From Neisseria meningitidis (GTDB taxonomy: Bacteria; Pseudomonadota; Gammaproteobacteria; Burkholderiales; Neisseriaceae), in contig NZ_LR134525.1 in the NCBI RefSeq assembly GCF_900638555.1, positions 1,798,001 to 1,862,000 of the forward strand: a DNA stretch of 64,000 nt, in the 5' to 3' direction. Shown piece after piece: positions 1-64,000 of the stretch; the stretch's first letter is position 1, and every line of letters starts with the position of its first letter. Made by a program: the position numbers and the translations under genes. Under the pieces are notes generated by a model that did not search any database, had not been told where the DNA came from, and worked only from the letters and a program-made list of their open reading frames with translations.

Positions 1-62
1 GGAATCCGCCTTAAAACTTGAGAAACCATCATTTGAAAAACAGTTTCCGAATTTCAAAAATG

Positions 63-84
63 GATTCCCGCCTGCGCGGGAATG
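63..84. repeat. dRS3 repeat unit
   Basis: Palindrome of the form ATTCCC-N8-GGGAAT followed by GACGG, the classical neisserial dRS3 unit. It is a single unit here; dense arrays of the same unit occur at about 52.25-53.22 and 56.73-57.95 kb. Confidence 0.85.
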
Positions 85-132
85 ACGGCAACCGGCCGGT
101 TGCGTATCAAAAAATAAAGTAATTCGGCTAGA

Positions 133-287
133 TATAGTGGATTAACAAAAATCAGGACAAGGAGACGAAGCCGCAGACAGTACAAATAGTACGGAACCGA
201 TTCACTTGGTGCTTCAGCACCTTAGAGAATCGTTCTCTTTGAGCTAAGGCGAGGCAACGCCGTACTGGTTTTTGTTAATCCACTATA
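133..287. repeat. Correia repeat enclosed element, full length (155 bp)
   Basis: Bounded by inverted copies of TATAGTGGATTAAC, with the usual core (ACAGTACAAATAGTACGG...). It sits 22 bp upstream of thiS, so its right end may contribute to the transcript start or be processed by RNase III, as known for other CREE. Nearly identical to the elements at 548, 24010, 45437 and 52043. Confidence 0.95.
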
Positions 288-309
288 AATACAGAAACAT
301 CGAGAAACC

Positions 310-504
310 ATGAACATCATCTTAAACGGCGGACCCGCCGAACTTCACGGCACAAGCGTTGCCGACCTCATCGCCCAAACCGCGCCGCAAAAGCCCTTTG
401 CCGTGGCGGTCAACACCGTTTTCGTCCCCAAAGGCGCGTATGCGGAAACGGTTTTAAACGAAAACGACAAAATCGATATCGTGCGGCCGGTGGTCGGCGG
501 CTAG
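310..504 (+). CDS. thiS: Sulfur carrier protein ThiS
   Basis: A 64-residue ubiquitin-like sulfur carrier for synthesis of the thiamine thiazole moiety. Its C-terminal Gly-Gly (VVGG) is adenylated and converted to a thiocarboxylate that gives sulfur to ThiG. Length and the terminal GG are exactly those of the family. It lies just before thiG on the same strand, separated by 183 bp that are mostly a CREE. The rest of the thiamine operon must be upstream of the window. A thiamine-binding protein gene (thiB) lies at the other end of the window. Confidence 0.95.
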
Positions 505-547
505 GCGGTTTTGCCTTTTCAGACGACCCCTGTCCCCAAAACAACGT

Positions 548-703
548 TATGGTGGATTAACTTTAAATCAGGACAAGGCGACGAAGCCGCAGACAGTACA
601 AATAGTACGGAACCGATTCACTTAGTGCTTCAGCACCTTAGAGAATCGTTTTCTTTGAGCTAAGACGAGGCAACGCCGTACTGGTTTTTGTTAATCCACT
701 ATA
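548..703. repeat. Correia repeat enclosed element between thiS and thiG (156 bp)
   Basis: Starts TATGGTGGATTAAC and ends GTTAATCCACTATA. It occupies nearly the whole thiS-thiG gap and ends 14 bp before the thiG start, so the thiG ribosome-binding site AAAGGA directly abuts its right end. It could uncouple thiG expression from thiS through RNase III cleavage or a CREE-end promoter (inference). Confidence 0.95.
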
Positions 704-717
704 CAAAGGAACCCATT

Positions 718-1506
718 ATGCTCACCCTGTACAGCGAAACTTTCCCTTCGCGGCTGCTGCTCGGCACAGCCGCCTACCCGACCCCTGAAATCCTCAAACA
801 ATCCGTCCGAACCGCCCGGCCCGCGATGATTACCGTCTCGCTGCGCCGCGCGGGATGCGGCGGCGAGGCGCACGGTCAGGGGTTTTGGTCGCTGCTTCAA
901 GAAACCGGCGTTCCCGTCCTGCCGAACACGGCAGGCTGCCAAAGCGTGCAGGAAGCGGTAACGACGGCGCAAATGGCGCGCGAAGTGTTTGAAACCGATT
1001 GGATTAAACTCGAACTCATCGGCGACGACGACACCTTGCAGCCGGATGTGTTCCAACTTGTCGAAGCGGCGGAAATCCTGATTAAAGACGGCTTCAAAGT
1101 GCTGCCTTATTGCACCGAAGACCTGATTGCCTGCCGCCGCCTGCTCGACGCGGGCTGTCAGGCGTTGATGCCGTGGGCGGCCCCGATCGGCACGGGTTTG
1201 GGCGCGGTTCACGCCTACGCGTTGAACGTCCTGCGCGAACGCCTGCCCGACACGCCGCTGATTATCGACGCGGGCTTGGGTTTGCCCTCACAGGCGGCAC
1301 AAGTGATGGAATGGGGCTTTGACGGCGTGCTTTTGAATACTGCCGTTTCCCGCAGCGGCGATCCGGTCAATATGGCACGCGCCTTCGCACTCGCCGTCGA
1401 ATCCGGACGGCTGGCATTTGAAGCCGGACCGGTCGAAGCACGCGACAAAGCGCAAGCCAGCACGCCGACAGTCGGACAACCGTTTTGGCATTCGGCGGAA
1501 TATTGA
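718..1506 (+). CDS. thiG: Thiazole synthase ThiG
   Basis: A 262-residue TIM-barrel enzyme that condenses 1-deoxy-D-xylulose 5-phosphate, dehydroglycine and ThiS-thiocarboxylate sulfur into thiazole phosphate. Visible family marks: [11 protein letters not shown] near the start, the lysine of WIKLELIGD that forms the Schiff base with the substrate, and the phosphate-binding loop [19 protein letters not shown] followed by [10 protein letters not shown]. The reading frame opens 30 bp further upstream at a TTG inside the CREE; the ATG at 718 is chosen because AAAGGA lies 7-8 bp upstream and homologues begin MLTLY. Followed by an inverted-DUS terminator. Confidence 0.95.
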
Positions 1507-1520
1507 AAAAGGCAGCAAAA

Positions 1521-1547
1521 ATGCCGTCTGAAGGCTTCAGACGGCAT
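1521..1547 (+). terminator. Inverted-DUS terminator after thiG
   Basis: Two copies of the uptake sequence GCCGTCTGAA in inverted orientation with a two-base loop region (ATGCCGTCTGAAGGCTTCAGACGGCAT). This is the usual neisserial terminator. Confidence 0.85.
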
Positions 1548-2055
1548 CGCGGTCCAAAACGGCGGCAGCCTGAAACGGACAAACCGCCATTCCCCGGCAT
1601 CACGGCTTTGTCGGTAAAAATGGAAAAACCGGCCGGAAAACCTTGCCGCCCGTCCCGATGCCGCAACCAACGAAACACTCGGCCTCCACGGTGTGCAGGC
1701 TGCCGCACAAGCCCTAAATACGGCAATAGAAGAAGCGTTTTGTTGTTGTTTGAATACACTTAAAAATACCTAAAGCCGTCCGTAAGCCTTCATCCGCAAC
1801 GGTTTTACCGCTTTCGCATCCCCGAATCCACGCTCAAACACCCCCGAATGACAACCCTGTCCGCGCCAAATCGGACGGATGTTCAAACACGGGCAACCTT
1901 ATTTCCGTCAGGCACGAAGCCCTCAGCTATGCCTGCCGACCCCGATTTGTCCGACACAATGAAAGTTTGCCGACCCGAATCACAAACATCGGCGGACAGG
2001 TTAATTTGTTTATTTTTCATCGTATTACAAAAAATCTGCATTTATTTTTAAATTT
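1548..2055. other. Intergenic stretch without a recognisable intact gene
   Basis: About 500 bp between the thiG terminator and the NrrF promoter. Open frames here (1485-1763 and 1848-2051 plus) have no ribosome-binding site and no family pattern. One plus-strand frame at about 1640-1760 reads like a protein fragment (ending ...AAAQALNTAIEEA...) and ends at a stop before 1775. It may be the tail of a decayed gene but I cannot name it. Confidence 0.4.
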
Positions 2056-2060
2056 TTATT

Positions 2061-2086
2061 GATAATTATTATTATTAGCGTATAAT
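2061..2086 (+). promoter_or_regulatory. Fur box and -10 element of nrrF
   Basis: GATAATTATTATTATTAGC at 2061-2079 is a close match to the Fur consensus of alternating GATAAT/ATTATC units. It immediately precedes a TATAAT -10 box at 2081-2086. Fur-Fe binding here would block RNA polymerase, so the downstream RNA is made under iron limitation. Confidence 0.85.
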
Positions 2087-2091
2087 CAAAA

Positions 2092-2250
2092 CCACTCGGA
2101 AGCCGTCCGTTCCGAACCATTAAACACCATATTTCCCCATCATCACTTTCACACTTGGAGTCGGCATATACGAGACATACATTCCCTTTTTATATATCAG
2201 ATACTCAAAACCGAAACGCCAAACCCACCTTCGCGGTGGGTTTGGCGTTT
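2092..2250 (+). ncRNA. nrrF: NrrF, iron-responsive small RNA
   Basis: About 159 nt from the predicted start (6 bp after TATAAT) to a strong terminator hairpin (CGCCAAACCCACC, loop TTCG, complementary arm at 2231-2247, then TTT). No ORF is present. Position (downstream of thiG, next to a SPOR-like gene), size (about 156 nt published) and Fur-controlled promoter agree with the meningococcal sRNA NrrF, which represses the succinate dehydrogenase sdhCDAB mRNA when iron is scarce, like RyhB in Escherichia coli. The 5' end is inferred from the -10 spacing. Confidence 0.88.
2217..2250 (+). terminator. Rho-independent terminator of NrrF
   Basis: A 13-bp GC-rich stem with a TTCG tetraloop followed by a short T-run. 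The last T lies 18 bp from the convergent stop codon of the SPOR-like gene, so the hairpin may serve both transcripts. Confidence 0.85.
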
Positions 2251-2268
2251 ATCGTCCGGCTTTCGCGC

Positions 2269-3093
2269 CTATTTGCAAGACTTGAGGTTCAGTTTGCCGT
2301 ATAGGGACGTGATTTTACGGATTTCGTCCGCATCGGCGGCATTCACGCCGGTAAACAAAACCGTCATACGCGACACGCTCAAAGAATCGTCCTGCCTGTC
2401 GGCTTCGGCAAAGTGTTCGACAATATACGCCCCGCCGAATCCGGCGCCGGCAAGCCGGTTTTGCAGGGCTTGGGCGTTTTCCCGGCTGTTGCCGACACCC
2501 AAACTCAATGCGCCGTCAAACGGTATGGGGTTGAAACCTTTGGCAGACAGCTCCGCCGCCTGATTTTCGGCATCGGCGGAAACGGGCAGGACGACGCGGT
2601 AGGTTTTGTCGGCAGGTTTGGCTTTGGCGGTGCGTTTTTCGACGCTCCTGCTGGCAACGTGCGACCATTTGCCCAAAAGTCCTTTGATGCGGTGGTAGTC
2701 ATCTTCGTCCATCGTGAGGCTTGCCTGCGCGGCGCATAAGGCATCCGCCGCGCCGTTTTCGCGTTCCGCCTGCGCCTTTTCTGCGGCGAGTTTTTCGCGG
2801 CGGGCTTTTTCTTCACGCTGTTTTTTCTCCCTCAGTTTTTTCTGTTCCGCTTCCTTTTTCAAGCGCAACTGCTCGGCCTGCTCTTCGGTCAGGATGTCGC
2901 CCGGTTTGAGCAGTGCCGCCGTATCCTCCACGGATGCCGCCGCATTGTCGGCGGCGGGCGTTGCGGGGGGCGTGTTTTCGACGGCCCGGTTTTCCGGCAC
3001 GCCGCCCGTCGCTTTAACGGCCAATTTATAGCCCACCGTGCCGCCGAATACGGCAATATTGAGTACCGCCAAAAGGGTGAAGAGCCATTTCAT
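2269..3093 (-). CDS. Membrane-anchored SPOR-like protein
   Basis: 274 residues starting MKWLFTLLAVLN; the start is supported by GAGGAA 6 bp upstream, and the longer open frame (to 3240) has no such signal. An N-terminal membrane segment (residues 3-22) is followed by a low-complexity linker and a charged Lys/Glu/Arg-rich coiled coil (about 65-115). The C-terminal part (about 150-225) has the VVLPVSADAENQAAELSAKGFNPIP type of pattern seen in SPOR peptidoglycan-binding domains. It lies 3' of birA-coaX on the same strand. Function in the cell envelope is inferred; no catalytic motif is visible. Confidence 0.75.
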   Translation of the reverse strand: MKWLFTLLAVLNIAVFGGTVGYKLAVKATGGVPENRAVENTPPATPAADNAAASVEDTAALLKPGDILTEEQAEQLRLKKEAEQKKLREKKQREEKARREKLAAEKAQAERENGAADALCAAQASLTMDEDDYHRIKGLLGKWSHVASRSVEKRTAKAKPADKTYRVVLPVSADAENQAAELSAKGFNPIPFDGALSLGVGNSRENAQALQNRLAGAGFGGAYIVEHFAEADRQDDSLSVSRMTVLFTGVNAADADEIRKITSLYGKLNLKSCK

Positions 3094-3205
3094 TAGAATT
3101 TCCTCAATGTTTGAAACCCCGCCCGCCTGGGCGGCAGTCTGTCGGGCGGCAGAATCCGGACGGATTCGGACGGATGCCGCCCCGTGTTGAAAAAGGGTGT
3201 ATTTT

Positions 3206-4983
3206 TTAAGTATGTTCCGATTCCCCGCCTTCGGCGGCAATCAGGTTCAGCAGCCCGTGAATGACGAGGTTGTCCGCCACGCGCACGGTATTTTCCGCCA
3301 AAAATGCAGGCGGCAGGGCTTCGGCAACTTTTGCCGCGCCGCCGCCGGTAATGATGACATCGACAGGCTTGCCCGCCCCGGTTTTTTCTTTCAAACGCCC
3401 GTGCATCATCATAACCGAGCCGCAAACCGCATCCATCATGCCGCTGGCGACGGCATTGCCCGTTGTGGTCGGGAAAGGATAACGCTTACCGGCGTGCCGG
3501 TTGAGGTTGGCGGTTCGGACGGCGAGCGATTCTTTCATCAGGTGGAAACCGGGCATGATGGTTCCCCGAGATAATGTCCGTCATCGGTGAGCGCGTCAAC
3601 CGTTACCGCCGTGCCGCAACTGACGACGACGCAGGCGTTGCGGCTGAAGCGGCGGCTGCCCAAGGCGTTGAACCAGCGGTCGGAACCGTGTTCTTCGGGG
3701 TGGCGGTAGTGGTTGCGTATGCCCAAAGCCTGTGCGGAAGACGGCAGCCACTCGATTTTTCGGGCGAGCTGTTCCTGCACTTGTGCCTTTTTGAATTCTC
3801 CGCACACGGCGCAACCGACGATGCGGACATTTCCATCCACCTTTTCCGCCCACTCCGCGCCCAAAGGCGACAAATCGCGGTACGGCGCGCTACCGACGGT
3901 TGCGAACGTGCCGTTTTCCACCCACGCCCACTTGAGCCGGCTGTTGCCGCCGTCCAACAGCAGAAAACGTTCCGAATCCCGCCGCTTCGGCACGGAAACC
4001 GGCCTGTCGTCGGACCGCAGGCTGATTTCGCCGCTGACGACCGTCTGTTTGCCCTCTTCCGTTTCCAAGTGCAGAACGCCTTGTCCGTCCACGCCTTTAA
4101 CCGTGCCTTCGAACACGGTTTCGCCGTCGCGCAACAGCAATACCGCCTTGCCGTGGTCGCGGTTGGCAGCCTGATATTCCGCCACAAAAGGCGCAAATCC
4201 GTCCCGCGCATATTGCAACAACACCGCATCAAGTTCCGCCAACAGCGTTTCCAGCAACACGGCGGCATCGGCATTTCCCCGCCGCGATGCCGTCTGAAAC
4301 AGCGATTGCACGGAAGCGGCGTTTTCCACTTCCTTGGGCAGCACGAAATTGATGCCGATACCGACCACGGCAACCGTTTTGCCGCCCGTCCTGACCGTTT
4401 CAATCAGAATGCCGCCCAATTTGTCGCGTCCGACGACCAAATCGTTTGGCCACTTGATTTGCGTTTTCAAACCCAAACGCGACAAGGCGCGCCGGCACGC
4501 CACTGCCGCAACAGGCGACAGCGAACCCAACTCATACTGCGGCCGGTCAAACACCCAGCCAAAACTGAACATCAGACACTCGCCCAAACGGTGCGACCAC
4601 TTCCGCCCCTGCCGCCCCCTGCCCTTACTTTGCAGGTGGGTCACACATATGGTTTTGTGCGCCTTGTCCGGCGCAATCCGCGCCAATTCCAGTATCTCGT
4701 CGTTGCTGGACGCGCACTCGTGCTTCAATGCCGTCTGAAAACCCGACCTTTCCCCCAGCTCGCGCAAACCTTCGGCATCGAAAACCGCCAATGGGCGCAC
4801 CAGCCGCCAATAGCCGTCGTGTTGGCGCAACAGCCCGCGTATGTGCGCCGGCATCTGCTGCCAAAAACCGTTGAGCTGCTGCGGCTTCATATCCGCCATA
4901 CGCGCCAGTTGCGAGACGTGTTGCGGCAAACCGTCGGCAAGCTCCGCCAACACCCGCCAGTGCGAAGGCTTCAAAACCGTCAT
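3206..4983 (-). pseudogene. birA-coaX: birA-coaX fusion (biotin ligase / type III pantothenate kinase), frameshifted in the kinase
   Basis: A neisserial fusion. The N-terminal half is BirA: a winged helix (about 1-65), then the ligase with [12 protein letters not shown] and KWPNDLVVG, which biotinylates acetyl-CoA carboxylase. The C-terminal half is CoaX, starting near residue 341 ([14 protein letters not shown]), with [10 protein letters not shown]. At 3564-3567 the run encoding LGGTIMPG has four G instead of five. The frame therefore ends EPSCPVST at 3538, while the remaining 110 codons ([10 protein letters not shown]... to 3206) continue in another frame. Restoring one G gives a clean 592-residue protein. 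BirA is intact; CoaX loses its C-terminal half. The start overlaps the rfaE2 stop by 4 bp. Confidence 0.9.
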
Positions 4984-5501
4984 TTTCCGCCCTCTGCCGC
5001 ACGGATTTTTGCCAAAGTCTTCGTTGTCGAAGTCTGGTGCAGAAACGGAATTGAAAACACCTGACCGCCGCGCGCCAACGTTTCTGCCGCACCGACAATC
5101 TTATCCGCAGCCCAATCGCCGCCCTTGACCAAAATCTCAGGTTTGACCGCCTCAATCAACGCCGCCGGCGTATCCCCGTCAAACCACGTTACCAAATCCA
5201 CACTTTCCAACGCGGCGGCAACGGCGGCACGGTTCTCCAAAGGATTAATCGGGCGGTCGCCGCCCTTGCCCAAACGCCGCACCGAAGCATCGGTATTCAA
5301 CGCCAGCACCAACGCGCCCCCCATCGAACGCGCCTGCGCCAGATAAGTAACGTGCCCCCTGTGGAGGATGTCGAAACAGCCGTTGGTAAACACCAGCGGG
5401 CGCGGCAACAACGCCAAACGCGCCGCCAACGCCTCGGGCGGACAGATTTTCGATTCAAAATCAGGAACAGACCAAGCGTCAACCATCAAAGTCTCCGACA
5501 A
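4980..5501 (-). CDS. rfaE2: D-glycero-beta-D-manno-heptose 1-phosphate adenylyltransferase
   Basis: 173 residues, a stand-alone version of the C-terminal domain of HldE. It adds AMP to heptose 1-phosphate, giving ADP-heptose for the LOS inner core. The nucleotidyltransferase signature [16 protein letters not shown] contains the HxGH ATP-binding motif, and the C-terminal STTK motif ([11 protein letters not shown]) is present. It is the first gene of a likely operon with birA-coaX (ATGA overlap). An alternative start five codons in is possible. Another heptose-pathway gene, gmhA, lies at 18.2 kb. Confidence 0.92.
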
Positions 5502-5569
5502 AAACCATAAAAGACAGAAAACCTACATGATACAGAAGCATATGCGAAAGGCAAAGCCGGCGGCGCAAA

Positions 5570-5621
5570 TGCCGTCTGAAGCGGTTTCCGTATGACCGGC
5601 CCGGCTTTCAGACGGCATACC
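5570..5621. terminator. Inverted DUS pair between tRNA array and rfaE2
   Basis: ATGCCGTCTGAA and its complement separated by about 28 bp. It probably insulates the tRNA transcript from rfaE2, although the arms are further apart than usual. Confidence 0.55.
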
Positions 5622-5661
5622 GCCGCACCGGTACGACGGTGCGGACAGTACGTGCAAACGG

Positions 5662-5690
5662 AAAAAGACCCGTACCGAAAAGTACGGGCC
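5662..5690 (-). terminator. Terminator of the tRNA array
   Basis: Read on the minus strand: an 8-bp stem CCCGTAC/GTACGGG with a short loop, followed by TCTTTTT. It sits 7 bp after the 3' end of tRNA-His. Confidence 0.75.
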
Positions 5691-5696
5691 TTTATC

Positions 5697-5773
5697 TGGG
5701 GTGGCTGATGGGGCTCGAACCCACGACAACCGGAATCACAATCCGGGGCTCTACCAACTGAGCTACAGCCACC
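5697..5773 (-). tRNA. tRNA-His (GTG)
   Basis: Cloverleaf on the minus strand with acceptor GTGGCTG/CAGCCAC, the extra G-1 typical of tRNA-His, anticodon loop TTGTGAT between CCGGA and TCCGG, T-loop GTTCGAGCC, and an encoded CCA. Last of three clustered tRNAs. Confidence 0.95.
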
Positions 5774-5799
5774 ATAAAAACGGTTTTCAATCAAATTCT

Positions 5800-5876
5800 T
5801 GGCACGCCCGACAGGAATCGAACCTGTAACCCCCGACTTAGAAGGTCGGTGCTCTATCCGGTTGAGCTACGGGCGC
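5800..5876 (-). tRNA. tRNA-Arg (TCT)
   Basis: Acceptor GCGCCCG at the 5' end, anticodon loop CTTCTAA between CCGAC and GTCGG, T-arm CAGGTTCGATTCCTG, encoded CCA. It reads AGA codons. Confidence 0.95.
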
Positions 5877-5900
5877 TCATGCCGATTCGTGCTGATTGAT

Positions 5901-5978
5901 TGGTCGGGGCGGTGGGATTCGAACTCACGACCCTCTGCTCCCAAAGCAGATGCGCTAACCGGGCTGCGCTACGCCCCG
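5901..5978 (-). tRNA. tRNA-Pro (TGG)
   Basis: Acceptor CGGGGCG pairing with CGCCCCG, anticodon loop TTTGGGA between TCTGC and GCAGA, T-loop GTTCGAATC, encoded CCA. First gene of the array, 14 bp after the -10 box. Confidence 0.95.
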
Positions 5979-5992
5979 ACTTGAAGAAGCGA

Positions 5993-6021
5993 ACTATACA
6001 ACTCAGGGAAAGATGCGTCAA
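5993..6021 (-). promoter_or_regulatory. Sigma-70 promoter of the Pro-Arg-His tRNA array
   Basis: On the minus strand TTGACG, a 17-bp spacer, then TATAGT. Spacing and sequence are near consensus, as expected for a stable-RNA operon. Confidence 0.8.
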
Positions 6022-6200
6022 TATTTATTTTCAAGACACCAAGATGAAAAATATAGTTTTTTGATTTGAAAAAATATTTAATCCGTCCAAACAGCCGTAT
6101 TTTATTTCAGGGCAAATTTATTTTCGGCATCCTGCTGTAAAAACAAACGGAAAATGCGATAATTTTCAGCATTTTCTACCTGTTTAACAAAAGGACGGAT

Positions 6201-7055
6201 ATGTCGGCACAACTGATCAATGGTAAAGAAGTTTCGCAAAAACGCCTGCAGGCGGTTGCCGAAGCGGTGGCGCAACGCCAACAGGACAATCTGCACATGC
6301 CTTGCCTGGCCGTGGTTTTGGTCGGAGGCGACCCTGCCAGCGCGGTTTATGTCCGCAACAAGAAAACCGCCTGCCAAAAATGCGGCATCAAATCACTGTC
6401 TTACGAGCTGCCCGAATCAACATCGCAGGAAGAACTGCTGGCACTGGTCGACCGCCTGAATGCCGATTCCGAAGTGGACGGTATTCTGGTTCAGCTACCG
6501 CTGCCGAAGCACCTCGACAGCCAGGCGGTTTTGGAACGTATTTCGCCGGATAAGGACGTGGACGGCTTCCATCCTTACAATGTCGGCAGGCTGGCGGTCA
6601 AAATGCCGCTGATGCGCCCGTGTACGCCCAAGGGCGTGATGACGCTTTTGGAAGCTTACGGCATTGATCCGAAGGGGAAAAAAGCGGTCGTGGTCGGCGC
6701 GTCGAATATCGTCGGCCGCCCGCAGGCTTTGGAACTGCTGCTGGCGCGCGCAACGGTAACGGTCTGCCACAGCGCAACCGAAAATCTGACAGACGAGGTT
6801 GCCGGAGCCGATATTTTGGTGGTCGGCGTAGGCATTCCGAACTTTGTCAAAGGCGAATGGATCAAACCTGGCGCGGTCGTTATTGATGTGGGCATCAACC
6901 GTTTGGACGATGGCAGCCTGTGCGGCGACGTGGAATTTGAAACGGCAAAAGAACGGGCGGCGATGATTACGCCCGTTCCCGGCGGCGTGGGTCCGATGAC
7001 GATTGCCACATTGATGGAAAACACCCTGCACGCGGCTTCACTGCACGATGCTTGA
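6201..7055 (+). CDS. folD: Bifunctional methylene-THF dehydrogenase / methenyl-THF cyclohydrolase FolD
   Basis: 284 residues, full length. It interconverts 5,10-methylene-, methenyl- and 10-formyl-tetrahydrofolate with NADP. Visible marks: [17 protein letters not shown], containing the catalytic Tyr/Lys pair; [31 protein letters not shown]; and the Rossmann-type [18 protein letters not shown]-type [18 protein letters not shown] is at the end. AAAAGGA precedes the ATG. Monocistronic, with its own DUS terminator. Confidence 0.97.
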
Positions 7056-7073
7056 GCGGTTCTGAAGATAAAA

Positions 7074-7105
7074 ATACCGTCTGAAAGGCTTTCAGACGGC
7101 ATTTT
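7074..7105 (+). terminator. DUS-derived terminator after folD
   Basis: A near-perfect inverted pair (ATACCGTCTGAAAG / CTTTCAGACGGCAT) followed by TTTT. The left arm has one mismatch to the DUS. It also lies at the 3' end of the convergent RDD gene. Confidence 0.85.
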
Positions 7106-7116
7106 GCCGTGTCCGT

Positions 7117-7698
7117 TTATTTGGGCAGCTTGACGACAACCGTATCCGCCAGTATGTCGTAAAGCGTGCGGCGGTCGCGTTTGACCATAAAGAGCAGGAC
7201 AAAGTTGGCAAGGAATGCCAGCAGGTTGATGGCGTTTTCTCCGTTGTCACCTACTGCAAGACCGATAACGGCGGCAATAATGGCAACCAAAACCGACCAT
7301 GCGATTTCGCGTACCAAAACCGTGCCGACAAAACCCGGATTGCGGCCGTCGGTTTTCAACACCCTGATTCTCATGATCTTCTTACCCAATGACTGCCCGT
7401 CCCGACTCATATAGTAGATTTGAACGACGGTATAAACCAAAATGCCCGCCAGTCCTACCCAAAAGGAAGTCATGCCCAAAAGCAGCCCGAATATTTCCTC
7501 ACTGCCGCCAATCCTGCCTTCATTCTTGATGGCGAAAGCAATCAGTCCGGCAAACGGCACCAACAAAACCAAAAAGGTAAACAATTGGTTCAGCAGCGCG
7601 GCAAGTATCCGGTCGCCTGCGCCGGCAATTCCGACTTCAATTTCCTGCCCGTTGCGGTTGTCGGATGCCGCGTCGGTGTAGTCGTTTTTTTCTTCCAT
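7117..7698 (-). CDS. RDD family membrane protein
   Basis: 193 residues. A hydrophilic N-terminal tail (1-28) is followed by the RDD core: AGAGDRILAALLNQ with the Arg-Asp pair in the first membrane helix, further helices at about 37-60, 78-100 and 130-165, and the conserved GQSLGKKIMRIRVLKTDGRNPG loop between helices two and three. Family members are integral inner-membrane proteins with no settled function; some affect ion homeostasis. GGAACGG precedes the start. It converges with folD. Confidence 0.85.
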   Translation of the reverse strand: MEEKNDYTDAASDNRNGQEIEVGIAGAGDRILAALLNQLFTFLVLLVPFAGLIAFAIKNEGRIGGSEEIFGLLLGMTSFWVGLAGILVYTVVQIYYMSRDGQSLGKKIMRIRVLKTDGRNPGFVGTVLVREIAWSVLVAIIAAVIGLAVGDNGENAINLLAFLANFVLLFMVKRDRRTLYDILADTVVVKLPK

Positions 7699-7873
7699 AT
7701 CCGTTCCTGATAATTGTTCTTAACTGACCCCGATTCTACCGCCACGACACCGAAAACGCCAATACTTAAAGAAATCCCGATAAAGAACTTTACATTTTCC
7801 CAATACGGCGTTAAAACGCTTCCTTTACGCCATACATAATTTTATTAACGATTTTTCCTCAAGGAGCAACACA

Positions 7874-8989
7874 ATGAAAGTAGGTTTCGTCGGCTGGCGC
7901 GGTATGGTCGGTTCGGTTTTGATGCAGCGTATGAAAGAAGAAAACGACTTCGCCCACATTCCTGAAGCGTTTTTCTTTACCACTTCCAACGTCGGCGGCG
8001 CAGCCCCTGATTTCGGTCAGGCAGCCAAAACATTGTTGGATGCCAACGATGTTGCCGAATTGGCAAAAATGGACATCATCGTTACCTGTCAGGGCGGCGA
8101 TTACACCAAATCCGTCTTCCAACCCCTGCGCGACAGCGGCTGGAACGGCTACTGGGTTGACGCGGCGTCATCCCTGCGCATGAAAGACGATGCGATTATC
8201 GTCCTCGACCCGGTCAACCGCAACGTCATCGACAACGGCCTCAAAAACGGCGTGAAAAACTACATCGGCGGCAACTGTACCGTTTCCCTGATGCTGATGG
8301 CTTTGGGCGGTCTGTTCCAAAACGATTTGGTCGAATGGGCAACCAGCATGACCTACCAAGCCGCTTCCGGTGCGGGTGCGAAAAACATGCGCGAACTCAT
8401 CAGCGGCATGGGCGCGATTCACGCCAAAGTAGCGGACGAGCTTGCCGATCCTTCCAGCGCGATTCTCGACATCGACCGCAAAGTGTCCGATTTCCTGCGC
8501 AGCGAAGACTATCCGAAAGCCAACTTCGGCGTACCGCTCGCCGGCAGCCTGATTCCGTGGATTGACGTGGATTTGGGCAACGGTCAATCTAAAGAAGAAT
8601 GGAAAGGCGGTGTGGAAACCAACAAAATCCTCGGCCGCAGCGACAATCCGACCGTAATCGACGGCTTATGCGTACGCATCGGCTCTATGCGCTGCCACAG
8701 CCAAGCCCTCACCCTGAAGCTGAAAAAAGACCTGCCTGTTTCCGAAATCGAAGCGATTTTGGCAGGTGCAAACGACTGGGTGAAAGTCATCCCTAACGAA
8801 AAAGAAGCCAGCATACACGAGCTGACTCCTGCCAAAGTTACCGGCACACTGTCTGTTCCTGTCGGCCGTATCCGCAAACTGGAGATGGGCGGCGAATACA
8901 TCAGCGCGTTCACTGTCGGCGACCAACTCTTGTGGGGGGCTGCCGAGCCGTTGCGCCGCGTGCTGCGTATCGTGTTGGGCAGCCTGTAA
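7874..8989 (+). CDS. asd: Aspartate-semialdehyde dehydrogenase
   Basis: 371 residues. It reduces beta-aspartyl phosphate to aspartate semialdehyde, the branch point to diaminopimelate/lysine, threonine and methionine. [18 protein letters not shown] is the NADP-binding loop. [17 protein letters not shown] holds the catalytic Cys, and [19 protein letters not shown] the catalytic His region. Length and start (AAGGAG 7 bp upstream) fit the gram-negative Asd subfamily. A DUS terminator follows. Confidence 0.97.
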
Positions 8990-9006
8990 GCCCTGTTTGA
9001 ATGGAA

Positions 9007-9039
9007 ATGCCGTCTGAAGCCTGTTTCAGACGGCATTTT
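9007..9039 (+). terminator. Inverted-DUS terminator after asd
   Basis: ATGCCGTCTGAAG and its complement around a 6-bp loop, followed by TTTTC. Confidence 0.9.
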
Positions 9040-9081
9040 CCTTGCAACCCCAGTTAACCGAAATTCCGATAAGGCAAGCGT

Positions 9082-9612
9082 TCACGCCAGCAACATTTCC
9101 TGCATCAGCTTCATACCCCACTGCCAGCCGCCGAGCATACCGTTCAAACTGCCCGAATGCGGGGAAACCAACAGGCGGGCGTTCCACAAATCCGCCTGTC
9201 TTTGCGCCCAACCGTGCGGCACGCCGCCGTGTTCGGGTACAACCAATGCGGCACGGCAGGGACAGCGGACGCGTTGGAAAGCGTGTTCCGCATCGTCGGG
9301 AAAAATATCGGGACGCTGCGGTACAAGGATGATGTTGGCAATTTTCTTCCGTGTCAGGATGTCTGCCTGATACAGCCACGCCAAAAATGCGGCCGCGCCC
9401 GCACCGTGTGCGACAACGGCGACGTATTTGCCGCGTATGCGTTCAAATGCCGTCTGAAGCCCTGCCTGCCATTCCCCTATGCTTTGACCGGCCGACGCTT
9501 CGGACATCTGCACGACGGGATAACTGATCGCCCAGCGGTCTATCCACATTTCCGCTTCATCCGCATCGCGTACCAGCCACAGCGTCAAATCCTCAAGCTC
9601 GAAACTTTCCAT
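9082..9612 (-). CDS. RBBP9/YdeN-type alpha/beta hydrolase-like protein lacking the usual serine
   Basis: 176 residues with the layout of the small RBBP9/YdeN serine hydrolases: WIDRWAISYPVVQM near the N terminus, a nucleophile-elbow-like VVAHGAGAAAFLAWL at about 68-82, VPEHGG, and a C-terminal SPHSGSLNGMLGGWQWG that resembles the family's GHINxxSGLGxWxxG. At the elbow the expected GHSxG serine is replaced (AHGAG), so hydrolase activity is doubtful. It follows a small membrane-protein gene by 9 bp on the minus strand and is probably cotranscribed with xth. Confidence 0.7.
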   Translation of the reverse strand: MESFELEDLTLWLVRDADEAEMWIDRWAISYPVVQMSEASAGQSIGEWQAGLQTAFERIRGKYVAVVAHGAGAAAFLAWLYQADILTRKKIANIILVPQRPDIFPDDAEHAFQRVRCPCRAALVVPEHGGVPHGWAQRQADLWNARLLVSPHSGSLNGMLGGWQWGMKLMQEMLLA

Positions 9613-9621
9613 TGTCCGCGC

Positions 9622-9966
9622 CTATTTGAGCAGGTCTTGCAGCGTGAACGCAATCAGCAGCGCGGCAGGCACACTCAACAGGGTGCGCACGGCGAGGCAG
9701 GCAAGAACGTTTGCCAACAGCCGCCAGCCTTTCCAACCCAAACATTTGGACGCAATCAGCAGGCAGGGCAGGCAAATCAGCAGCCACACCAACGCCCATA
9801 TCGGGTTTGCCTTGGTCGGCGCAAGCCAGCCTTGCATCCGCGACAACATAAATATCGCCCACACCAACATGGGCAGGATAAACGCAGCGACGACCCATGC
9901 CGCGCCTATTCCTGTTTTTCCGTCCACATTCCAATCATATTTACCCAAAACCTTATTCGGCAGCAT
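9622..9966 (-). CDS. Small hydrophobic membrane protein
   Basis: 114 residues from ATG at 9966 (GGAG seven bases upstream, inside the end of xth). It has three or four hydrophobic segments: GAAWVVAAFILPMLVWAIFML, ALVWLLICLPCLLIA, and a C-terminal LLSVPAALLIAFTL. The start overlaps the xth stop by 14 bp, indicating translational coupling. No domain recognised. Confidence 0.7.
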   Translation of the reverse strand: MLPNKVLGKYDWNVDGKTGIGAAWVVAAFILPMLVWAIFMLSRMQGWLAPTKANPIWALVWLLICLPCLLIASKCLGWKGWRLLANVLACLAVRTLLSVPAALLIAFTLQDLLK

Positions 9967-10732
9967 AGTCATACTCCACGACCAGCGGCGCATGGTCAGA
10001 AAATTTTTCATCTTTATAAACGTGTGCGGACACGGCTTTGGCAGCAAGTTCGGGCGTAACCATCTGATAATCGATGCGCCACCCGACATCTTTCGCATAC
10101 GCCTGCCCTCGGTTGCTCCACCAAGTGTAGCCCGGCACATCGGGATAAAGCGTGCGCCACATATCCGTCCAACCGAGCTTGTGGATAACCTTGCCTATCC
10201 ACTCGCGCTCTTCAGGCAGGAAACCTGAATTTTTCTGGTTGCCTTTCCAGTTTTTCAGGTCGATGTTTTGGTGGGCGATGTTCCAGTCGCCGCAGACGAC
10301 AATGTCGCGCCCTTCGTTTTTCATCGCTTCGAGCATAGGGTAAAACGCATCAAGGAAACGGTATTTCACCTGCTGGCGTTCTTCCGCGCTGCTGCCGCTG
10401 GGCAAATAAAGCGAGATAACGCTCAACCTGCCGAAATCGCAACGCACAAACCGCCCTTCCCTGTCGAATTCTTCAATGCCCATACCGATTTGCACATTGT
10501 CGGGTTTGCGTTTGCTGTACACCGCCACGCCGCTGTAACCGCGCTTCTCGGCGCAATGCCAATGACCGTGCATCCCGTGCGGATTTTTCATATCGGCAGA
10601 CAAATCAGCCTCCTGCGCTTTGAGTTCCTGCACGCAGACAATGTCCGCGCCCGATGCGGCGATGTATTCGTAAAAACCTTTTTTGTAGGCGGAGCGGATG
10701 CCGTTGACGTTGGCGGAAATGATTTTAAGCAT
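9953..10732 (-). CDS. xth: Exodeoxyribonuclease III family AP endonuclease
   Basis: 259 residues of the EEP (exonuclease-endonuclease-phosphatase) fold. Motifs in order: ISANVNGIRSA; the metal-binding Glu of VCVQELKA; LYLPSGS; CGDWNIAHQNIDLKNW with the Asp/Asn pair; WTDMWR; TWWSNRGQAYAKDVGWRIDYQ; and the terminal FSDHAPLVVEYDY with the catalytic Asp-His. It repairs abasic and 3'-blocked sites. Meningococci carry two members (NApe and NExo); I cannot decide from sequence alone which this is. First gene of a short minus-strand operon. Confidence 0.93.
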   Translation of the reverse strand: MLKIISANVNGIRSAYKKGFYEYIAASGADIVCVQELKAQEADLSADMKNPHGMHGHWHCAEKRGYSGVAVYSKRKPDNVQIGMGIEEFDREGRFVRCDFGRLSVISLYLPSGSSAEERQQVKYRFLDAFYPMLEAMKNEGRDIVVCGDWNIAHQNIDLKNWKGNQKNSGFLPEEREWIGKVIHKLGWTDMWRTLYPDVPGYTWWSNRGQAYAKDVGWRIDYQMVTPELAAKAVSAHVYKDEKFSDHAPLVVEYDYAAE

Positions 10733-10814
10733 AATAAAAATAAGTTCTCACAATAAAAATGCCGTCTGAACAAAAAAGGGCAAAATGCGGCACATTTACC
10801 CTTTTCGATGGATT

Positions 10815-12236
10815 TTAACCGCGCCGCCAAGTCGTGCCGCCGGCGTTGTCTTCCAAAATGATTTTGTGTTCGTTCAGAAGGTCGCGGATGCGGTCGGATT
10901 CCGCCCAGTTTTTATCGGCGCGCGCCTGTTTCCGCCGGGCGATCAAGTCTTCGATTTCTTCGTTGGAGAGACCGTCTGAAGCCGCGCCGCCTTGCAGGAA
11001 CTCGGTCGGATCGCGTTGCAGCAGTCCGATGATGCCGCCCAAGGCTTTCAGGCAGCCGGCGAGCTGTGCGTCATTGGTTTTGTTCACTTCGCCTGCCAGT
11101 TCGAACAACACGGCAACCGCTTCGACCGTACCAAAATCGTCGTTCATGGCGGCGTAGAAACGGCGGGTGTAGTCGTTGACGTTTTCAGATAAGTCAAACT
11201 CAGCCGCTGGTGTGTTTTTCAATGTAGTGTACAGGCGGGTCAGCGCACCTTTTGCGTCGTCCAAATGTGCGTCGGAGTAATTCAACGGGCTGCGGTAGTG
11301 GGCGCGCAGGATGAAGAAACGCACGACTTCGGGGTCGTATTGTTTCAACACTTCGCGGATAGTGAAGAAGTTGCCCAACGATTTGGACATTTTTTCGCCG
11401 TCCACGCGGATAAAGCCGTTGTGCAACCAGTATTTGACGTGGCTGGCAATGCTTTGACCGTGGTGGGTTTGCGCGTGATGATGGCCGCAGGTATGCCCCG
11501 TCGCGCCGACGCTTTGGGCAATTTCGTTTTCGTGGTGCGGAAACTGCAAATCCGCGCCGCCGCCGTGGATGTCGAAGGTATTGCCGAACAGGTTTTCACT
11601 CATGGCGGAGCATTCAATGTGCCAACCCGGCCGGCCGTTGCCCCAAGGGCTTTCCCACGCCGGCTCGCCTGCTTTCGCCGCTTTCCACAACACAAAATCA
11701 AGCGGATCGCGTTTGAAACCGTCCACTTCCACACGTTCGCCCGCGCGCAGGTCGTCCAATGATTTGCCCGATAATTGTCCGTAAGCGGAAAACTCGCGCA
11801 CGGCGTAGTAAACGTCGCCGTTTGCGGCAGGATAGGCCTTACCGTTTTGAATCAGGGTTTCAATCATGGCAATCATTTGCGGGATGTTTTCCGTTGCCTT
11901 CGGTTCGATGTCCGGACGCAACACGCCCAAAGCATCGGCATCTTCGTGCATCGCCTGAATGAAACGCGCGGTCAGTTCGCCGATAGTCTCGCCGTTTTCA
12001 GCCGCGCGGGCAATGATTTTGTCGTCGATGTCGGTGATGTTGCGCACATAAGTGAGCGGATAACCGCACTCGCGCAACCAGCGGGCAATCATGTCAAACA
12101 CCACCATCACACGGGCATGGCCTAAGTGGCAATAGTCGTAAACAGTCATGCCGCAAACGTACATACGCACGTTTTTAGGGTCGATGGGGGCAAAGGGTTC
12201 TTTTTGGCGGGTAAGGGTGTTGTAGATGGTGGTCAT
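10815..12236 (-). CDS. cysS: Cysteinyl-tRNA synthetase
   Basis: 473 residues, full-length class I synthetase charging tRNA-Cys. It shows the HIGH-type motif ([12 protein letters not shown]), the zinc ligands ([36 protein letters not shown]) and KMSKSLGN. The C-terminal tail carries the insert region and [11 protein letters not shown] anticodon-side helix. The ATG at 12236 is the family start ([13 protein letters not shown]) but has no convincing Shine-Dalgarno sequence. The frame is open upstream through a whole nuclease-like gene to 12914, so a 699-residue fusion could be made. See the adjoining entry. Confidence 0.95.
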
Positions 12237-12914
12237 GGGATTATGGATTAATCTTTGTTGCTCGGATGATAATTTCTGTTCTGTTCCTGTAGATACGGAC
12301 CAAGGAACATTACGTAGTTGCGGATTATTAATATGGCTGATATTTGTGAAAATTGGTTCTGCATAACAGTTTGCAAAATTTTTTGTAAATTCTGATAATT
12401 TAAACTTATCTTTTAATAAGTTTGCTAAATCTGATGACGAGGGATAAAGTTTACTTCTTATACTAGGCATTTCAATATGAAGGACTATTTTTATTTCGTT
12501 ACAATCTAAAGCCAAGCGAGAAAAATCTTTTTCTTCCTGTTTTTCTGCTTTAAATTTAGCAGAAACCAATCCTGCCAATGAATCTCGAATTTTTCTTGCG
12601 ATTAAATATGGTAGGTCAGAAAGTTTTTCATCTATTGATTGGGCATTTGGCTCAAGCCCAAGTCGGTAATAATCTTTAATTTCGATTAGCCAAAGTGTCG
12701 ACTCATGAAGGGCTATTATATCTACACCTGAGCTGCCATTATCGTCATCTACACTTTGATTTATCCCGTTCTTTCCCTTTTCATTTGTATCAATTTTATT
12801 ACGTAAATTACAACTGTTCTGAAAAATTTTATAATGTTCCCATTCGTCATACTTGGTAACGTAATAATCTTCAGGAAAAGCAAAGGTTAATCTCTTTTCT
12901 GTGATTGTAGTCAT
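12237..12914 (-). CDS. PD-(D/E)XK nuclease-like protein, in-frame with cysS without a stop codon
   Basis: 226 codons starting [18 protein letters not shown] (GAGG nine bases upstream), 9 bp after the ATPase gene stop. Residues 61-81 (SSGVDIIAL...LWLIEIKDY) give Asp65, Glu78-x-Lys80 on predicted beta strands, the PD-(D/E)XK restriction-endonuclease core pattern. The remainder is Lys/Glu-rich and unmatched. No stop codon separates it from cysS: after ...EQQRLIHNP the frame runs directly into the synthetase Met. The gene is AT-rich compared with its neighbours, suggesting transfer. Nuclease function is inferred from the motif only. Confidence 0.72.
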
Positions 12915-12923
12915 AGCTTAACC

Positions 12924-13973
12924 TCAAATATTCAGATACCTGTCTGCCTGCATAATGTTTTCATCTAACAATATCAATGTGTTCAAATCATTAATACTGT
13001 TCCCTTGCTCCACTTTTGTTCCATCATCGGAAGCAATCAACGAGAAAAAACGTACAGGTAAATCCGTGTTATTTTCAAGCTTCAAAAGTTCCAATTCTCT
13101 CAATAAGAATAGAGAGTGTGTTGCAATAAAAACCTGAATACCCTGTTGAGATAAAGACCAAATAATACGGGCAGCCATTTTGATCAATTTAGGATTCAGA
13201 TTAGCTTCCGGTTCATCCCAAAATAGATAGCCTTTATCCAGCAATGCCCCTGTTGCGATTAACCGGGCAATCATGACAAATTTCCGCAAACCCTCTGCTA
13301 CCAAAGGTGCTTCAATCTTACCGCCCGTATTTGTCAGCGATAGATAAAACCTTCCTTGTTCTTCAGATACTTTTCCTCCCATCGCGTTCTCAATAGGTTC
13401 GAGCAATTCTCGAATTTTTGTTTCTCTGGGGCCTTTGGCAAGCGGGTGATTTAATTGCATACAGGTATCAAACCAAGTTTCTTCGAAAGGGATGCTTTGG
13501 TTTTGATACAAAGAAGTGAACCAAGGGCAAAGTGTAATTAATTCGCGGCTGGGTAAGAAGATAGGTGTCGGAGTATATTCATTTTCTTTCAATCCGATGC
13601 TTTGAACATTGACTTGCGATGATGAGTTACTGGAAAAATTCAGACTACTATGCGTAGTGCCGTTTTGCAGTTTTAAAACGATTTCCGTACGCCCGCGCCC
13701 CTGCAAACGTTTGCTCAACCTGCCCAAGGAATCGGGACGGAAAACATTCAGTAATTTATCGGCAAAACTTTTTTGCAATTCTGTTTTCAGTAATCTGTTT
13801 TTGGTGTTAGATGTTACTTCTAGCAGGCTGTATAAAATTTTTAACAAATGTGTTTTGCCACAACCGTTTTCGGCAACAATAACATTGAGATTTTCAGAAA
13901 ATTCAAAAGTATCGTTTGGAAGAACGGTAAAGTTTGTCAACTCAAGCGACTGGATATATTGGTTAGATGACAT
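12924..13973 (-). CDS. AAA/ABC-type ATPase (OLD/RecF-like), partner of the nuclease-like gene
   Basis: 349 residues. Walker A AENGCGKT at 34-41; ABC-type signature-like VAEGLRKFVMIARL at 225-238; Walker B YLFWDEPEANLNP at 249-261 with D-loop; H-loop FIATHS at 282-287. This is the AAA_15/AAA_21 architecture seen in many two-gene phage-defence systems (Septu PtuA, AbiL/RloA, retron ATPases), here without a TOPRIM tail. The gene is AT-rich, lies between obg and cysS, and is followed 9 bp later by a PD-(D/E)XK-like gene. Assignment as defence ATPase is inference from domain pairing. Confidence 0.8.
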   Translation of the reverse strand: MSSNQYIQSLELTNFTVLPNDTFEFSENLNVIVAENGCGKTHLLKILYSLLEVTSNTKNRLLKTELQKSFADKLLNVFRPDSLGRLSKRLQGRGRTEIVLKLQNGTTHSSLNFSSNSSSQVNVQSIGLKENEYTPTPIFLPSRELITLCPWFTSLYQNQSIPFEETWFDTCMQLNHPLAKGPRETKIRELLEPIENAMGGKVSEEQGRFYLSLTNTGGKIEAPLVAEGLRKFVMIARLIATGALLDKGYLFWDEPEANLNPKLIKMAARIIWSLSQQGIQVFIATHSLFLLRELELLKLENNTDLPVRFFSLIASDDGTKVEQGNSINDLNTLILLDENIMQADRYLNI

Positions 13974-14055
13974 TTTTAATCCATTTCAATCTTGCTTTAA
14001 AATTGTTTCAAACAACCTTTTGTAGAACAAATATCGTCTGAAACCCTTTCTTTTT

Positions 14056-15210
<1,155 letters not shown>

Positions 15211-15243
15211 TCAATGCTCTTGTTTGTTGGTTTCAAATGGGGG

Positions 15244-15281
15244 TTCAGACGGCATGGCGTGTGTTTTGATGCCGTCCGAAC
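15244..15281. terminator. Imperfect inverted DUS pair upstream of obg
   Basis: TTCAGACGGCAT and ATGCCGTCCGAAC flank a 13-bp spacer. It is upstream of obg, so its termination role would be for leftover transcription from the right; one arm has the T-to-C change GTCCGAA. Confidence 0.45.
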
Positions 15282-15484
15282 AGAATTTCGGACGCTATTA
15301 TAAGGGATAAGCGGTATTTCAACACGCCGTACCCAAACTATTTGTTCCGCCCATCTTAATGAATTTTTAAGCAAATCTTCAGCCTGCAAACAAAATTATG
15401 TCCACCTTCTTTGGTACAATCGCGCCTTTTTGACATTCCGACCCGACGGAATGTCCGTTCAAACCGTTACATATAATAAGTTTT

Positions 15485-16224
15485 GGGGCTGTCCTAGATA
15501 ACTAGGATAAACTCGGTTTTACTAATTGTTTTAAAATGGAACAAGAACTTTTATCTCACTGTTGTTAAAACGCCATTCGCACTCCTTTAAATACAGCTCA
15601 AAATGCGCTTTGGGAATGCCGTTAAACTTGCGTAAATGACGTTTTGCTTGATTCCAAAAGTTCTCAATTCCATTAATATGGTTTTGTCGTTCAGCAAAAT
15701 GTGTGCTGTGATTGATACGAAAACGAAGTTTCAGCGAAGCTAAAATGGCTAAATTCGCTCACATCTAATACATCATAGCTACGATAACAATCCGTATAAA
15801 CAATACTGTCAGGTTTCACTTGTTCACGGATAATAGGAAATAAAGTAGCGGTTTGAGTATTCGGTACTGTAACCGTATAAACCTTACCATTTCGCTTCAA
15901 AAGACCGAATACGGCGACTTTACCGGCAGCACCGCGACCGCGTTTGCCTTTGCGTTGTCCGCCAAAATAACTTTCATCTGCTTCTACTTCGCCATCAAAC
16001 ATTTCCAAATGCGGACTGTTTTGATAAATAAGTAATCGTAAACGATGAAAATAATAGGCTGCGGTATTTTTATTAACGCCTACTAACTCTGCTGCCGTTC
16101 TTGCAGTTACACCTGCGACAAATAGCTCAATGAGTTTATTTTGTTTATACCGGCTTAGACGACTTTTTCTCATAGGGATAATTCTAACTTAATTTGAATT
16201 TCCCTAGTTATCTAGGACAGCCCC
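15485..16224 (-). mobile_element. IS1016-type insertion sequence (IS1595 family), 740 bp, with 8-bp target duplication
   Basis: Terminal inverted repeats GGGGCTGTCCTAGATAAC... at the left and the complement ending ...GGACAGCCCC at the right. The flanking direct repeat TAAGTTTT (15477-15484 and 16225-16232) is an 8-bp target duplication, as expected for the IS1595 family. It carries one transposase gene on the minus strand, frameshifted. The right end lands 10 bp before the ATG of the cytochrome b561 gene and cuts it off from its promoter. Confidence 0.93.
15531..16173 (-). pseudogene. IS1016 transposase, frameshifted by a 22-bp insertion
   Basis: The N-terminal part (RYKQNKLIELFVAGVTARTAAELVGV helix-turn-helix, then VEADESYFGGQRKGKRGRG with the first catalytic Asp, and IVYTDCYRSYDVL with the second) is intact. 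Compared with the second copy at 37.6 kb, about 22 extra bases lie at 15720-15742 and shift the frame. The frame ends SYQSQHTFC at 15691, and the segment with the third catalytic residue (NHINGIENFWNQAKRHLRKF) is left in another frame. Removing 22 bp gives a 207-codon frame. The copy should not make active transposase. Confidence 0.88.
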
Positions 16225-16234
16225 TAAGTTTTTT

Positions 16235-16868
16235 ATGAACACAAACCAACCTGCCGTTTACGACCCGTTGACACGTACGCTGCACTGGCTGACCGTTGCC
16301 GGTTTCATCGGCATTCCGACCACCATTGTCCTGTGGACGATTTATAGTGGATTAACAAAAATCAGGACAAGGCGACGAAGCCGCAGACAGTACAAATAGT
16401 ACGGCAAGGCGAGGCAACGCCGTACTGGTTTTTGTTAATCCACTATACGAAGAGGCGGAATGGGTGGGCAGCCTGTTCGGCCTGCACAAATCTTTCGGTT
16501 TCCTTACGCTGACGGTGATTACATTGCGCATCGTGTGGGCGGTTGCCAACCGCGCCAAGCGTCCGCAAAGCGACAGCAAGGCTGCGGCGGCAGGACACGG
16601 CATTCTGTATCTGCTCATGCTTGCCGTTCCCGTTATCGGCATGATCCGCCAATACGGCAGCGGCCGCGGCCCGTTGAAAGTGTTCGGCGTTGAAGTGATG
16701 CAGGGTTCGCCGGAAAAAATCGAGTGGATGGCAAACTTGGGCAACACGTTCCACGGCAATTTGGGCTGGCTGCTGTTTGCCGCCGTCGTCGGACACGTCG
16801 CCATGGTCGTCGTCCACCGTGTTCAAGGCAAAGACGTGCTGTACCGCATGACGGGGCGTGTCCGTTGA
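16235..16868 (+). pseudogene. Cytochrome b561 family protein, interrupted by a CREE
   Basis: The N terminus MNTNQPAVYDPLTRTLHWLTVAG and residues to ...TIVLWTIY are followed by a 105-bp CREE (16343-16447) that introduces TAG. The remainder resumes in another frame as EEAEWVGSLFGLHKSFGFL and continues to RMTGRVR at 16868. Removing the 103 inserted bases (one TA target copy kept) restores a continuous 176-residue frame with four membrane helices and the heme-ligand histidines (LHW, LHKSFG, GHG, HVAMVVVH). Together with the IS1016 insertion just upstream, the gene is doubly inactivated. Confidence 0.93.
16343..16447. repeat. Internally deleted CREE (105 bp) inside the cytochrome b561 gene
   Basis: The same TATAGTGGATTAAC ends and left core as the 155-bp elements, but the segment from AACCGATTCACTTGG... 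to ...TTTGAGCTAA is missing. The target TA is duplicated. It is the only CREE of the window inside a coding region. Confidence 0.95.
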
Positions 16869-16902
16869 TTCCGTTCGCACTATGGTGCCGGTCCGTCCGG
16901 CA

Positions 16903-17778
16903 TCATTTGTTTTTCCAAGACAGTGCCAGATCGTACAAAGCTTTTTTTCCCTCGCCCGTGATTTTGGCGGCAAGCTCCGCCGCCTGTTTGGTCGGCAGCT
17001 CGGCTGTGAGGATTTTCATGATGTTTTGCGCGGACTCGGACAAGCCTTCGTGTTTTTCATCCTGCGCCGGATAAAGCACCAACACCATCTCGCCGCGCGA
17101 TTGGTTGCCGTCCGCCGCCAATGCCGTCTGAATTTCCCCAACCGTGCCGCTTAAGAACGTTTCAAACGTTTTCGTGATTTCGCGCGCCAGCATTAATCGG
17201 CGTTCGGGGAACAGTTCCGCCATATCGGCAAGCGTCGCCCCGATGCGGTGCGGCGTTTCAAACATCACGACGGGAAACGCCACCCGCACCCATTTGGCAA
17301 ACAATTTCCTACGTTCGCCCGATTTCGGCGGTACAAAACCGTTGAAATAAAAATCGGATCCCGCCACACCAGCCACACTCAAAGCCGCCATCACCGCGCT
17401 TGCGCCGACAACAGGGACAACTTTAAACCCGACCTCACGCACGCGGCGGGCGAGTTTCGCGCCCGGGTCGCACACGGCCGGCGTACCCGCATCGGAAACC
17501 TGTGCCACAACCATGCCGTCTGAAAGATAGCCGACAATCTTGTCCGCCATCTGCCGTTCGTTGTGTTCGCGCACGCTGACGAGTTTGCCCTGAATGCCGT
17601 ACGCGCTCAAAAGCTGCGCGGTAACGCGCGTGTCTTCGGCACAGATGATGTCCGCCTTTTGCAATACCGCCAAAGCGCGCAGGGTAATGTCCGCCAAATT
17701 GCCGATGGGCGTGGCAACCACGTATAATGTCCCTCCGACGACGCTGTCGGAGGCTTTCTGCAAATGTTTCTGAAACAT
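16903..17778 (-). CDS. rsmI: 16S rRNA (cytidine1402-2'-O)-methyltransferase RsmI
   Basis: 291 residues from MFQKHLQKAS (17778). The longer frame to 17919 runs into the divergent yraN gene and is rejected. Tetrapyrrole-methylase fold: GGTLYVVATPIGNLADITLRAL at the N terminus, AEDTRVTAQLL, REHNERQ, SDAGTPAVCDPG (SAM-binding loop), FYFNGFVPPKSGERR, and ETPHRI. It methylates C1402 of 16S rRNA in the decoding centre. It is divergent from yraN with 52 bp between, the same arrangement as yraL/yraMN in Escherichia coli. Confidence 0.95.
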   Translation of the reverse strand: MFQKHLQKASDSVVGGTLYVVATPIGNLADITLRALAVLQKADIICAEDTRVTAQLLSAYGIQGKLVSVREHNERQMADKIVGYLSDGMVVAQVSDAGTPAVCDPGAKLARRVREVGFKVVPVVGASAVMAALSVAGVAGSDFYFNGFVPPKSGERRKLFAKWVRVAFPVVMFETPHRIGATLADMAELFPERRLMLAREITKTFETFLSGTVGEIQTALAADGNQSRGEMVLVLYPAQDEKHEGLSESAQNIMKILTAELPTKQAAELAAKITGEGKKALYDLALSWKNK

Positions 17779-17830
17779 AAGAATGCCGTCTGAAAAACAA
17801 ACATTATAAATTATAAAGGTTAAACCGATT

Positions 17831-18178
17831 ATGCGCCTAAACCACAAACAGGGCGAGGCAGGGGAAGATGCCGCGCTTGCCTTCCTCCAATCCCAAGGCT
17901 GCACACTGCTTGCCCGCAACTGGCACTGCGCCTACGGCGAAATCGACCTGATTGTCAAAAACGGCGGCATGATTCTGTTTGTTGAAGTAAAATACCGCAA
18001 AAATCGGCAATTCGGCGGTGCCGCATACAGCATTTCCCCATCCAAATTATTGAAACTGCAACGAAGTGTAGAGTATTATCTGCAACAGAACAGGTTGACA
18101 AACGTACCGTGCCGCCTCGACGCGGTACTCATCGAAGGCAGCCGCCCGCCCGAGTGGATACAGAATATTACAGGTTGA
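17831..18178 (+). CDS. yraN: YraN family (UPF0102) nuclease-like protein
   Basis: 115 residues. The PD-(D/E)XK-like core is visible: GEAGEDAALAFLQSQG, then GEIDLIVKNGGMILFVEVKYRKN with Asp and Glu-x-Lys. The family is often linked to DNA transformation and repair but is not characterised well. It is followed 4 bp later by gmhA and then dolP, a gene order shared with Escherichia coli yraN-diaA-yraP. Confidence 0.92.
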   Translation: MRLNHKQGEAGEDAALAFLQSQGCTLLARNWHCAYGEIDLIVKNGGMILFVEVKYRKNRQFGGAAYSISPSKLLKLQRSVEYYLQQNRLTNVPCRLDAVLIEGSRPPEWIQNITG

Positions 18179-18182
18179 CGAT

Positions 18183-18776
18183 ATGACGACATTACAAGAA
18201 CGCGTTGCCGCCCATTTTGCCGAAAGCATCCGTGCCAAGCAGGAAGCCGGAAAAGTATTGGTCGAGCCGACCGTACAGGCTGCCGAGCTGATGCTGCAAT
18301 GCCTGATGAATGACGGCAAAATCCTGGCCTGCGGCAACGGCGGTTCGGCTGCCGACGCGCAACACTTCGCCGCCGAAATGACCGGCCGTTTTGAAAAAGA
18401 ACGCATGGAACTCGCCGCTGTCGCGCTGACAACAGACACTTCCGCGCTGACAGCCATCGGCAACGACTACGGTTTCGACCACGTATTCAGCAAACAGGTG
18501 CGCGCGCTCGGACGTGCAGGCGATGTATTGGTCGGCATTTCCACCTCCGGCAATTCCGCCAACGTCATCGAAGCCGTCAAAGCCGCACACGAACGCGATA
18601 TGCACGTCATCGCCTTGACCGGCCGCGACGGCGGCAAAATCGCCGCCATACTCAAAGACACCGACGTTTTGCTCAACGTTCCCCATCCGCGCACCGCCCG
18701 TATTCAAGAAAACCACATCCTGCTGATACACGCCATGTGCGACTGTATCGACTCCGTACTGCTGGAAGGAATGTAA
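18183..18776 (+). CDS. gmhA: Phosphoheptose isomerase GmhA (DiaA-like position)
   Basis: 197 residues, a SIS-domain protein converting sedoheptulose 7-phosphate to heptose 7-phosphate at the start of ADP-heptose synthesis for LOS. CGNGGSAADAQHFAAEMTGRFEKER contains the catalytic Glu, GISTSGNSANVIEAV is the phosphate-binding loop, and ARIQENHILLIH holds the conserved His. The gene neighbourhood (yraN before, dolP after) is that of diaA, a DnaA-binding paralogue. Residues favour GmhA; a DiaA role is an open alternative. Confidence 0.88.
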   Translation: MTTLQERVAAHFAESIRAKQEAGKVLVEPTVQAAELMLQCLMNDGKILACGNGGSAADAQHFAAEMTGRFEKERMELAAVALTTDTSALTAIGNDYGFDHVFSKQVRALGRAGDVLVGISTSGNSANVIEAVKAAHERDMHVIALTGRDGGKIAAILKDTDVLLNVPHPRTARIQENHILLIHAMCDCIDSVLLEGM

Positions 18777-18780
18777 CCCT

Positions 18781-18818
18781 TTTCAGACGGCATGGCGCAA
18801 AGCAATGCCGTCTGAAAC
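18781..18818. terminator. Inverted DUS pair between gmhA and dolP
   Basis: TTTCAGACGGCATGG and ATGCCGTCTGAAA separated by about 9 bp. Here the arms are in outward order, which still makes a hairpin. Confidence 0.7.
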
Positions 18819-18839
18819 GCCCAAGAAAGGAAGCACCCG

Positions 18840-19448
18840 ATGAAACCCAAACCGCACACCGTCCGCACCCTGACTGCCGCCGTCCTCAGCCTTGCCCTCG
18901 GCGGCTGCGTCAGCGCAGTCGTCGGCGGCGCGGCGGTCGGCGCGAAATCCGCCGTCGACCGCCGAACCACCGGCGCGCAAACCGACGACAACGTAATGGC
19001 GCTGCGTATCGAAACCACCGCCCGCTCCTATCTGCGCCAAAACAACCAAACCAAAGGCTACACGCCCCAAATCTCCGTTGTCGGCTACAACCGCCACCTG
19101 CTGCTGCTCGGACAAGTCGCCACCGAAGGCGAGAAACAGTTCGTCGGTCAGATTGCACGTTCCGAACAGGCCGCCGAAGGCGTGTACAACTACATTACCG
19201 TCGCCTCCCTGCCGCGCACTGCCGGCGACATCGCCGGCGACACTTGGAACACATCCAAAGTCCGCGCCACGCTGTTGGGCATCAGCCCCGCCACACAGGC
19301 GCGCGTCAAAATCGTTACCTACGGCAACGTAACCTACGTTATGGGCATCCTCACCCCCGAAGAACAGGCGCAGATTACCCAAAAAGTCAGCACCACCGTC
19401 GGCGTACAAAAAGTCATCACCCTCTACCAAAACTACGTCCAACGCTGA
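18840..19448 (+). CDS. dolP: Outer-membrane lipoprotein DolP/YraP with two BON domains (GNA2091)
   Basis: 202 residues. A lipoprotein signal peptide has lipobox LALGGC (Cys23). Two BON domains cover about 55-120 (VMALRIETTARSYL..., ISVVGYNRHLLLLGQV) and 130-200 (TSKVRATLLG..., VKIVTYGNVTYVMGIL..., VQKVITLYQNYVQR). DolP maintains outer-membrane integrity and supports the BAM complex at division sites. Order and sequence correspond to GNA2091, the accessory antigen fused to factor H binding protein in a licensed serogroup B vaccine (established knowledge). Confidence 0.95.
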   Translation: MKPKPHTVRTLTAAVLSLALGGCVSAVVGGAAVGAKSAVDRRTTGAQTDDNVMALRIETTARSYLRQNNQTKGYTPQISVVGYNRHLLLLGQVATEGEKQFVGQIARSEQAAEGVYNYITVASLPRTAGDIAGDTWNTSKVRATLLGISPATQARVKIVTYGNVTYVMGILTPEEQAQITQKVSTTVGVQKVITLYQNYVQR

Positions 19449-19455
19449 CTCGGCA

Positions 19456-19484
19456 ATGCCGTCTGAACCGCCTTCAGACGGCAT
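19456..19484 (+). terminator. Inverted-DUS terminator after dolP
   Basis: ATGCCGTCTGAAC and TTCAGACGGCAT with a 5-bp loop. The open frame of the next gene extends over it but that start is not credible. Confidence 0.85.
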
Positions 19485-19512
19485 TGCCCGACACCCCAAA
19501 AGCACAATCAAA

Positions 19513-20106
19513 ATGGCAAAAAAACCGAACAAACCCTTCAGGCTGACCCCCAAACTCCTGATACGCGCCGTATTGCTCATCTGTATCACCGCCATCGGCG
19601 CATTGGCAATAGGCATCGTCAGCACATTCAACCCGAACGGCGACAAAACCCTCCAAACCGAACCGCAACACACCGACAGCCCCCGCGAAACCGAATTCTG
19701 GCTGCCAAACGGCGTAGTCGGACAAGATGCCGCCCAACCCGAACACCACCACGCCTCCTCATCCGCACCCGCACAGCCGGACGGCACAGACGAAAGCGGC
19801 AGCGGACTGCCGTCCCCTGCCGCACCCAAGAAAAACCGGGTCAAACCGCAACCTGCCGACACAGCTCAAACCGACAGGCAGCCGGACGACGCCGGAGCAC
19901 AAGCTGAAAACACACTCAAAGAAACCCCCGTACTGCCCACAAACGTCCCCCGTCCCGAACCCCGAAAAGAAACACCCGAAAAACAGGCACAGCCCAAAGA
20001 AACACCCAAAGAAAAAGAAACGCCCAAAGAAAACCATACCAAACCGGACACCCCGAAAAACACGCCGCCTAAACCCCATAAAGAAATTCTCGACAACCTC
20101 TTCTGA
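19513..20106 (+). CDS. Single-pass membrane protein with proline/lysine-rich periplasmic region
   Basis: 197 residues from ATG 19513 (MAKKPNKPFRLTP). An upstream in-frame ATG at 19456 would be encoded by the terminator hairpin and is rejected. One membrane helix (about 14-36, LIRAVLLICITAIGALAIGIV) is followed by a disordered Pro-, Lys-, Glu- and Gln-rich tail with repeats of KETPKE-type units (about 160-190). Such tails resemble spanning segments of TonB-like or envelope scaffold proteins, but no domain is recognisable. It precedes map by 39 bp. Confidence 0.7.
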   Translation: MAKKPNKPFRLTPKLLIRAVLLICITAIGALAIGIVSTFNPNGDKTLQTEPQHTDSPRETEFWLPNGVVGQDAAQPEHHHASSSAPAQPDGTDESGSGLPSPAAPKKNRVKPQPADTAQTDRQPDDAGAQAENTLKETPVLPTNVPRPEPRKETPEKQAQPKETPKEKETPKENHTKPDTPKNTPPKPHKEILDNLF

Positions 20107-20145
20107 CCCGGCACGGCAGGCACACCCGCAATCCAAGGAAGCATT

Positions 20146-20925
20146 ATGAACGGCATCATCATCAAAACCCCCGAAGAAATCGAAAAAATGCGCGAGCTGG
20201 GCAAACTCGTCGCCGAAGCCCTCGACTACATCGGACAATTCGTCAAACCCGGCGTAACCACCGACGAAATCGACAAACTCGTTTACGACTACCACGTCAA
20301 CGTCCAAGGCGGCTATCCCGCCCCCCTGCACTACGGCAACCCGCCCTACCCCAAATCCTGCTGCACCTCCGTCAACCACGTCATCTGCCACGGCATTCCC
20401 GACGACAAGCCGCTCAAAGAAGGCGACATTATCAACATCGACCTCACCATCAAAAAAGACGGCTTCCACGGCGACTCCAGCCGTATGTTTACCGTCGGCA
20501 AAGTCTCCCCCATCGCCCAACGCCTGATCGACGTAACCCACGCCTCCATGATGGCGGGCATAGAAGCCGTCAAACCCGGCGCGACACTGGGCGACGTAGG
20601 TTACGCCTGCCAACAGGTTGCCGAAAACGCCGGCTATTCCGTCGTACAGGAATTCTGCGGACACGGCATCGGGCGCGGTTTCCACGAAGCCCCGCAAGTG
20701 TTGCACTACGGAAAAAAAGGACAGGGCTCCGTTCTAAAACCGGGTATGATTTTTACCGTCGAACCGATGATCAACCAAGGCAAACGCCACCTGCGTATCC
20801 TCAACGACGGCTGGACGGTGGTTACCAAAGACCGCTCCCTCTCCGCCCAATGGGAACACGAAGTCTTGGTGACCGAAACCGGCTACGAAATCCTCACCGT
20901 CAGCCCCGCCTCCGGCAAACCCTGA
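20146..20925 (+). CDS. map: Methionine aminopeptidase type I
   Basis: 259 residues. It removes the initiator Met from nascent proteins. The metal-binding site is visible: HYGNPPYPKSCCTSVN; VINIDLTIKKDGFHGDSSRMF (two Asp); EFCGHGIGRGFHE (His); FTVEPMINQG (Glu); and WEHEVLVTETG (Glu). AAGGAAG precedes the ATG. Confidence 0.97.
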   Translation: MNGIIIKTPEEIEKMRELGKLVAEALDYIGQFVKPGVTTDEIDKLVYDYHVNVQGGYPAPLHYGNPPYPKSCCTSVNHVICHGIPDDKPLKEGDIINIDLTIKKDGFHGDSSRMFTVGKVSPIAQRLIDVTHASMMAGIEAVKPGATLGDVGYACQQVAENAGYSVVQEFCGHGIGRGFHEAPQVLHYGKKGQGSVLKPGMIFTVEPMINQGKRHLRILNDGWTVVTKDRSLSAQWEHEVLVTETGYEILTVSPASGKP

Positions 20926-21079
20926 AGCCGGACGTATCCGCCCCATAAAAACAAACAATGCCGTCTGAAAGAAACGGCAGATATGATATATAATATAAAA
21001 ACAGGCTTGACCCGGCACATTACGAAAACAAAGCAAATCGGAATTTGCCCCGCAACCAGACAAACTTAAAGGAAGTTTT

Positions 21080-21379
21080 ATGAAAATATTTGAAAATATA
21101 GAAGATGTTAAAGCCATCCGTAAAAAGACCGGGCTGAACCAGATAGACTTCTGGGGCAAGGTCGGCGTTACCCAGTCCGGAGGATCGCGCTACGAAACCG
21201 GCCGCAAAATGCCCAAACCCGTACGCGAACTGCTCCGCCTCGTCCATATCGAATGCATCGATTTGGCGAAAGTCAACAAAAAAGATATGGAAATCGCCGC
21301 CCTGTTGAAAAAACACCATCCCGACCTGTATGCCGAGTTGTCCAAACAGACCAAGTCCGAAAGAAAAAAACAAAGTTAA
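21080..21379 (+). CDS. Small helix-turn-helix (XRE-like) DNA-binding protein
   Basis: 99 residues. GLNQIDFWGKVGVTQSGGSRYETGRKMPKPVRELLRLVH (about 19-56) is an HTH of the Cro/C1 type, with a basic C-terminal tail. GGAAG lies 7 bp upstream. It resembles chromosomal neisserial HTH regulators. No toxin partner is adjacent, so a toxin-antitoxin role is not supported. Target genes unknown. Confidence 0.8.
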   Translation: MKIFENIEDVKAIRKKTGLNQIDFWGKVGVTQSGGSRYETGRKMPKPVRELLRLVHIECIDLAKVNKKDMEIAALLKKHHPDLYAELSKQTKSERKKQS

Positions 21380-21616
21380 ACCGCAACCTCCGGATGCCCG
21401 ACAGTTTTTCATTTCCGAAAAACGCAAACAATGCCGTCTGAAACACCGGACAGGTCGCCGTATCCCGCCTGCCGCCCCTGCCTCAAACCGCCGAACCGCC
21501 CGAACCCGCCTTTTTACAAACTTTATCCAATTTCCTGTTTATTTCAGGATACGCCGACATTAGAATGTCAAACAGCTCGAAACGGGCAAACTCCACATCC
21601 ATCCAAAGGAATAAAA

Positions 21617-21991
21617 ATGAAACTTCTGACCACCGCAATCCTGTCTTCCGCAATCGCGCTCAGCAGTATGGCTGCTGCTGCCGGCACGAACAACCCCACC
21701 GTTGCCAAAAAAACCGTCAGCTACGTCTGCCAGCAAGGTAAAAAAGTCAAAGTAACCTACGGCTTTAACAAACAGGGCCTGACCACATACGCTTCCGCCG
21801 TCATCAACGGCAAACGTGTGCAAATGCCTGTCAATTTGGATAAATCCGACAATGTGGAAACATTCTACGGCAAAGAAGGCGGTTATGTTTTGGGTACCGG
21901 CGTGATGGATGGCAAATCCTACCGCAAACAGCCCATTATGATTACCGCACCTGACAACCAAATCGTCTTCAAAGACTGTTCCCCACGTTAA
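21617..21991 (+). CDS. acp: Adhesin complex protein ACP, MliC/PliC-type lysozyme inhibitor
   Basis: 124 residues from ATG 21617, with AAAGGA 8 bp upstream. The signal peptide MKLLTTAILSSAIALSSMAAAA is cleaved near AAA-GTN. The mature domain has the MliC fold pattern: VSYVCQQGKKVKVTYGFNKQGLTTYASAVINGKRVQM, a Cys pair (SYVC and FKDC), and GGYVLGTGVMDGKSYR. In meningococci this small surface/periplasmic protein binds host cells and inhibits C-type lysozyme (established knowledge). The longer frame from 21431 is not a real start. Confidence 0.93.
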   Translation: MKLLTTAILSSAIALSSMAAAAGTNNPTVAKKTVSYVCQQGKKVKVTYGFNKQGLTTYASAVINGKRVQMPVNLDKSDNVETFYGKEGGYVLGTGVMDGKSYRKQPIMITAPDNQIVFKDCSPR

Positions 21992-22004
21992 TCAGGCAAC
22001 AAAA

Positions 22005-22039
22005 AACAGCGTTTTCAGAAATGAAAACGCTGTTTTTTT
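22005..22039 (+). terminator. Rho-independent terminator after acp
   Basis: A 13-bp stem AACAGCGTTTTCA.../TGAAAACGCTGTT followed by seven T. Confidence 0.95.
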
Positions 22040-22099
22040 GACCGTTCCATTATTCACAAAAGGGAAAAAACGATTACCTGCCCCGTGTATCAAAACCTG

Positions 22100-22130
22100 C
22101 CCTGCCGGATGAAGGGCATAACCGGCAGGG
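22100..22130 (-). terminator. Hairpin downstream of mqo
   Basis: CCCTGCCGG paired with CCGGCAGGG around 13 bp, about 50 bp past the mqo stop on the minus strand and followed by a weak T-run. A possible terminator. Confidence 0.5.
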
Positions 22131-22178
22131 ACGGCGTCAACACCATATGGGGGTACGGCTTTTCTTGAAAGATTCGGC

Positions 22179-23645
22179 TTAAATATCCAATACTTTCGCG
22201 GTATAGGCGATAATTTCATCCGCCCTTTCAGGGTTTTCGTTCAACTTGATGCCGTAACCCGGTACCAGCTCTTTCAGACGGCCTTCCCACGACGGGGCGC
22301 GCTCGGGGAAGCATTGGTGCATCAGCCGGATCATCAGCGGCACAGCGGTCGATGCGCCCGGCGACGCGCCCAGCAATGCGGCGAGCGAGCCGTCGGCGTG
22401 GGCGACAATCTCCGTACCAAACTGGAGCACGCCGCCTTTTTCGGAGTCTTTTTTAATGATTTGGACGCGTTGCCCTGCGGTGATGAGTTCCCAGTCGTCG
22501 GGGTTTGCCTCGGGGTAGTATTCCAGCAGGGAGGCGAAGCGTTCTTCTTTGGTTTTACGCAATTCGCCCAGCAGGTATTTGGTCAGCGGCATATTCGCCC
22601 AGCCGGCGCGCAGCATAGGATAGAGGTTGTCCATATGGATGGACAGCGGCAAATCCATAAGCGAGCCTTGCTTGAGGAAGTTGGAACGGAAGCCTGCGTA
22701 AGGGCCGAACATAAGGTGGCGTTTGCCGTCCACGTTGCGTGTGTCGAGGTGCGGGACGGACATCGGCGGCGCGCCGACGGAAGCCTGCCCGTACACTTTG
22801 GCGTTGTGTTGTTCGGCAGTTTCGGGGTTGCTGTTGCGGAAGAACAGGCCGGACACGGGGAAGCCGCCGTAGCCCTTGCCTTCGGGGATGCCGGATTTTT
22901 GCAGCAGGGTCAGCGCGCCGCCGCCCGCGCCGAGGAAGAGGAAGCGGGTACGGAGGGTGAGCTGCCCGTCGGGGTTGCGGGTATCGGCGGTTTTGAGCAC
23001 CCACGCGCCGTCGGATTCGCGTTTGATGTCTTCGACGTGGCGGTTGAACTCGGTTTTTACGCCCTTGCCCTGCAAATATTTCACCATTTGGCGCGTCAGC
23101 CGTCCGAAATCGACATCCGTACCTTCGGCGGAGTAGTTGGCGGCGACGGGTTGGTTTTCGTCCCGGCCGCGCATCATCAGCGGAGCCCAATCGGAAATTT
23201 TGTTCCGATCGGTGGAAAATTCCATATTTTCAAAAAGTTTTTGGGTTTTAAACGCGTCATAACGTTTTTGAAGATAAGAACAATGGTCTTCATTCATCAC
23301 CAAAGACATATGCGGCACGGCATTGATGAAGGAATTGTCTTCCAACTTGCCTTCCGCGACCAGCGTCGCCCAAAACTGGCGGCTGACATGAAACTGTTCG
23401 GCAATATTGAGGGCGCGCGCCGGATCGATAATCCCATTTGCACCCAACGGCGCATAGTTCAATTCGCACAGCGCGGAATGCCCCGTGCCGGCGTTGTTCC
23501 ACGCGTTTGACGATTCCAACGCCACATCTTCCAAGCGTTCAATCAGGGTGATTTCCCAAGACGGTTCGAGTTCTTTGAGCAAAACGCCCAAAGTCGCGCT
23601 CATAATGCCGCCGCCCACCAAGACAACGTCTGTCGCTTCAGCCAT
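22179..23645 (-). CDS. mqo: Malate:quinone oxidoreductase
   Basis: 488 residues, FAD-dependent, oxidising malate to oxaloacetate with electrons to the quinone pool at the inner membrane. VVLVGGGIMSATLGVLLKELEPSWEITLIERL is the FAD dinucleotide-binding fold. SSNAWNNAGTGHSALCELNY, VDFGRLTRQMVKYL, FLFLGAGGGALTLLQKSGI and FGPYAGFRSNFLKQGS are all family-typical. AGGAG precedes the start. Neisseria depend on this enzyme in place of the NAD malate dehydrogenase. Confidence 0.96.
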   Translation of the reverse strand: MAEATDVVLVGGGIMSATLGVLLKELEPSWEITLIERLEDVALESSNAWNNAGTGHSALCELNYAPLGANGIIDPARALNIAEQFHVSRQFWATLVAEGKLEDNSFINAVPHMSLVMNEDHCSYLQKRYDAFKTQKLFENMEFSTDRNKISDWAPLMMRGRDENQPVAANYSAEGTDVDFGRLTRQMVKYLQGKGVKTEFNRHVEDIKRESDGAWVLKTADTRNPDGQLTLRTRFLFLGAGGGALTLLQKSGIPEGKGYGGFPVSGLFFRNSNPETAEQHNAKVYGQASVGAPPMSVPHLDTRNVDGKRHLMFGPYAGFRSNFLKQGSLMDLPLSIHMDNLYPMLRAGWANMPLTKYLLGELRKTKEERFASLLEYYPEANPDDWELITAGQRVQIIKKDSEKGGVLQFGTEIVAHADGSLAALLGASPGASTAVPLMIRLMHQCFPERAPSWEGRLKELVPGYGIKLNENPERADEIIAYTAKVLDI

Positions 23646-24009
23646 GGTTTACTCCTAAAAAACAGGCATCTTCTGCCCTTATGGTTATTTGCCGTACTAC
23701 AAACGCCTGAATCGCAAAAGCAGGGAAAACCGGCAATGGTGTGTGTCCGAGTATGCTGTTTCGGGGTTGGAATGCGTTGCAAGTATGGCTTCCGACACCG
23801 CTTCAGGGGCTTGTAATATGTTATCGTGAATGTAGTGGATTTTACTGGGAAATGCAAAGTTTTTCTGTCGCCCGCCAAGCCCGGGAACTGCGAAATGAAA
23901 AATAAAAATAGTTATTTATCTATATATATCAAATTTTTAATAGATAAAAAATCAAAATTGTTTATATATTAATTTTTAAAAGATTGTCAGCATATTGCGT
24001 TAAGTTTTT
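23646..24009. other. Regulatory intergenic region upstream of mqo
   Basis: No gene seen. The distal 120 bp (23890-24008) is very AT-rich with several TATATA and AAATTTTTA blocks, and probably holds the mqo promoter region or binding sites for global regulators. No specific operator identified. Confidence 0.4.
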
Positions 24010-24164
24010 TATAGTGGATTAACAAAAATCAGGACAAGGCAACGAAGCCGTAGACAGTACAAATAGTACGGAACCGATTCACTTGGTGCTTCAGCACCTT
24101 AGAGAATCGTTCTCTTTGAGTTAAGGCGAGGCAACGCCGTACTGGTTTTTGTTAATCCACTATA
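24010..24164. repeat. Correia repeat enclosed element (155 bp)
   Basis: Full-length element with inverted TATAGTGGATTAAC ends. It ends 17 bp before the stop codon of the acetyltransferase gene that is transcribed towards it. Confidence 0.95.
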
Positions 24165-24181
24165 AATTTGAAAATACTGCC

Positions 24182-24772
24182 TCACACCTGCACGCCATAC
24201 TCTGCCAACCTGCCGGTCAGGATTTCCCTGTTTTTGCACCAATCTTCCCTCAGCATACTGTACACAACCGTATCGCGCACACTGCCGTCTTTACGGAGCA
24301 TATACATACGCAGCACGCCGTCTTTTTCCGCACCCAGCCGTTCGATGGCACGTTGCGAGGCAAGGTTCAGAATATCCGTGCGCCATCCCACGCAACGGCA
24401 AGCCAAAACATCAAATGCGTAATCCAACAGCATGATTTTGCAACAGGTGTTTATCCGTGTCCGCCGTGCCGATGCCGCATACCATGTGAATCCGATATCC
24501 AAACGCGGAATCTGCGGTTCAAAATGATAATACGCCGTTGTCCCGACCACCCTGCCCGCCTCTTCATCGACAACCGCAAACGCCAAACGCGTTGCCAATG
24601 CTGTCCCGATATAGTCTGCCACCCTATCCGGATGGGGCGCGGACGTTACCCCCAGCTTCCAAACCTCCCCATCGCAAACCGCCTCGCGCAAACCCGTTTC
24701 ATGATGCACATCCAACGGTTCGAGCCGAACGCCGCCCAATGACAAGACCGGCAGTATTATCTTTTCCGACAT
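24182..24772 (-). CDS. GNAT family N-acetyltransferase (RimJ/RimL-like)
   Basis: 196 residues. VRLEPLDVHHETGLREAV near the N terminus, VVDEEAGRVVGTTAYYHFEPQIPRLDIGFTWYAASARRTRINTCCKIMLLDYAFD covering beta4 and the acetyl-CoA loop region, and NLASQRAIERLGAEKDGVLRMYML at the C-terminal end give the RimJ/L pattern. It likely acetylates an amino group on a protein or small molecule; the substrate is unknown. GGGAGAAAAGG precedes the start. Confidence 0.85.
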   Translation of the reverse strand: MSEKIILPVLSLGGVRLEPLDVHHETGLREAVCDGEVWKLGVTSAPHPDRVADYIGTALATRLAFAVVDEEAGRVVGTTAYYHFEPQIPRLDIGFTWYAASARRTRINTCCKIMLLDYAFDVLACRCVGWRTDILNLASQRAIERLGAEKDGVLRMYMLRKDGSVRDTVVYSMLREDWCKNREILTGRLAEYGVQV

Positions 24773-24794
24773 CCTTTTCTCCCAATATTCCGCC

Positions 24795-24829
24795 TTCAGA
24801 CGGCATTTCCGCCCGGAATGCCGTCTGAA
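24795..24829. terminator. Inverted DUS pair between the cyclo-ligase and acetyltransferase genes
   Basis: TTCAGACGGCAT and ATGCCGTCTGAA with an 11-bp spacer, just past the cyclo-ligase stop on the minus strand. Confidence 0.75.
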
Positions 24830-24832
24830 CGG

Positions 24833-25414
24833 CTAAAAACACAATATCCCCGCCTCCGACACAAAACCGTCCAGCGGCAGGTCGTGCGCCTCGCGCGGCA
24901 GCGTGCCGACCAGTTGGCAGGCAAAGCCCACGCCCACGGTTTTTGCCTGCAAACGGTATTTCATCGCTGCAAGCGTCGCATCGTAATAGCCGCCTGCCTG
25001 CCCCAAACGGTAGCCTTCGCGGTCTATGCCGACAAGCGGAACGAGCAATACCGACAAACCGTGCACGCGGATTTTGCGCCCTGCAAACTGCGGCACGTTC
25101 AACCTCGCCCTGCCCCGTATGCGCTCCCGTTCCATTCCGCTTTCAGGATACGGCGTAAACCACATCCGCCGCGAACGCGGTTCGATATAAGGCAGATAAA
25201 GTTTTGCGCCGCGTTTTTGCGCCGCGCGGACAAAGCCGTCCAAACGCAATTCCTTGCCCATCGGCCAATACACGCCGATTTTCCGACCGTGCTTGATATA
25301 ACGTTTGAGCAGGCGGTTAATTTTTACCGTTGCCGCCGCCCGCACGTCCCACCCCATTTGCGAACGCCGCCCGCGTAATTCGCGGCGCAGGGCGTGTTTT
25401 TCCTCGTTCCTCAT
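24833..25414 (-). CDS. 5-formyltetrahydrofolate cyclo-ligase
   Basis: 193 residues from MRNEEKHALRRELRGRR (25414; GAAAGG upstream). It converts 5-formyl-THF to 5,10-methenyl-THF with ATP. IGVYWPMGKELRLDGF, LYLPYIEPRSRRMWF, VPLVGIDREGYRLGQAGGYYDATLA (ATP/folate loop with GxGGGxYD-like pattern) and VGVGFACQLV are characteristic. It complements folD in one-carbon metabolism. The start is embedded next to a DUS (GCCGTCTGAAATG). Confidence 0.93.
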   Translation of the reverse strand: MRNEEKHALRRELRGRRSQMGWDVRAAATVKINRLLKRYIKHGRKIGVYWPMGKELRLDGFVRAAQKRGAKLYLPYIEPRSRRMWFTPYPESGMERERIRGRARLNVPQFAGRKIRVHGLSVLLVPLVGIDREGYRLGQAGGYYDATLAAMKYRLQAKTVGVGFACQLVGTLPREAHDLPLDGFVSEAGILCF

Positions 25415-25491
25415 TTCAGACGGCCTTTCAGGATTGCGGTAGAATGTTGCGATTATAACGATTTTGTTAACATTCAAACAGGACGCACACA

Positions 25492-25725
25492 ATGTGGCAC
25501 ATTGTCGCCATCGGCTATCTTTTTGTTGCCGTGATGTTTTCCGCCGCGCAGCCGAGTATTGCGCGCGCCTTGATTTATTTGGTTTTTTGGGCGGTGCTGC
25601 CCACCGTGTTCACGGTTTTCACCATCACCGTCCGCCGCCGCAACCACCTGATGAGGCAGCAGGAACAGGCTGAATTCGAACAGCAGCGCGCACAACGGCA
25701 AAAAGACAGCGGCACAAAACCCTGA
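25492..25725 (+). CDS. Small inner-membrane protein
   Basis: 77 residues: two hydrophobic helices (about 3-19 and 24-47) followed by a charged Gln/Arg-rich tail on the inner side. No domain recognised. Divergent from the cyclo-ligase gene; a DUS-like sequence follows. Confidence 0.7.
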   Translation: MWHIVAIGYLFVAVMFSAAQPSIARALIYLVFWAVLPTVFTVFTITVRRRNHLMRQQEQAEFEQQRAQRQKDSGTKP

Positions 25726-25901
25726 ATCCCTTTTCAGACGGCCTCTTATCCGCTATAATCCGTCAGTTTTCCATTTCGGAAACACTCTTTTATTTTTTAA
25801 AACTTATGCCCACTTTCGCCGAAGGGTGCTTGACAATAGGCATCGCCTATCAAGTTCTATGCGATTGAATGTGTGCCCTTAACCCTTTCAAGGAAATCAA
25901 A

Positions 25902-26630
25902 ATGTCTCAAATTACTATGCGTCAGATGATTGAAGCCGGCGTTCACTTCGGCCACCAAACCCGTTTCTGGAACCCGAAAATGGCTCAATACATTTTCGGT
26001 GCGCGCAACAAAATCCATATCGTCAACCTGGAAAAAACCCTGCCGATGTTCCAAGACGCGCAAGAAGCCGTACGTCGTCTGGTTGCCAACAAAGGTACAG
26101 TATTGTTCGTAGGTACCAAACGCCAAGCCCGCGACATCATCCGCGAAGAAGCGACCCGCGCCGGCATGCCTTTCGTCGATCACCGTTGGTTGGGCGGTAT
26201 GCTGACCAACTACAAAACCGTTAAGCAATCCATCAAACGCCTGGAAGAAAAAACCGCAGCCTTGGAAAATGCTGCCGAAAGCGGTTTCAGCAAAAAAGAA
26301 ATTCTGGAAATGCAACGCGATGTTGAAAAACTGGAACGTTCTTTGGGCGGTATCAAAAACATGAAAGGCCTGCCCGACGCGATTTTCGTTATCGATACCG
26401 GCTACCAAAAAGGTACTCTGGTCGAGGCTGAAAAACTGGGCATCCCCGTTATCGCCGTAGTCGATACCAACAACAGCCCTGACGGCGTGAAATACGTCAT
26501 CCCCGGCAACGACGACTCCGCCAAAGCCATCCGCCTGTACTGCCGCGGCATCGCTGACGCAGTTTTGGAAGGCAAAAACCAAGCGCTGCAAGAAACCGTA
26601 GCCGCTGCCCAAGAAGCCGCTGCCGAGTAA
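25902..26630 (+). CDS. rpsB: 30S ribosomal protein S2
   Basis: 242 residues from [27 protein letters not shown], start supported by AAGGA; the frame is open 33 bp further upstream without signal. [39 protein letters not shown] and [32 protein letters not shown] are S2 signatures. First gene of the rpsB-tsf unit. Confidence 0.98.
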
Positions 26631-26644
26631 TCCGGCAAACCGAA

Positions 26645-26667
26645 GAGGGGCGTTATGCCCCTTTTCT
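26645..26667 (+). terminator. Hairpin between rpsB and tsf
   Basis: AGGGGCGTTATGCCCCTTTTCTC: a 6-bp GC stem and T-rich tail. Such a hairpin in rpsB-tsf operons gives partial termination. Confidence 0.75.
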
Positions 26668-26758
26668 CAAATATGCCGTCTGAACGTCCGTTCGCGGCAC
26701 ACGATTCCCGAATGCGGAAAATCCTTTCCGTATTTCCCAAAAATCTAGGAGATTCAAA

Positions 26759-27613
26759 ATGGCAGAAATTACTGCAAAAATGGTTGCCGATCTGCGCGCC
26801 GCTACCGGCCTGGGCATGATGGAATGCAAAAAAGCCTTGGTTGAAGCCGAAGGCAACTTCGACAAAGCCGAAGAAATCCTGCGTATCAAATCCGGTGCGA
26901 AAGCCGGTAAACTGGCCGGCCGTACCGCTGCCGAAGGCGTATTGGCTTACGCGATCAACGGCAATGTCGGCGCATTGGTCGAAGTAAACTGCGAAACCGA
27001 CTTCGTTGCTAAAGACGCGGGCTTCGTAGAATTTGCCAACTTCGTTGCGAAAACTGCTGCCGAGAAAAAACCGGCTTCTGTTGAAGAACTGAGCGAACTG
27101 GTTGAAGCAGAACGTAAAGCCATCATCGCTAAATTGGGCGAGAACATGTCTGTTCGCCGCTTCCAAGTGATCGACACTGCCAACCAACTGGTTGCCTACA
27201 TCCACGGTGCATTGGCTACCGAAGGCGTATTGGTTGAGTACAAAGGCTCTGAAGACGTAGCACGCAAAATCGGTATGCACATCGTTGCCGCTAAACCACA
27301 ATGCGTAAGCGAAGCTGAAGTAGATGCTGAAACCGTTGAAAAAGAACGCCACATCTACACCGAACAAGCTATCGCTTCCGGCAAACCTGCCGACATCGCC
27401 GCTAAAATGGTTGAAGGCCGTATCCGTAAATTCTTGGCTGAAATCACTCTGAACGGCCAAGCATTCGTGATAAACCCTGACCAAACTGTTGCCCAATTCG
27501 CTAAAGAAAACGGCACTGAAGTGGTTAGCTTCGTACGCTACAAAGTAGGCGACGGTATCGAGAAAGCCGTTGTCGACTACGCAGCCGAAGTAGCCGCAGC
27601 CGCCAAAGTGTAA
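26759..27613 (+). CDS. tsf: Elongation factor Ts
   Basis: 284 residues. [42 protein letters not shown] is the UBA-like domain binding EF-Tu, followed by [19 protein letters not shown] with the TDFV motif contacting the EF-Tu nucleotide site. It regenerates EF-Tu-GTP. AGGAG precedes the start. Strong terminator after it. Confidence 0.98.
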
Positions 27614-27630
27614 GGCACTTATGAAAAAGA

Positions 27631-27669
27631 AAGCACCTGGATTCCAAACGAATCAGGGTGCTTTTTTTT
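27631..27669 (+). terminator. Rho-independent terminator after tsf
   Basis: AAGCACCTGGATTC / GAATCAGGGTGCTT stem with one bulge, then a run of eight T. Confidence 0.95.
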
Positions 27670-27832
27670 GAGAAAACCGTTTGCGGTACCTATTTTAAGA
27701 CGACCGAATATTCAGACCGTCTGAAAACAAAACAATAATAGAACGACACACCATATCATTGTAATTCCGACCGTTTGAAAATTCAGACGGCCCAAACTCC
27801 GACCGACGACATTCAAGAAAGCAAGGTATCCC

Positions 27833-28552
27833 ATGACACAGCAAATCAAATACAAACGCGTATTACTGAAACTCTCCGGCGAATCCCTGATGGGTTCCGA
27901 TTCATTCGGCATCAATCACGATACCATCGTTCAAACTGTCGGCGAAATTGCCGAAGTCGTTAAAATGGGCGTGCAAGTCGGTATTGTTGTCGGCGGCGGC
28001 AATATTTTCCGGGGCGTATCCGCCCAAGCAGGCAGCATGGATCGCGCCACTGCCGATTACATGGGTATGATGGCGACCGTGATGAACGCCTTGGCACTCA
28101 AAGACGCATTTGAAACTTTAGGCATCAAAGCGCGCGTACAATCCGCACTGTCTATGCAGCAAATCGCTGAAACTTACGCCCGTCCTAAAGCCATCCAATA
28201 TTTGGAAGAAGGCAAAGTCGTGATTTTTGCCGCCGGTACCGGTAACCCGTTCTTCACGACCGACACTGCCGCCGCATTGCGCGGTGCGGAAATGAACTGC
28301 GACGTGATGCTCAAAGCCACCAACGTCGACGGTGTATACACCGCAGACCCGAAAAAAGACCCGTCCGCCACACGCTACGAAACCATTACTTTTGACGAAG
28401 CCTTGTTGAAAAACCTCAAAGTCATGGACGCGACCGCTTTCGCCCTCTGCCGCGAACGCAAGCTCAATATCGTCGTCTTCGGCATCGCCAAAGAAGGCTC
28501 GCTCAAACGCGTCATTACCGGCGAAGACGAGGGAACGCTGGTTCACTGCTGA
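27833..28552 (+). CDS. pyrH: Uridylate kinase PyrH
   Basis: 239 residues. It phosphorylates UMP to [73 protein letters not shown] and [20 protein letters not shown] are the amino-acid-kinase family signatures. AAGCAAGG lies upstream of the ATG. Last chromosomal backbone gene before the maf island. Confidence 0.97.
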
Positions 28553-28617
28553 TTGACCATAGTGTCGGCAGATATAGTCGCATATGGGCTTCAGACAGCC
28601 ATTTATTATATGGAGAT

Positions 28618-28689
28618 TATAGTGGATTAAATTTAACCAGTACGGCGTTGCCTCGCCTTGCCGTACTGGTTTAAATTTAATCCACTATA
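28618..28689. repeat. Minimal Correia element, 72-bp near-perfect palindrome
   Basis: TATAGTGGATTAAATTTAACC on the left and its exact complement on the right; the centre is CAGTACGG...CCGTACTGG. The long core is missing, leaving the two ends almost back to back. It forms the left border of the maf island, 45 bp upstream of mafA, and overlaps the probable promoter region. Confidence 0.88.
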
Positions 28690-28734
28690 TTTACAATTTT
28701 GATACAATTTGTTTTTCATCAAAGGAGAAAATCT

Positions 28735-29697
28735 ATGCAAGCACGGCTGCTGATACCTATTCTTTTTTCAGTTTTTATTTTATCCGCCTGCGGGACACTG
28801 ACAGGTATTCCATCGCATGGCGGAGGTAAACGCTTTGCGGTCGAACAAGAACTTGTGGCCGCTTCTGCCAGAGCTGCCGTTAAAGACATGGATTTACAGG
28901 CATTACACGGACGAAAAGTTGCATTGTACATTGCAACTATGGGCGACCAAGGTTCAGGCAGTTTGACAGGGGGTCGCTACTCCATTGATGCACTGATTCG
29001 TGGCGAATACATAAACAGCCCTGCCGTCCGTACCGATTACACCTATCCACGTTACGAAACCACCGCTGAAACAACATCAGGCGGTTTGACAGGTTTAACC
29101 ACTTCTTTATCTACACTTAATGCCCCTGCACTCTCGCGCACCCAATCAGACGGTAGCGGAAGTAAAAGCAGTCTGGGCTTAAATATTGGCGGGATGGGGG
29201 ATTATCGAAATGAAACCTTGACGACTAACCCGCGCGACACTGCCTTTCTTTCCCACTTGGTACAGACCGTATTTTTCCTGCGCGGCATAGACGTTGTTTC
29301 TCCTGCCAATGCCGATACGGATGTGTTTATTAACATCGACGTATTCGGAACGATACGCAACAGAACCGAAATGCACCTATACAATGCCGAAACACTGAAA
29401 GCCCAAACAAAACTGGAATATTTCGCAGTAGACAGAACCAATAAAAAATTGCTCATCAAACCAAAAACCAATGCGTTTGAAGCTGCCTATAAAGAAAATT
29501 ACGCATTGTGGATGGGACCGTATAAAGTAAGCAAAGGAATTAAACCGACAGAAGGATTAATGGTCGATTTCTCCGATATCCAACCATACGGCAATCATAT
29601 GGGTAACTCTGCCCCATCCGTAGAGGCTGATAACAGTCATGAGGGGTATGGATACAGCGATGAAGCAGTGCGACGACATAGACAAGGGCAACCTTGA
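28735..29697 (+). CDS. mafA: MafA adhesin lipoprotein
   Basis: 320 residues from ATG 28735 (AAAGGAG 8 bp upstream). Lipoprotein signal with lipobox ILSAC (Cys19). The mature part contains [66 protein letters not shown] and [12 protein letters not shown], typical of the MafA family of multiple adhesin family glycolipid-binding lipoproteins. MafA is the constant companion of MafB toxins and was reported to be needed for, or linked with, their secretion. First gene of the maf island. Confidence 0.95.
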
Positions 29698-29736
29698 TTC
29701 ACACTACCATAACCGCTTGCTACCAAGGAAAACAAA

Positions 29737-31185
29737 ATGAATTTGCCTATTCAAAAATTCATGATGCTGTTTGCAGCAGCAATATCGTTGCTGCAAATCC
29801 CCATTAGTCATGCGAACGGTTTGGATGCCCGTTTGCGCGATGATATGCAGGCAAAACACTACGAACCGGGTGGTAAATACCATCTGTTTGGTAATGCTCG
29901 CGGCAGTGTTAAAAATCGGGTTTACGCCGTCCAAACATTTGATGCAACTGCGGTCGGCCCCATACTGCCTATTACACACGAACGGACAGGATTTGAAGGC
30001 ATTATCGGTTATGAAACCCATTTTTCAGGACATGGACATGAAGTACACAGTCCGTTCGATAATCATGATTCAAAAAGCACTTCTGATTTCAGCGGCGGCG
30101 TAGACGGTGGTTTTACCGTTTACCAACTTCATCGGACAGGGTCGGAAATCCATCCGGAGGATGGATATGACGGGCCGCAAGGCAGCGATTATCCGCCCCC
30201 CGGAGGAGCAAGGGATATATACAGCTACTATGTCAAAGGAACTTCAACAAAAACAAAGAGTAATATTGTTCCCCGAGCCCCATTTTCAGACCGCTGGCTA
30301 AAAGAAAATGCCGGTGCCGCCTCTGGTTTTTTCAGCCGTGCTGATGAAGCAGGAAAACTGATATGGGAAAGCGACCCCAATAAAAATTGGTGGGCTAACC
30401 GTATGGATGATATTCGCGGCATCGTCCAAGGTGCGGTTAATCCTTTTTTAATGGGTTTTCAAGGAGTAGGGATTGGGGCAATTACAGACAGTGCAGTAAG
30501 CCCGGTCACAGATACAGCCGCGCAGCAGACTCTACAAGGTATTAATCATTTAGGAAATTTAAGTCCCGAAGCACAACTTGCGGCTGCAACCGCATTACAA
30601 GACAGTGCTTTTGCGGTAAAAGACGGTATCAATTCCGCCAGACAATGGGCTGATGCCCATCCGAATATAACTGCAACAGCCCAAACTGCCCTTGCCGTAG
30701 CAGAGGCCGCAACTACGGTTTGGGGCGGTAAAAAAGTAGAACTTAACCCGACCAAATGGGATTGGGTTAAAAATACCGGCTATAAAACACCTGCTGTTCG
30801 CACCATGCATACTTTGGATGGGGAAATGGCCGGTGGGAATAGACCGCCTAAATCTATAACGTCCAACAGCAAAGCAGATGCTTCCACACAACCGTCTTTA
30901 CAAGCGCAACTAATTGGAGAACAAATTAGTAGTGGGCATGCTTATAACAAGCATGTCATAAGACAACAAGAATTTACGGATTTAAATATCAATTCACCAG
31001 CAGATTTTGCTCGGCATATTGAAAATATTGTTAGCCATCCAACAAATATGAAAGAGTTACCTCGCGGTAGAACTGCGTATTGGGATGATAAAACAGGGAC
31101 AATAGTTATCCGAGATAAAAATTCTGACGATGGAGGTACAGCATTTAGACCAACATCAGGTAAAAAATATTATGATGATTTATAG
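29737..31185 (+). CDS. mafB: MafB secreted polymorphic toxin
   Basis: 482 residues. Signal peptide 1-27 (cut near SHA-NG), then the MafB-specific conserved region (RLRDDMQAKHYEPGGKYHLFG, GFEGIIGYETHFSGHGHEVHSPFDNH...) up to the border motif NPTKWDWVKNTGY at about 337-349 and DGEMAGGN near 363-370. The variable C-terminal toxin starts at about 370. It shows GHAYNKHVIRQQEF, SPADFARHIENIV, GRTAYWDDKTGTIVIRDKN and DGGTAFRP, a small-nuclease-like pattern also seen at CdiA toxin ends; the exact activity is not certain. The cognate immunity gene follows 9 bp later. Confidence 0.93.
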   Translation: MNLPIQKFMMLFAAAISLLQIPISHANGLDARLRDDMQAKHYEPGGKYHLFGNARGSVKNRVYAVQTFDATAVGPILPITHERTGFEGIIGYETHFSGHGHEVHSPFDNHDSKSTSDFSGGVDGGFTVYQLHRTGSEIHPEDGYDGPQGSDYPPPGGARDIYSYYVKGTSTKTKSNIVPRAPFSDRWLKENAGAASGFFSRADEAGKLIWESDPNKNWWANRMDDIRGIVQGAVNPFLMGFQGVGIGAITDSAVSPVTDTAAQQTLQGINHLGNLSPEAQLAAATALQDSAFAVKDGINSARQWADAHPNITATAQTALAVAEAATTVWGGKKVELNPTKWDWVKNTGYKTPAVRTMHTLDGEMAGGNRPPKSITSNSKADASTQPSLQAQLIGEQISSGHAYNKHVIRQQEFTDLNINSPADFARHIENIVSHPTNMKELPRGRTAYWDDKTGTIVIRDKNSDDGGTAFRPTSGKKYYDDL

Positions 31186-31194
31186 GAAAAAGCC

Positions 31195-31401
31195 ATGAAT
31201 ATACTATCCATAAATAATCAAAACTCAACTATTTCACTAACTCAAGATGAAGTTTTTGTTTTACGAGCTATCTTGAATGAGATATATGCGGGCGTATGTG
31301 TAGATTCAAGAGAATTTGAAAATGTATCTGGTGTTAGAAAACATGAAGTAGATAATTTACAACAACAGTTTGCTGGAATTTATAAAAAAATGACAACTTA
31401 A
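31195..31401 (+). CDS. mafI: MafI immunity protein of the active MafB
   Basis: 68 residues, immediately after mafB (9-bp gap, GGAAAAAG upstream). SLTQDEVFVLRAILNEI and SREFENVSGVRKHEVDNLQQQFAGIYKKM look like a small helical protein; a similar pattern is found in immunity proteins beside contact-dependent inhibition toxins. Assigned by position and size. AT-rich like the whole island. Confidence 0.85.
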   Translation: MNILSINNQNSTISLTQDEVFVLRAILNEIYAGVCVDSREFENVSGVRKHEVDNLQQQFAGIYKKMTT

Positions 31402-31402
31402 C

Positions 31403-31784
31403 AACCCAAATTTTTGTCAGAGCCTAGTGCAAATTACAACTATGATTCTATTGTAGCCGAAATGAAAGAAAAAAATCATGGGTTGGCGACAGGGTTGATG
31501 TTGTTAATATGCCTGATGGAGCACCTACTAGTATGGATAACACGCGTATTATGGCAGCACGTGAAGCAGGAGTAAAAGTGGAAGCGAATGTTCATAATTT
31601 TAATGACCGATTATCATCAAAAGAGAGAATCAGGTTTAAGCATGATGGTATTGAGCCTCAAACTTGGGGAGAAGCTATCCAGCTACGAATTAGAAAGCAA
31701 GAAACACAAAAAGGAGTTCCAGAAGGGTGGAGCAAAAGATTTCCTAACGGAAGTATTTGTGATGTAAAGGTACTTAGGAAATGA
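31403..31784 (+). pseudogene. Orphan MafB toxin C-terminal cassette 1, without N-terminal part
   Basis: Open from ATG 31509 to 31784: NMPDGAPTSMDNTRIMAAREAGV, then PQTWGEAIQLRIRKQ and WSKRFPNGS. The upstream codons (VGDRVDVV before NMPDG) are continuous with it, but a frame break occurs at about 31470-31490, where another frame reads NYNYDSIVAEMKEKNHG. No mafB conserved region, signal peptide or ribosome site precedes it. It is a silent toxin end. A diverged fragment of the same toxin family occurs at 37060-37184. Confidence 0.8.
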
Positions 31785-32152
31785 TAAAACAAAATAGTTT
31801 TGTTCCGTATCCTGAAGCAATGCTTCCTAAAGGATTTAAATATCCGCAAAGTTATTTAAAATTAGCTCAATCCACTCATGCCATTAACTACGATGAACAA
31901 TATTCTTTTCCTTGGTGGTTTGAAAATGCAGAAAGCAATATATCAGAAGTAATTGACATTTATTTTGAAATAACTGGCATTCCAAACCTATTACCTTTTG
32001 CTAGAAACCAAGAGTGGGCTGCCTGTTTTGATATTTCAGATAAATCAGGTAATCCTAAAATTATAGTAGTTAATTTAGATAATACAAAATATTACGAGAC
32101 TTTTGAAAATTTTGATACTTGGCTAAAAGAAGCTGAAAATGATGGTTGGTAG
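31781..32152 (+). CDS. SUKH (SMI1/KNR4-like) immunity protein 1
   Basis: 123 residues, overlapping the toxin stop by 4 bp (ATGA). EAMLPKGFKYPQSYLKLA, PWWFENAE, LLPFARNQEWAACFDISDKSGNPKIIVVNLDN and FENFDTWLKEAE are the SUKH pattern with conserved Trp and Asp-x-x-Asn. Predicted to neutralise the toxin of cassette 1. It is about half identical to the gene at 37181-37555. Confidence 0.82.
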   Translation: MIKQNSFVPYPEAMLPKGFKYPQSYLKLAQSTHAINYDEQYSFPWWFENAESNISEVIDIYFEITGIPNLLPFARNQEWAACFDISDKSGNPKIIVVNLDNTKYYETFENFDTWLKEAENDGW

Positions 32153-32262
32153 CAGCCGTAGGTCGGATTCTCGAATCCGACATTTTCCAACAGCGGCATT
32201 TCGGAAACGATAGATGCGTCAAATATTTTTGTCGGATGCAAATATCCGACCTACATCTCTGC
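32153..32262. repeat. Cassette junction with long inverted repeat
   Basis: GTAGGTCGGAT... at 32158 pairs with ...ATCCGACCTAC ending at about 32253, with a further internal TCGGATTC/GAATCCGA hairpin. Outer flanks AGCAGCCGTAG and CTACATCTCTGCGCAGCAGACTC are shared with the junction at 34813-34866, though the central hairpin sequence differs. Confidence 0.75.
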
Positions 32263-33007
32263 GCAGCAGACTCTACAAGGTATTAATGATTTAGGAAATT
32301 TAAGTCCGGAAGCACAACTTGCCGCCGTGAGCCTATTACAGGACAGTGCTTTTGCGGTAAAAGACGGCATTAATTCCGCCAGACAATGGGCTGATGCCCA
32401 TCCGAATATAACTGCAACAGCCCAAACTGCCCTTTCCGCAGCAGAGGCCGCAGGTACGGTTTGGGGCGGTAAAAAAGTAGAACTTAACCCGACCAAATGG
32501 GATTGGGTTAAAAATACCGGCTATAAAACACCTACTGCCCGCCCTATGCAGACTTTAGATGGGGAGATGGCAGGTGGGAATAAGCCACCAAAACCAAGTA
32601 CGCAGCAACACCCTACACACTCTGATAACAATATCGGCTTACCTGCCTCATATGTTAAACCTGATACATCTATTTCTCCGACAGGAACAATTCAAGACCG
32701 CATCAGATGGACAAAGTCCAAGTTTCCTACTGAGAAATCTTTAAATGGACATTTCAAAGCTCATGGAAAAGAATTTGGCGATATAACCATTGAAGACTAC
32801 CAAAAAATGGCGTCTGATTTGTTATTAAAACAGACATCGGACAAGATATTAGGTTATCAGACGGAACATAGACGAGTGCGCTATGATATCAATAACAATA
32901 TCTATGTTTTGGCCAATCCAAAAACATTCAAAATCAAAACAATGTTTAAACCAAACTTAGGAAAGAAGTATTATGATGGAGAATTCAAAAAAGACATGGG
33001 AAATTGA
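32263..33007 (+). pseudogene. Silent MafB cassette 2 (BECR-like nuclease end)
   Basis: Starts in frame with the last part of the mafB conserved region (AQQTLQGINDLGNLSPEAQLAA... through NPTKWDWVKNTGY and DGEMAGGN), nearly identical to mafB, but without start codon or signal peptide. The variable end carries SLNGHFKAHGKEFGDITIEDYQKMA and RRVRYDINNNIYVLANPKTFKIKTMFKPNLGKKYYD. That is the pattern of barnase/EndoU/colicin-D-like RNase domains: HxxxHGxEFG, R...VRYD, TxFKP. It can become active only by recombination into mafB. Confidence 0.85.
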
Positions 33008-33179
33008 CGGAGAAATATGGCTACATTGTCCTGTTTGCGGAACTGAAGTTATGGACTATGATATCTGTGACGTTTGTCAGTGGCAAAATACAGGAGAAAC
33101 TAATATAGATGGTGGCCCTAATGAAATGACACTTGCGGAGGCGAAAGAAGCTTACGCAAAAGGCTTACCAATCAGATAA
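32973..33179 (+). CDS. CPCC-type cysteine-rich immunity protein
   Basis: 68 residues, overlapping the end of cassette 2 by 35 bp. CPVCGTEVMDYDICDVCQWQN carries two Cys-x2-Cys pairs (zinc knuckle) followed by GGPNEMTLAEAKEAYAKG, the CPCC family typical of immunity genes next to RNase toxins. A start three bases later is equally possible. Confidence 0.85.
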   Translation: MMENSKKTWEIDGEIWLHCPVCGTEVMDYDICDVCQWQNTGETNIDGGPNEMTLAEAKEAYAKGLPIR

Positions 33180-33199
33180 ATAAGCACCTAGAGAAATCA

Positions 33200-33469
33200 A
33201 TGATGACGGAATCCCATGGTTACCTATCAAATAATTTACCTGTTAAAATCATAAATGATATTATTTATGCAACCCAGTTAGTCGAAGATTTGGTTTTAGG
33301 AAAAATAAAAATTGTTGATTTTTTAAAATCATATAACAATTTTTATTGTTGGCTTGGTTTTGATGAGTTGCCTCAATCTGAGAAAATAAAATTCCTAAGC
33401 TATCTTAATATATTAAGTATTCATAAAGAAATACAAGATGAAACTGTGAATAGGGTTTATACCGATTGA
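33200..33469 (+). CDS. Hypothetical protein, probable orphan immunity gene
   Basis: 89 residues, very AT-rich, no family recognised. It lies between two immunity-like genes without its own toxin end. GAGAAATC precedes the ATG weakly. Confidence 0.55.
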   Translation: MMTESHGYLSNNLPVKIINDIIYATQLVEDLVLGKIKIVDFLKSYNNFYCWLGFDELPQSEKIKFLSYLNILSIHKEIQDETVNRVYTD

Positions 33470-33491
33470 AAAATAGTAGATAGAGATTAAC

Positions 33492-33794
33492 ATGTTAAAT
33501 GAAATTTTTGAAATTTATTCGAGACAAGGGGAATCTTTGATAGGAATTGGAATTAGAGAAGCCGCATTACCCGTCCCTATTGCAATAGATATATTAAATT
33601 TATTTATCAATGAGAGAATACTTGTATTGGGGGGAGATATTTATATCAAGAAAGATAATTATTTTTATCAAACATATGATAATTGGTATTACGAGGGAAG
33701 TAATTTATTTAACAGTATCGACAAAGCAATGCATTATTTATCTCAAATAAAATTAGAGAATGCATACGTATCTTTTGTGTTGAAATTTATCTAA
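33492..33794 (+). CDS. Imm40-like orphan immunity protein
   Basis: 100 residues. LPVPIAIDILNLFINERILVLGGDIY and YFYQTYDNWYYEG fit the Imm40 family. No cognate toxin end is nearby, so it is an orphan that could protect against a MafB variant made by sister cells. Confidence 0.72.
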   Translation: MLNEIFEIYSRQGESLIGIGIREAALPVPIAIDILNLFINERILVLGGDIYIKKDNYFYQTYDNWYYEGSNLFNSIDKAMHYLSQIKLENAYVSFVLKFI

Positions 33795-33870
33795 CAAAGG
33801 AAGCACAAGAATAGATTTATAGTAAAACATCAAGATGTTGAAAATGCTGGCTTTTAATCCAACCTACACT

Positions 33871-34489
33871 GACCGGCTCAGATACAGCCGCTCAGCAGAC
33901 TCTACAAGGTATTAATGATTTAGGAAAATTAAGTCCGGAAGCACAACTTGCTGCCGCGAGCCTATTACAGGACAGTGCTTTTGCGGTAAAAGACGGCATC
34001 AATTCCGCCAGACAATGGGCTGATGCCCATCCGAACATTACAGCTACTGCCCAAACTGCCCTTGCCGTAGCAGAGGCCGCAGGTACGGTTTGGCGCGGTA
34101 AAAAAGTAGAACTTAACCCGACTAAATGGGATTGGGTTAAAAATACCAGCTATAAAAAACCTGCTGCCCGCCCTATGCAGACTGTAGACGGGGAAATGGC
34201 TGGGGGAAACAAGCCAGTTGTTAAATCTATCAGACCAACTACGCGAGATGAATTACGTCAAGCATTGCAAGAACAAGGTTTTAGACGTACTGGTTCAGAT
34301 GAGGCTCAATATGAAACATGGAAAGGTCCTGATGGCGTGAAAATAGATATTCGTCCAAATGGAGAGGTTATAAGAACCCAAAGAGTGCCGCGAACCGATG
34401 GTGTACAGGGAAAATATCCGCAACGACAAAATTATGAAGGCAATCCATTGCCAAATAATCGTCATCATTCTGGATATTTTATCAAATGA
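33871..34489 (+). pseudogene. Silent MafB cassette 3
   Basis: Begins SDTAAQQTLQGINDLGKLSPEAQLAA, again the mafB conserved region without a start, with NPTKWDWVKNTSYKK and DGEMAGGN as border. The toxin end from about 34220 reads TRDELRQALQEQGFRR..., ETWKGPDGVKIDIRPNGEVIRTQRV and PLPNNRHHSGYF, a pattern of small polymorphic-toxin nuclease domains with conserved Asp/Arg/His; exact activity not assigned. It ends overlapping the next immunity gene by 4 bp. Confidence 0.82.
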
Positions 34490-34803
34490 AAAAAAATATT
34501 TTTCACAATGTAAGCCTTTATGAAATAATCTTTTCCGATAATGGAAATACCCTTACATTATCTTTTACAGATACAATTGAAGGTAATTATTTCGGATATA
34601 TCAAATGCAGTAATATTTTGAATTTTAAATTAGATACAAATAATTTCGTAGATTATGAGGATAAGGAAGATAGCTTGTTTCCCTTGTTTATACCCGAAAT
34701 AGAGCTATATAAATACCAATTTTATAGTGAAATTATTATTGATGTAGGGATTATTATAAAAATATCTGCTGAAACAATTAATTTTGAGCCACTGGGAAAA
34801 TAG
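34486..34803 (+). CDS. Immunity protein of cassette 3
   Basis: 105 residues, ATGA overlap with the cassette 3 toxin end. Rich in beta-strand pattern (YEIIFSDNGNTLTLSFTDTIEGNYFGYIKCSNIL). No named family recognised; assignment is by position. Confidence 0.7.
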   Translation: MKKNIFHNVSLYEIIFSDNGNTLTLSFTDTIEGNYFGYIKCSNILNFKLDTNNFVDYEDKEDSLFPLFIPEIELYKYQFYSEIIIDVGIIIKISAETINFEPLGK

Positions 34804-34812
34804 TAACTGCTT

Positions 34813-34866
34813 TCCCAGCAGCCGTAGCAACTGTATTTTTACCCGACGGGGTAAAAATACAGTTGC
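34813..34866. repeat. Cassette junction hairpin
   Basis: GTAGCAACTGTATTTTTACC is the left arm and GGTAAAAATACAGTTGCTAC the right arm, a perfect 20-bp stem with a short loop (CGACGG). The outer flanks GCAGCC and ATCTCTGCGCAGCAGAC match the junction at 32153-32262. Confidence 0.85.
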
Positions 34867-34871
34867 TACAT

Positions 34872-35602
34872 CTCTGCGCAGCAGACTCTACAAGGTATTA
34901 ATAATTTAGGAAAATTAAGCCCGGAAGCACAACTTGCTGCCGCGAGCATATTACAGGACAGTGCTTTTGCGGTAAAAGACGGCATCAATTCCGCCAGACA
35001 ATGGGCTGATGCCCATCCGAATATAACAGCAACAGCCCAAACTGCCCTTGCCGTAGCAGAGGCCGCAGGTACGGTTTGGAGAGGTAAAAAAGTAGAACTT
35101 AACCCGACCAAATGGGATTGGGTTAAAAATACCGGCTATAAAAAACCTGCTGTTCGCCATATGCAGACTAAGGCGTTAGGTACGGTAGATGAAATTGGCG
35201 ATACAGTACAGCAGGTTGGGAAACAGGCTAGCGGACAAAAAACCAGCGGTGGTAATCCTGCGATTGATAGCGACCCCTATAGCCCGAGTAGTGTGGCAGC
35301 TCGCATAGAAGCCGGTAAGGCGCGCAGTGATTTACAAATCAAAGACATTTTGAGCAATACTACTCAAAGGAGGTCCCGCTGTTCAGTATGATAAAGTGGG
35401 GGATTACAATGACGCACTAAATGATTTTAATAGTCTGAATGTTCGAAATGTACAAACACGTCCTAATGGAACGATAACGGGCAATTTACCTGATGGGCGT
35501 GCGGTTAATGCTCGTAATGATAGTAGTGGTGGAGAACCAACACTTGAAATAACAATTAGTAATAACCGAAAAATAAAAATCAGATATGGAAATACACGAT
35601 AA
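34872..35602 (+). pseudogene. Silent MafB cassette 4, frameshifted
   Basis: mafB conserved segment (AQQTLQGINNLGKLSPEAQLAA through NPTKWDWVKNTGYKK), then a linker with IGDTVQQVGKQASGQ and DPYSPSSVAARIEAGKARSDLQIK. At about 35365-35372 (CTCAAAGGAGG) one frame ends RRSRCSV, while the toxin end continues in another: GGPAVQYDKVGDYNDALNDFNSL, GNLPDGRAVNARNDSSGGEPTLEI, ending IKIRYGNTR at 35602. The latter pattern is common at toxin C termini. A single-base change restores the frame, so the cassette is decayed. Confidence 0.82.
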
Positions 35603-35605
35603 ATT

Positions 35606-36007
35606 ATGAAATTAAAAAGCTTAGATTTCCCAACTGGCTATTTCTATTTTGATAATGCAGCAATAAACTCTGATAAAGTAGAAGTTATAGCAGTTGGTTA
35701 TAGAAATACGGATAAAACCATAAAAATTTTTATTGAAGATGTTATTCATTTTAGGGTTGTTGATGAATCGTATTTTATAGATACTTTTATGGATTTAATT
35801 TCGGAAGATGCAGATAGAGCTTTGCTTCATGAAAATGGTGGTCAATCTTTTTTTGAACTTCTTGATGAGTGTTATGCGGAATGGATATTGAAAGAAAGTT
35901 ATTTTCCTTTGAATAGAGAATTCTTTAAATACTATATTTTTATGTTTGAGCAAACATTCATAGAAATAATTGGTTCTAGTGCAACGTATTCAATTATTGA
36001 GGGCTAG
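35606..36007 (+). CDS. Immunity protein of cassette 4
   Basis: 133 residues starting 3 bp after the toxin stop. Acidic and AT-rich, with DNAAINSDKVEVIAVGYRN and ALLHENGGQSFFELLDECYAEWIL. No family assigned. Position supports an immunity role. Confidence 0.68.
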   Translation: MKLKSLDFPTGYFYFDNAAINSDKVEVIAVGYRNTDKTIKIFIEDVIHFRVVDESYFIDTFMDLISEDADRALLHENGGQSFFELLDECYAEWILKESYFPLNREFFKYYIFMFEQTFIEIIGSSATYSIIEG

Positions 36008-36044
36008 CATAAGATGAGTAATAAGTTGCCTATCTTTCTTTCAG

Positions 36045-36153
36045 GCAGCCTGAAAATAAAACTACCCAAGTTGATGGTGTACCTGTATCAGTGAAGGGAA
36101 ATTTTGTTGATGGTAAATTTCGCATTGGTACGGCAACAATGAAATCATTTTAA
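36045..36153 (+). pseudogene. MafB toxin end fragment (cassette 5)
   Basis: A short in-frame tail TTQVDGVPVSVKGNFVDGKFRIGTATMKSF with stop at 36153, the extreme C terminus of a toxin domain type seen in other MafB/CdiA proteins. No conserved region precedes it. Confidence 0.6.
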
Positions 36154-36165
36154 ATTGAGCTAGAA

Positions 36166-36509
36166 ATGAACCTAGAAAATTATGAAAACATTTTAATAAA
36201 ATTACTTTTTTATCATAACAACTTAGTAAATGAATATTCTTATTTTATTGAAAATAAAAATTTATTTAAAATAGTATCTCGAACGAAAACGAGTAAGGGC
36301 TTTTTTTCACTATAGAAAAACCATTAAATTTTCTAAGCAAAAAAACTTATTTTGAGTTTAATTTTAAATATTTACACTCAGGGAAAGAACGCTTTGGTTC
36401 GTTTATGTGCTGGATAAATACTAATTTAATGGAATTTGAGGGGGTTTTTTTTAACGACCTGCTCCCTGATAATATGATAATAAATAACTTTTTTGAAATA
36501 AATGATTAA
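36166..36509 (+). pseudogene. Frameshifted immunity gene of cassette 5
   Basis: Starts MNLENYENILIKLLFYHNN and is open to a TAG at about 36315. In the T-run at 36301-36307 a one-base shift carries the frame on through LNFLSKKTYFEFNFKYLHSGKERFGSFMCWIN to a stop at 36507. Adding one base to the run would give about 114 residues. This short homopolymer looks like the site of decay. Confidence 0.65.
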
Positions 36510-36510
36510 C

Positions 36511-36656
36511 GATACACCAATAAAAATTGGTGGGGTAACCGTATGGATGATATTCGCGGCATCATCCAAGGTGCGGTTAATCCTTTAATTTACAAGGTAA
36601 GCAAGCAAAAGATTATTTACAACAACAAACTCATATCAGGAACTTAGACAAATGAA
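36511..36656 (+). pseudogene. MafB fragment (cassette 6)
   Basis: TNKNWWGNRMDDIRGIIQGAVNP is a copy of a more N-terminal part of mafB (residues about 215-237). It is joined directly to a toxin tail LQGKQAKDYLQQQTHIRNLDK ending in TGA at 36656. The conserved region between is deleted. The stop overlaps the next start. Confidence 0.7.
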
Positions 36657-37008
36657 TGAACACAACCTGTTAATTTTCTGTTTAAAAGACAATGTTTCAA
36701 TTAGTGAATATACTGAAATGATTGATTGGGCTTATAAAAACATTCAATCTGAAACAGTTGTAGAAATTACGGAAAATCAAATTATTGAATATCAAAATCG
36801 TGGATTATGGAGACTTGTTTCTGAAATTACCGATAATTGGTTATTTGGACCAAGTGAGGGGGATTGGCTAATAGATAAGGAAAGTATTTTGGCTGTAAAA
36901 GAAAAATTACAAAATTCAGATTTTTCTACAGAGTCCTTAGTGAAAAATATTATTCATGCACTTGAATATGCTATAAAAAATGAAAAAACAGTAATTTTTC
37001 ATTTTTGA
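36652..37008 (+). CDS. Immunity protein of cassette 6
   Basis: 118 residues, ATGA-type overlap with the toxin tail. IIEYQNRGLWRLVSEITDNWLFGPSEGDWLIDKESILAVKEKL is mostly helical and acidic; no family recognised. Assigned by position. Confidence 0.66.
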   Translation: MNEHNLLIFCLKDNVSISEYTEMIDWAYKNIQSETVVEITENQIIEYQNRGLWRLVSEITDNWLFGPSEGDWLIDKESILAVKEKLQNSDFSTESLVKNIIHALEYAIKNEKTVIFHF

Positions 37009-37009
37009 G

Positions 37010-37184
37010 ACTAATCCAATTTTTAGTAATATTGATGCAGAGCAAGCAGCATTAGATGCCGCAAACATGGGGAGAAGCTATTCAATTTAGAATTAAAAAA
37101 CAAATTGAAAATGAACTAGCACCACCAAATTGGTCTACCCAGTTTCCTAATGGTAGTATTTATGATCCTAAGGTAACGAAATGA
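37010..37184 (+). pseudogene. Toxin fragment (cassette 7), same family as cassette 1
   Basis: PQTWGEAIQFRIKKQIENELAPPNWSTQFPNGS matches the end of cassette 1 (QTWGEAIQLRIRKQ...WSKRFPNGS) with substitutions. An upstream frame, NPIFSNIDAEQAALDA, belongs to another toxin linker, so this looks like a recombination scar. Confidence 0.72.
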
Positions 37185-37555
37185 TTATTCAAAATGAATT
37201 TAATTTATATCCTAGTAATATGCTTCCTGAAAGGTTTTGTTATCCTGAAAAGTATGTTCGTATCTCTAACGATACATCTTTAATACCTTATATTCAGCCA
37301 CATAATTTTCACTGGTGGTTTGAGAATTATGGAACAGAAGGGGCAGAAGTAGCTTATATATTTAGAAATTCTATCCTGCCTGATTTAAATCTTATCCCAT
37401 TCGCTAGTAATGGAGAATGGGAAGCTTATTTTGATGGTAATGATGTAACAGGAAATCCTAGGGTTATTGTCATTAATTTAGATAATATAGAAAACCATGA
37501 ATTTTTTAATAGTTTTGAAGAGTGGCTTGAATTAGCAATTAAGGATACTTGGTAA
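37181..37555 (+). CDS. SUKH immunity protein 2
   Basis: 124 residues, overlapping the fragment by 4 bp. LYPSNMLPERFCYPEKYVRIS, HWWFENYG, LIPFASNGEWEAYFDGNDVTGNPRVIVINLDN and FFNSFEEWLELA parallel the SUKH gene at 31781 block by block. Last gene of the island before the insertion-sequence remnants. Confidence 0.82.
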   Translation: MIIQNEFNLYPSNMLPERFCYPEKYVRISNDTSLIPYIQPHNFHWWFENYGTEGAEVAYIFRNSILPDLNLIPFASNGEWEAYFDGNDVTGNPRVIVINLDNIENHEFFNSFEEWLELAIKDTW

Positions 37556-37575
37556 GCAGCTATCTATAAAAGAGA

Positions 37576-37955
37576 TGGGACCATCCTGGATAACTAGGAT
37601 AAACTCGATTTACTAATTGTTTTAAAATGGAACAAGAACTTTTATCTCACTGTTGTTAAAACGCCATTCGCACTCCTTTAAATACAGCTCAAAATGCGCT
37701 TTGGGAATGCCGTTAAACTTGCGTAAATGACGTTTTGCCTGGTTCCAAAAGTTCTCAGTTCCATTAATATGGTTTTGTCGTTCGGCAAAATGTGTGCTGT
37801 GATTGATACGGAAATGGCTAAATTCGCCCGCATCCAATACATCATAGCCACGATAACAAAATGAGTTTATTTTGTTTATACCGGCTTAGACGACTTTCTC
37901 TCATAGGGATAATTCTAACTTAATTTGAATTTCCCTAGTGATCTAGGGCAGCCCC
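37576..37955 (-). mobile_element. Internally deleted IS1016 remnant (about 380 bp)
   Basis: Both ends recognisable (left ATCCTGGATAACTAGGATAA, right TCCCTAGTGATCTAGGGCAG, with substitutions). About 340 bp of the middle is missing, the join being at about 37855-37860 (ATAACAAAATGAG). The 3' part of the transposase frame (MDAGEFSHFRINHSTHF... with NHINGTENFWNQAKRHLRKF, 37622-37837) is intact and lacks the 22-bp insertion of the other copy. Confidence 0.88.
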
Positions 37956-37969
37956 TAAATTAATAAAGC

Positions 37970-38430
37970 AGCACAACTCCTTTTGCCGATGTTCCGGACT
38001 GTCAAACGACTGTTCCTCATGCCACATCTCCATCAAGGTACGGATAACCCGCTCCGCCTTACCGTTGGTCTGCGGACAAGCAAATCGGGCAAGCCTCCAA
38101 CCAATCCCATTATCATAACAAACTGCACCGAAAGCATGTTGGACGGCTCTTTATATTACCTATCATTGTCAGAGTAAACGTACTCAATCAGGTACAAGCA
38201 GGGGTCGGCCAGATGTTCGGTCAGAAACTTGGCAGCACTGTCTGCGGTTTTGTCTGGCAAAATGGCAGAGTATAAAAATCGTCAATAGCGACAAACAGGT
38301 AATCTCGTTTATCAGCGGCCTTCTGTCCTTTGAGCAACAACAACCGATCGGTATCAGGATGCACAAAACCTCCCGGGGACAACCTGCCTTTTACGGCTTT
38401 AAGTGCACGGTAAATAGTGACGCGGCTGAC
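37970..38430 (-). mobile_element. IS481-family transposase remnant
   Basis: On the minus strand, in several frames: SRVTIYRALKAVKG, then HPDTDRLLLLKGQ and KRDYLFVAIDDF (first Asp region), FLTEHLADPCLYLIEYVYSDN, and finally RFACPQTNGKAERVIRTLMEMWHEE. This is the DDE core of IS481-type transposases in the right order. Frameshifts and stops make it non-functional. Confidence 0.75.
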
Positions 38431-38511
38431 TTAGTGGCAGCATACTGGGGAGGTGAGTGTTTTTGTGTATATTTTTATTTTGGTATTCCCTTAGAAATAC
38501 TGTAAACAACG

Positions 38512-39498
38512 CTACCGGACGGCCTGCAGGGCTTCGCGCACGCTTGCTTTGAGTTCTGCGCCGAAGCGTCTGCCCAAGATTCTGCCGAAATCGTCCTTCG
38601 GAGTGTAATCCACCACATCGGGGGCTTTGACCACGTCTCGCGCCACGCTGTAAATATTGCCGAGTCCGTCCACCAGCCCGACTTTCAGCGCATCCGCACC
38701 CGTGTACACCCGACCGCTGAACACGTCGGGATATTGTCGGAATTTGAGGCGGCCGCCCCGTCCGGTTTTGACGGCTTTGATGAATTCGCCGTGTATGCCG
38801 GTCAGCATTTCTTCCCAGATTTTCGACTGTTCGGGCGTTTCGGGCGAAAACGGATCGCCCATGCCTTTGTTGCTGCCCGCAATTTTAACCCTGCGTTTCA
38901 CGCCGATTTTTTCCATCAGGCCGGTCGCGTCGAAACTGCTGCCGATAACGCCGATGCTGCCGACGATGCTGGACGGGTCGGCATAGATTTTGTCCGCCGC
39001 CGCCGCGATGTAGTAGCAGCCGGACGCGCACATATCTTCCGCCACGAGATAAACGGGAATGCCGGGGTGCTGCGCCTTCAGACGGCGTATTTCTTCAAAA
39101 GCGGTGTTGGAGACGACGGGCGAACCGCCGGGGCTGTTGGCGCGGATGACGATGGCTTTTGCCTGCGGGTTTTTGTAGGCGGCCTCCATACCGTCTTTGA
39201 GTTTTTTGACCTGGTCTTCTACACCGTTGCCGATTTCGCCGTACAGGTTGACGACTGCGGTATGCGGCGTATTGCCCGCCAACTGCAATGCGGCTTCGTC
39301 TTTTCGGAAAATGCCTGCAATCAGGGCAACCAGAATCAGGGTGCTGACGGCGCGCCAGATGTTTTTCCACATCCGCTCCCTGCGCCTGTCCCGATAGGCG
39401 GACAGCAGCACTTCGCGCATCATATCGCGCTCCCATAAGGTTTCCCCCGCATTTTTTGCTTCGGGTGCTTCGTTTTCTCTTCTGATTCGGTATTGCAT
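38512..39498 (-). CDS. sppA: S49 family signal peptide peptidase SppA
   Basis: 328 residues. A membrane anchor at about 46-64 (AVSTLILVALIAGIF) is followed by the protease domain: VVNLYGEIGNG, IVIRANSPGGSPVVSN, YLVAEDMCASGCYYIAAAADKIYADPSSIVGSIGVIG with the nucleophilic Ser, and KIAGSNKGMGDPFSPETPEQ containing the catalytic Lys. It degrades cleaved signal peptides in the inner membrane. TAAGGA precedes the ATG. Confidence 0.94.
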   Translation of the reverse strand: MQYRIRRENEAPEAKNAGETLWERDMMREVLLSAYRDRRRERMWKNIWRAVSTLILVALIAGIFRKDEAALQLAGNTPHTAVVNLYGEIGNGVEDQVKKLKDGMEAAYKNPQAKAIVIRANSPGGSPVVSNTAFEEIRRLKAQHPGIPVYLVAEDMCASGCYYIAAAADKIYADPSSIVGSIGVIGSSFDATGLMEKIGVKRRVKIAGSNKGMGDPFSPETPEQSKIWEEMLTGIHGEFIKAVKTGRGGRLKFRQYPDVFSGRVYTGADALKVGLVDGLGNIYSVARDVVKAPDVVDYTPKDDFGRILGRRFGAELKASVREALQAVR

Positions 39499-39537
39499 GG
39501 TTTTCCTTAAATATCGTCCGATTTGGGCAAACGTTTT

Positions 39538-40338
39538 TCAGTTTACCCGATTTTTCAGCTCTGCTCCCAATCCTTCCAAGCTGTGCAACACTTCCGCCCA
39601 CGCCGCGTCCAAAAGGTTGACGGCTTCTCCTTCGGCTTTGATGCCGAACTCAATGTGCGGTTTGACCTGCGTGCCGTCTGAATGCGTCCAACCGACGCTG
39701 GGCAGGCTGTACGAACGCACCCCGAGATAAGTTTGCTCGATATGCTCCATAATCGGCGTAATGCGCGATTCGGGCTGCTCGAACACATACACGCTGCGGC
39801 TGCCGCGTTGGGTTTGGTTGAAGCGGCCGGCGTAATAAGTATCCAAAACCCATTCCGCCATCGGGTGCGCCATCACAGGAAAACCAGGGAAGAAATAATG
39901 CTCGCGAATGGAAAATCCGGCGATATTATTAAACGGATTAGGCACCAATTCCGCGCCTTGGGGAAAATCCGCCATCTTCAGGCGTTGGGCGTGTTCGGGC
40001 GAATCGAGCGGCTCACCGCGTTTAAGGGTCACGCCTTCGATAAACCCGGCGGCTTGCGCGTGGCGGACGACGGGCAAATCCAAAGCAGCGGCTGCGGCTT
40101 GGCGGGTGTGGTCGTCGGGCGTGGCGCCGATACCGCCGGTAACGAAAGTTGGCATGCCGTCTGAAAAGCTGCGGCGCAGTTGTTTGACCAACAAATCAGG
40201 TTCGTCGGGCAGGTATTGCACCTGATTGAGCTTCAGCCCTTTGGATTCGAGCAGGGATTTGAAAAAGACGAAATGCTTGTCTTGGCGGCTGCCGTGTAAG
40301 ATTTCGTCGCCGATGATGATAAGGTTGAACGCGTTCAT
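39538..40338 (-). CDS. CinA N-terminal-like (MoaB/Mog fold) protein
   Basis: 266 residues with a molybdopterin-binding-like fold: LIIIGDEILHGSRQDKH, PTFVTGGIGATPDDHTRQA, PNPFNNIAGFSIREHYFFPGFPVMAHPMAEWVL. It matches the N-terminal (COG1058) half of CinA. The amidase half is a separate gene at 61060. Some such proteins act as ADP-ribose or nicotinamide-adenine dinucleotide-related pyrophosphatases; the role here is unproved. Confidence 0.85.
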   Translation of the reverse strand: MNAFNLIIIGDEILHGSRQDKHFVFFKSLLESKGLKLNQVQYLPDEPDLLVKQLRRSFSDGMPTFVTGGIGATPDDHTRQAAAAALDLPVVRHAQAAGFIEGVTLKRGEPLDSPEHAQRLKMADFPQGAELVPNPFNNIAGFSIREHYFFPGFPVMAHPMAEWVLDTYYAGRFNQTQRGSRSVYVFEQPESRITPIMEHIEQTYLGVRSYSLPSVGWTHSDGTQVKPHIEFGIKAEGEAVNLLDAAWAEVLHSLEGLGAELKNRVN

Positions 40339-40396
40339 AATGTTTTCGGTTTTAAATACCGCCTGAAACGGCGGAATACCCGTTCAGACGGCATGA

Positions 40397-41806
<1,410 letters not shown>

Positions 41807-41835
41807 GTTTCACCACATTGCATCGCTGCAATTTA

Positions 41836-41861
41836 AGGGATTGTCTGAAAAGGCAATCCCT
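41836..41861 (+). terminator. Hairpin after argG
   Basis: AGGGATTG...CAATCCCT stem about 30 bp past the stop. A T-run is lacking, so termination strength is unclear. Confidence 0.55.
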
Positions 41862-41877
41862 CAATTAAAGGAATCCT

Positions 41878-41967
41878 ATGTTTCAACACACAGGGCGGCA
41901 CATAAAGCACCGCCCTATGTGTCGTCCTGATTTGGAAGGGGTTGCGCCCCTCCCAAATAAAGTCTAA
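41878..41967 (+). CDS. Possible 29-residue ORF in a hairpin-rich stretch
   Basis: ATG preceded by AAAGGAATCCT; encodes a 29-residue peptide (starting [12 protein letters not shown]) with no family pattern. The DNA itself forms successive hairpins (GGGCGG...CCGCCC; GGGGTTGCGCCCC; ACCGCC...GGCGGGGT, extending to 41995). This looks like an IS200/IS605-type end or a repetitive element, so coding is uncertain. Confidence 0.25.
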
Positions 41968-42012
41968 TTCTACCGCCTTAAAGGGCGGGGTTTAAACCGA
42001 AAAGGAAATACG

Positions 42013-42228
42013 ATGAAAGAATACAAAGTCATCATTTATCAGGAAAGCCTGTTGTCCAGCCTGTTTTTCGGCGCGGCAAAGGTCAACCCCATCAAATTCA
42101 GCGAGTTCCTCAATAAACAAACCCCCGAAGGCTGGCGGGTTGTAACGATGGAAAAAGATTTGCGCCGTATGCTGCTGTTTTTCAAACGCGAGGCCTACGT
42201 CGTCATTTTGGAGCGGGATCGTGTTTAA
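42013..42228 (+). CDS. DUF4177-like small protein
   Basis: 71 residues: MKEYKVIIYQE at the start and TPEGWRVVTMEKD ... REAYVVILERD at the end, the pattern of DUF4177 proteins. AAGGAAATACG precedes it. Its last 8 bp overlap the next gene. Confidence 0.75.
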   Translation: MKEYKVIIYQESLLSSLFFGAAKVNPIKFSEFLNKQTPEGWRVVTMEKDLRRMLLFFKREAYVVILERDRV

Positions 42229-42436
42229 GCTCGGCGTTTATGCCTGTCTCGGACTGTTTGCCGGCTGGGTGCTGCTGCTGATTGTGCAACTCTGGTTTTC
42301 TTTTCTCAAAGCGGAATTGTTTTTCAAAATCACTCTGACTATGGCGGGACTGTTTGTCATCATCCTCGCTGCCCTGCTGGTATTCGGCCAGTATTTTTCC
42401 GAAAAGAAAATGAAAGACGACGGGTTTATCAACTGA
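42221..42436 (+). CDS. Small two-helix membrane protein
   Basis: 71 residues with hydrophobic segments at about 5-25 (VYACLGLFAGWVLLLIVQLW) and 36-58 (ITLTMAGLFVIILAALLVF). Translationally coupled to the DUF4177-like gene. Function unknown. Confidence 0.7.
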   Translation: MFKLGVYACLGLFAGWVLLLIVQLWFSFLKAELFFKITLTMAGLFVIILAALLVFGQYFSEKKMKDDGFIN

Positions 42437-42472
42437 TGCGGACTTGAACCGGACCCCACCCCAAACATCACA

Positions 42473-42506
42473 ATGCCGTCTGAACACCCCCCGCTTCAGG
42501 CGGCAT
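42473..42506. terminator. Inverted DUS between the small genes and nhba
   Basis: ATGCCGTCTGAAC and GCTTCAGGCGGCAT (one mismatch) form a hairpin at the meeting point of two convergent genes; it probably terminates both. Confidence 0.8.
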
Positions 42507-42511
42507 CAGCA

Positions 42512-44005
42512 TCAATCCTGCTCTTTTTTGCCGGCAAACACGCCGAATCCGCCCTTTTCCGCATCTGTCGGGCGATAGCTGTATTTTCCCGCCACTTCTT
42601 CGCCGGCCGGGCCGTAAAACCTTCCGGAAACATCCCCGCCGCCATTTTCCGTCCAAGTCCCCTTAAAGCCGTTTCCATCGATAACGGCTTTGAATTTTTG
42701 CGTACCCATATGCAAATCATCGCCGCTGTCGATAATGCCGTCCACAGATTTGCTGCCGAAATCGACTTTTGCGGCAAACCTGCCTCCGGACGGGGACGGA
42801 CGGCCGTTTTCCATATGGAAATGCAGCACTTCGCCGTTGTACACGGCCGTGCCCGCAAGCATTTCGCCTTTTGCCAGTTCGCCTTGCACACTGAGGGCAT
42901 ACGATCCGCCGGACAATTTTTCCGCCCCGTAAGTCAGATACCGGTAATTCCCTTCGGGCGCGAAGATATTGCCGGAATGCCCCGTCAGGCTGACCGCTTC
43001 CCCATCGACAATCAGCGTATCCGCCTGATTGACGGGAATCAGCGGCATCTCGGCCGGAAGCGACCGCCTCGACCGTGCAGAACGCCTGAATCGCGCAGAT
43101 GAAGATGAAGCGGACTTGTCTTTATAAATGATGACATATTTGTTAGTTCCATTCTTTTCTACCCTGTCAGCAACCAAACCGACAAAATTCTCTCGTTGCT
43201 CGTCTTTTTTATATTTATTAATTTTTTCTTCATCACTTAATTTTTCAAATTCTGATTTTGGTGGTGCTTCTTCATCTAAGAAATCTCTATCGCATACTTT
43301 GTCTTTACAATGTGTCAACGTTACATTTTCCGAACCGCTGTCAAGCTTGATGCCATTAGCTACATTTATCCTTCCAAAATCGCTGCCGCCATTCGTGGCG
43401 TTAGGATTGGTTGAAGAGGCAGGATTTTGAGAGCCGCCGACTTGATTGTTTTCAGCTTGATTTGCAGCTTGATCTGCCGTATTGCCGGCATTTTCCCCTG
43501 CCGACGGATCGTCCCCCTGCATTCCGTCCGCCGCATTTGCCATATCCGGTTGGTTTGCCGGTTGTGCCGATTCCCCGGCATCCGGTGCTTGGTTTCCCAT
43601 ATCTCTGGTTGGCATATTCGGTGCAGGGGTGTGATTCGGTGTCGAACTATCTGTATCGGCGGCATTTTGCGGCATATCATTTTGCGGTCCCTCGTCTTTA
43701 TTTTCGGGATTATCCGTTGTTGCCGCACCGCCATTGCCTGTATTTTCTGCCGAAACTGCCGCCATATCTTGACCGCCTTTTCCGGCGGTTGCGTCCTGCG
43801 TATCGGCTTGCGGCGCACCACTCACCGCCTCCTCATCTTTCTTTTCTTTCGGCAGCACCTCTTCCCCGACATCTTCAGTAACAACAGGGGCGGCAGGTTT
43901 TGACAGCGTGTCCGCCGACTTAACATCGGGCGATCCGCCACCGCCGCCCCCACAGGCTGAAAGGGCAACAATACAAGCCATTGCAATCACACTGCGTTTA
44001 AACAT
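42512..44005 (-). CDS. nhba: Neisserial heparin-binding antigen NHBA (GNA2132)
   Basis: 497 residues from ATG 44005; GGAG lies 6 bp upstream and earlier in-frame ATGs are less well placed. Surface lipoprotein with lipobox ALSAC (Cys18) followed by a run of six Gly. A long variable, Asn/Gln/Ala-rich disordered N-terminal part leads to the arginine-rich [12 protein letters not shown] segment at about 320, which binds heparin and is cleaved by host and bacterial proteases. The C-terminal beta-barrel-like domain ([18 protein letters not shown]... to [12 protein letters not shown]) is conserved. It is a component of a serogroup B vaccine (established knowledge). The sequence supports the meningococcal form. 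Confidence 0.97.
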
Positions 44006-44072
44006 CATCATCTCCTTCATATTCAAGGCAGCCGGTATTGTTTCCGCCATATGCCCATAAAATTGTAAAAAT

Positions 44073-44108
44073 ATGCCGTCTGAACGCCAAAAGGGCTTCA
44101 GACGGCAT
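44073..44108 (-). terminator. Inverted-DUS terminator after sstT
   Basis: ATGCCGTCTGAACGCC and its complement around a short loop, 8 bp past the sstT stop and upstream of nhba. Confidence 0.85.
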
Positions 44109-44116
44109 AGCTTGGT

Positions 44117-45346
44117 TTATTCCGCCCGGTTTCTCTGTCTGCCCAAATCGGCGGCGGCGGTAAACAAAACATCGGTTGAAGAATTCAACGCCGTTTCCGC
44201 CGAATCCTGAATCACGCCGATGATAAAGCCGACGGCGACCACCTGCATAGCGACATCGTTGCTGATGCCGAACAGGCTGCACGCCAGCGGAATCAGCAGC
44301 AGCGAACCGCCCGCCACACCGGACGCGCCGCACGCGCTGACCGTCGCCACCAGGCTCAACAGCAGCGCGGTGGCAAAATCAACCTGTATGCCTTGGGTGT
44401 ACGCCGCCGCCATAGCCAAAACGGTGATCGTAATCGCCGCGCCGCCCATATTGACGGTCGCCCCCAACGGGATGGAAATCGAATAAGTGTCTTCGTGCAG
44501 CCCCAGTTTTTTCGCCAAAGCCATATTCACGGGGATATTGGCGGCGGAAGAACGGGTAAAGAAGGCATACACGCCGCTTTCGCGCAGGCAGGTAAACACC
44601 AGCGGATAAGGGTTGCGGCGGATTTTCCACCACACGATGGCGGGATTGACCACCAGCGCGATAAACACCATACAGCCCAACAGTACCGCAAGCAGCTTCG
44701 CATAACCCGCCAGCGCGCCGAAACCCGTCTCCGCGATTGTGGACGACACCAGCCCGAAAATGCCCAAAGGGGCAAAACGGATAATCCATTTCACGACGGT
44801 GGAAACCGCTTCCGCCAAATCGGCAACGACCTGCCGCGTAACGTCCGAACCGTGATTCCGCAACGCCGCGCCCAAAACCAAAGCCCAAGCCAAAATGCCG
44901 ATATAGTTGGCATTGGCAATCGCGTTAATCGGGTTGGCGACCAGGTTCATCAGCAGCGATTTCAATACTTCCACAATGCCGGAAGGCGGCGCGGCGGACA
45001 CATCGCCCGCGCCCGCCAAAACAATGTGCGTCGGGAAAACCATACCGGCGATGACGGCGGTCAGGGCTGCGGAAAACGTACCGATGAGGTAAAGGACGAT
45101 AATCGGCCTGATATGCGCCTTGTTGCCTTTTTGGTGCTGCGCGATTGTGGCCGCCACCAAAATAAATACCAAAACCGGCGCGACCGCTTTGAGCGCGCCG
45201 ACAAACAGGCTGCCGAACAAGCCTGCCGCCAAGCCCAGTTGCGGGGAAACCGAACCGATTACGATGCCCAACGCCAAACCGGCGGCAATCTGCCTGACCA
45301 GGCTGACGCGGCCGATCGCATGAAATAAGGATTTGCCGAACGCCAT
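44117..45346 (-). CDS. sstT: Serine/threonine:Na+ symporter SstT
   Basis: 409 residues, DAACS (dicarboxylate/amino acid:cation symporter) family with 8-10 membrane helices. Visible: [21 protein letters not shown], the helical hairpin [21 protein letters not shown] with the serine-rich loop, and [25 protein letters not shown] containing the NMGG substrate/cation-binding motif. It takes up serine and threonine with sodium. AAGGAAG precedes the start. Confidence 0.95.
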
Positions 45347-45436
45347 AATTCTTCCTTATGTTGTGATATGTTAAAAAATGTTGTATTTTAAAAGAAAACT
45401 CATTCTCTGTGTTTTTTTTATTTTTCGGCTGTGTTT

Positions 45437-45591
45437 TATAGTGGATTAACAAAAATCATGACAAGGCGACGAAGCCGCAGACAGTACAAATAGTACAGAA
45501 CCGATTCACTTGGTGCTTCAGCACCTTAAAGAATCGTTCTCTTTGAGCTAAGGCGAGCCAACGCCGTACTGGTTTTTGTTAATCCACTATG
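45437..45591. repeat. Correia repeat enclosed element
   Basis: Full-length element with slight divergence (AATCATGACAAGG, GCGAGCCAACG), lying in the 530-bp divergent gap between sstT and tamA. The rest of the gap (45347-45436 and 45592-45875) holds no recognisable gene; tamA promoter expected near its right end. Confidence 0.93.
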
Positions 45592-45893
45592 AAGGTTGCG
45601 TTGATTTGCCCTATGCAGTGCCGGACAGGCTTTGCTTTATCATTCGGCGCAACGGTTTAATTTATTGAACGAAAATAAATTTATTTAATCCCGTTTATTT
45701 TTCGACACTATTCCGAAACGCAGCCTGTTTTCCATATGCGGATTGGAAACAAAATACCTTAAAACAAGCAGATACATTTCCGGCGGGCCGCAACCTCCGA
45801 AATACCGGCGGCGGTATACCGTCTGAAGCGTCCCGCCCCGTCCGAACAGTGTTAAAATCGAAAGCCGCCACACCGATGCACGACACCCGTACC

Positions 45894-47723
45894 ATGATGA
45901 TCAAACCGACCGCCCTGCTCCTGCCGGCTTTATTTTTCTTTCCGCACGCATACGCGCCTGCCGCCGACCTTTCCGAAAACAAGGCGGCGGGTTTCGCATT
46001 GTTCAAAAACAAAAGCCCCGACACCGAATCAGTCAAATTAAAACCCAAATTCCCCGTCCGCATCGACACGCAGGACAGTGAAATCAAAGATATGGTCGAA
46101 GAACACCTGCCGCTCATCACGCAGCAGCAGGAAGAAGTATTGGACAAGGAACAGACAGGCTTCCTCGCCGAAGAAGCACCGGACAACGTTAAAACGATGC
46201 TCCGCAGCAAAGGTTATTTCAGCAGCAAAGTCAGCCTGACGGAAAAAGGCGGGGCTTATACGGTGCACATCACACCGGGGCCGCGCACCAAAATCACCAA
46301 CGTCGGCGTCGCCATCCTCGGCGACATCCTTTCAGACGGCAACCTCGCCGAATACTACCGCAACGCGCTGGAAAACTGGCAGCAGCCGGTAGGCAGCGAT
46401 TTCGATCAGGACAGTTGGGAAAACAGCAAAACTTCCGTCCTCGGCGCGGTAACGCGCAAAGGCTACCCGCTTGCCAAGCTCGGCAACACCCGGGCGGCCG
46501 TCAACCCCGATACCGCCACCGCCGATTTGAACGTCGTCGTGGACAGCGGCCGCCCCATCGCCTTCGGCGACTTTGAAATCACCGGCACACAGCGTTACCC
46601 CGAACAAATCGTCTCCGGCCTGGCGCGCTTCCAACCGGGCACGCCCTACGACCTCGACCTGCTGCTCGACTTCCAACAGGCACTCGAACAAAACGGGCAT
46701 TATTCCGGCGCATCCGTACAAGCCGACTTCGACCGCCTCCAAGGCGACCGCGTCCCCGTCAAAGTTAGCGTAACCGAGGTCAAACGCCACAAACTCGAAA
46801 CCGGCATCCGCCTCGATTCGGAATACGGTTTGGGCGGCAAAATCGCCTACGACTATTACAATCTCTTCAACAAAGGCTATATCGGCTCGGTCGTTTGGGA
46901 TATGGACAAATACGAAACCACGCTTGCCGCCGGCATCAGCCAGCCGCGCAACTATCGGGGCAACTACTGGACAAGTAACGTTTCCTACAACCGTTCGACC
47001 ACCCAAAACCTCGAAAAACGCGCCTTCTCCGGCGGCATCTGGTATGTGCGCGACCGCGCGGGCATCGATGCCAGGCTGGGGGCGGAGTTTCTCGCAGAAG
47101 GCCGGAAAATCCCCGGCTCGGATATCGATTTGGGCAACAGCCACGCCACGATGCTGACCGCCTCTTGGAAACGCCAGCTGCTCAACAACGTGCTGCATCC
47201 CGAAAACGGCCATTACCTCGACGGCAAAATCGGTACGACTTTGGGCGCATTCCTGTCCTCCACCGCGCTGATCCGCACCTCTGCCCGCGCAGGTTATTTC
47301 TTCACTCCCGAAAACAAAAAACTCGGCACGTTCATCATACGCGGACAAGCGGGTTACACCGTTGCCCGCGACAATGCCAACGTTCCTTCAGGGCTGATGT
47401 TCCGCAGCGGCGGCGCGTCTTCCGTGCGCGGTTACGAACTCGACAGCATCGGGCTTGCCGGCCCGAACGGATCGGTCCTGCCCGAACGCGCCCTCTTGGT
47501 GGGCAGCCTAGAATACCAACTGCCGTTTACGCGCACCCTTTCCGGCGCGGTGTTCCACGATATGGGCGACGCCGCCGCCAATTTCAAACGTATGAAGCTG
47601 AAACACGGTTCGGGACTGGGCGTGCGCTGGTTCAGCCCGCTCGCGCCGTTTTCCTTCGACATCGCCTACGGGCACAGCGACAAGAAAATCCGCTGGCACA
47701 TCAGCTTGGGAACGCGCTTCTAA
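45894..47723 (+). CDS. tamA: TamA, Omp85-family outer-membrane protein
   Basis: About 609 residues. Signal peptide MMIKPTALLLPALFFFPHAYAPA, POTRA-like domains (about 50-250; TGSDFDQDSWENSKTSVLGAVTRKGYPLAKLG-type repeats), and a C-terminal 16-strand barrel with SSVRGYELDSIG (the conserved VRGY/F loop) and a terminal aromatic residue (HISLGTRF). With TamB it forms the translocation and assembly module, linking inner and outer membrane. Starts at 45876 or 45897 are also possible since no clear ribosome-binding site is visible. Confidence 0.92.
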   Translation: MMIKPTALLLPALFFFPHAYAPAADLSENKAAGFALFKNKSPDTESVKLKPKFPVRIDTQDSEIKDMVEEHLPLITQQQEEVLDKEQTGFLAEEAPDNVKTMLRSKGYFSSKVSLTEKGGAYTVHITPGPRTKITNVGVAILGDILSDGNLAEYYRNALENWQQPVGSDFDQDSWENSKTSVLGAVTRKGYPLAKLGNTRAAVNPDTATADLNVVVDSGRPIAFGDFEITGTQRYPEQIVSGLARFQPGTPYDLDLLLDFQQALEQNGHYSGASVQADFDRLQGDRVPVKVSVTEVKRHKLETGIRLDSEYGLGGKIAYDYYNLFNKGYIGSVVWDMDKYETTLAAGISQPRNYRGNYWTSNVSYNRSTTQNLEKRAFSGGIWYVRDRAGIDARLGAEFLAEGRKIPGSDIDLGNSHATMLTASWKRQLLNNVLHPENGHYLDGKIGTTLGAFLSSTALIRTSARAGYFFTPENKKLGTFIIRGQAGYTVARDNANVPSGLMFRSGGASSVRGYELDSIGLAGPNGSVLPERALLVGSLEYQLPFTRTLSGAVFHDMGDAAANFKRMKLKHGSGLGVRWFSPLAPFSFDIAYGHSDKKIRWHISLGTRF

Positions 47724-47777
47724 ACCGATACGGCCGCTTCAGACGGCATTGCAGCAAACCATTTTGAAACAGACATT

Positions 47778-50700
47778 ATGACCGATACCGCACCGACAGA
47801 TACCGATCCGACCGAAAACGGCACGCGCAAAATGCCGTCTGAACACCGCCCCACCCCGCCGGCAAAAAAACGCCGCCCGCTGCTGAAGCTGTCGGCGGCA
47901 CTGCTGTCTGTCCTGATTTTGGCAGTATGTTTCCTCGGCTGGCTCGCCGGTACGGAATCCGGTTTGCGCTTCGGGCTGTACCAAATCCCGTCTTGGTTCG
48001 GCGTAAACATTTCCTCCCAAAACCTCAAAGGCACGCTGCTCGACGGCTTCGACGGCGACAACTGGTCGATAGAAACCGAGGGGGCAGACCTTAAAATCAG
48101 CCGCTTCCGCTTCGCGTGGAAACCGTCCGAACTGATGCGCCGCAGCCTGCACATCACCGAAATTTCCGCCGGCGACATCGCCATCGTTACCAAACCGACT
48201 CCGCCTAAAGAAGAACGCCCTCCGCTCAGCCTTCCCGACAGCATAGACCTGCCTGCCGCCGTCTATCTCGACCGCTTCGAGACGGGCAAAATCAGCGTAG
48301 GCAAAACTTTTGACAAACAAACCGTCTATCTCGAACGCCTCAACGCGGCATACCGTTACGACCGCAAAGGACACCGCCTCGACCTGAAAGCCGCCGACAC
48401 GCCGTGGAGCAGTTCGTCGGGGGCTGCCTCGGTCGGTTTGAAAAAACCGTTTGCCCTCGATACCGCCATTTACACCAAAGGCGGACTCGAAGGCGAAACC
48501 ATACACAGTACGGCTCGGCTGAGCGGCAGCCTGAAGGATGTGCGCGCCGAACTGGCGATCGACGGCGGCAATATCCGCCTCTCGGGAAAATCCGTCATCC
48601 ACCCGTTTGCCGAATCATTGGATAAAACATTGGAAGAAGTACTGGTCAAAGGGTTCAACATCAATCCGGCCGCCTTCGTACCTTCCCTGCCCGATGCCGG
48701 GCTGAATTTCGACCTGACCGCGATCCCGTCGTTTTCAGACGGCATCGCGCTGGAAGGCTCGCTCGATTTGGAAAACACCAAAGCCGGTTTTGCCGACCGC
48801 AACGGCATCCCCGTCCGTCAGGTTTTAGGCAGCTTTGTCATCCGGCAGGACGGCACGGTGCATATCGGCAATACGTCCGCCGCCCTGCTCGGACGGGGCG
48901 GCATCAGGCTGTCGGGCAAAATCGACACCGGAAAAGACATCCTCGATTTAAATATAGGCATCAACTCCGTCGGCGCGGAAGACGTACTGCAAACCGCGTT
49001 CAAAGGCAGGTTGGACGGCAGCATCGGCATCGGTGGCACGACCGCCTCGCCCAAAATCTCTTGGCAACTCGGCATCGGCACGGCGCGCACGGACGGCAGC
49101 CTCGCCATTGCAAGCGACCCCGCAAACGGACAGCGGAAACTGGTGCTCGACACCGTCAACATCGCCGCCGGGCAAGGCAGCCTGACCGCGCAAGGCTATC
49201 TCGAGCTGTTTAAAGACCGCCTGCTCAAGCTGGACATCCGTTCCCGCGCATTCGACCCTTCGCGCATCGATCCGCAACTTCCGGCAGGCAATATCAACGG
49301 CTCAATAAACCTTGCCGGCGAACTGGCAAAAGAGAAATTCACAGGCAAAATGCGGTTTTTACCCGGCACGTTCAACGGCGTACCGATTGCCGGCAGTGCC
49401 GACATTGTTTACGAGTCCCGCCACCTTCCGCGTGCCGCCGTCGATTTGCGGCTGGGGCGGAACATCATCAAAACAGACGGCGGCTTCGGCAAAAAAGGCG
49501 ACCGGCTTAACCTCAATATCACCGCACCCGATTTATCCCGTTTCGGTTTCGGACTCGCGGGGTCTTTAAATGTACGCGGACACCTTTCCGGTGATTTGGA
49601 CGGCGGCATCCGAACCTTTGAAACCGATCTTTCCGGCACGGCGCGCAACCTGCACATCGGCAAGGCGGCAGACATCCGTTCGCTCGATTTCACGCTCAAA
49701 GGTTCGCCCGACACAAGCCGCCCGATACGCGCCGACATCAAAGGCAGCCGCCTTTCGCTGTCGGGCGGAGCGGCGGTTGTCGATACCGCCGACCTGATGC
49801 TGGACGGCACGGGCGTGCAGCACCGCATCCGCACACACGCCGCCATGACGCTGGACGGCAAACCGTTCAAATTCGATTTGGACGCTTCAGGCGGCATCAA
49901 CAGGGAACTTACCCTATGGAAAGGCAGCATCGGCATCCTCGATATCGGCGGCGCGTTCAACCTCAAGCTGCAAAACCGTATGACGCTCGAAGCCGGTGCG
50001 GAACGCGTGGCGGCAAGTGCGGCAAATTGGCAGGCAATGGGCGGCAGCCTCAACCTGCAACACTTTTCTTGGGATAAAAAAACCGGCATATCGGCAAAAG
50101 GCGGCGCACACGGTCTGCATATCGCCGAGTTGCACAATTTCTTCAAACCGCCCTTCGAACACAATCTGGTTTTAAACGGCGACTGGGATGTCGCCTACGG
50201 GCGAAACGCGCGCGGCTACCTCAATATCAGCCGGCAAAGCGGCGATGCCGTATTGCCCGGCGGGCAGGCTTTGGGTTTGAACGCATTTTCCCTGAAAACG
50301 CGCTTTCAAAACGACCGTATCGGAATCCTGCTTGACGGCGGCGCGCGTTTCGGGCGGATTAACGCCGATTTGGACATCGGCAACGCCTTCGGCGGCAATA
50401 TGGCAAATGCACCGCTCGGCGGCAGGATTACCGCCTCCCTTCCCGACTTGGGCACATTGAAGCCCTTTCTGCCCGCCGCCGCGCAAAACATTACCGGCAG
50501 CCTGAATGCCGCCGCGCAAATCGGCGGACGGGTCGGCTCTCCGTCCGTCAATGCCGCCGTCAACGGCAGCAGCAACTACGGGAAAATCAACGGCAACATC
50601 ACCGTCGGGCAAAGCCGCTCTTTCGATACCGCGCCTTTGGGCGGCAGGCTCAACCTGACCGTTGCCGATGCCGAAGTATTCCGCAACTTCCTACCGGTCG

Positions 50701-51947
50701 GACAAACCGTCAAAGGCAGCCTGAATGCCGCCGTAACCCTCGGCGGCAGCATCGCCGATCCGCACTTGGGCGGCAGCATCAACGGCGACAAACTCTATTA
50801 CCGCAACCAAACCCAAGGCATCATCTTGGACAACGGCTCGCTGCGTTCGCATATCGCGGGCAGGAAATGGGTAATCGACAGCCTGAAATTCCGGCACGAA
50901 GGGACGGCGGAACTCTCCGGTACGGTCGGTATGGAAAACAGCGGACCCGATGTCGATATCGGCGCGGTGTTCGACAAATACCGCATCCTGTCCCGCCCCA
51001 ACCGCCGCCTGACGGTTTCCGGCAACACCCGCCTGCGCTATTCGCCGCAAAAAGGCATATCCGTTACCGGGATGATTAAAACGGATCAGGGGCTGTTCGG
51101 TTCGCAAAAATCCTCGATGCCGTCCGTCGGCGACGATGTCGTCGTATTAGGCGAAGTCAAAAAAGAGGCGGCGGCACCGCTCCCCGTCAATATGAACCTG
51201 ACTTTAGACCTCAATGACGGCATCCGCTTCGCCGGCTACGGCGCGGACGTTACCATAGGCGGCAAACTGACCCTGACCGCCCAATCGGGCGGAAGCGTGC
51301 GGGGCGTGGGCACGGTCCGCGTCATCAAAGGGCGTTATAAGGCATACGGGCAGGATTTGGACATTACCAAAGGCACGGTCTCCTTTGTCGGCCCGCTCAA
51401 CGACCCCAACCTCAACATCCGCGCCGAACGCCGCCTTTCCCCCGTCGGTGCGGGCGTGGAAATATTGGGCAGCCTCAACAGTCCGCGCATTACGCTGACG
51501 GCAAACGAACCGATGAGTGAAAAAGACAAGCTCTCCTGGCTCATCCTCAACCGCGCCGGCAGTGGCAGCAGCGGCGACAATGCCGCCCTGTCCGCAGCCG
51601 CCGGCGCGCTGCTTGCCGGGCAAATCAACGACCGCATCGGGCTGGTGGATGATTTGGGCTTTACCAGCAAGCGCAGCCGCAACGCGCAAACCGGCGAACT
51701 CAACCCCGCCGAACAGGTGCTGACCGTCGGCAAACAACTGACCGGCAAACTCTACATCGGCTACGAATACAGCATCTCCAGCGCGGAACAGTCCGTCAAA
51801 CTGATTTACCGGCTGACCCGCGCCATACAGGCGGTTGCCCGTATCGGCAGCCGTTCGTCGGGCGGCGAGCTGACATACACCATACGTTTCGACCGCTTCT
51901 CCGGTTCGGACAAAAAAGACTCCGCCGGAAACAGCAAAGGAAAATAA
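47778..51947 (+). CDS. tamB: TamB, translocation and assembly module inner-membrane component
   Basis: 1389 residues. A cytoplasmic N tail, one anchor helix (LLKLSAALLSVLILAVCFLGWLAG, about 35-57), then a very long beta-helical (AsmA/VPS13-like) periplasmic region, and the C-terminal DUF490 domain (LGFTSKRSRNAQTGELNPAEQVLTVGKQLTGKLYIGYEYSISSAEQSVKLIYRLTRAIQAVARIGSRSSGGE). It moves phospholipids and helps outer-membrane protein assembly with TamA. The N-terminal codons include an entire DUS (KMPSE from AAAATGCCGTCTGAA). 55 bp separate it from tamA. Confidence 0.96.
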   Translation: MTDTAPTDTDPTENGTRKMPSEHRPTPPAKKRRPLLKLSAALLSVLILAVCFLGWLAGTESGLRFGLYQIPSWFGVNISSQNLKGTLLDGFDGDNWSIETEGADLKISRFRFAWKPSELMRRSLHITEISAGDIAIVTKPTPPKEERPPLSLPDSIDLPAAVYLDRFETGKISVGKTFDKQTVYLERLNAAYRYDRKGHRLDLKAADTPWSSSSGAASVGLKKPFALDTAIYTKGGLEGETIHSTARLSGSLKDVRAELAIDGGNIRLSGKSVIHPFAESLDKTLEEVLVKGFNINPAAFVPSLPDAGLNFDLTAIPSFSDGIALEGSLDLENTKAGFADRNGIPVRQVLGSFVIRQDGTVHIGNTSAALLGRGGIRLSGKIDTGKDILDLNIGINSVGAEDVLQTAFKGRLDGSIGIGGTTASPKISWQLGIGTARTDGSLAIASDPANGQRKLVLDTVNIAAGQGSLTAQGYLELFKDRLLKLDIRSRAFDPSRIDPQLPAGNINGSINLAGELAKEKFTGKMRFLPGTFNGVPIAGSADIVYESRHLPRAAVDLRLGRNIIKTDGGFGKKGDRLNLNITAPDLSRFGFGLAGSLNVRGHLSGDLDGGIRTFETDLSGTARNLHIGKAADIRSLDFTLKGSPDTSRPIRADIKGSRLSLSGGAAVVDTADLMLDGTGVQHRIRTHAAMTLDGKPFKFDLDASGGINRELTLWKGSIGILDIGGAFNLKLQNRMTLEAGAERVAASAANWQAMGGSLNLQHFSWDKKTGISAKGGAHGLHIAELHNFFKPPFEHNLVLNGDWDVAYGRNARGYLNISRQSGDAVLPGGQALGLNAFSLKTRFQNDRIGILLDGGARFGRINADLDIGNAFGGNMANAPLGGRITASLPDLGTLKPFLPAAAQNITGSLNAAAQIGGRVGSPSVNAAVNGSSNYGKINGNITVGQSRSFDTAPLGGRLNLTVADAEVFRNFLPVGQTVKGSLNAAVTLGGSIADPHLGGSINGDKLYYRNQTQGIILDNGSLRSHIAGRKWVIDSLKFRHEGTAELSGTVGMENSGPDVDIGAVFDKYRILSRPNRRLTVSGNTRLRYSPQKGISVTGMIKTDQGLFGSQKSSMPSVGDDVVVLGEVKKEAAAPLPVNMNLTLDLNDGIRFAGYGADVTIGGKLTLTAQSGGSVRGVGTVRVIKGRYKAYGQDLDITKGTVSFVGPLNDPNLNIRAERRLSPVGAGVEILGSLNSPRITLTANEPMSEKDKLSWLILNRAGSGSSGDNAALSAAAGALLAGQINDRIGLVDDLGFTSKRSRNAQTGELNPAEQVLTVGKQLTGKLYIGYEYSISSAEQSVKLIYRLTRAIQAVARIGSRSSGGELTYTIRFDRFSGSDKKDSAGNSKGK

Positions 51948-52042
51948 GCGGTTTTCAGACGGCGCGCCGCCAAACCGGACATTTGAAAACCTGCTTTTCC
52001 ACCGTCCGCCGCCGCCGTCCGCCTGCAAGGGAACAGAATCGA

Positions 52043-52197
52043 TATAGTGAATTAACAAAAATCAGGATAAGGCGACGAAGCCGCAGACAGTACAAATAGT
52101 ACGGAACCGATTCACTCGGTGCTTGAGCACCTTAGAGAATCGTTCTCTTTGAGCCAAGGCAAGGCAACGCTGTACTGGTTTTTGTTAATCCGCTATA
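52043..52197. repeat. Correia repeat enclosed element
   Basis: Slightly diverged full-length element (left end TATAGTGAATTAAC, right end GTTAATCCGCTATA), right after tamB. Confidence 0.92.
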
Positions 52198-52249
52198 TTC
52201 CGCCATCTCTAAGATTTACAACGATACACAGGTAATTTAAGGAATGCCC

Positions 52250-53220
52250 GAACCGTCATTCCCGCCACTTTCCGTCATTCCCGCAAAAGCGGGAATCTAG
52301 GACGCAGGGTTAAGAAAACCTACATCCCGTCATTCCCGCGAAAGCGGGAATCTAGAATCTCGGACTTTCAGATAATCTTTGAATATTGCTGTTGTTCTAA
52401 GGTCTAGATTCCCGCCTGCGCGGGAATGACGAATCCATCCGTACGGAAACCTGCACCACGTCATTCCTACGAACCTGCACCACGTCATTCCCACGAACCT
52501 ACATCCCGTCATTCCCACGAAAGTGGGAATCCAGTTTTTTGAGTTTCAGTCATTCCCGATAAATTGCCTTAGCATTGAATGTCTAGATTCCCGCCTGCGC
52601 GGGAATGACGGCGGAGCGGTTTCTGTTGCTCCCGATAAATGTCGCAATCTCTAATCCCATCATTCCCACGAAAGTGGGAATCCGGTTCGTTCGGTTTCAC
52701 TTGTTTTAAGTTTCGGGTAACTTCCACTTCGTCATTCCCGCGCAGGCGGGAATCCAGTGCGTTGAGTTTCAGCTATTTAGAATAAATTTTGAAACTCTAA
52801 TCCCGTCATTCCCACGAAAGTGGGAATCCAGTTTTTTGAGTTTCAGTCATTCCCGATAAATTGCCTTAGCATTGAATGTCTGGATTCCCGCCTGCGCGGG
52901 AATGACGAATCCATCCGCACGGAAACCTGCACCACGTCATTCCTACGAACCTGCACCACGTCATTCCCACGAACCTACATCCCGTCATTCCCACGAAAGT
53001 GGGAATCCAGTTTTTTGAGTTTCAGTCATTCCCGATAAATTGCCTTAGCATTGAATGTCTAGATTCCCGCCTGCGCGGGAATGACGAATCCATCCATACG
53101 GAAACCTACATCCCGTCATTCCCACGAAAGTGGGAATCCAGTTTTTTGAGTTTCAGTCATTCCCGATAAATTGCCTTAGCATTGAATGTCTAGATTCCCG
53201 CCTGCGCGGGAATGACGGCA
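52250..53220. repeat. dRS3 / NIME repeat array, left flank of pilC
   Basis: More than a dozen ATTCCC-N8-GGGAAT palindromes (CCGCCTGCGCGGG and CCACGAAAGTGGG types) interspersed with RS units such as GAGTTTCAGTCATTCCCGATAAATTGCC. A unit of roughly 480 bp containing three CACGTCATTCC(C/T)ACGAACCT repeats occurs twice (about 52440-52610 and 52917-53090). No gene; short open frames inside only translate the repeats. Confidence 0.92.
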
Positions 53221-53338
53221 TCGGTTTGACGGTATTTAATTGAATTGTGGAAATTGATGGATTCAGTGAGATTGGCGAGATGAAGCCTACCCTATAGCCC
53301 GCCTTTTACGAACCCGCCCCTCCCGAAAAACGCAAAAA

Positions 53339-53366
53339 ATGCCGTCCGAAAACCTTTCGGACGGCA
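53339..53366 (-). terminator. Terminator of pilC built from a variant uptake sequence
   Basis: GCCGTCCGAAAAC and CTTTCGGACGGC, then TTTT. Both arms carry the same T-to-C change relative to GCCGTCTGAA, keeping the stem but losing the consensus DUS. Confidence 0.8.
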
Positions 53367-53380
53367 TTTTCGCGTGCAAA

Positions 53381-56300
53381 TCAGTAGAAGATTTCACGCC
53401 AGCTGATTCGTTTCATACCGCACGTCGGGCCGGTAATGTCCAAGCTGTCCAAATCGTTCATCAGCAGGGTGCGCACCCCTTTTTGGGAGAAGCAGCGGTT
53501 GTTTTTGCCGGCACGCTTGCCGTCGGGGTCTATACCGCTGCCGCCCGCATCGCCGTCTGCCGTTGTTGAAAATCCGTCTGTTTTCTTTTCATCCAGATAA
53601 CGCACATTAACCGGTTTGTCGTAAACATATCCGTTCGGGCAGGCGATTCCATTGTCTTTTTCCATACAACCTATAGGGATGGATTTGCCTTTGGTGGTTT
53701 GCTTATGGCCGGAATATTGCGCGACAGCCGTATTGGTGTCCGGCACAATCGGGCGCGCGCTTTTCTTGGTCAGCTTGCCGCCGTCGGCGGTATTGATGCC
53801 CAAAATGGCGGTTTCCGCGCCGCAGCCGCCGTCGTTATATTTGCGGATGGTTACAAAGGCGGTACGCAATACCACGGTCGGTTTGACGGTAACGCGCTGT
53901 CCTTCCTTCAGCTTCACTACCCACCCCTTACTGCCCGATCCGTCGGATCGCTTATAATCGGTCAGGAATAAGGTTTTATTTTCCTCACTAAGCACTTGCT
54001 CGAGCAGCCCGTTGCCCTGCCCGTCTTTCGCCACACCTGTGTTTGTGTCATTGTCAAAAATACCGTAAACGTGTTGGATTTCTTTGCTGTCCACATCCTC
54101 CTCACTCAAATCACTGCCCGTGCCGAAGATGACCACGCGTTTGTCTTTCAGTTGGGAAATGGCGGGCGCGGAAGTAATCGGCTTCGTGCCTTGGAAAATA
54201 GTGCGTACAGTCCAGCTGGACGGATTGTCGCTGCTCAAATCAAAGCGGTACATATTCCCGCCGCGATCGCCGGCATAGGCGATATCGACCGTGCCGTCCA
54301 AATCTTTATCCACCAGCGTGGGGGACGAAAGCCCGCCCTTGCCGTCCTTCACTTCGATTTTTGCAATCGGCGTACCGTTGTTGTTTTCCAAATCATACAC
54401 ATACAGCGCGGTTTTATTTTGTTGGTCGTCAATGGTTTTAGTCGCATAACCGGAGGCGAGGAAAGCGGCGTATTTGCCGTCGTGGGTTTTGCCGATTTGC
54501 GGCGTGCCGACGGTGTAGCCTAATTGCACGCTATTATTGCTATTATTGCCATTATTGTCATGTTTGACATCAAACAGGGAAACGGCGGTCGGGTCACCGT
54601 TTTCGGCTTTGGTCAAATCCAAGGCATACGCACCTCTGCCGCCAAAGCCCATCGCGCCGAACATAAACACGTGTTTTTTCCCGCTCAGTTCGACTTCGCG
54701 CAAGACAAAGCCGCCGTCCACGCCGTAGCGGTCGCCCACATAGCCTTTTTCGGCAAAGGCGCGCAGCTCTTTGGCGAGGGTGGAGTCTTTGAGAGCGGAA
54801 GTGTCGTTATCAAAATATTGGCGCGGCATCGTGCCGGGGATGTAGCTGAGCTTCAGATTGTAGCTGCGTTCATCACTGCCGCCGTTTTTTTTGAAGATAT
54901 GCACCATCCCGTCGTTGGCGGAAGTAGCCAAATACTCGCCGACCGCGACAATCGGGCTGTTGACGATGTCGCCCAAATCGCGCTTGCCGTTGTTGCCGTT
55001 TTCGCGGATGCGGTATCTTTGGCTGTATTTTGGCTTGTTGTCGTTGTTTTCTTCTTTGTTGAATGCTTTAAATTTACTGTCATCAGCAAAACCCCGAACC
55101 GTCCAAGGCAGCAATACTTTTTTCCACTCGCTGGCATCAGGCATGAAGCTCCCTTCTCTAATAATGCCGAAAGTGTCGTTTTTGCCGTCATTTCCATTTA
55201 AACCGGTGGCCTCATTGTTTCTATCCAGTTGGATATGCCGTACGCCGCCATCCAATCGGATGACGGTTTGCCGCCCCGTGAAACTCGGCTCTTTACTTTT
55301 AATCTCCGACGTACTCAAGGGTTTGAGGGAATAGCGGCCCGGTTTGCTTGTGTCATCCTTGCGGGAAAGGTTTTGCAGGAAAATTTGGCTGCTCGAACTG
55401 TCGGGGTAGGTAGAAACCGAAGCGGAATACATCTCCGCCTTGCCATCTTTCACAGGTCCGAACCACAGCGCGGGGGCAGTCAGTGCGGGCGAAGGGGCTT
55501 TGGATTTGGGATTGGGGTTATCTTTGTTGATGCAGCGGCCTGCTTTGACTTCCGGCAATTTGAGTTTGACGCTGACTGATCCGGTATCTTTGAACTCCCA
55601 ATTACCAACATTATGAGTGAGATGCCTCTTGTTCTTCCACGCGTCCGTCGGCTCGATGCGTGTTTTCAAGGTACCAAAATTAACTGTTATGCCTTGCGCG
55701 ATATTTTGGATGTTTTTTTTATCCAGCAAGTGCAGCTTGGCGTTCAGATAAAAGGCGACAGCGTGGTGTTTGTCCTGATGAACTTGATTACCCTTATTAC
55801 GAACATCGCCTGTCGTATAAACGAGGTTTTTGTATTTGTATAGGCTTTGCGCACCATTGCTCTGCGTCACATCCTCGCTAAAAGAAGATTCCACTTTCTT
55901 GAGTTTCTTTGATTCGACGACGCTCTCGCTGCTTAAATTGAAAGACACGCCCAACCAAGGCTGATCCGGCAATTTATAAATGGGCGAATTGTCGCGGCTT
56001 TTGTCTTCGTATATATCCAGCTTGCCGTTTACCTTGCTTTTCAACCCTTGATTACCGAAGGTAAATTGGGTTTTATAGCTAACATCAGGACAGTCTCCGC
56101 TGGAGCATGTGTTACCTTCGTAGCTGTAGCCTACCAACCCCGGGCGGGTCGTACCAATCCAACCAAGGACATCGCCGCGCTCTTTCAGCCTCTTTTCATC
56201 AAAACCGGAAACCTTGCCGTAGGGCGGCAGGTAGGTCGCCGCGCCGAAAACGGTAACACCGTTTTTTTGAGCAACAACTTCATCGGTATTATTGAATGAG

Positions 56301-56546
56301 AAAGTAGTGTTTTTTTTGTATCCACTAAAAGATGTCGTAAAGTTAACTTGGCGGGGGTTGCTTTTTTGCGGCAATGAATTATATGATTGCCCCCACTTTA
56401 CCTTGGGCAGCTTTTGTCCGTTCATCACAAGAGCGTATGGATACGTTTGCGCTTGCGCCCCCCCCCCCGCCGGTATGGGAAAACATCAATATGGCGGTAT
56501 AAAGCGCGGTATGGCGGAAAACCTGCCGTTTCCAAGTTTTATTCAT
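53381..56546 (-). pseudogene. pilC: PilC, type IV pilus biogenesis/adhesin protein, phase-variably OFF (poly-G 11)
   Basis: Starts MNKTWKRQVFRHTALYTAILMFSHTGG at 56546. The signal-peptide region contains a tract of 11 G (56458-56468 as C on the plus strand). With 11 G the frame ends soon after (reading ASANVSIRSCDERTK), while the remaining 1015+ codons (QAQTYPYALVMNGQKLPK... to CGMKRISWREIFY) are in the frame given by 10 or 13 G. The C-terminal half contains the PilY1-like beta-propeller and calcium-binding loops. PilC controls pilus retraction and adhesion; slippage in this tract is the known switch. Reversible, so not a true dead gene. Confidence 0.93.
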
Positions 56547-56729
56547 CTTTTATTCCTTGAGTTTGCCTTCACGGGACGGGGCGGCGCGCCGCGAACGCCG
56601 AGGTTCGGTAAACCGCCCGATTCCGCGCCCGCCGAATTGCTGATTGAAAAGCTTACCTCCCCATTTTAACTTTGCACACTGATCACGGTAAAGCGTTTTT
56701 TAGCAAACCGCTGCAGATGCCCAACGGTC

Positions 56730-57950
56730 TGGATTCCCGCCTGCGCGGGAATGACGGTTTAGAAGTTGCCCGAAACCTCAAAAAAAACCGAAACCGAACA
56801 AGCCGGATTCCCGCCTGCGCGGGAATGACGGCGGAGCGGTTTCTGTTTTTTCCGATAAATTCCTAAAACTCAAAATTTCATCATTCCTACAAAAACAGAA
56901 AACCAAAATCAGAAACCTAAAATTCGTCATTCCCGCGCAGGCGGGAATCCAGTGCGTTGAGTTTCAGCTATTTAGAATAAATTTTGAAACTCTAATCCCG
57001 TCATTCCCACGAAAGTGGGAATCCAGAATCTCTAAAGCTTCAGCTAACCTTTGAATATTACTGTTGTTCTAAGGTCTAGATTCCCGCCTGCGCGGGAATG
57101 ACGGGCTAAATAATATCAAACCATAAATCCTGCCAAGAAACATTATTTTCTTCAATCAGTTGCAATTTCCAAGCCCTGTTCCATTTCTTCAACTGTTTTT
57201 CCCGAGTAATTGCACTCTCCATCGTAGGATGCAGTTCATACCAAACCAGCATAGTAACGTTGTACCGTAATGTAAATCCCTCAATCAAATGCTCCCTATG
57301 TTGGTAAATACGTTGCACCAAATCAGATGTAACGCCAATGTATAACGTGCCATTACGTTGGCTTGCTAAAATATAAACCGCAGGCTGCATATAATACCCT
57401 TTTGAATTATTTAAATTTATATTCCCGCGAACACCATCCCGTGATTACTTTAACCTTTCGTTATTCCCATAGCTTTCCATCATTCCCGCAACTCTTCGTC
57501 ATTCCCACGAAAGTGGGAATCTAGAACGCAAAATCTAAAGAAACCGTTTTACCCGATAAGTTTCCGCACCGACAAACCTAGATTCCCGCCTACGCGGGAA
57601 TGACGGCGGAGCGGTTTCTGTTTTTTCCGATAAATTCCTAAAACTCAAAATTTCATCATTCCTACAAAAACAGAAAAACAAAATCAGAAACCTAAAATCC
57701 CGTCATTCCCACGAAAGTGGGAATCTAGGACGCGGAATCTCAAGAAACCGTTTACCCGATAAGTTTCCGTGCCGATGGTTCTAGATTCCCGCCTGCGCGG
57801 GAATGACAGGTCTTTTATAACCTTTGAATATTGCTGTTATCCCAAGGTCTAGATTCCCGCCTGCGCGGGAATGACGGGTCTTTTATAAACTTTGAATATT
57901 GCCGTTATCCCAAGGTCTGGATTCCCGCCTGCGCGGGAATGACGGCATCG
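56730..57950. repeat. dRS3 / NIME repeat array, right flank of pilC
   Basis: Many dRS3 palindromes with RS spacers (TTTCTGTTTTTTCCGATAAATTCC, CTTTGAATATTGCTGTT), on both sides of a GIY-YIG gene at 57106-57390. The unit TTCATCATTCCTACAAAAAC occurs twice (56878, 57652). The same elements make up the array on the other side of pilC. Confidence 0.92.
57106..57390 (-). CDS. GIY-YIG nuclease superfamily protein (UPF0213)
   Basis: 94 residues: MQPAVYILASQRNGTLYIGVTSDLVQRIYQHREHL is the GIY-YIG-like core (VYIL...LYIGVT with Arg and His), followed by WYELHPTMESAITREKQLKKWNRAWKLQLIE with the conserved Glu and Lys. Small stand-alone copies of this type are common in genomes with no proven role. It is surrounded on both sides by dRS3 units, so it may travel with or be amplified among these arrays. 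Confidence 0.9.
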   Translation of the reverse strand: MQPAVYILASQRNGTLYIGVTSDLVQRIYQHREHLIEGFTLRYNVTMLVWYELHPTMESAITREKQLKKWNRAWKLQLIEENNVSWQDLWFDII

Positions 57951-57978
57951 GTCTGCTGTTTTCGGACGGCATTTCGGC

Positions 57979-59244
57979 TCAATCCAGCAGTGCGTCCACA
58001 AACGCGCGCGCGTCAAACGGGCGCAAATCGTCTATGCCTTCGCCCACGCCGATATAGCGGACGGGGACGGGGCGGTCGGAGGCAAGCGCGGCGAGGATGC
58101 CGCCTTTTGCCGTGCCGTCGAGTTTGGTCACGATTAAACCGGTCAGCCCTAATGCGTCGTCAAAGGCTTTGACTTGGTTGACGGCGTTTTGCCCGATGTT
58201 GGCATCAAGCACGACGATGATTTCGTGCGGCGCGTCGGGCATGGCTTTTTGCAGCACGCGTTTCACTTTTTTGATTTCTTCCATCAAATGAAGCTGCGTG
58301 GGCAGGCGGCCGGCGGTGTCGGCCAGCACAATGTCGATGCCGCGCGCTTTGGCGGCTTGGACGGCATCGAAGCACACGGCGGCGGAATCGCCCGTGGTTT
58401 GCGAAATCACGGTTACGTTGTTGCGTTCGCCCCAAGCTTGAAGCTGCTCACGGGCGGCGGCGCGGAAGGTGTCGCCGGCGGCAAGCAGCACAGATTTGCC
58501 CTGCGCTTGGAAATATTTGGCGAGTTTACCGATAGACGTGGTTTTGCCCGCGCCGTTGATGCCGGCAAGCATGATGACAAACGGCTCTTTGGTTTCGGGC
58601 AAAACCAAAGGTTTCTCCAGAGGCTTAATCAGGTCGTACAAGGCTTCTTTCAACGCGCCGCGCAATTCGTTGCCGTCTTTCAGCCCTTTGAGGCTGACGC
58701 GGTCGCGCACGTCTTTCATCAGGTATTCGGTGGCTTCCATGCCCATATCGCTGGTAATCAGCACGGTTTCCAGCTCTTCGTACAAATCTTCGTCGATTTG
58801 TCCGCCGCCGAACACGCCCGCCAGCGATTTCGCCATTTTGTCGCGCGATTTGGTCAAACCTTGTTTCAAACGCGCCGCCCAACCGAGCTTGTGTTCTTCA
58901 GTTGTCGCAACGGCTTCTTGAACTTGCCCGACAGCCTCGCCGACGGTTTCGGCAACGGCTTCTTTTGCCGCTTCGACTTGTTCCGCTGCTTTTTCCGCCG
59001 CTTCCTCTGCTTCAGACAGCATCTCGGCAACGGTTTCCTTTACCTGTTCAACCGCACCGCTGACGGTTTCAACAGCCGATTCGACCTGCCCTTTGACGCT
59101 TTCCGTTAAAGATTCGACTTCTTCTTTAATATTTTCAACTATTTGAGTAACTTCGGATTCTGCTTTTGCTGCAGTTTCCTGAACTTGAGCCTCCTCGGGA
59201 GCCGGCGTTTCCTGTTTTTTCTTGCGACGGAAGAAGCTGAACAT
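57979..59244 (-). CDS. ftsY: Signal recognition particle receptor FtsY (PilA)
   Basis: 421 residues. The acidic N-terminal A domain (about 1-105) has Glu/Ala/Val-rich heptads (AAEKAAEQVEAAKEAVAETV). The NG domain follows: MLAGINGAGKTTSIGKLA (G1), LAAGDTFRAAAREQL (G2), DIVLADTAGRLPTQ (G3), VTKLDGTAKGG (G4), and GVGEGIDDLRPFDARAFVDALL. It docks ribosome-SRP complexes to the membrane. Known earlier in Neisseria as PilA. Divergent from msrAB. Confidence 0.97.
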   Translation of the reverse strand: MFSFFRRKKKQETPAPEEAQVQETAAKAESEVTQIVENIKEEVESLTESVKGQVESAVETVSGAVEQVKETVAEMLSEAEEAAEKAAEQVEAAKEAVAETVGEAVGQVQEAVATTEEHKLGWAARLKQGLTKSRDKMAKSLAGVFGGGQIDEDLYEELETVLITSDMGMEATEYLMKDVRDRVSLKGLKDGNELRGALKEALYDLIKPLEKPLVLPETKEPFVIMLAGINGAGKTTSIGKLAKYFQAQGKSVLLAAGDTFRAAAREQLQAWGERNNVTVISQTTGDSAAVCFDAVQAAKARGIDIVLADTAGRLPTQLHLMEEIKKVKRVLQKAMPDAPHEIIVVLDANIGQNAVNQVKAFDDALGLTGLIVTKLDGTAKGGILAALASDRPVPVRYIGVGEGIDDLRPFDARAFVDALLD

Positions 59245-59389
59245 TGAATTTTCCTTTTAATTTTAGAAACTTGAAATAGGGTGTATTGTAGCGTATTTTG
59301 CGCGGCAAGGTTGTCTGAAAATCCGGGCTGTAAGGTTTCGGCATCTCAAACGTCTAATCATGCAAACCGTCCACACAGGAAACATTAAA

Positions 59390-60958
59390 ATGAAACACCG
59401 TACTTTCTTTTCCCTTTGCGCCAAGTTCGGCTGCCTGCTTGCGCTGGGTGCTTGTTCGCCCAAAATCGTCGATGCCGGAGCCGCGACCGTGCCGCACACT
59501 TTATCCACTTTGAAAACCGCAGACAACCGCCCCGCCAGTGTTTACTTGAAAAAAGACAAACCGACGCTGATTAAATTTTGGGCAAGCTGGTGTCCTTTGT
59601 GTCTGTCCGAATTGGGACAGACCGAAAAATGGGCGCAAGATGCAAAATTCAGCTCCGCCAACCTGATTACCGTCGCGTCTCCGGGCTTTTTGCACGAGAA
59701 AAAAGACGGCGACTTCCAAAAATGGTATGCCGGTTTGAATTATCCCAAGCTGCCCGTCGTAACCGACAACGGCGGCACGATCGCCCAAAGCCTGAATATC
59801 AGCGTTTACCCTTCGTGGGCGTTAATCGGTAAAGACGGCGACGTGCAGCGCATCGTCAAAGGCAGCATCAACGAAGCGCAGGCGTTGGCGTTAATCCGCG
59901 ACCCGAATGCCGATTTGGGCAGTTTGAAACATTCGTTCTACAAACCCGACACTCAGAAAAAGGATTCAAAAATCATGAACACGCGCACCATTTACCTCGC
60001 CGGCGGCTGCTTCTGGGGCTTGGAAGCCTATTTCCAACGCATCGACGGCGTGGTTGACGCGGTATCCGGCTACGCCAACGGCAACACGAAAAATCCGAGC
60101 TATGAAGACGTGTCCTACCGCCATACGGGCCACGCCGAAACCGTTAAAGTGACCTACGATGCCGACAAACTCAGCCTAGACGACATCCTGCAATATTTCT
60201 TCCGCGTCGTTGATCCGACCAGCCTCAACAAACAGGGCAACGACACCGGTACGCAATACCGCAGCGGCGTGTACTACACCGACCCCGCCGAAAAAGCCGT
60301 CATCGCCGCCGCCCTCAAACGCGAGCAGCAAAAATACCAACTGCCCCTCGTTGTTGAAAACGAGCCGCTGAAAAACTTCTACGATGCCGAGGAATACCAT
60401 CAGGACTACCTGATTAAAAACCCCAACGGCTACTGCCACATCGATATCCGCAAAGCCGACGAACCGCTGCCGGGCAAAACCAAGACCGCCCCGCAAGGCA
60501 AAGGCTTCGACGCGGCAACGTATAAAAAACCGAGTGACGCCGAACTCAAACGCACCCTGACCGAAGAGCAATACCAAGTTACCCAAAACAGCGCGACCGA
60601 ATATGCCTTCAGCCACGAATACGACCATTTGTTCAAACCCGGCATTTATGTGGACGTTGTCAGCGGCGAACCTTTGTTCAGCTCCGCCGACAAATATGAT
60701 TCCGGCTGCGGCTGGCCGAGCTTCACGCGCCCGATTGATGCAAAATCCGTTACCGAACACGATGATTTCAGCTACAACATGCGCCGCACCGAAGTGCGCA
60801 GCCACGCCGCCGACTCACACTTGGGGCACGTCTTCCCCGACGGCCCGCGCGACAAAGGCGGACTGCGCTACTGCATCAACGGCGCGAGCTTGAAATTCAT
60901 CCCGCTGGAACAAATGGACGCGGCAGGCTACGGCGCGTTGAAGAGTAAAGTGAAATAA
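59390..60958 (+). CDS. msrAB: Trifunctional thioredoxin/methionine sulfoxide reductase MsrAB (PilB)
   Basis: 522 residues from ATG 59390 (AGGA upstream). Signal/lipobox-like LALGAC; thioredoxin-like domain with CPLC (about 60-180); MsrA domain with [17 protein letters not shown] (about 205); MsrB with [13 protein letters not shown] and [11 protein letters not shown] (about 430-510). A periplasmic repair enzyme of oxidised methionines; the thioredoxin domain recycles both reductases. Historically PilB. DUS-derived terminator follows. Confidence 0.97.
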
Positions 60959-60984
60959 GCCGCACCGCCGCCTAACCCGACAAA

Positions 60985-61024
60985 ATACCGTCTGAAACCT
61001 GCAACGTTTCAGACGGTATTTTTT
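60985..61024 (+). terminator. Terminator after msrAB
   Basis: ATACCGTCTGAAAC/GTTTCAGACGGTAT stem with a 6-bp loop, then six T. Both arms carry the same G-to-A compensated change of the DUS. Confidence 0.9.
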
Positions 61025-61059
61025 ATCCGGCGGGGATTTTGTCCAGACGGAGATTTTGT

Positions 61060-61545
61060 TTAGACGGCATCGCCGCCGTTTTCAATCAGCCCCGCCAACC
61101 GTTCCAACGCGAAGGCGACCGCCTGCGCGCGGACGGATTCGCGGTTGCCGTCAAAACGGCGCATTGCTTCGCAACTTCCGCCCGGAAAGGCAAACCCGAA
61201 CCAAACCGTGCCGACGGGTTTGCTTTCGCTGCCGCCGCCCGGACCGGCGATGCCGGAAATACCGACGGCGTAATCCGCCTGCGCCACGGCTTTCGCGCCG
61301 CGCGCCATCTCATAGACGGTTTGGCGGCTGACCGCGCCGTGTTCGAGCAGGGTTTCGGGCAACACGCCCAAGCGGTCTTCTTTGGCTTTGTTGCTGTATG
61401 TTACAAAACTTTGATCGAACCATTGCGAACTGCCTGCAACGCTTGTGAATACGGCGGCAAGCAGCCCACCCGTGCAGGATTCGGCACAGCTTACGGTTTG
61501 ACGTTTTTTCGTCAGGTTTCGGGCGATGGTGTGCAGCGCGTCCAT
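61060..61545 (-). CDS. pncC: Nicotinamide-nucleotide amidase PncC (CinA C-terminal type)
   Basis: 161 residues. SCAESCTGGLLAAVFTSVAGSSQWF and VSRQTVYEMARGAKAVAQADYAVGISGIAGPGGGSESKPVGTVWFGF are the COG1546 signature with the Ser/Cys-rich active-site loop. It deamidates nicotinamide mononucleotide in NAD recycling. GAGGAG precedes the start. Its usual fusion partner domain exists separately at 39538. Confidence 0.93.
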   Translation of the reverse strand: MDALHTIARNLTKKRQTVSCAESCTGGLLAAVFTSVAGSSQWFDQSFVTYSNKAKEDRLGVLPETLLEHGAVSRQTVYEMARGAKAVAQADYAVGISGIAGPGGGSESKPVGTVWFGFAFPGGSCEAMRRFDGNRESVRAQAVAFALERLAGLIENGGDAV

Positions 61546-61570
61546 TTCCCACTCCTCTTTCAGACGGCGT

Positions 61571-62419
61571 TTAAGAATTGATGATGTGTATGTCGCGTTG
61601 CGGGAACGGGATGTTGATATTGACTTTGCGGAGGTTTTCGACCACTTGTTCGTTCAAGTCGCATTGCAGCGTCCAGCGGTCTGCTTCGTTTGCCCAAGCC
61701 CATAATGTGATTTCGATGGCATTGTCGCCCAAGGCGGTGATGCAGGCGGCGGCCTGCCGCTCTTCGTTTTGAACGCTCAAGGGGTGTTCGACGGCGGCTT
61801 TCAACACCGCCTCTTTCGCCACTTTCAAATCGCAGTTGTAATCGACGCCGACTATCACTTGGGCGCGGCACAGCGGCAGTGTGGAACGGTTGACGATGCT
61901 GTTGCCCATCACCACGCTGTTGGGCAGCACGACTTCTTCGTTGTCGGTCGTCCGCAAAGAAGTCTGCACCATTTTAATCTCTCGGACATATCCTTCAAAA
62001 CCGCCGACGCGGATAAAATCGCCGACTTTGAACGGGCGGAACAGGATAATCAGCGCGCCGGCGGCAAAATTGGACAGCTGGTCTTTCAAGGACAACGCCA
62101 CCGCCAAACCCGCGCCGCCGATTAAGGCGGTTACGGATGTTGTGGAAACGCCCAATCTGCCCAATGCGGCAATAATCACCAAAATCAATAAGCCGATATT
62201 GGCAACATTACACAAAAAACTAATCAGCGTGGCATCGACCTGCGCGCGCGTCATCGCCGCCCTCATCACAGCGACAATGCGTTTCGCCGCCCATTTTCCG
62301 ACCAAAAAAATAAGCAGCGCGGCGGCAAGGTTCAGCCCGAACGCCCACGCCTTTTCAGCCAGATGCTCCCAACCGGAAACACTGATCAGGTGTAAAAAAT
62401 CAAATTGTTTGAAGTCCAT
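61571..62419 (-). CDS. mscS: Small-conductance mechanosensitive channel MscS
   Basis: 282 residues. Three membrane helices, the third being the pore lining VTALIGGAGLAVALSLKDQLSNFAAGALIILFRPFKVGDFI, then the beta domain (VGDFIRVGGFEGYVREIKMVQTSLRTTDNEEVVLPNSVVMGNSI) and a cytoplasmic alpha/beta vestibule. It opens under membrane tension in osmotic downshock. GAGG upstream. A DUS lies 13 bp past the pncC start. Confidence 0.95.
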   Translation of the reverse strand: MDFKQFDFLHLISVSGWEHLAEKAWAFGLNLAAALLIFLVGKWAAKRIVAVMRAAMTRAQVDATLISFLCNVANIGLLILVIIAALGRLGVSTTSVTALIGGAGLAVALSLKDQLSNFAAGALIILFRPFKVGDFIRVGGFEGYVREIKMVQTSLRTTDNEEVVLPNSVVMGNSIVNRSTLPLCRAQVIVGVDYNCDLKVAKEAVLKAAVEHPLSVQNEERQAAACITALGDNAIEITLWAWANEADRWTLQCDLNEQVVENLRKVNINIPFPQRDIHIINS

Positions 62420-62512
62420 TGTTTTCCTCTTGATCGAACATCCGCCCCGTGCGGCGTAATCGGCACAGGTGTAAAAATGCCGTATGAAGCCCTGCGGGGC
62501 GGTATGTTTGTT

Positions 62513-63514
62513 TTATTTCAAAACCGTTCTAATCCAACGGGAAACCCATCCGCGCTGGTTCGCATCAATATCGCGCTGCGCGGGGGCGGTGGTGTGCGTC
62601 GGGGCTTGGGCGAAGCGGAACACGTCGGGCAGGCGCGTGTTTTTGACGGCGGGGTAAACCCACATTTCGGACGGAACCGCCTGCTGCACTTCCCGACTTT
62701 GCAGCCATTGCACCAGTTTTGCCGCCAGCTTCGGCTGTTTCGCGCCCTTCAAGACCGCCGCGCCTTCGACCTGGCGGAATACGCCGCCTTTTAAAAACAG
62801 GTTGCCCGTCGGCGGCTCGCTGTATTTGCCTTTGGAAAAATACACTTCCGCCGCCGGGCTGGCGGCATAACCGACCACCAGCGGATACGCGCCGCCGTTG
62901 TGCGAAAAGTCGGTGTAATACGCCTCGCTCCAGCCTTTGGCGACCTTCACGCCGTTCTGCCGCATCTGTGCCCACCATTTGAACGCGCCTTCTTCGCCCA
63001 GACCGCTGATGTTCGCCATCAGGAAGCCCAGCCCCGGGGACGACGTGGCGGGGGACGGCACGACCAATAGGTTTTTATATTCGGGGCGGGTCAAATCCTG
63101 CAGGGTTTGCGGCAGAGGAAGCTTTTTGCCTTCAAACCATTTTTTGTCGTAATTGATGGACACATAGCCGTAATCGACCGCCAAAGCCGAAGGCAGCCCG
63201 ACCGCGACGGGGGCGGATTCGGGTTGCGCCGCCGCCAAAATGCCCATTTCCCGCGCCTTGCCGATATTGGCGTTGTCCAAACCATACACCGCGTCGGCAA
63301 TCGGGTTGGCGCGGCTCAAAATCAGTTTGTTGAGCATTTCGTTCGCGCCGCCCGCCTGAATAATCGACACTTTCGCATCGTTTGCCCGCTCGAAACGCGC
63401 AATCAGCCCTTTGGGCAGGCTGAACGACTTATGCACCGCCAGCCTGACTTCCGTCTGCGCCTGCAGGTATGCCGAAACCGCCAGCAGCGGCAGCAGCCAA
63501 ATTTTCCGTTTCAT
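62513..63514 (-). CDS. thiB: Thiamine ABC transporter substrate-binding protein ThiB
   Basis: 333 residues from ATG 63514 (GGAGGAC upstream). Signal peptide MKRKIWLLPLLAVSAYLQAQ. AVYGLDNANIGKA, VDYGYVSINYDKKWF, SPATSSPGLGFLMAN, VAKGWSEAYYTDF, LVVGYAASPAAEVYFSKG and VWVYPAVKNTRLPDVF match the thiamine-binding periplasmic protein family. The longer frame to 63655 has no signal. The permease and ATPase are outside the window. Fits with the thiazole genes at the left end. Confidence 0.88.
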   Translation of the reverse strand: MKRKIWLLPLLAVSAYLQAQTEVRLAVHKSFSLPKGLIARFERANDAKVSIIQAGGANEMLNKLILSRANPIADAVYGLDNANIGKAREMGILAAAQPESAPVAVGLPSALAVDYGYVSINYDKKWFEGKKLPLPQTLQDLTRPEYKNLLVVPSPATSSPGLGFLMANISGLGEEGAFKWWAQMRQNGVKVAKGWSEAYYTDFSHNGGAYPLVVGYAASPAAEVYFSKGKYSEPPTGNLFLKGGVFRQVEGAAVLKGAKQPKLAAKLVQWLQSREVQQAVPSEMWVYPAVKNTRLPDVFRFAQAPTHTTAPAQRDIDANQRGWVSRWIRTVLK

Positions 63515-63572
63515 TCCGAGTCCTCCTCTATTCGCTGTAAAATAACATTCTAACAAATTTTCACGGTTCAAA

Positions 63573-64000
63573 ATGCAAGAAAACCCGACCGTGTGGCTGT
63601 TCGACCTCGACAACACGCTGCACAATGCCGATGCCGGCCTCTTCACACTCATCAACCGCGCTATGACACGCTATATGGCACGCCGCCTCAAACTCTCCGA
63701 ATCTGCCGCGTCCGACCTGCGTCAAGACTATTGGCACCGCTACGGCGCAACGCTCGCCGGACTGCAAATCCACCATCCCGAAATCGACATCGCCGAATTT
63801 TTGCGCGAAAGCCATCCGATCGATGCAATCCTGACCAGGCTGCACGGCATGGCGGATACGGAAAACACCCTATGCCGTCTGAACGGGCGCAAGGCGGTTT
63901 TTTCCAACGGCCCGTCGTTTTACGTCCGTGCCGTTGTCGGCGCACTCGGTTTGGAAAACCGTTTCGACGCACTGTTCGGCACGGATGATTTCGGGCTGCT
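63573..64000 (+). CDS. HAD-family pyrimidine 5'-nucleotidase-like protein (partial)
   Basis: Start of a HAD hydrolase: WLFDLDNTLHNADAGLF (motif I DLDNT), FSNGPSFYVRAVVGALGL (motif II) and FDALFGTDDFGLL. The gene runs off the right edge, so motif III is not seen. Divergent from thiB with 58 bp between. Confidence 0.85.
   Translation, partial: MQENPTVWLFDLDNTLHNADAGLFTLINRAMTRYMARRLKLSESAASDLRQDYWHRYGATLAGLQIHHPEIDIAEFLRESHPIDAILTRLHGMADTENTLCRLNGRKAVFSNGPSFYVRAVVGALGLENRFDALFGTDDFGL

Follow-up and report, generated by a model that had tools for sequence, protein, structure and literature searches.

The window analysed here is a 64,000-nucleotide stretch of Neisseria meningitidis DNA, and the genes at the centre of this study lie on its minus strand. 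At 10815–12914 we find a single open reading frame of 699 codons (699 aa), which is free of internal stops according to both the list of open reading frames and the sequence itself; the same site in the assembly sequence, which was checked, is likewise open. This bears out a first-pass annotation of the DNA, which had described a frame running unbroken from 12914 for 699 codons into CysS. The encoded protein comprises a nuclease domain (residues 1–213; 12276–12914), a linker of 13 codons (residues 214–226; 12237–12275) and the cysteinyl-tRNA synthetase CysS (residues 227–699; 10815–12236), in which residue 227 is the first CysS Met, encoded by an ATG at 12236. The nuclease is preceded by the open frame of an AAA/ABC-type ATPase (12924–13973, 349 aa). 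At 14056–15210, outside the fusion, tblastn places the GTPase gene that forms the conserved other flank and that we take to be obg/cgtA. Besides ATPase and nuclease, the interval between obg and cysS in the window contains, according to the list of open reading frames, only overlapping opposite-strand frames of 60 and 138 aa.

Results and Discussion

The ATPase and the nuclease match both PADLOC models of the candidate defence system HEC-02 (HEC-02B, E = 8.7e-146, and HEC-02A, E = 3.9e-34) and they do so side by side on the same strand, which is the criterion used here. Pfam assigns AAA_15 and AAA_21 to the ATPase above the cut-off, while the nuclease gives a sub-threshold NERD match only. The ATPase additionally cross-matches the PADLOC models of PARIS (AriA) and Gabija (GajA), but these matches are far weaker than that to HEC-02B (E = 3.5e-18 and 1.6e-12). 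AriB and GajA carry TOPRIM; the effector at the present locus is instead a small PD-(D/E)xK-type protein. Indeed, in all 22 aligned rows of the nuclease the residues D65, E78 and K80 are invariant, giving a D65...E78-x-K80 motif that we take to be the PD-(D/E)xK signature. Three of these rows (P0121, P0123 and P0124) are 84–97% identical to the window nuclease, the other 18 are 33–68% identical. The model of the nuclease alone reached a pLDDT of 74.5 and, compared with structures, returned restriction-type nucleases at middling scores, mixed with unrelated rows. A profile search against solved structures gave one match for the nuclease, a ribosomal protein at E = 0.54, which we took as chance. 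The GC content is about 0.34 over the nuclease half versus 0.53–0.57 over cysS; that such an AT-rich stretch still matches HEC-02A so well puts the frame beyond chance. Two distant matches (27%) to the nuclease were found in plasmids, and none in phages at 1e-5. On the basis of the PADLOC listing and of the neighbourhood, HEC-02 is probably an antiphage defence system; the term HEC is absent from the main text of the PADLOC paper (PMC8565338). The open frame together with the HEC-02A match supports the earlier proposal that a defence-type nuclease is joined in frame to an essential gene.

Of 94 relatives identified by a pattern search, the best 80 served for comparison; these are HEC-02A loci from other genomes. 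In 78 of them the ATPase immediately precedes the nuclease, and the remaining two sit at contig starts; the order of the two genes and their tight junction in the window are thus those of the relatives. Only 9 nt separate the ATPase stop from the nuclease start, and a GAGG Shine-Dalgarno element (12922–12925), located 7 nt 5' of the nuclease ATG, overlaps the ATPase stop TGA (12924–12926) and forms a duplex of −6.3 kcal/mol. The nuclease frames of the relatives measure 164–181 aa in 65 of the 80 loci; the longer ones are extended at the N-terminal side, two (L128 and L165) are interrupted and one (L152) is cut by a contig end. None of the 80 extends more than 45 codons beyond the match to the window nuclease or continues into the downstream gene, in contrast to the window frame, which continues into CysS. 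The usual downstream-unextended frame of about 170 aa, which HEC-02 is not known to require, is absent from the window, where the nuclease is fused.

Stand-alone homologues terminate near residues 207–213 of the window nuclease, and P0122, the free homologue most similar to it at 62% identity, stops where residue 213 lies. The natural end of the nuclease is therefore to be placed there and not at residue 226, as had been assumed. A separate 226-residue protein, which had been considered before, is not a product that ordinary termination can yield, since the frame has no stop. For the same reason the nuclease is not set free by termination, and once completed it carries CysRS. In a protein search we found no full-length free nuclease close to that of the window at 124–395 aa, and a search with the nuclease tail returned no protein of 215–682 aa that shares it, although gene callers may simply choose the start at 12236. 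Two truncated nuclease types close to that of the window do occur, namely P0121, which represents 56 members, and P0124. The truncation of P0124 looks like a frameshift, and both may be contig-end or assembly faults. If cysS is intact in the strains concerned, an internal start must suffice there, because a study on gonococcus MS11 scored all aminoacyl-tRNA synthetase genes as essential (PMC4176332).

Between the two domains, the linker is defined by the homologue ends and by low model confidence, the pLDDT in the model of the nuclease alone being below 50 at residues 212–220 and 222–226. For the fusion, the model was built from fusion and CysS rows alone. It is mostly confident over the CysS half, beginning at about residue 231, but not over the linker, and its nuclease half is unusable with a pLDDT mostly below 50. 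Two alignments (A2 and A3) that set nuclease homologues over CysS were left out. Since the linker occupies the place expected for an intergenic leader, it is most simply explained by loss of the nuclease stop, with a short intergenic cysS leader turned into coding sequence; the linker is thus probably a former leader that is now translated. The idea that the native cysS leader is kept in the linker region was rejected, as the 75 nt that immediately precede 12236 did not convincingly resemble the leader of any relative (44 comparisons, smallest shuffle p 0.025). When the linker was shuffled, a fraction of 0.43 stayed open, from which we calculate a chance of about 0.14 for an in-frame open join. 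The fusion event therefore requires no selection, and the join could be neutral. Both halves start with MTTI, as noted in the first-pass annotation. A duplicated start was nevertheless discarded in favour of coincidence, because MTTI also opens 8 HEC-02A rows among the 22 aligned (the window, P0121, P0122, P0124, P0127, P0128, P0136 and P0138).

The CysS half is a full-length CysRS that scores far above the TIGR00435 cut-off (567.8 versus 340 bits) and would measure 473 aa if started at 12236. It differs from the usual CysRS by the 226-residue N-terminal extension that carries the nuclease. No second CysS was found in the assembly, where the search gave weak short matches only elsewhere. In the genus, 42 further full-length CysS frames reach at most 579 aa. 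A survey of long CysS frames in 299 genomes of the phylum, 268 of them with a match, gave among the rows displayed, which are part of the total, frames of 1142 (G336), 817 (G207) and 617 aa (G082), as well as one of 546 aa (G115). The first three were dismissed as chance long frames in GC-rich DNA (0.65–0.66). The extension in G336 is antisense to a frame that looks RecQ-like by eye, and those in G207 and G082 show no domain recognisable by eye.

We next turn to the recurrence of the fusion. A protein database search with the nuclease half, restricted to lengths around that of the fusion (384–1223 aa), gave 219 matching proteins. Among the 120 of them that were listed, 119 have 699 aa and one has 704 aa; their contig counts total 1186, and P0076 alone is found on 503. 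The first-pass annotation had reckoned with a sequencing error hiding a stop codon near 12240. This recurrence excludes it, and we regard the chance that a sequencing or assembly error conceals such a stop as vanishingly small. The named entries belong to Neisseria meningitidis and annotate the 699-aa product as cysteinyl-tRNA synthetase or cysteine–tRNA ligase, which hides the nuclease. From these data we conclude that the gene fusion is genuine and recurs, and that it lies at a hotspot for defence genes. The earlier alternative of either a true fusion or an internal CysS start was drawn too sharply, as both can hold. The commonest nuclease form (residues 1–213) is present in 48 of the 119 proteins of 699 aa in a list that is ranked by nuclease similarity and hence biased, and it is paired with 46 different CysS forms. 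This is expected if the module spreads by recombination and so meets different cysS alleles, or if CysS is the faster-changing half. Recurrent changes in the same 119 listed proteins affect 5 of 206 nuclease positions and 48 of 473 CysS positions, numbers that are subject to the same ranking bias.

To place the cassette in its genomic context, 45 Neisseria loci (L045–L089) were oriented on cysS. By tblastn, obg lies upstream of cysS in 43 of them, the window included. The 43 obg–cysS intervals span 147–3599 bp, and seven contain no open reading frame of at least 60 aa. Interval frames of at least 90 aa form 39 families, some of them surely spurious. We scanned 20 of these families, picked partly by eye. 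Pfam matches were obtained for 16, and 13 of the 16 fall into restriction-modification, SRA, Abi or toxin families: cytosine and adenine methyltransferases, HaeII-, BsuBI/PstI-, DpnI- and MutH-type nucleases, SRA, Abi_2, Zeta and ParE. The other three match DUF6996/DUF6997, EcsC and Lipase_3. The cargo is mostly co-oriented with cysS, and in 15 of the 43 intervals a co-oriented frame of at least 60 aa ends no more than 50 nt from cysS. Cassettes at this site thus abut the beginning of an essential gene, and swapping them could alter cysS expression.

This arrangement resembles the minimal mobile element of Saunders and Snyder, which in the available portions of PMC3082526 and PMC3898611 is described as two conserved flanks with varied whole-gene cassettes that hold no integrase, as appears to be the case here, with domain scans of ATPase and nuclease. 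In contrast to that description, our comparison reaches across species, and the cassette adjoins and merges with a flanking gene. A word search of the accessible text found neither cysteinyl nor obg in PMC3082526, no cysteinyl in PMC3898611, and no mention of cysS or obg in PMC1538595, PMC8627216 and PMC5383966; in what is accessible of PMC3338715, cysS appears in a table only. The accessible part of PMC8627216 describes three islands of the minimal-mobile-element type (25, 27 and 59), two of them restriction-modification islands. The obg–cysS site may be one of these three, and it may already figure in the Snyder 2007 list of minimal mobile elements. Our literature searches returned no publication on a nuclease–CysS fusion or on HEC-02.

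The window-type ATPase is found in 2 of 46 Neisseria genomes (E 1e-20), that of the window and G014, in both cases at obg–cysS. The HEC-02 module of G014 (L085) is the second one; it lies within the 1.65 kb 5' of cysS, and its ATPase is 68–75% identical. Its ATPase and nuclease are both split between frames, which may be decay or assembly noise in a genome that is 85% complete. The G014 nuclease stop is in the cysS frame and precedes the cysS ATG by one codon.

The split frames of G014, the only other HEC-02 found in Neisseria, bring up the idea that the fusion is inconsequential: HEC-02 would be expressed little or not at all, normal CysRS synthesis would begin at 12236, and the open frame would hitchhike passively. 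The low GC of the acquired cassette and the frequent openness of shuffled linkers fit such a passive join. However, both halves are kept in 119 distinct 699-aa proteins among the matches listed, the recurrent changes are few in the nuclease half within the biased ranking, and the window retains both the catalytic motif and the Shine-Dalgarno element at the nuclease start. We thus hold the fusion to be improbable as a mere passenger.

The dependence of CysS on the module was then judged from its start. The first-pass annotation correctly saw no visible Shine-Dalgarno sequence at 12236: the best anti-Shine-Dalgarno duplex there is −1.1 kcal/mol, compared with −6.3 kcal/mol at the nuclease start. 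It does not follow that CysS depends on the module, since weak starts are the norm for cysS in the genus and that of the window is typical. The best duplexes across 45 Neisseria cysS starts range from −4.2 to +2.9 kcal/mol, and 43 of them are no stronger than −3.0 kcal/mol, with L051 and L080 (−4.2) as the exceptions. Among these cysS starts alone, the window ranks 16th in duplex strength, and its start region is the 26th most structured of the 45. A CC directly 5' of the ATG is present in 26 of the 45, the window included. Because the window start matches what is usual in the genus, initiation of CysS probably still takes place at 12236 as well.

The RNA level gives a different picture. On the minus strand between obg and cysS, the scan detected no terminator-like site, and promoter-like sites were not clearly more frequent than chance predicts. 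As judged from the sequence, transcription of cysS therefore probably passes through the cassette. Since the sequence before 12236 contains no recognisable native cysS leader, a dependence of cysS on the cassette at the RNA level appears likely. At the protein level, CysS might depend on the module as well.

These observations bear on an addiction-like arrangement, in which most CysRS would be the 699-residue protein, so that stops and frameshifts in the nuclease would be counter-selected and the defence gene kept. The strong duplex at the nuclease start next to the weak one at the CysS start, the unrecognisable native leader, the single CysS gene in the assembly and the negative searches for a free full-length nuclease or a tail-sharing protein all speak for it. 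Yet weak cysS starts are usual in the genus, truncated nuclease types occur, and an in-frame open join arises by chance with a probability of about 0.14. Additionally, homologous recombination could exchange the cassette along with cysS, and its loss would then carry no cost. Addiction may exist, but as the main explanation of the fusion we find it rather unlikely.

The explanation that we favour, and consider reasonably probable, is an HEC-02 cassette at obg–cysS that gives a fusion product in addition to ordinary CysRS from its own start. It builds on what was observed directly: the open frame and its repeated occurrence among database sequences, the family matches, the cross-species hotspot and the weakness of cysS starts in relatives. 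A two-gene HEC-02 cassette, made of an AAA ATPase and a PD-(D/E)xK-type nuclease, would sit in a hotspot of the minimal-mobile-element type between obg and cysS, its inner boundary abutting the cysS start codon and the nuclease stop having presumably been lost. The nuclease would be expressed by coupling to the ATPase stop. Ribosomes that finish it would read on through the 13-codon former leader into CysS, so that the full nuclease product would be a nuclease–CysRS of 699 residues. Normal CysRS of 473 residues would also be made from 12236, as in relatives with equally weak starts, and the tethered CysRS would be active or at least tolerated. Judging from sequence evidence, it is most likely that the nuclease is made only as nuclease–CysRS and that ordinary CysRS also arises from its own start.

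One may further speculate that the nuclease works as an effector bound to CysRS and is placed or held in check by CysRS or its tRNA, that its activation by the ATPase on phage infection would then hit tRNA or stop cysteine charging, and that such a defence effector, built into the translation machinery, is kept by addiction to an essential gene; we consider this very improbable.

Provided that the 699-residue protein is produced, an essential tRNA synthetase is linked to a predicted defence nuclease in many sequenced meningococci. The locus would then offer a natural experiment in the locking of defence genes to core genes.

Finally, three minor observations concern the surroundings of the locus. 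A distant ATPase paralogue in the same assembly but outside the window (G000:C1:1227630-1228544, L206) is 29% identical to the HEC-02B protein. A frame of 160 aa on the minus strand at 15691–16173, where the GC content is low shortly upstream of obg, looks transposase-like by eye. The DNA of the window also carries motifs that we take to be neisserial uptake sequences.
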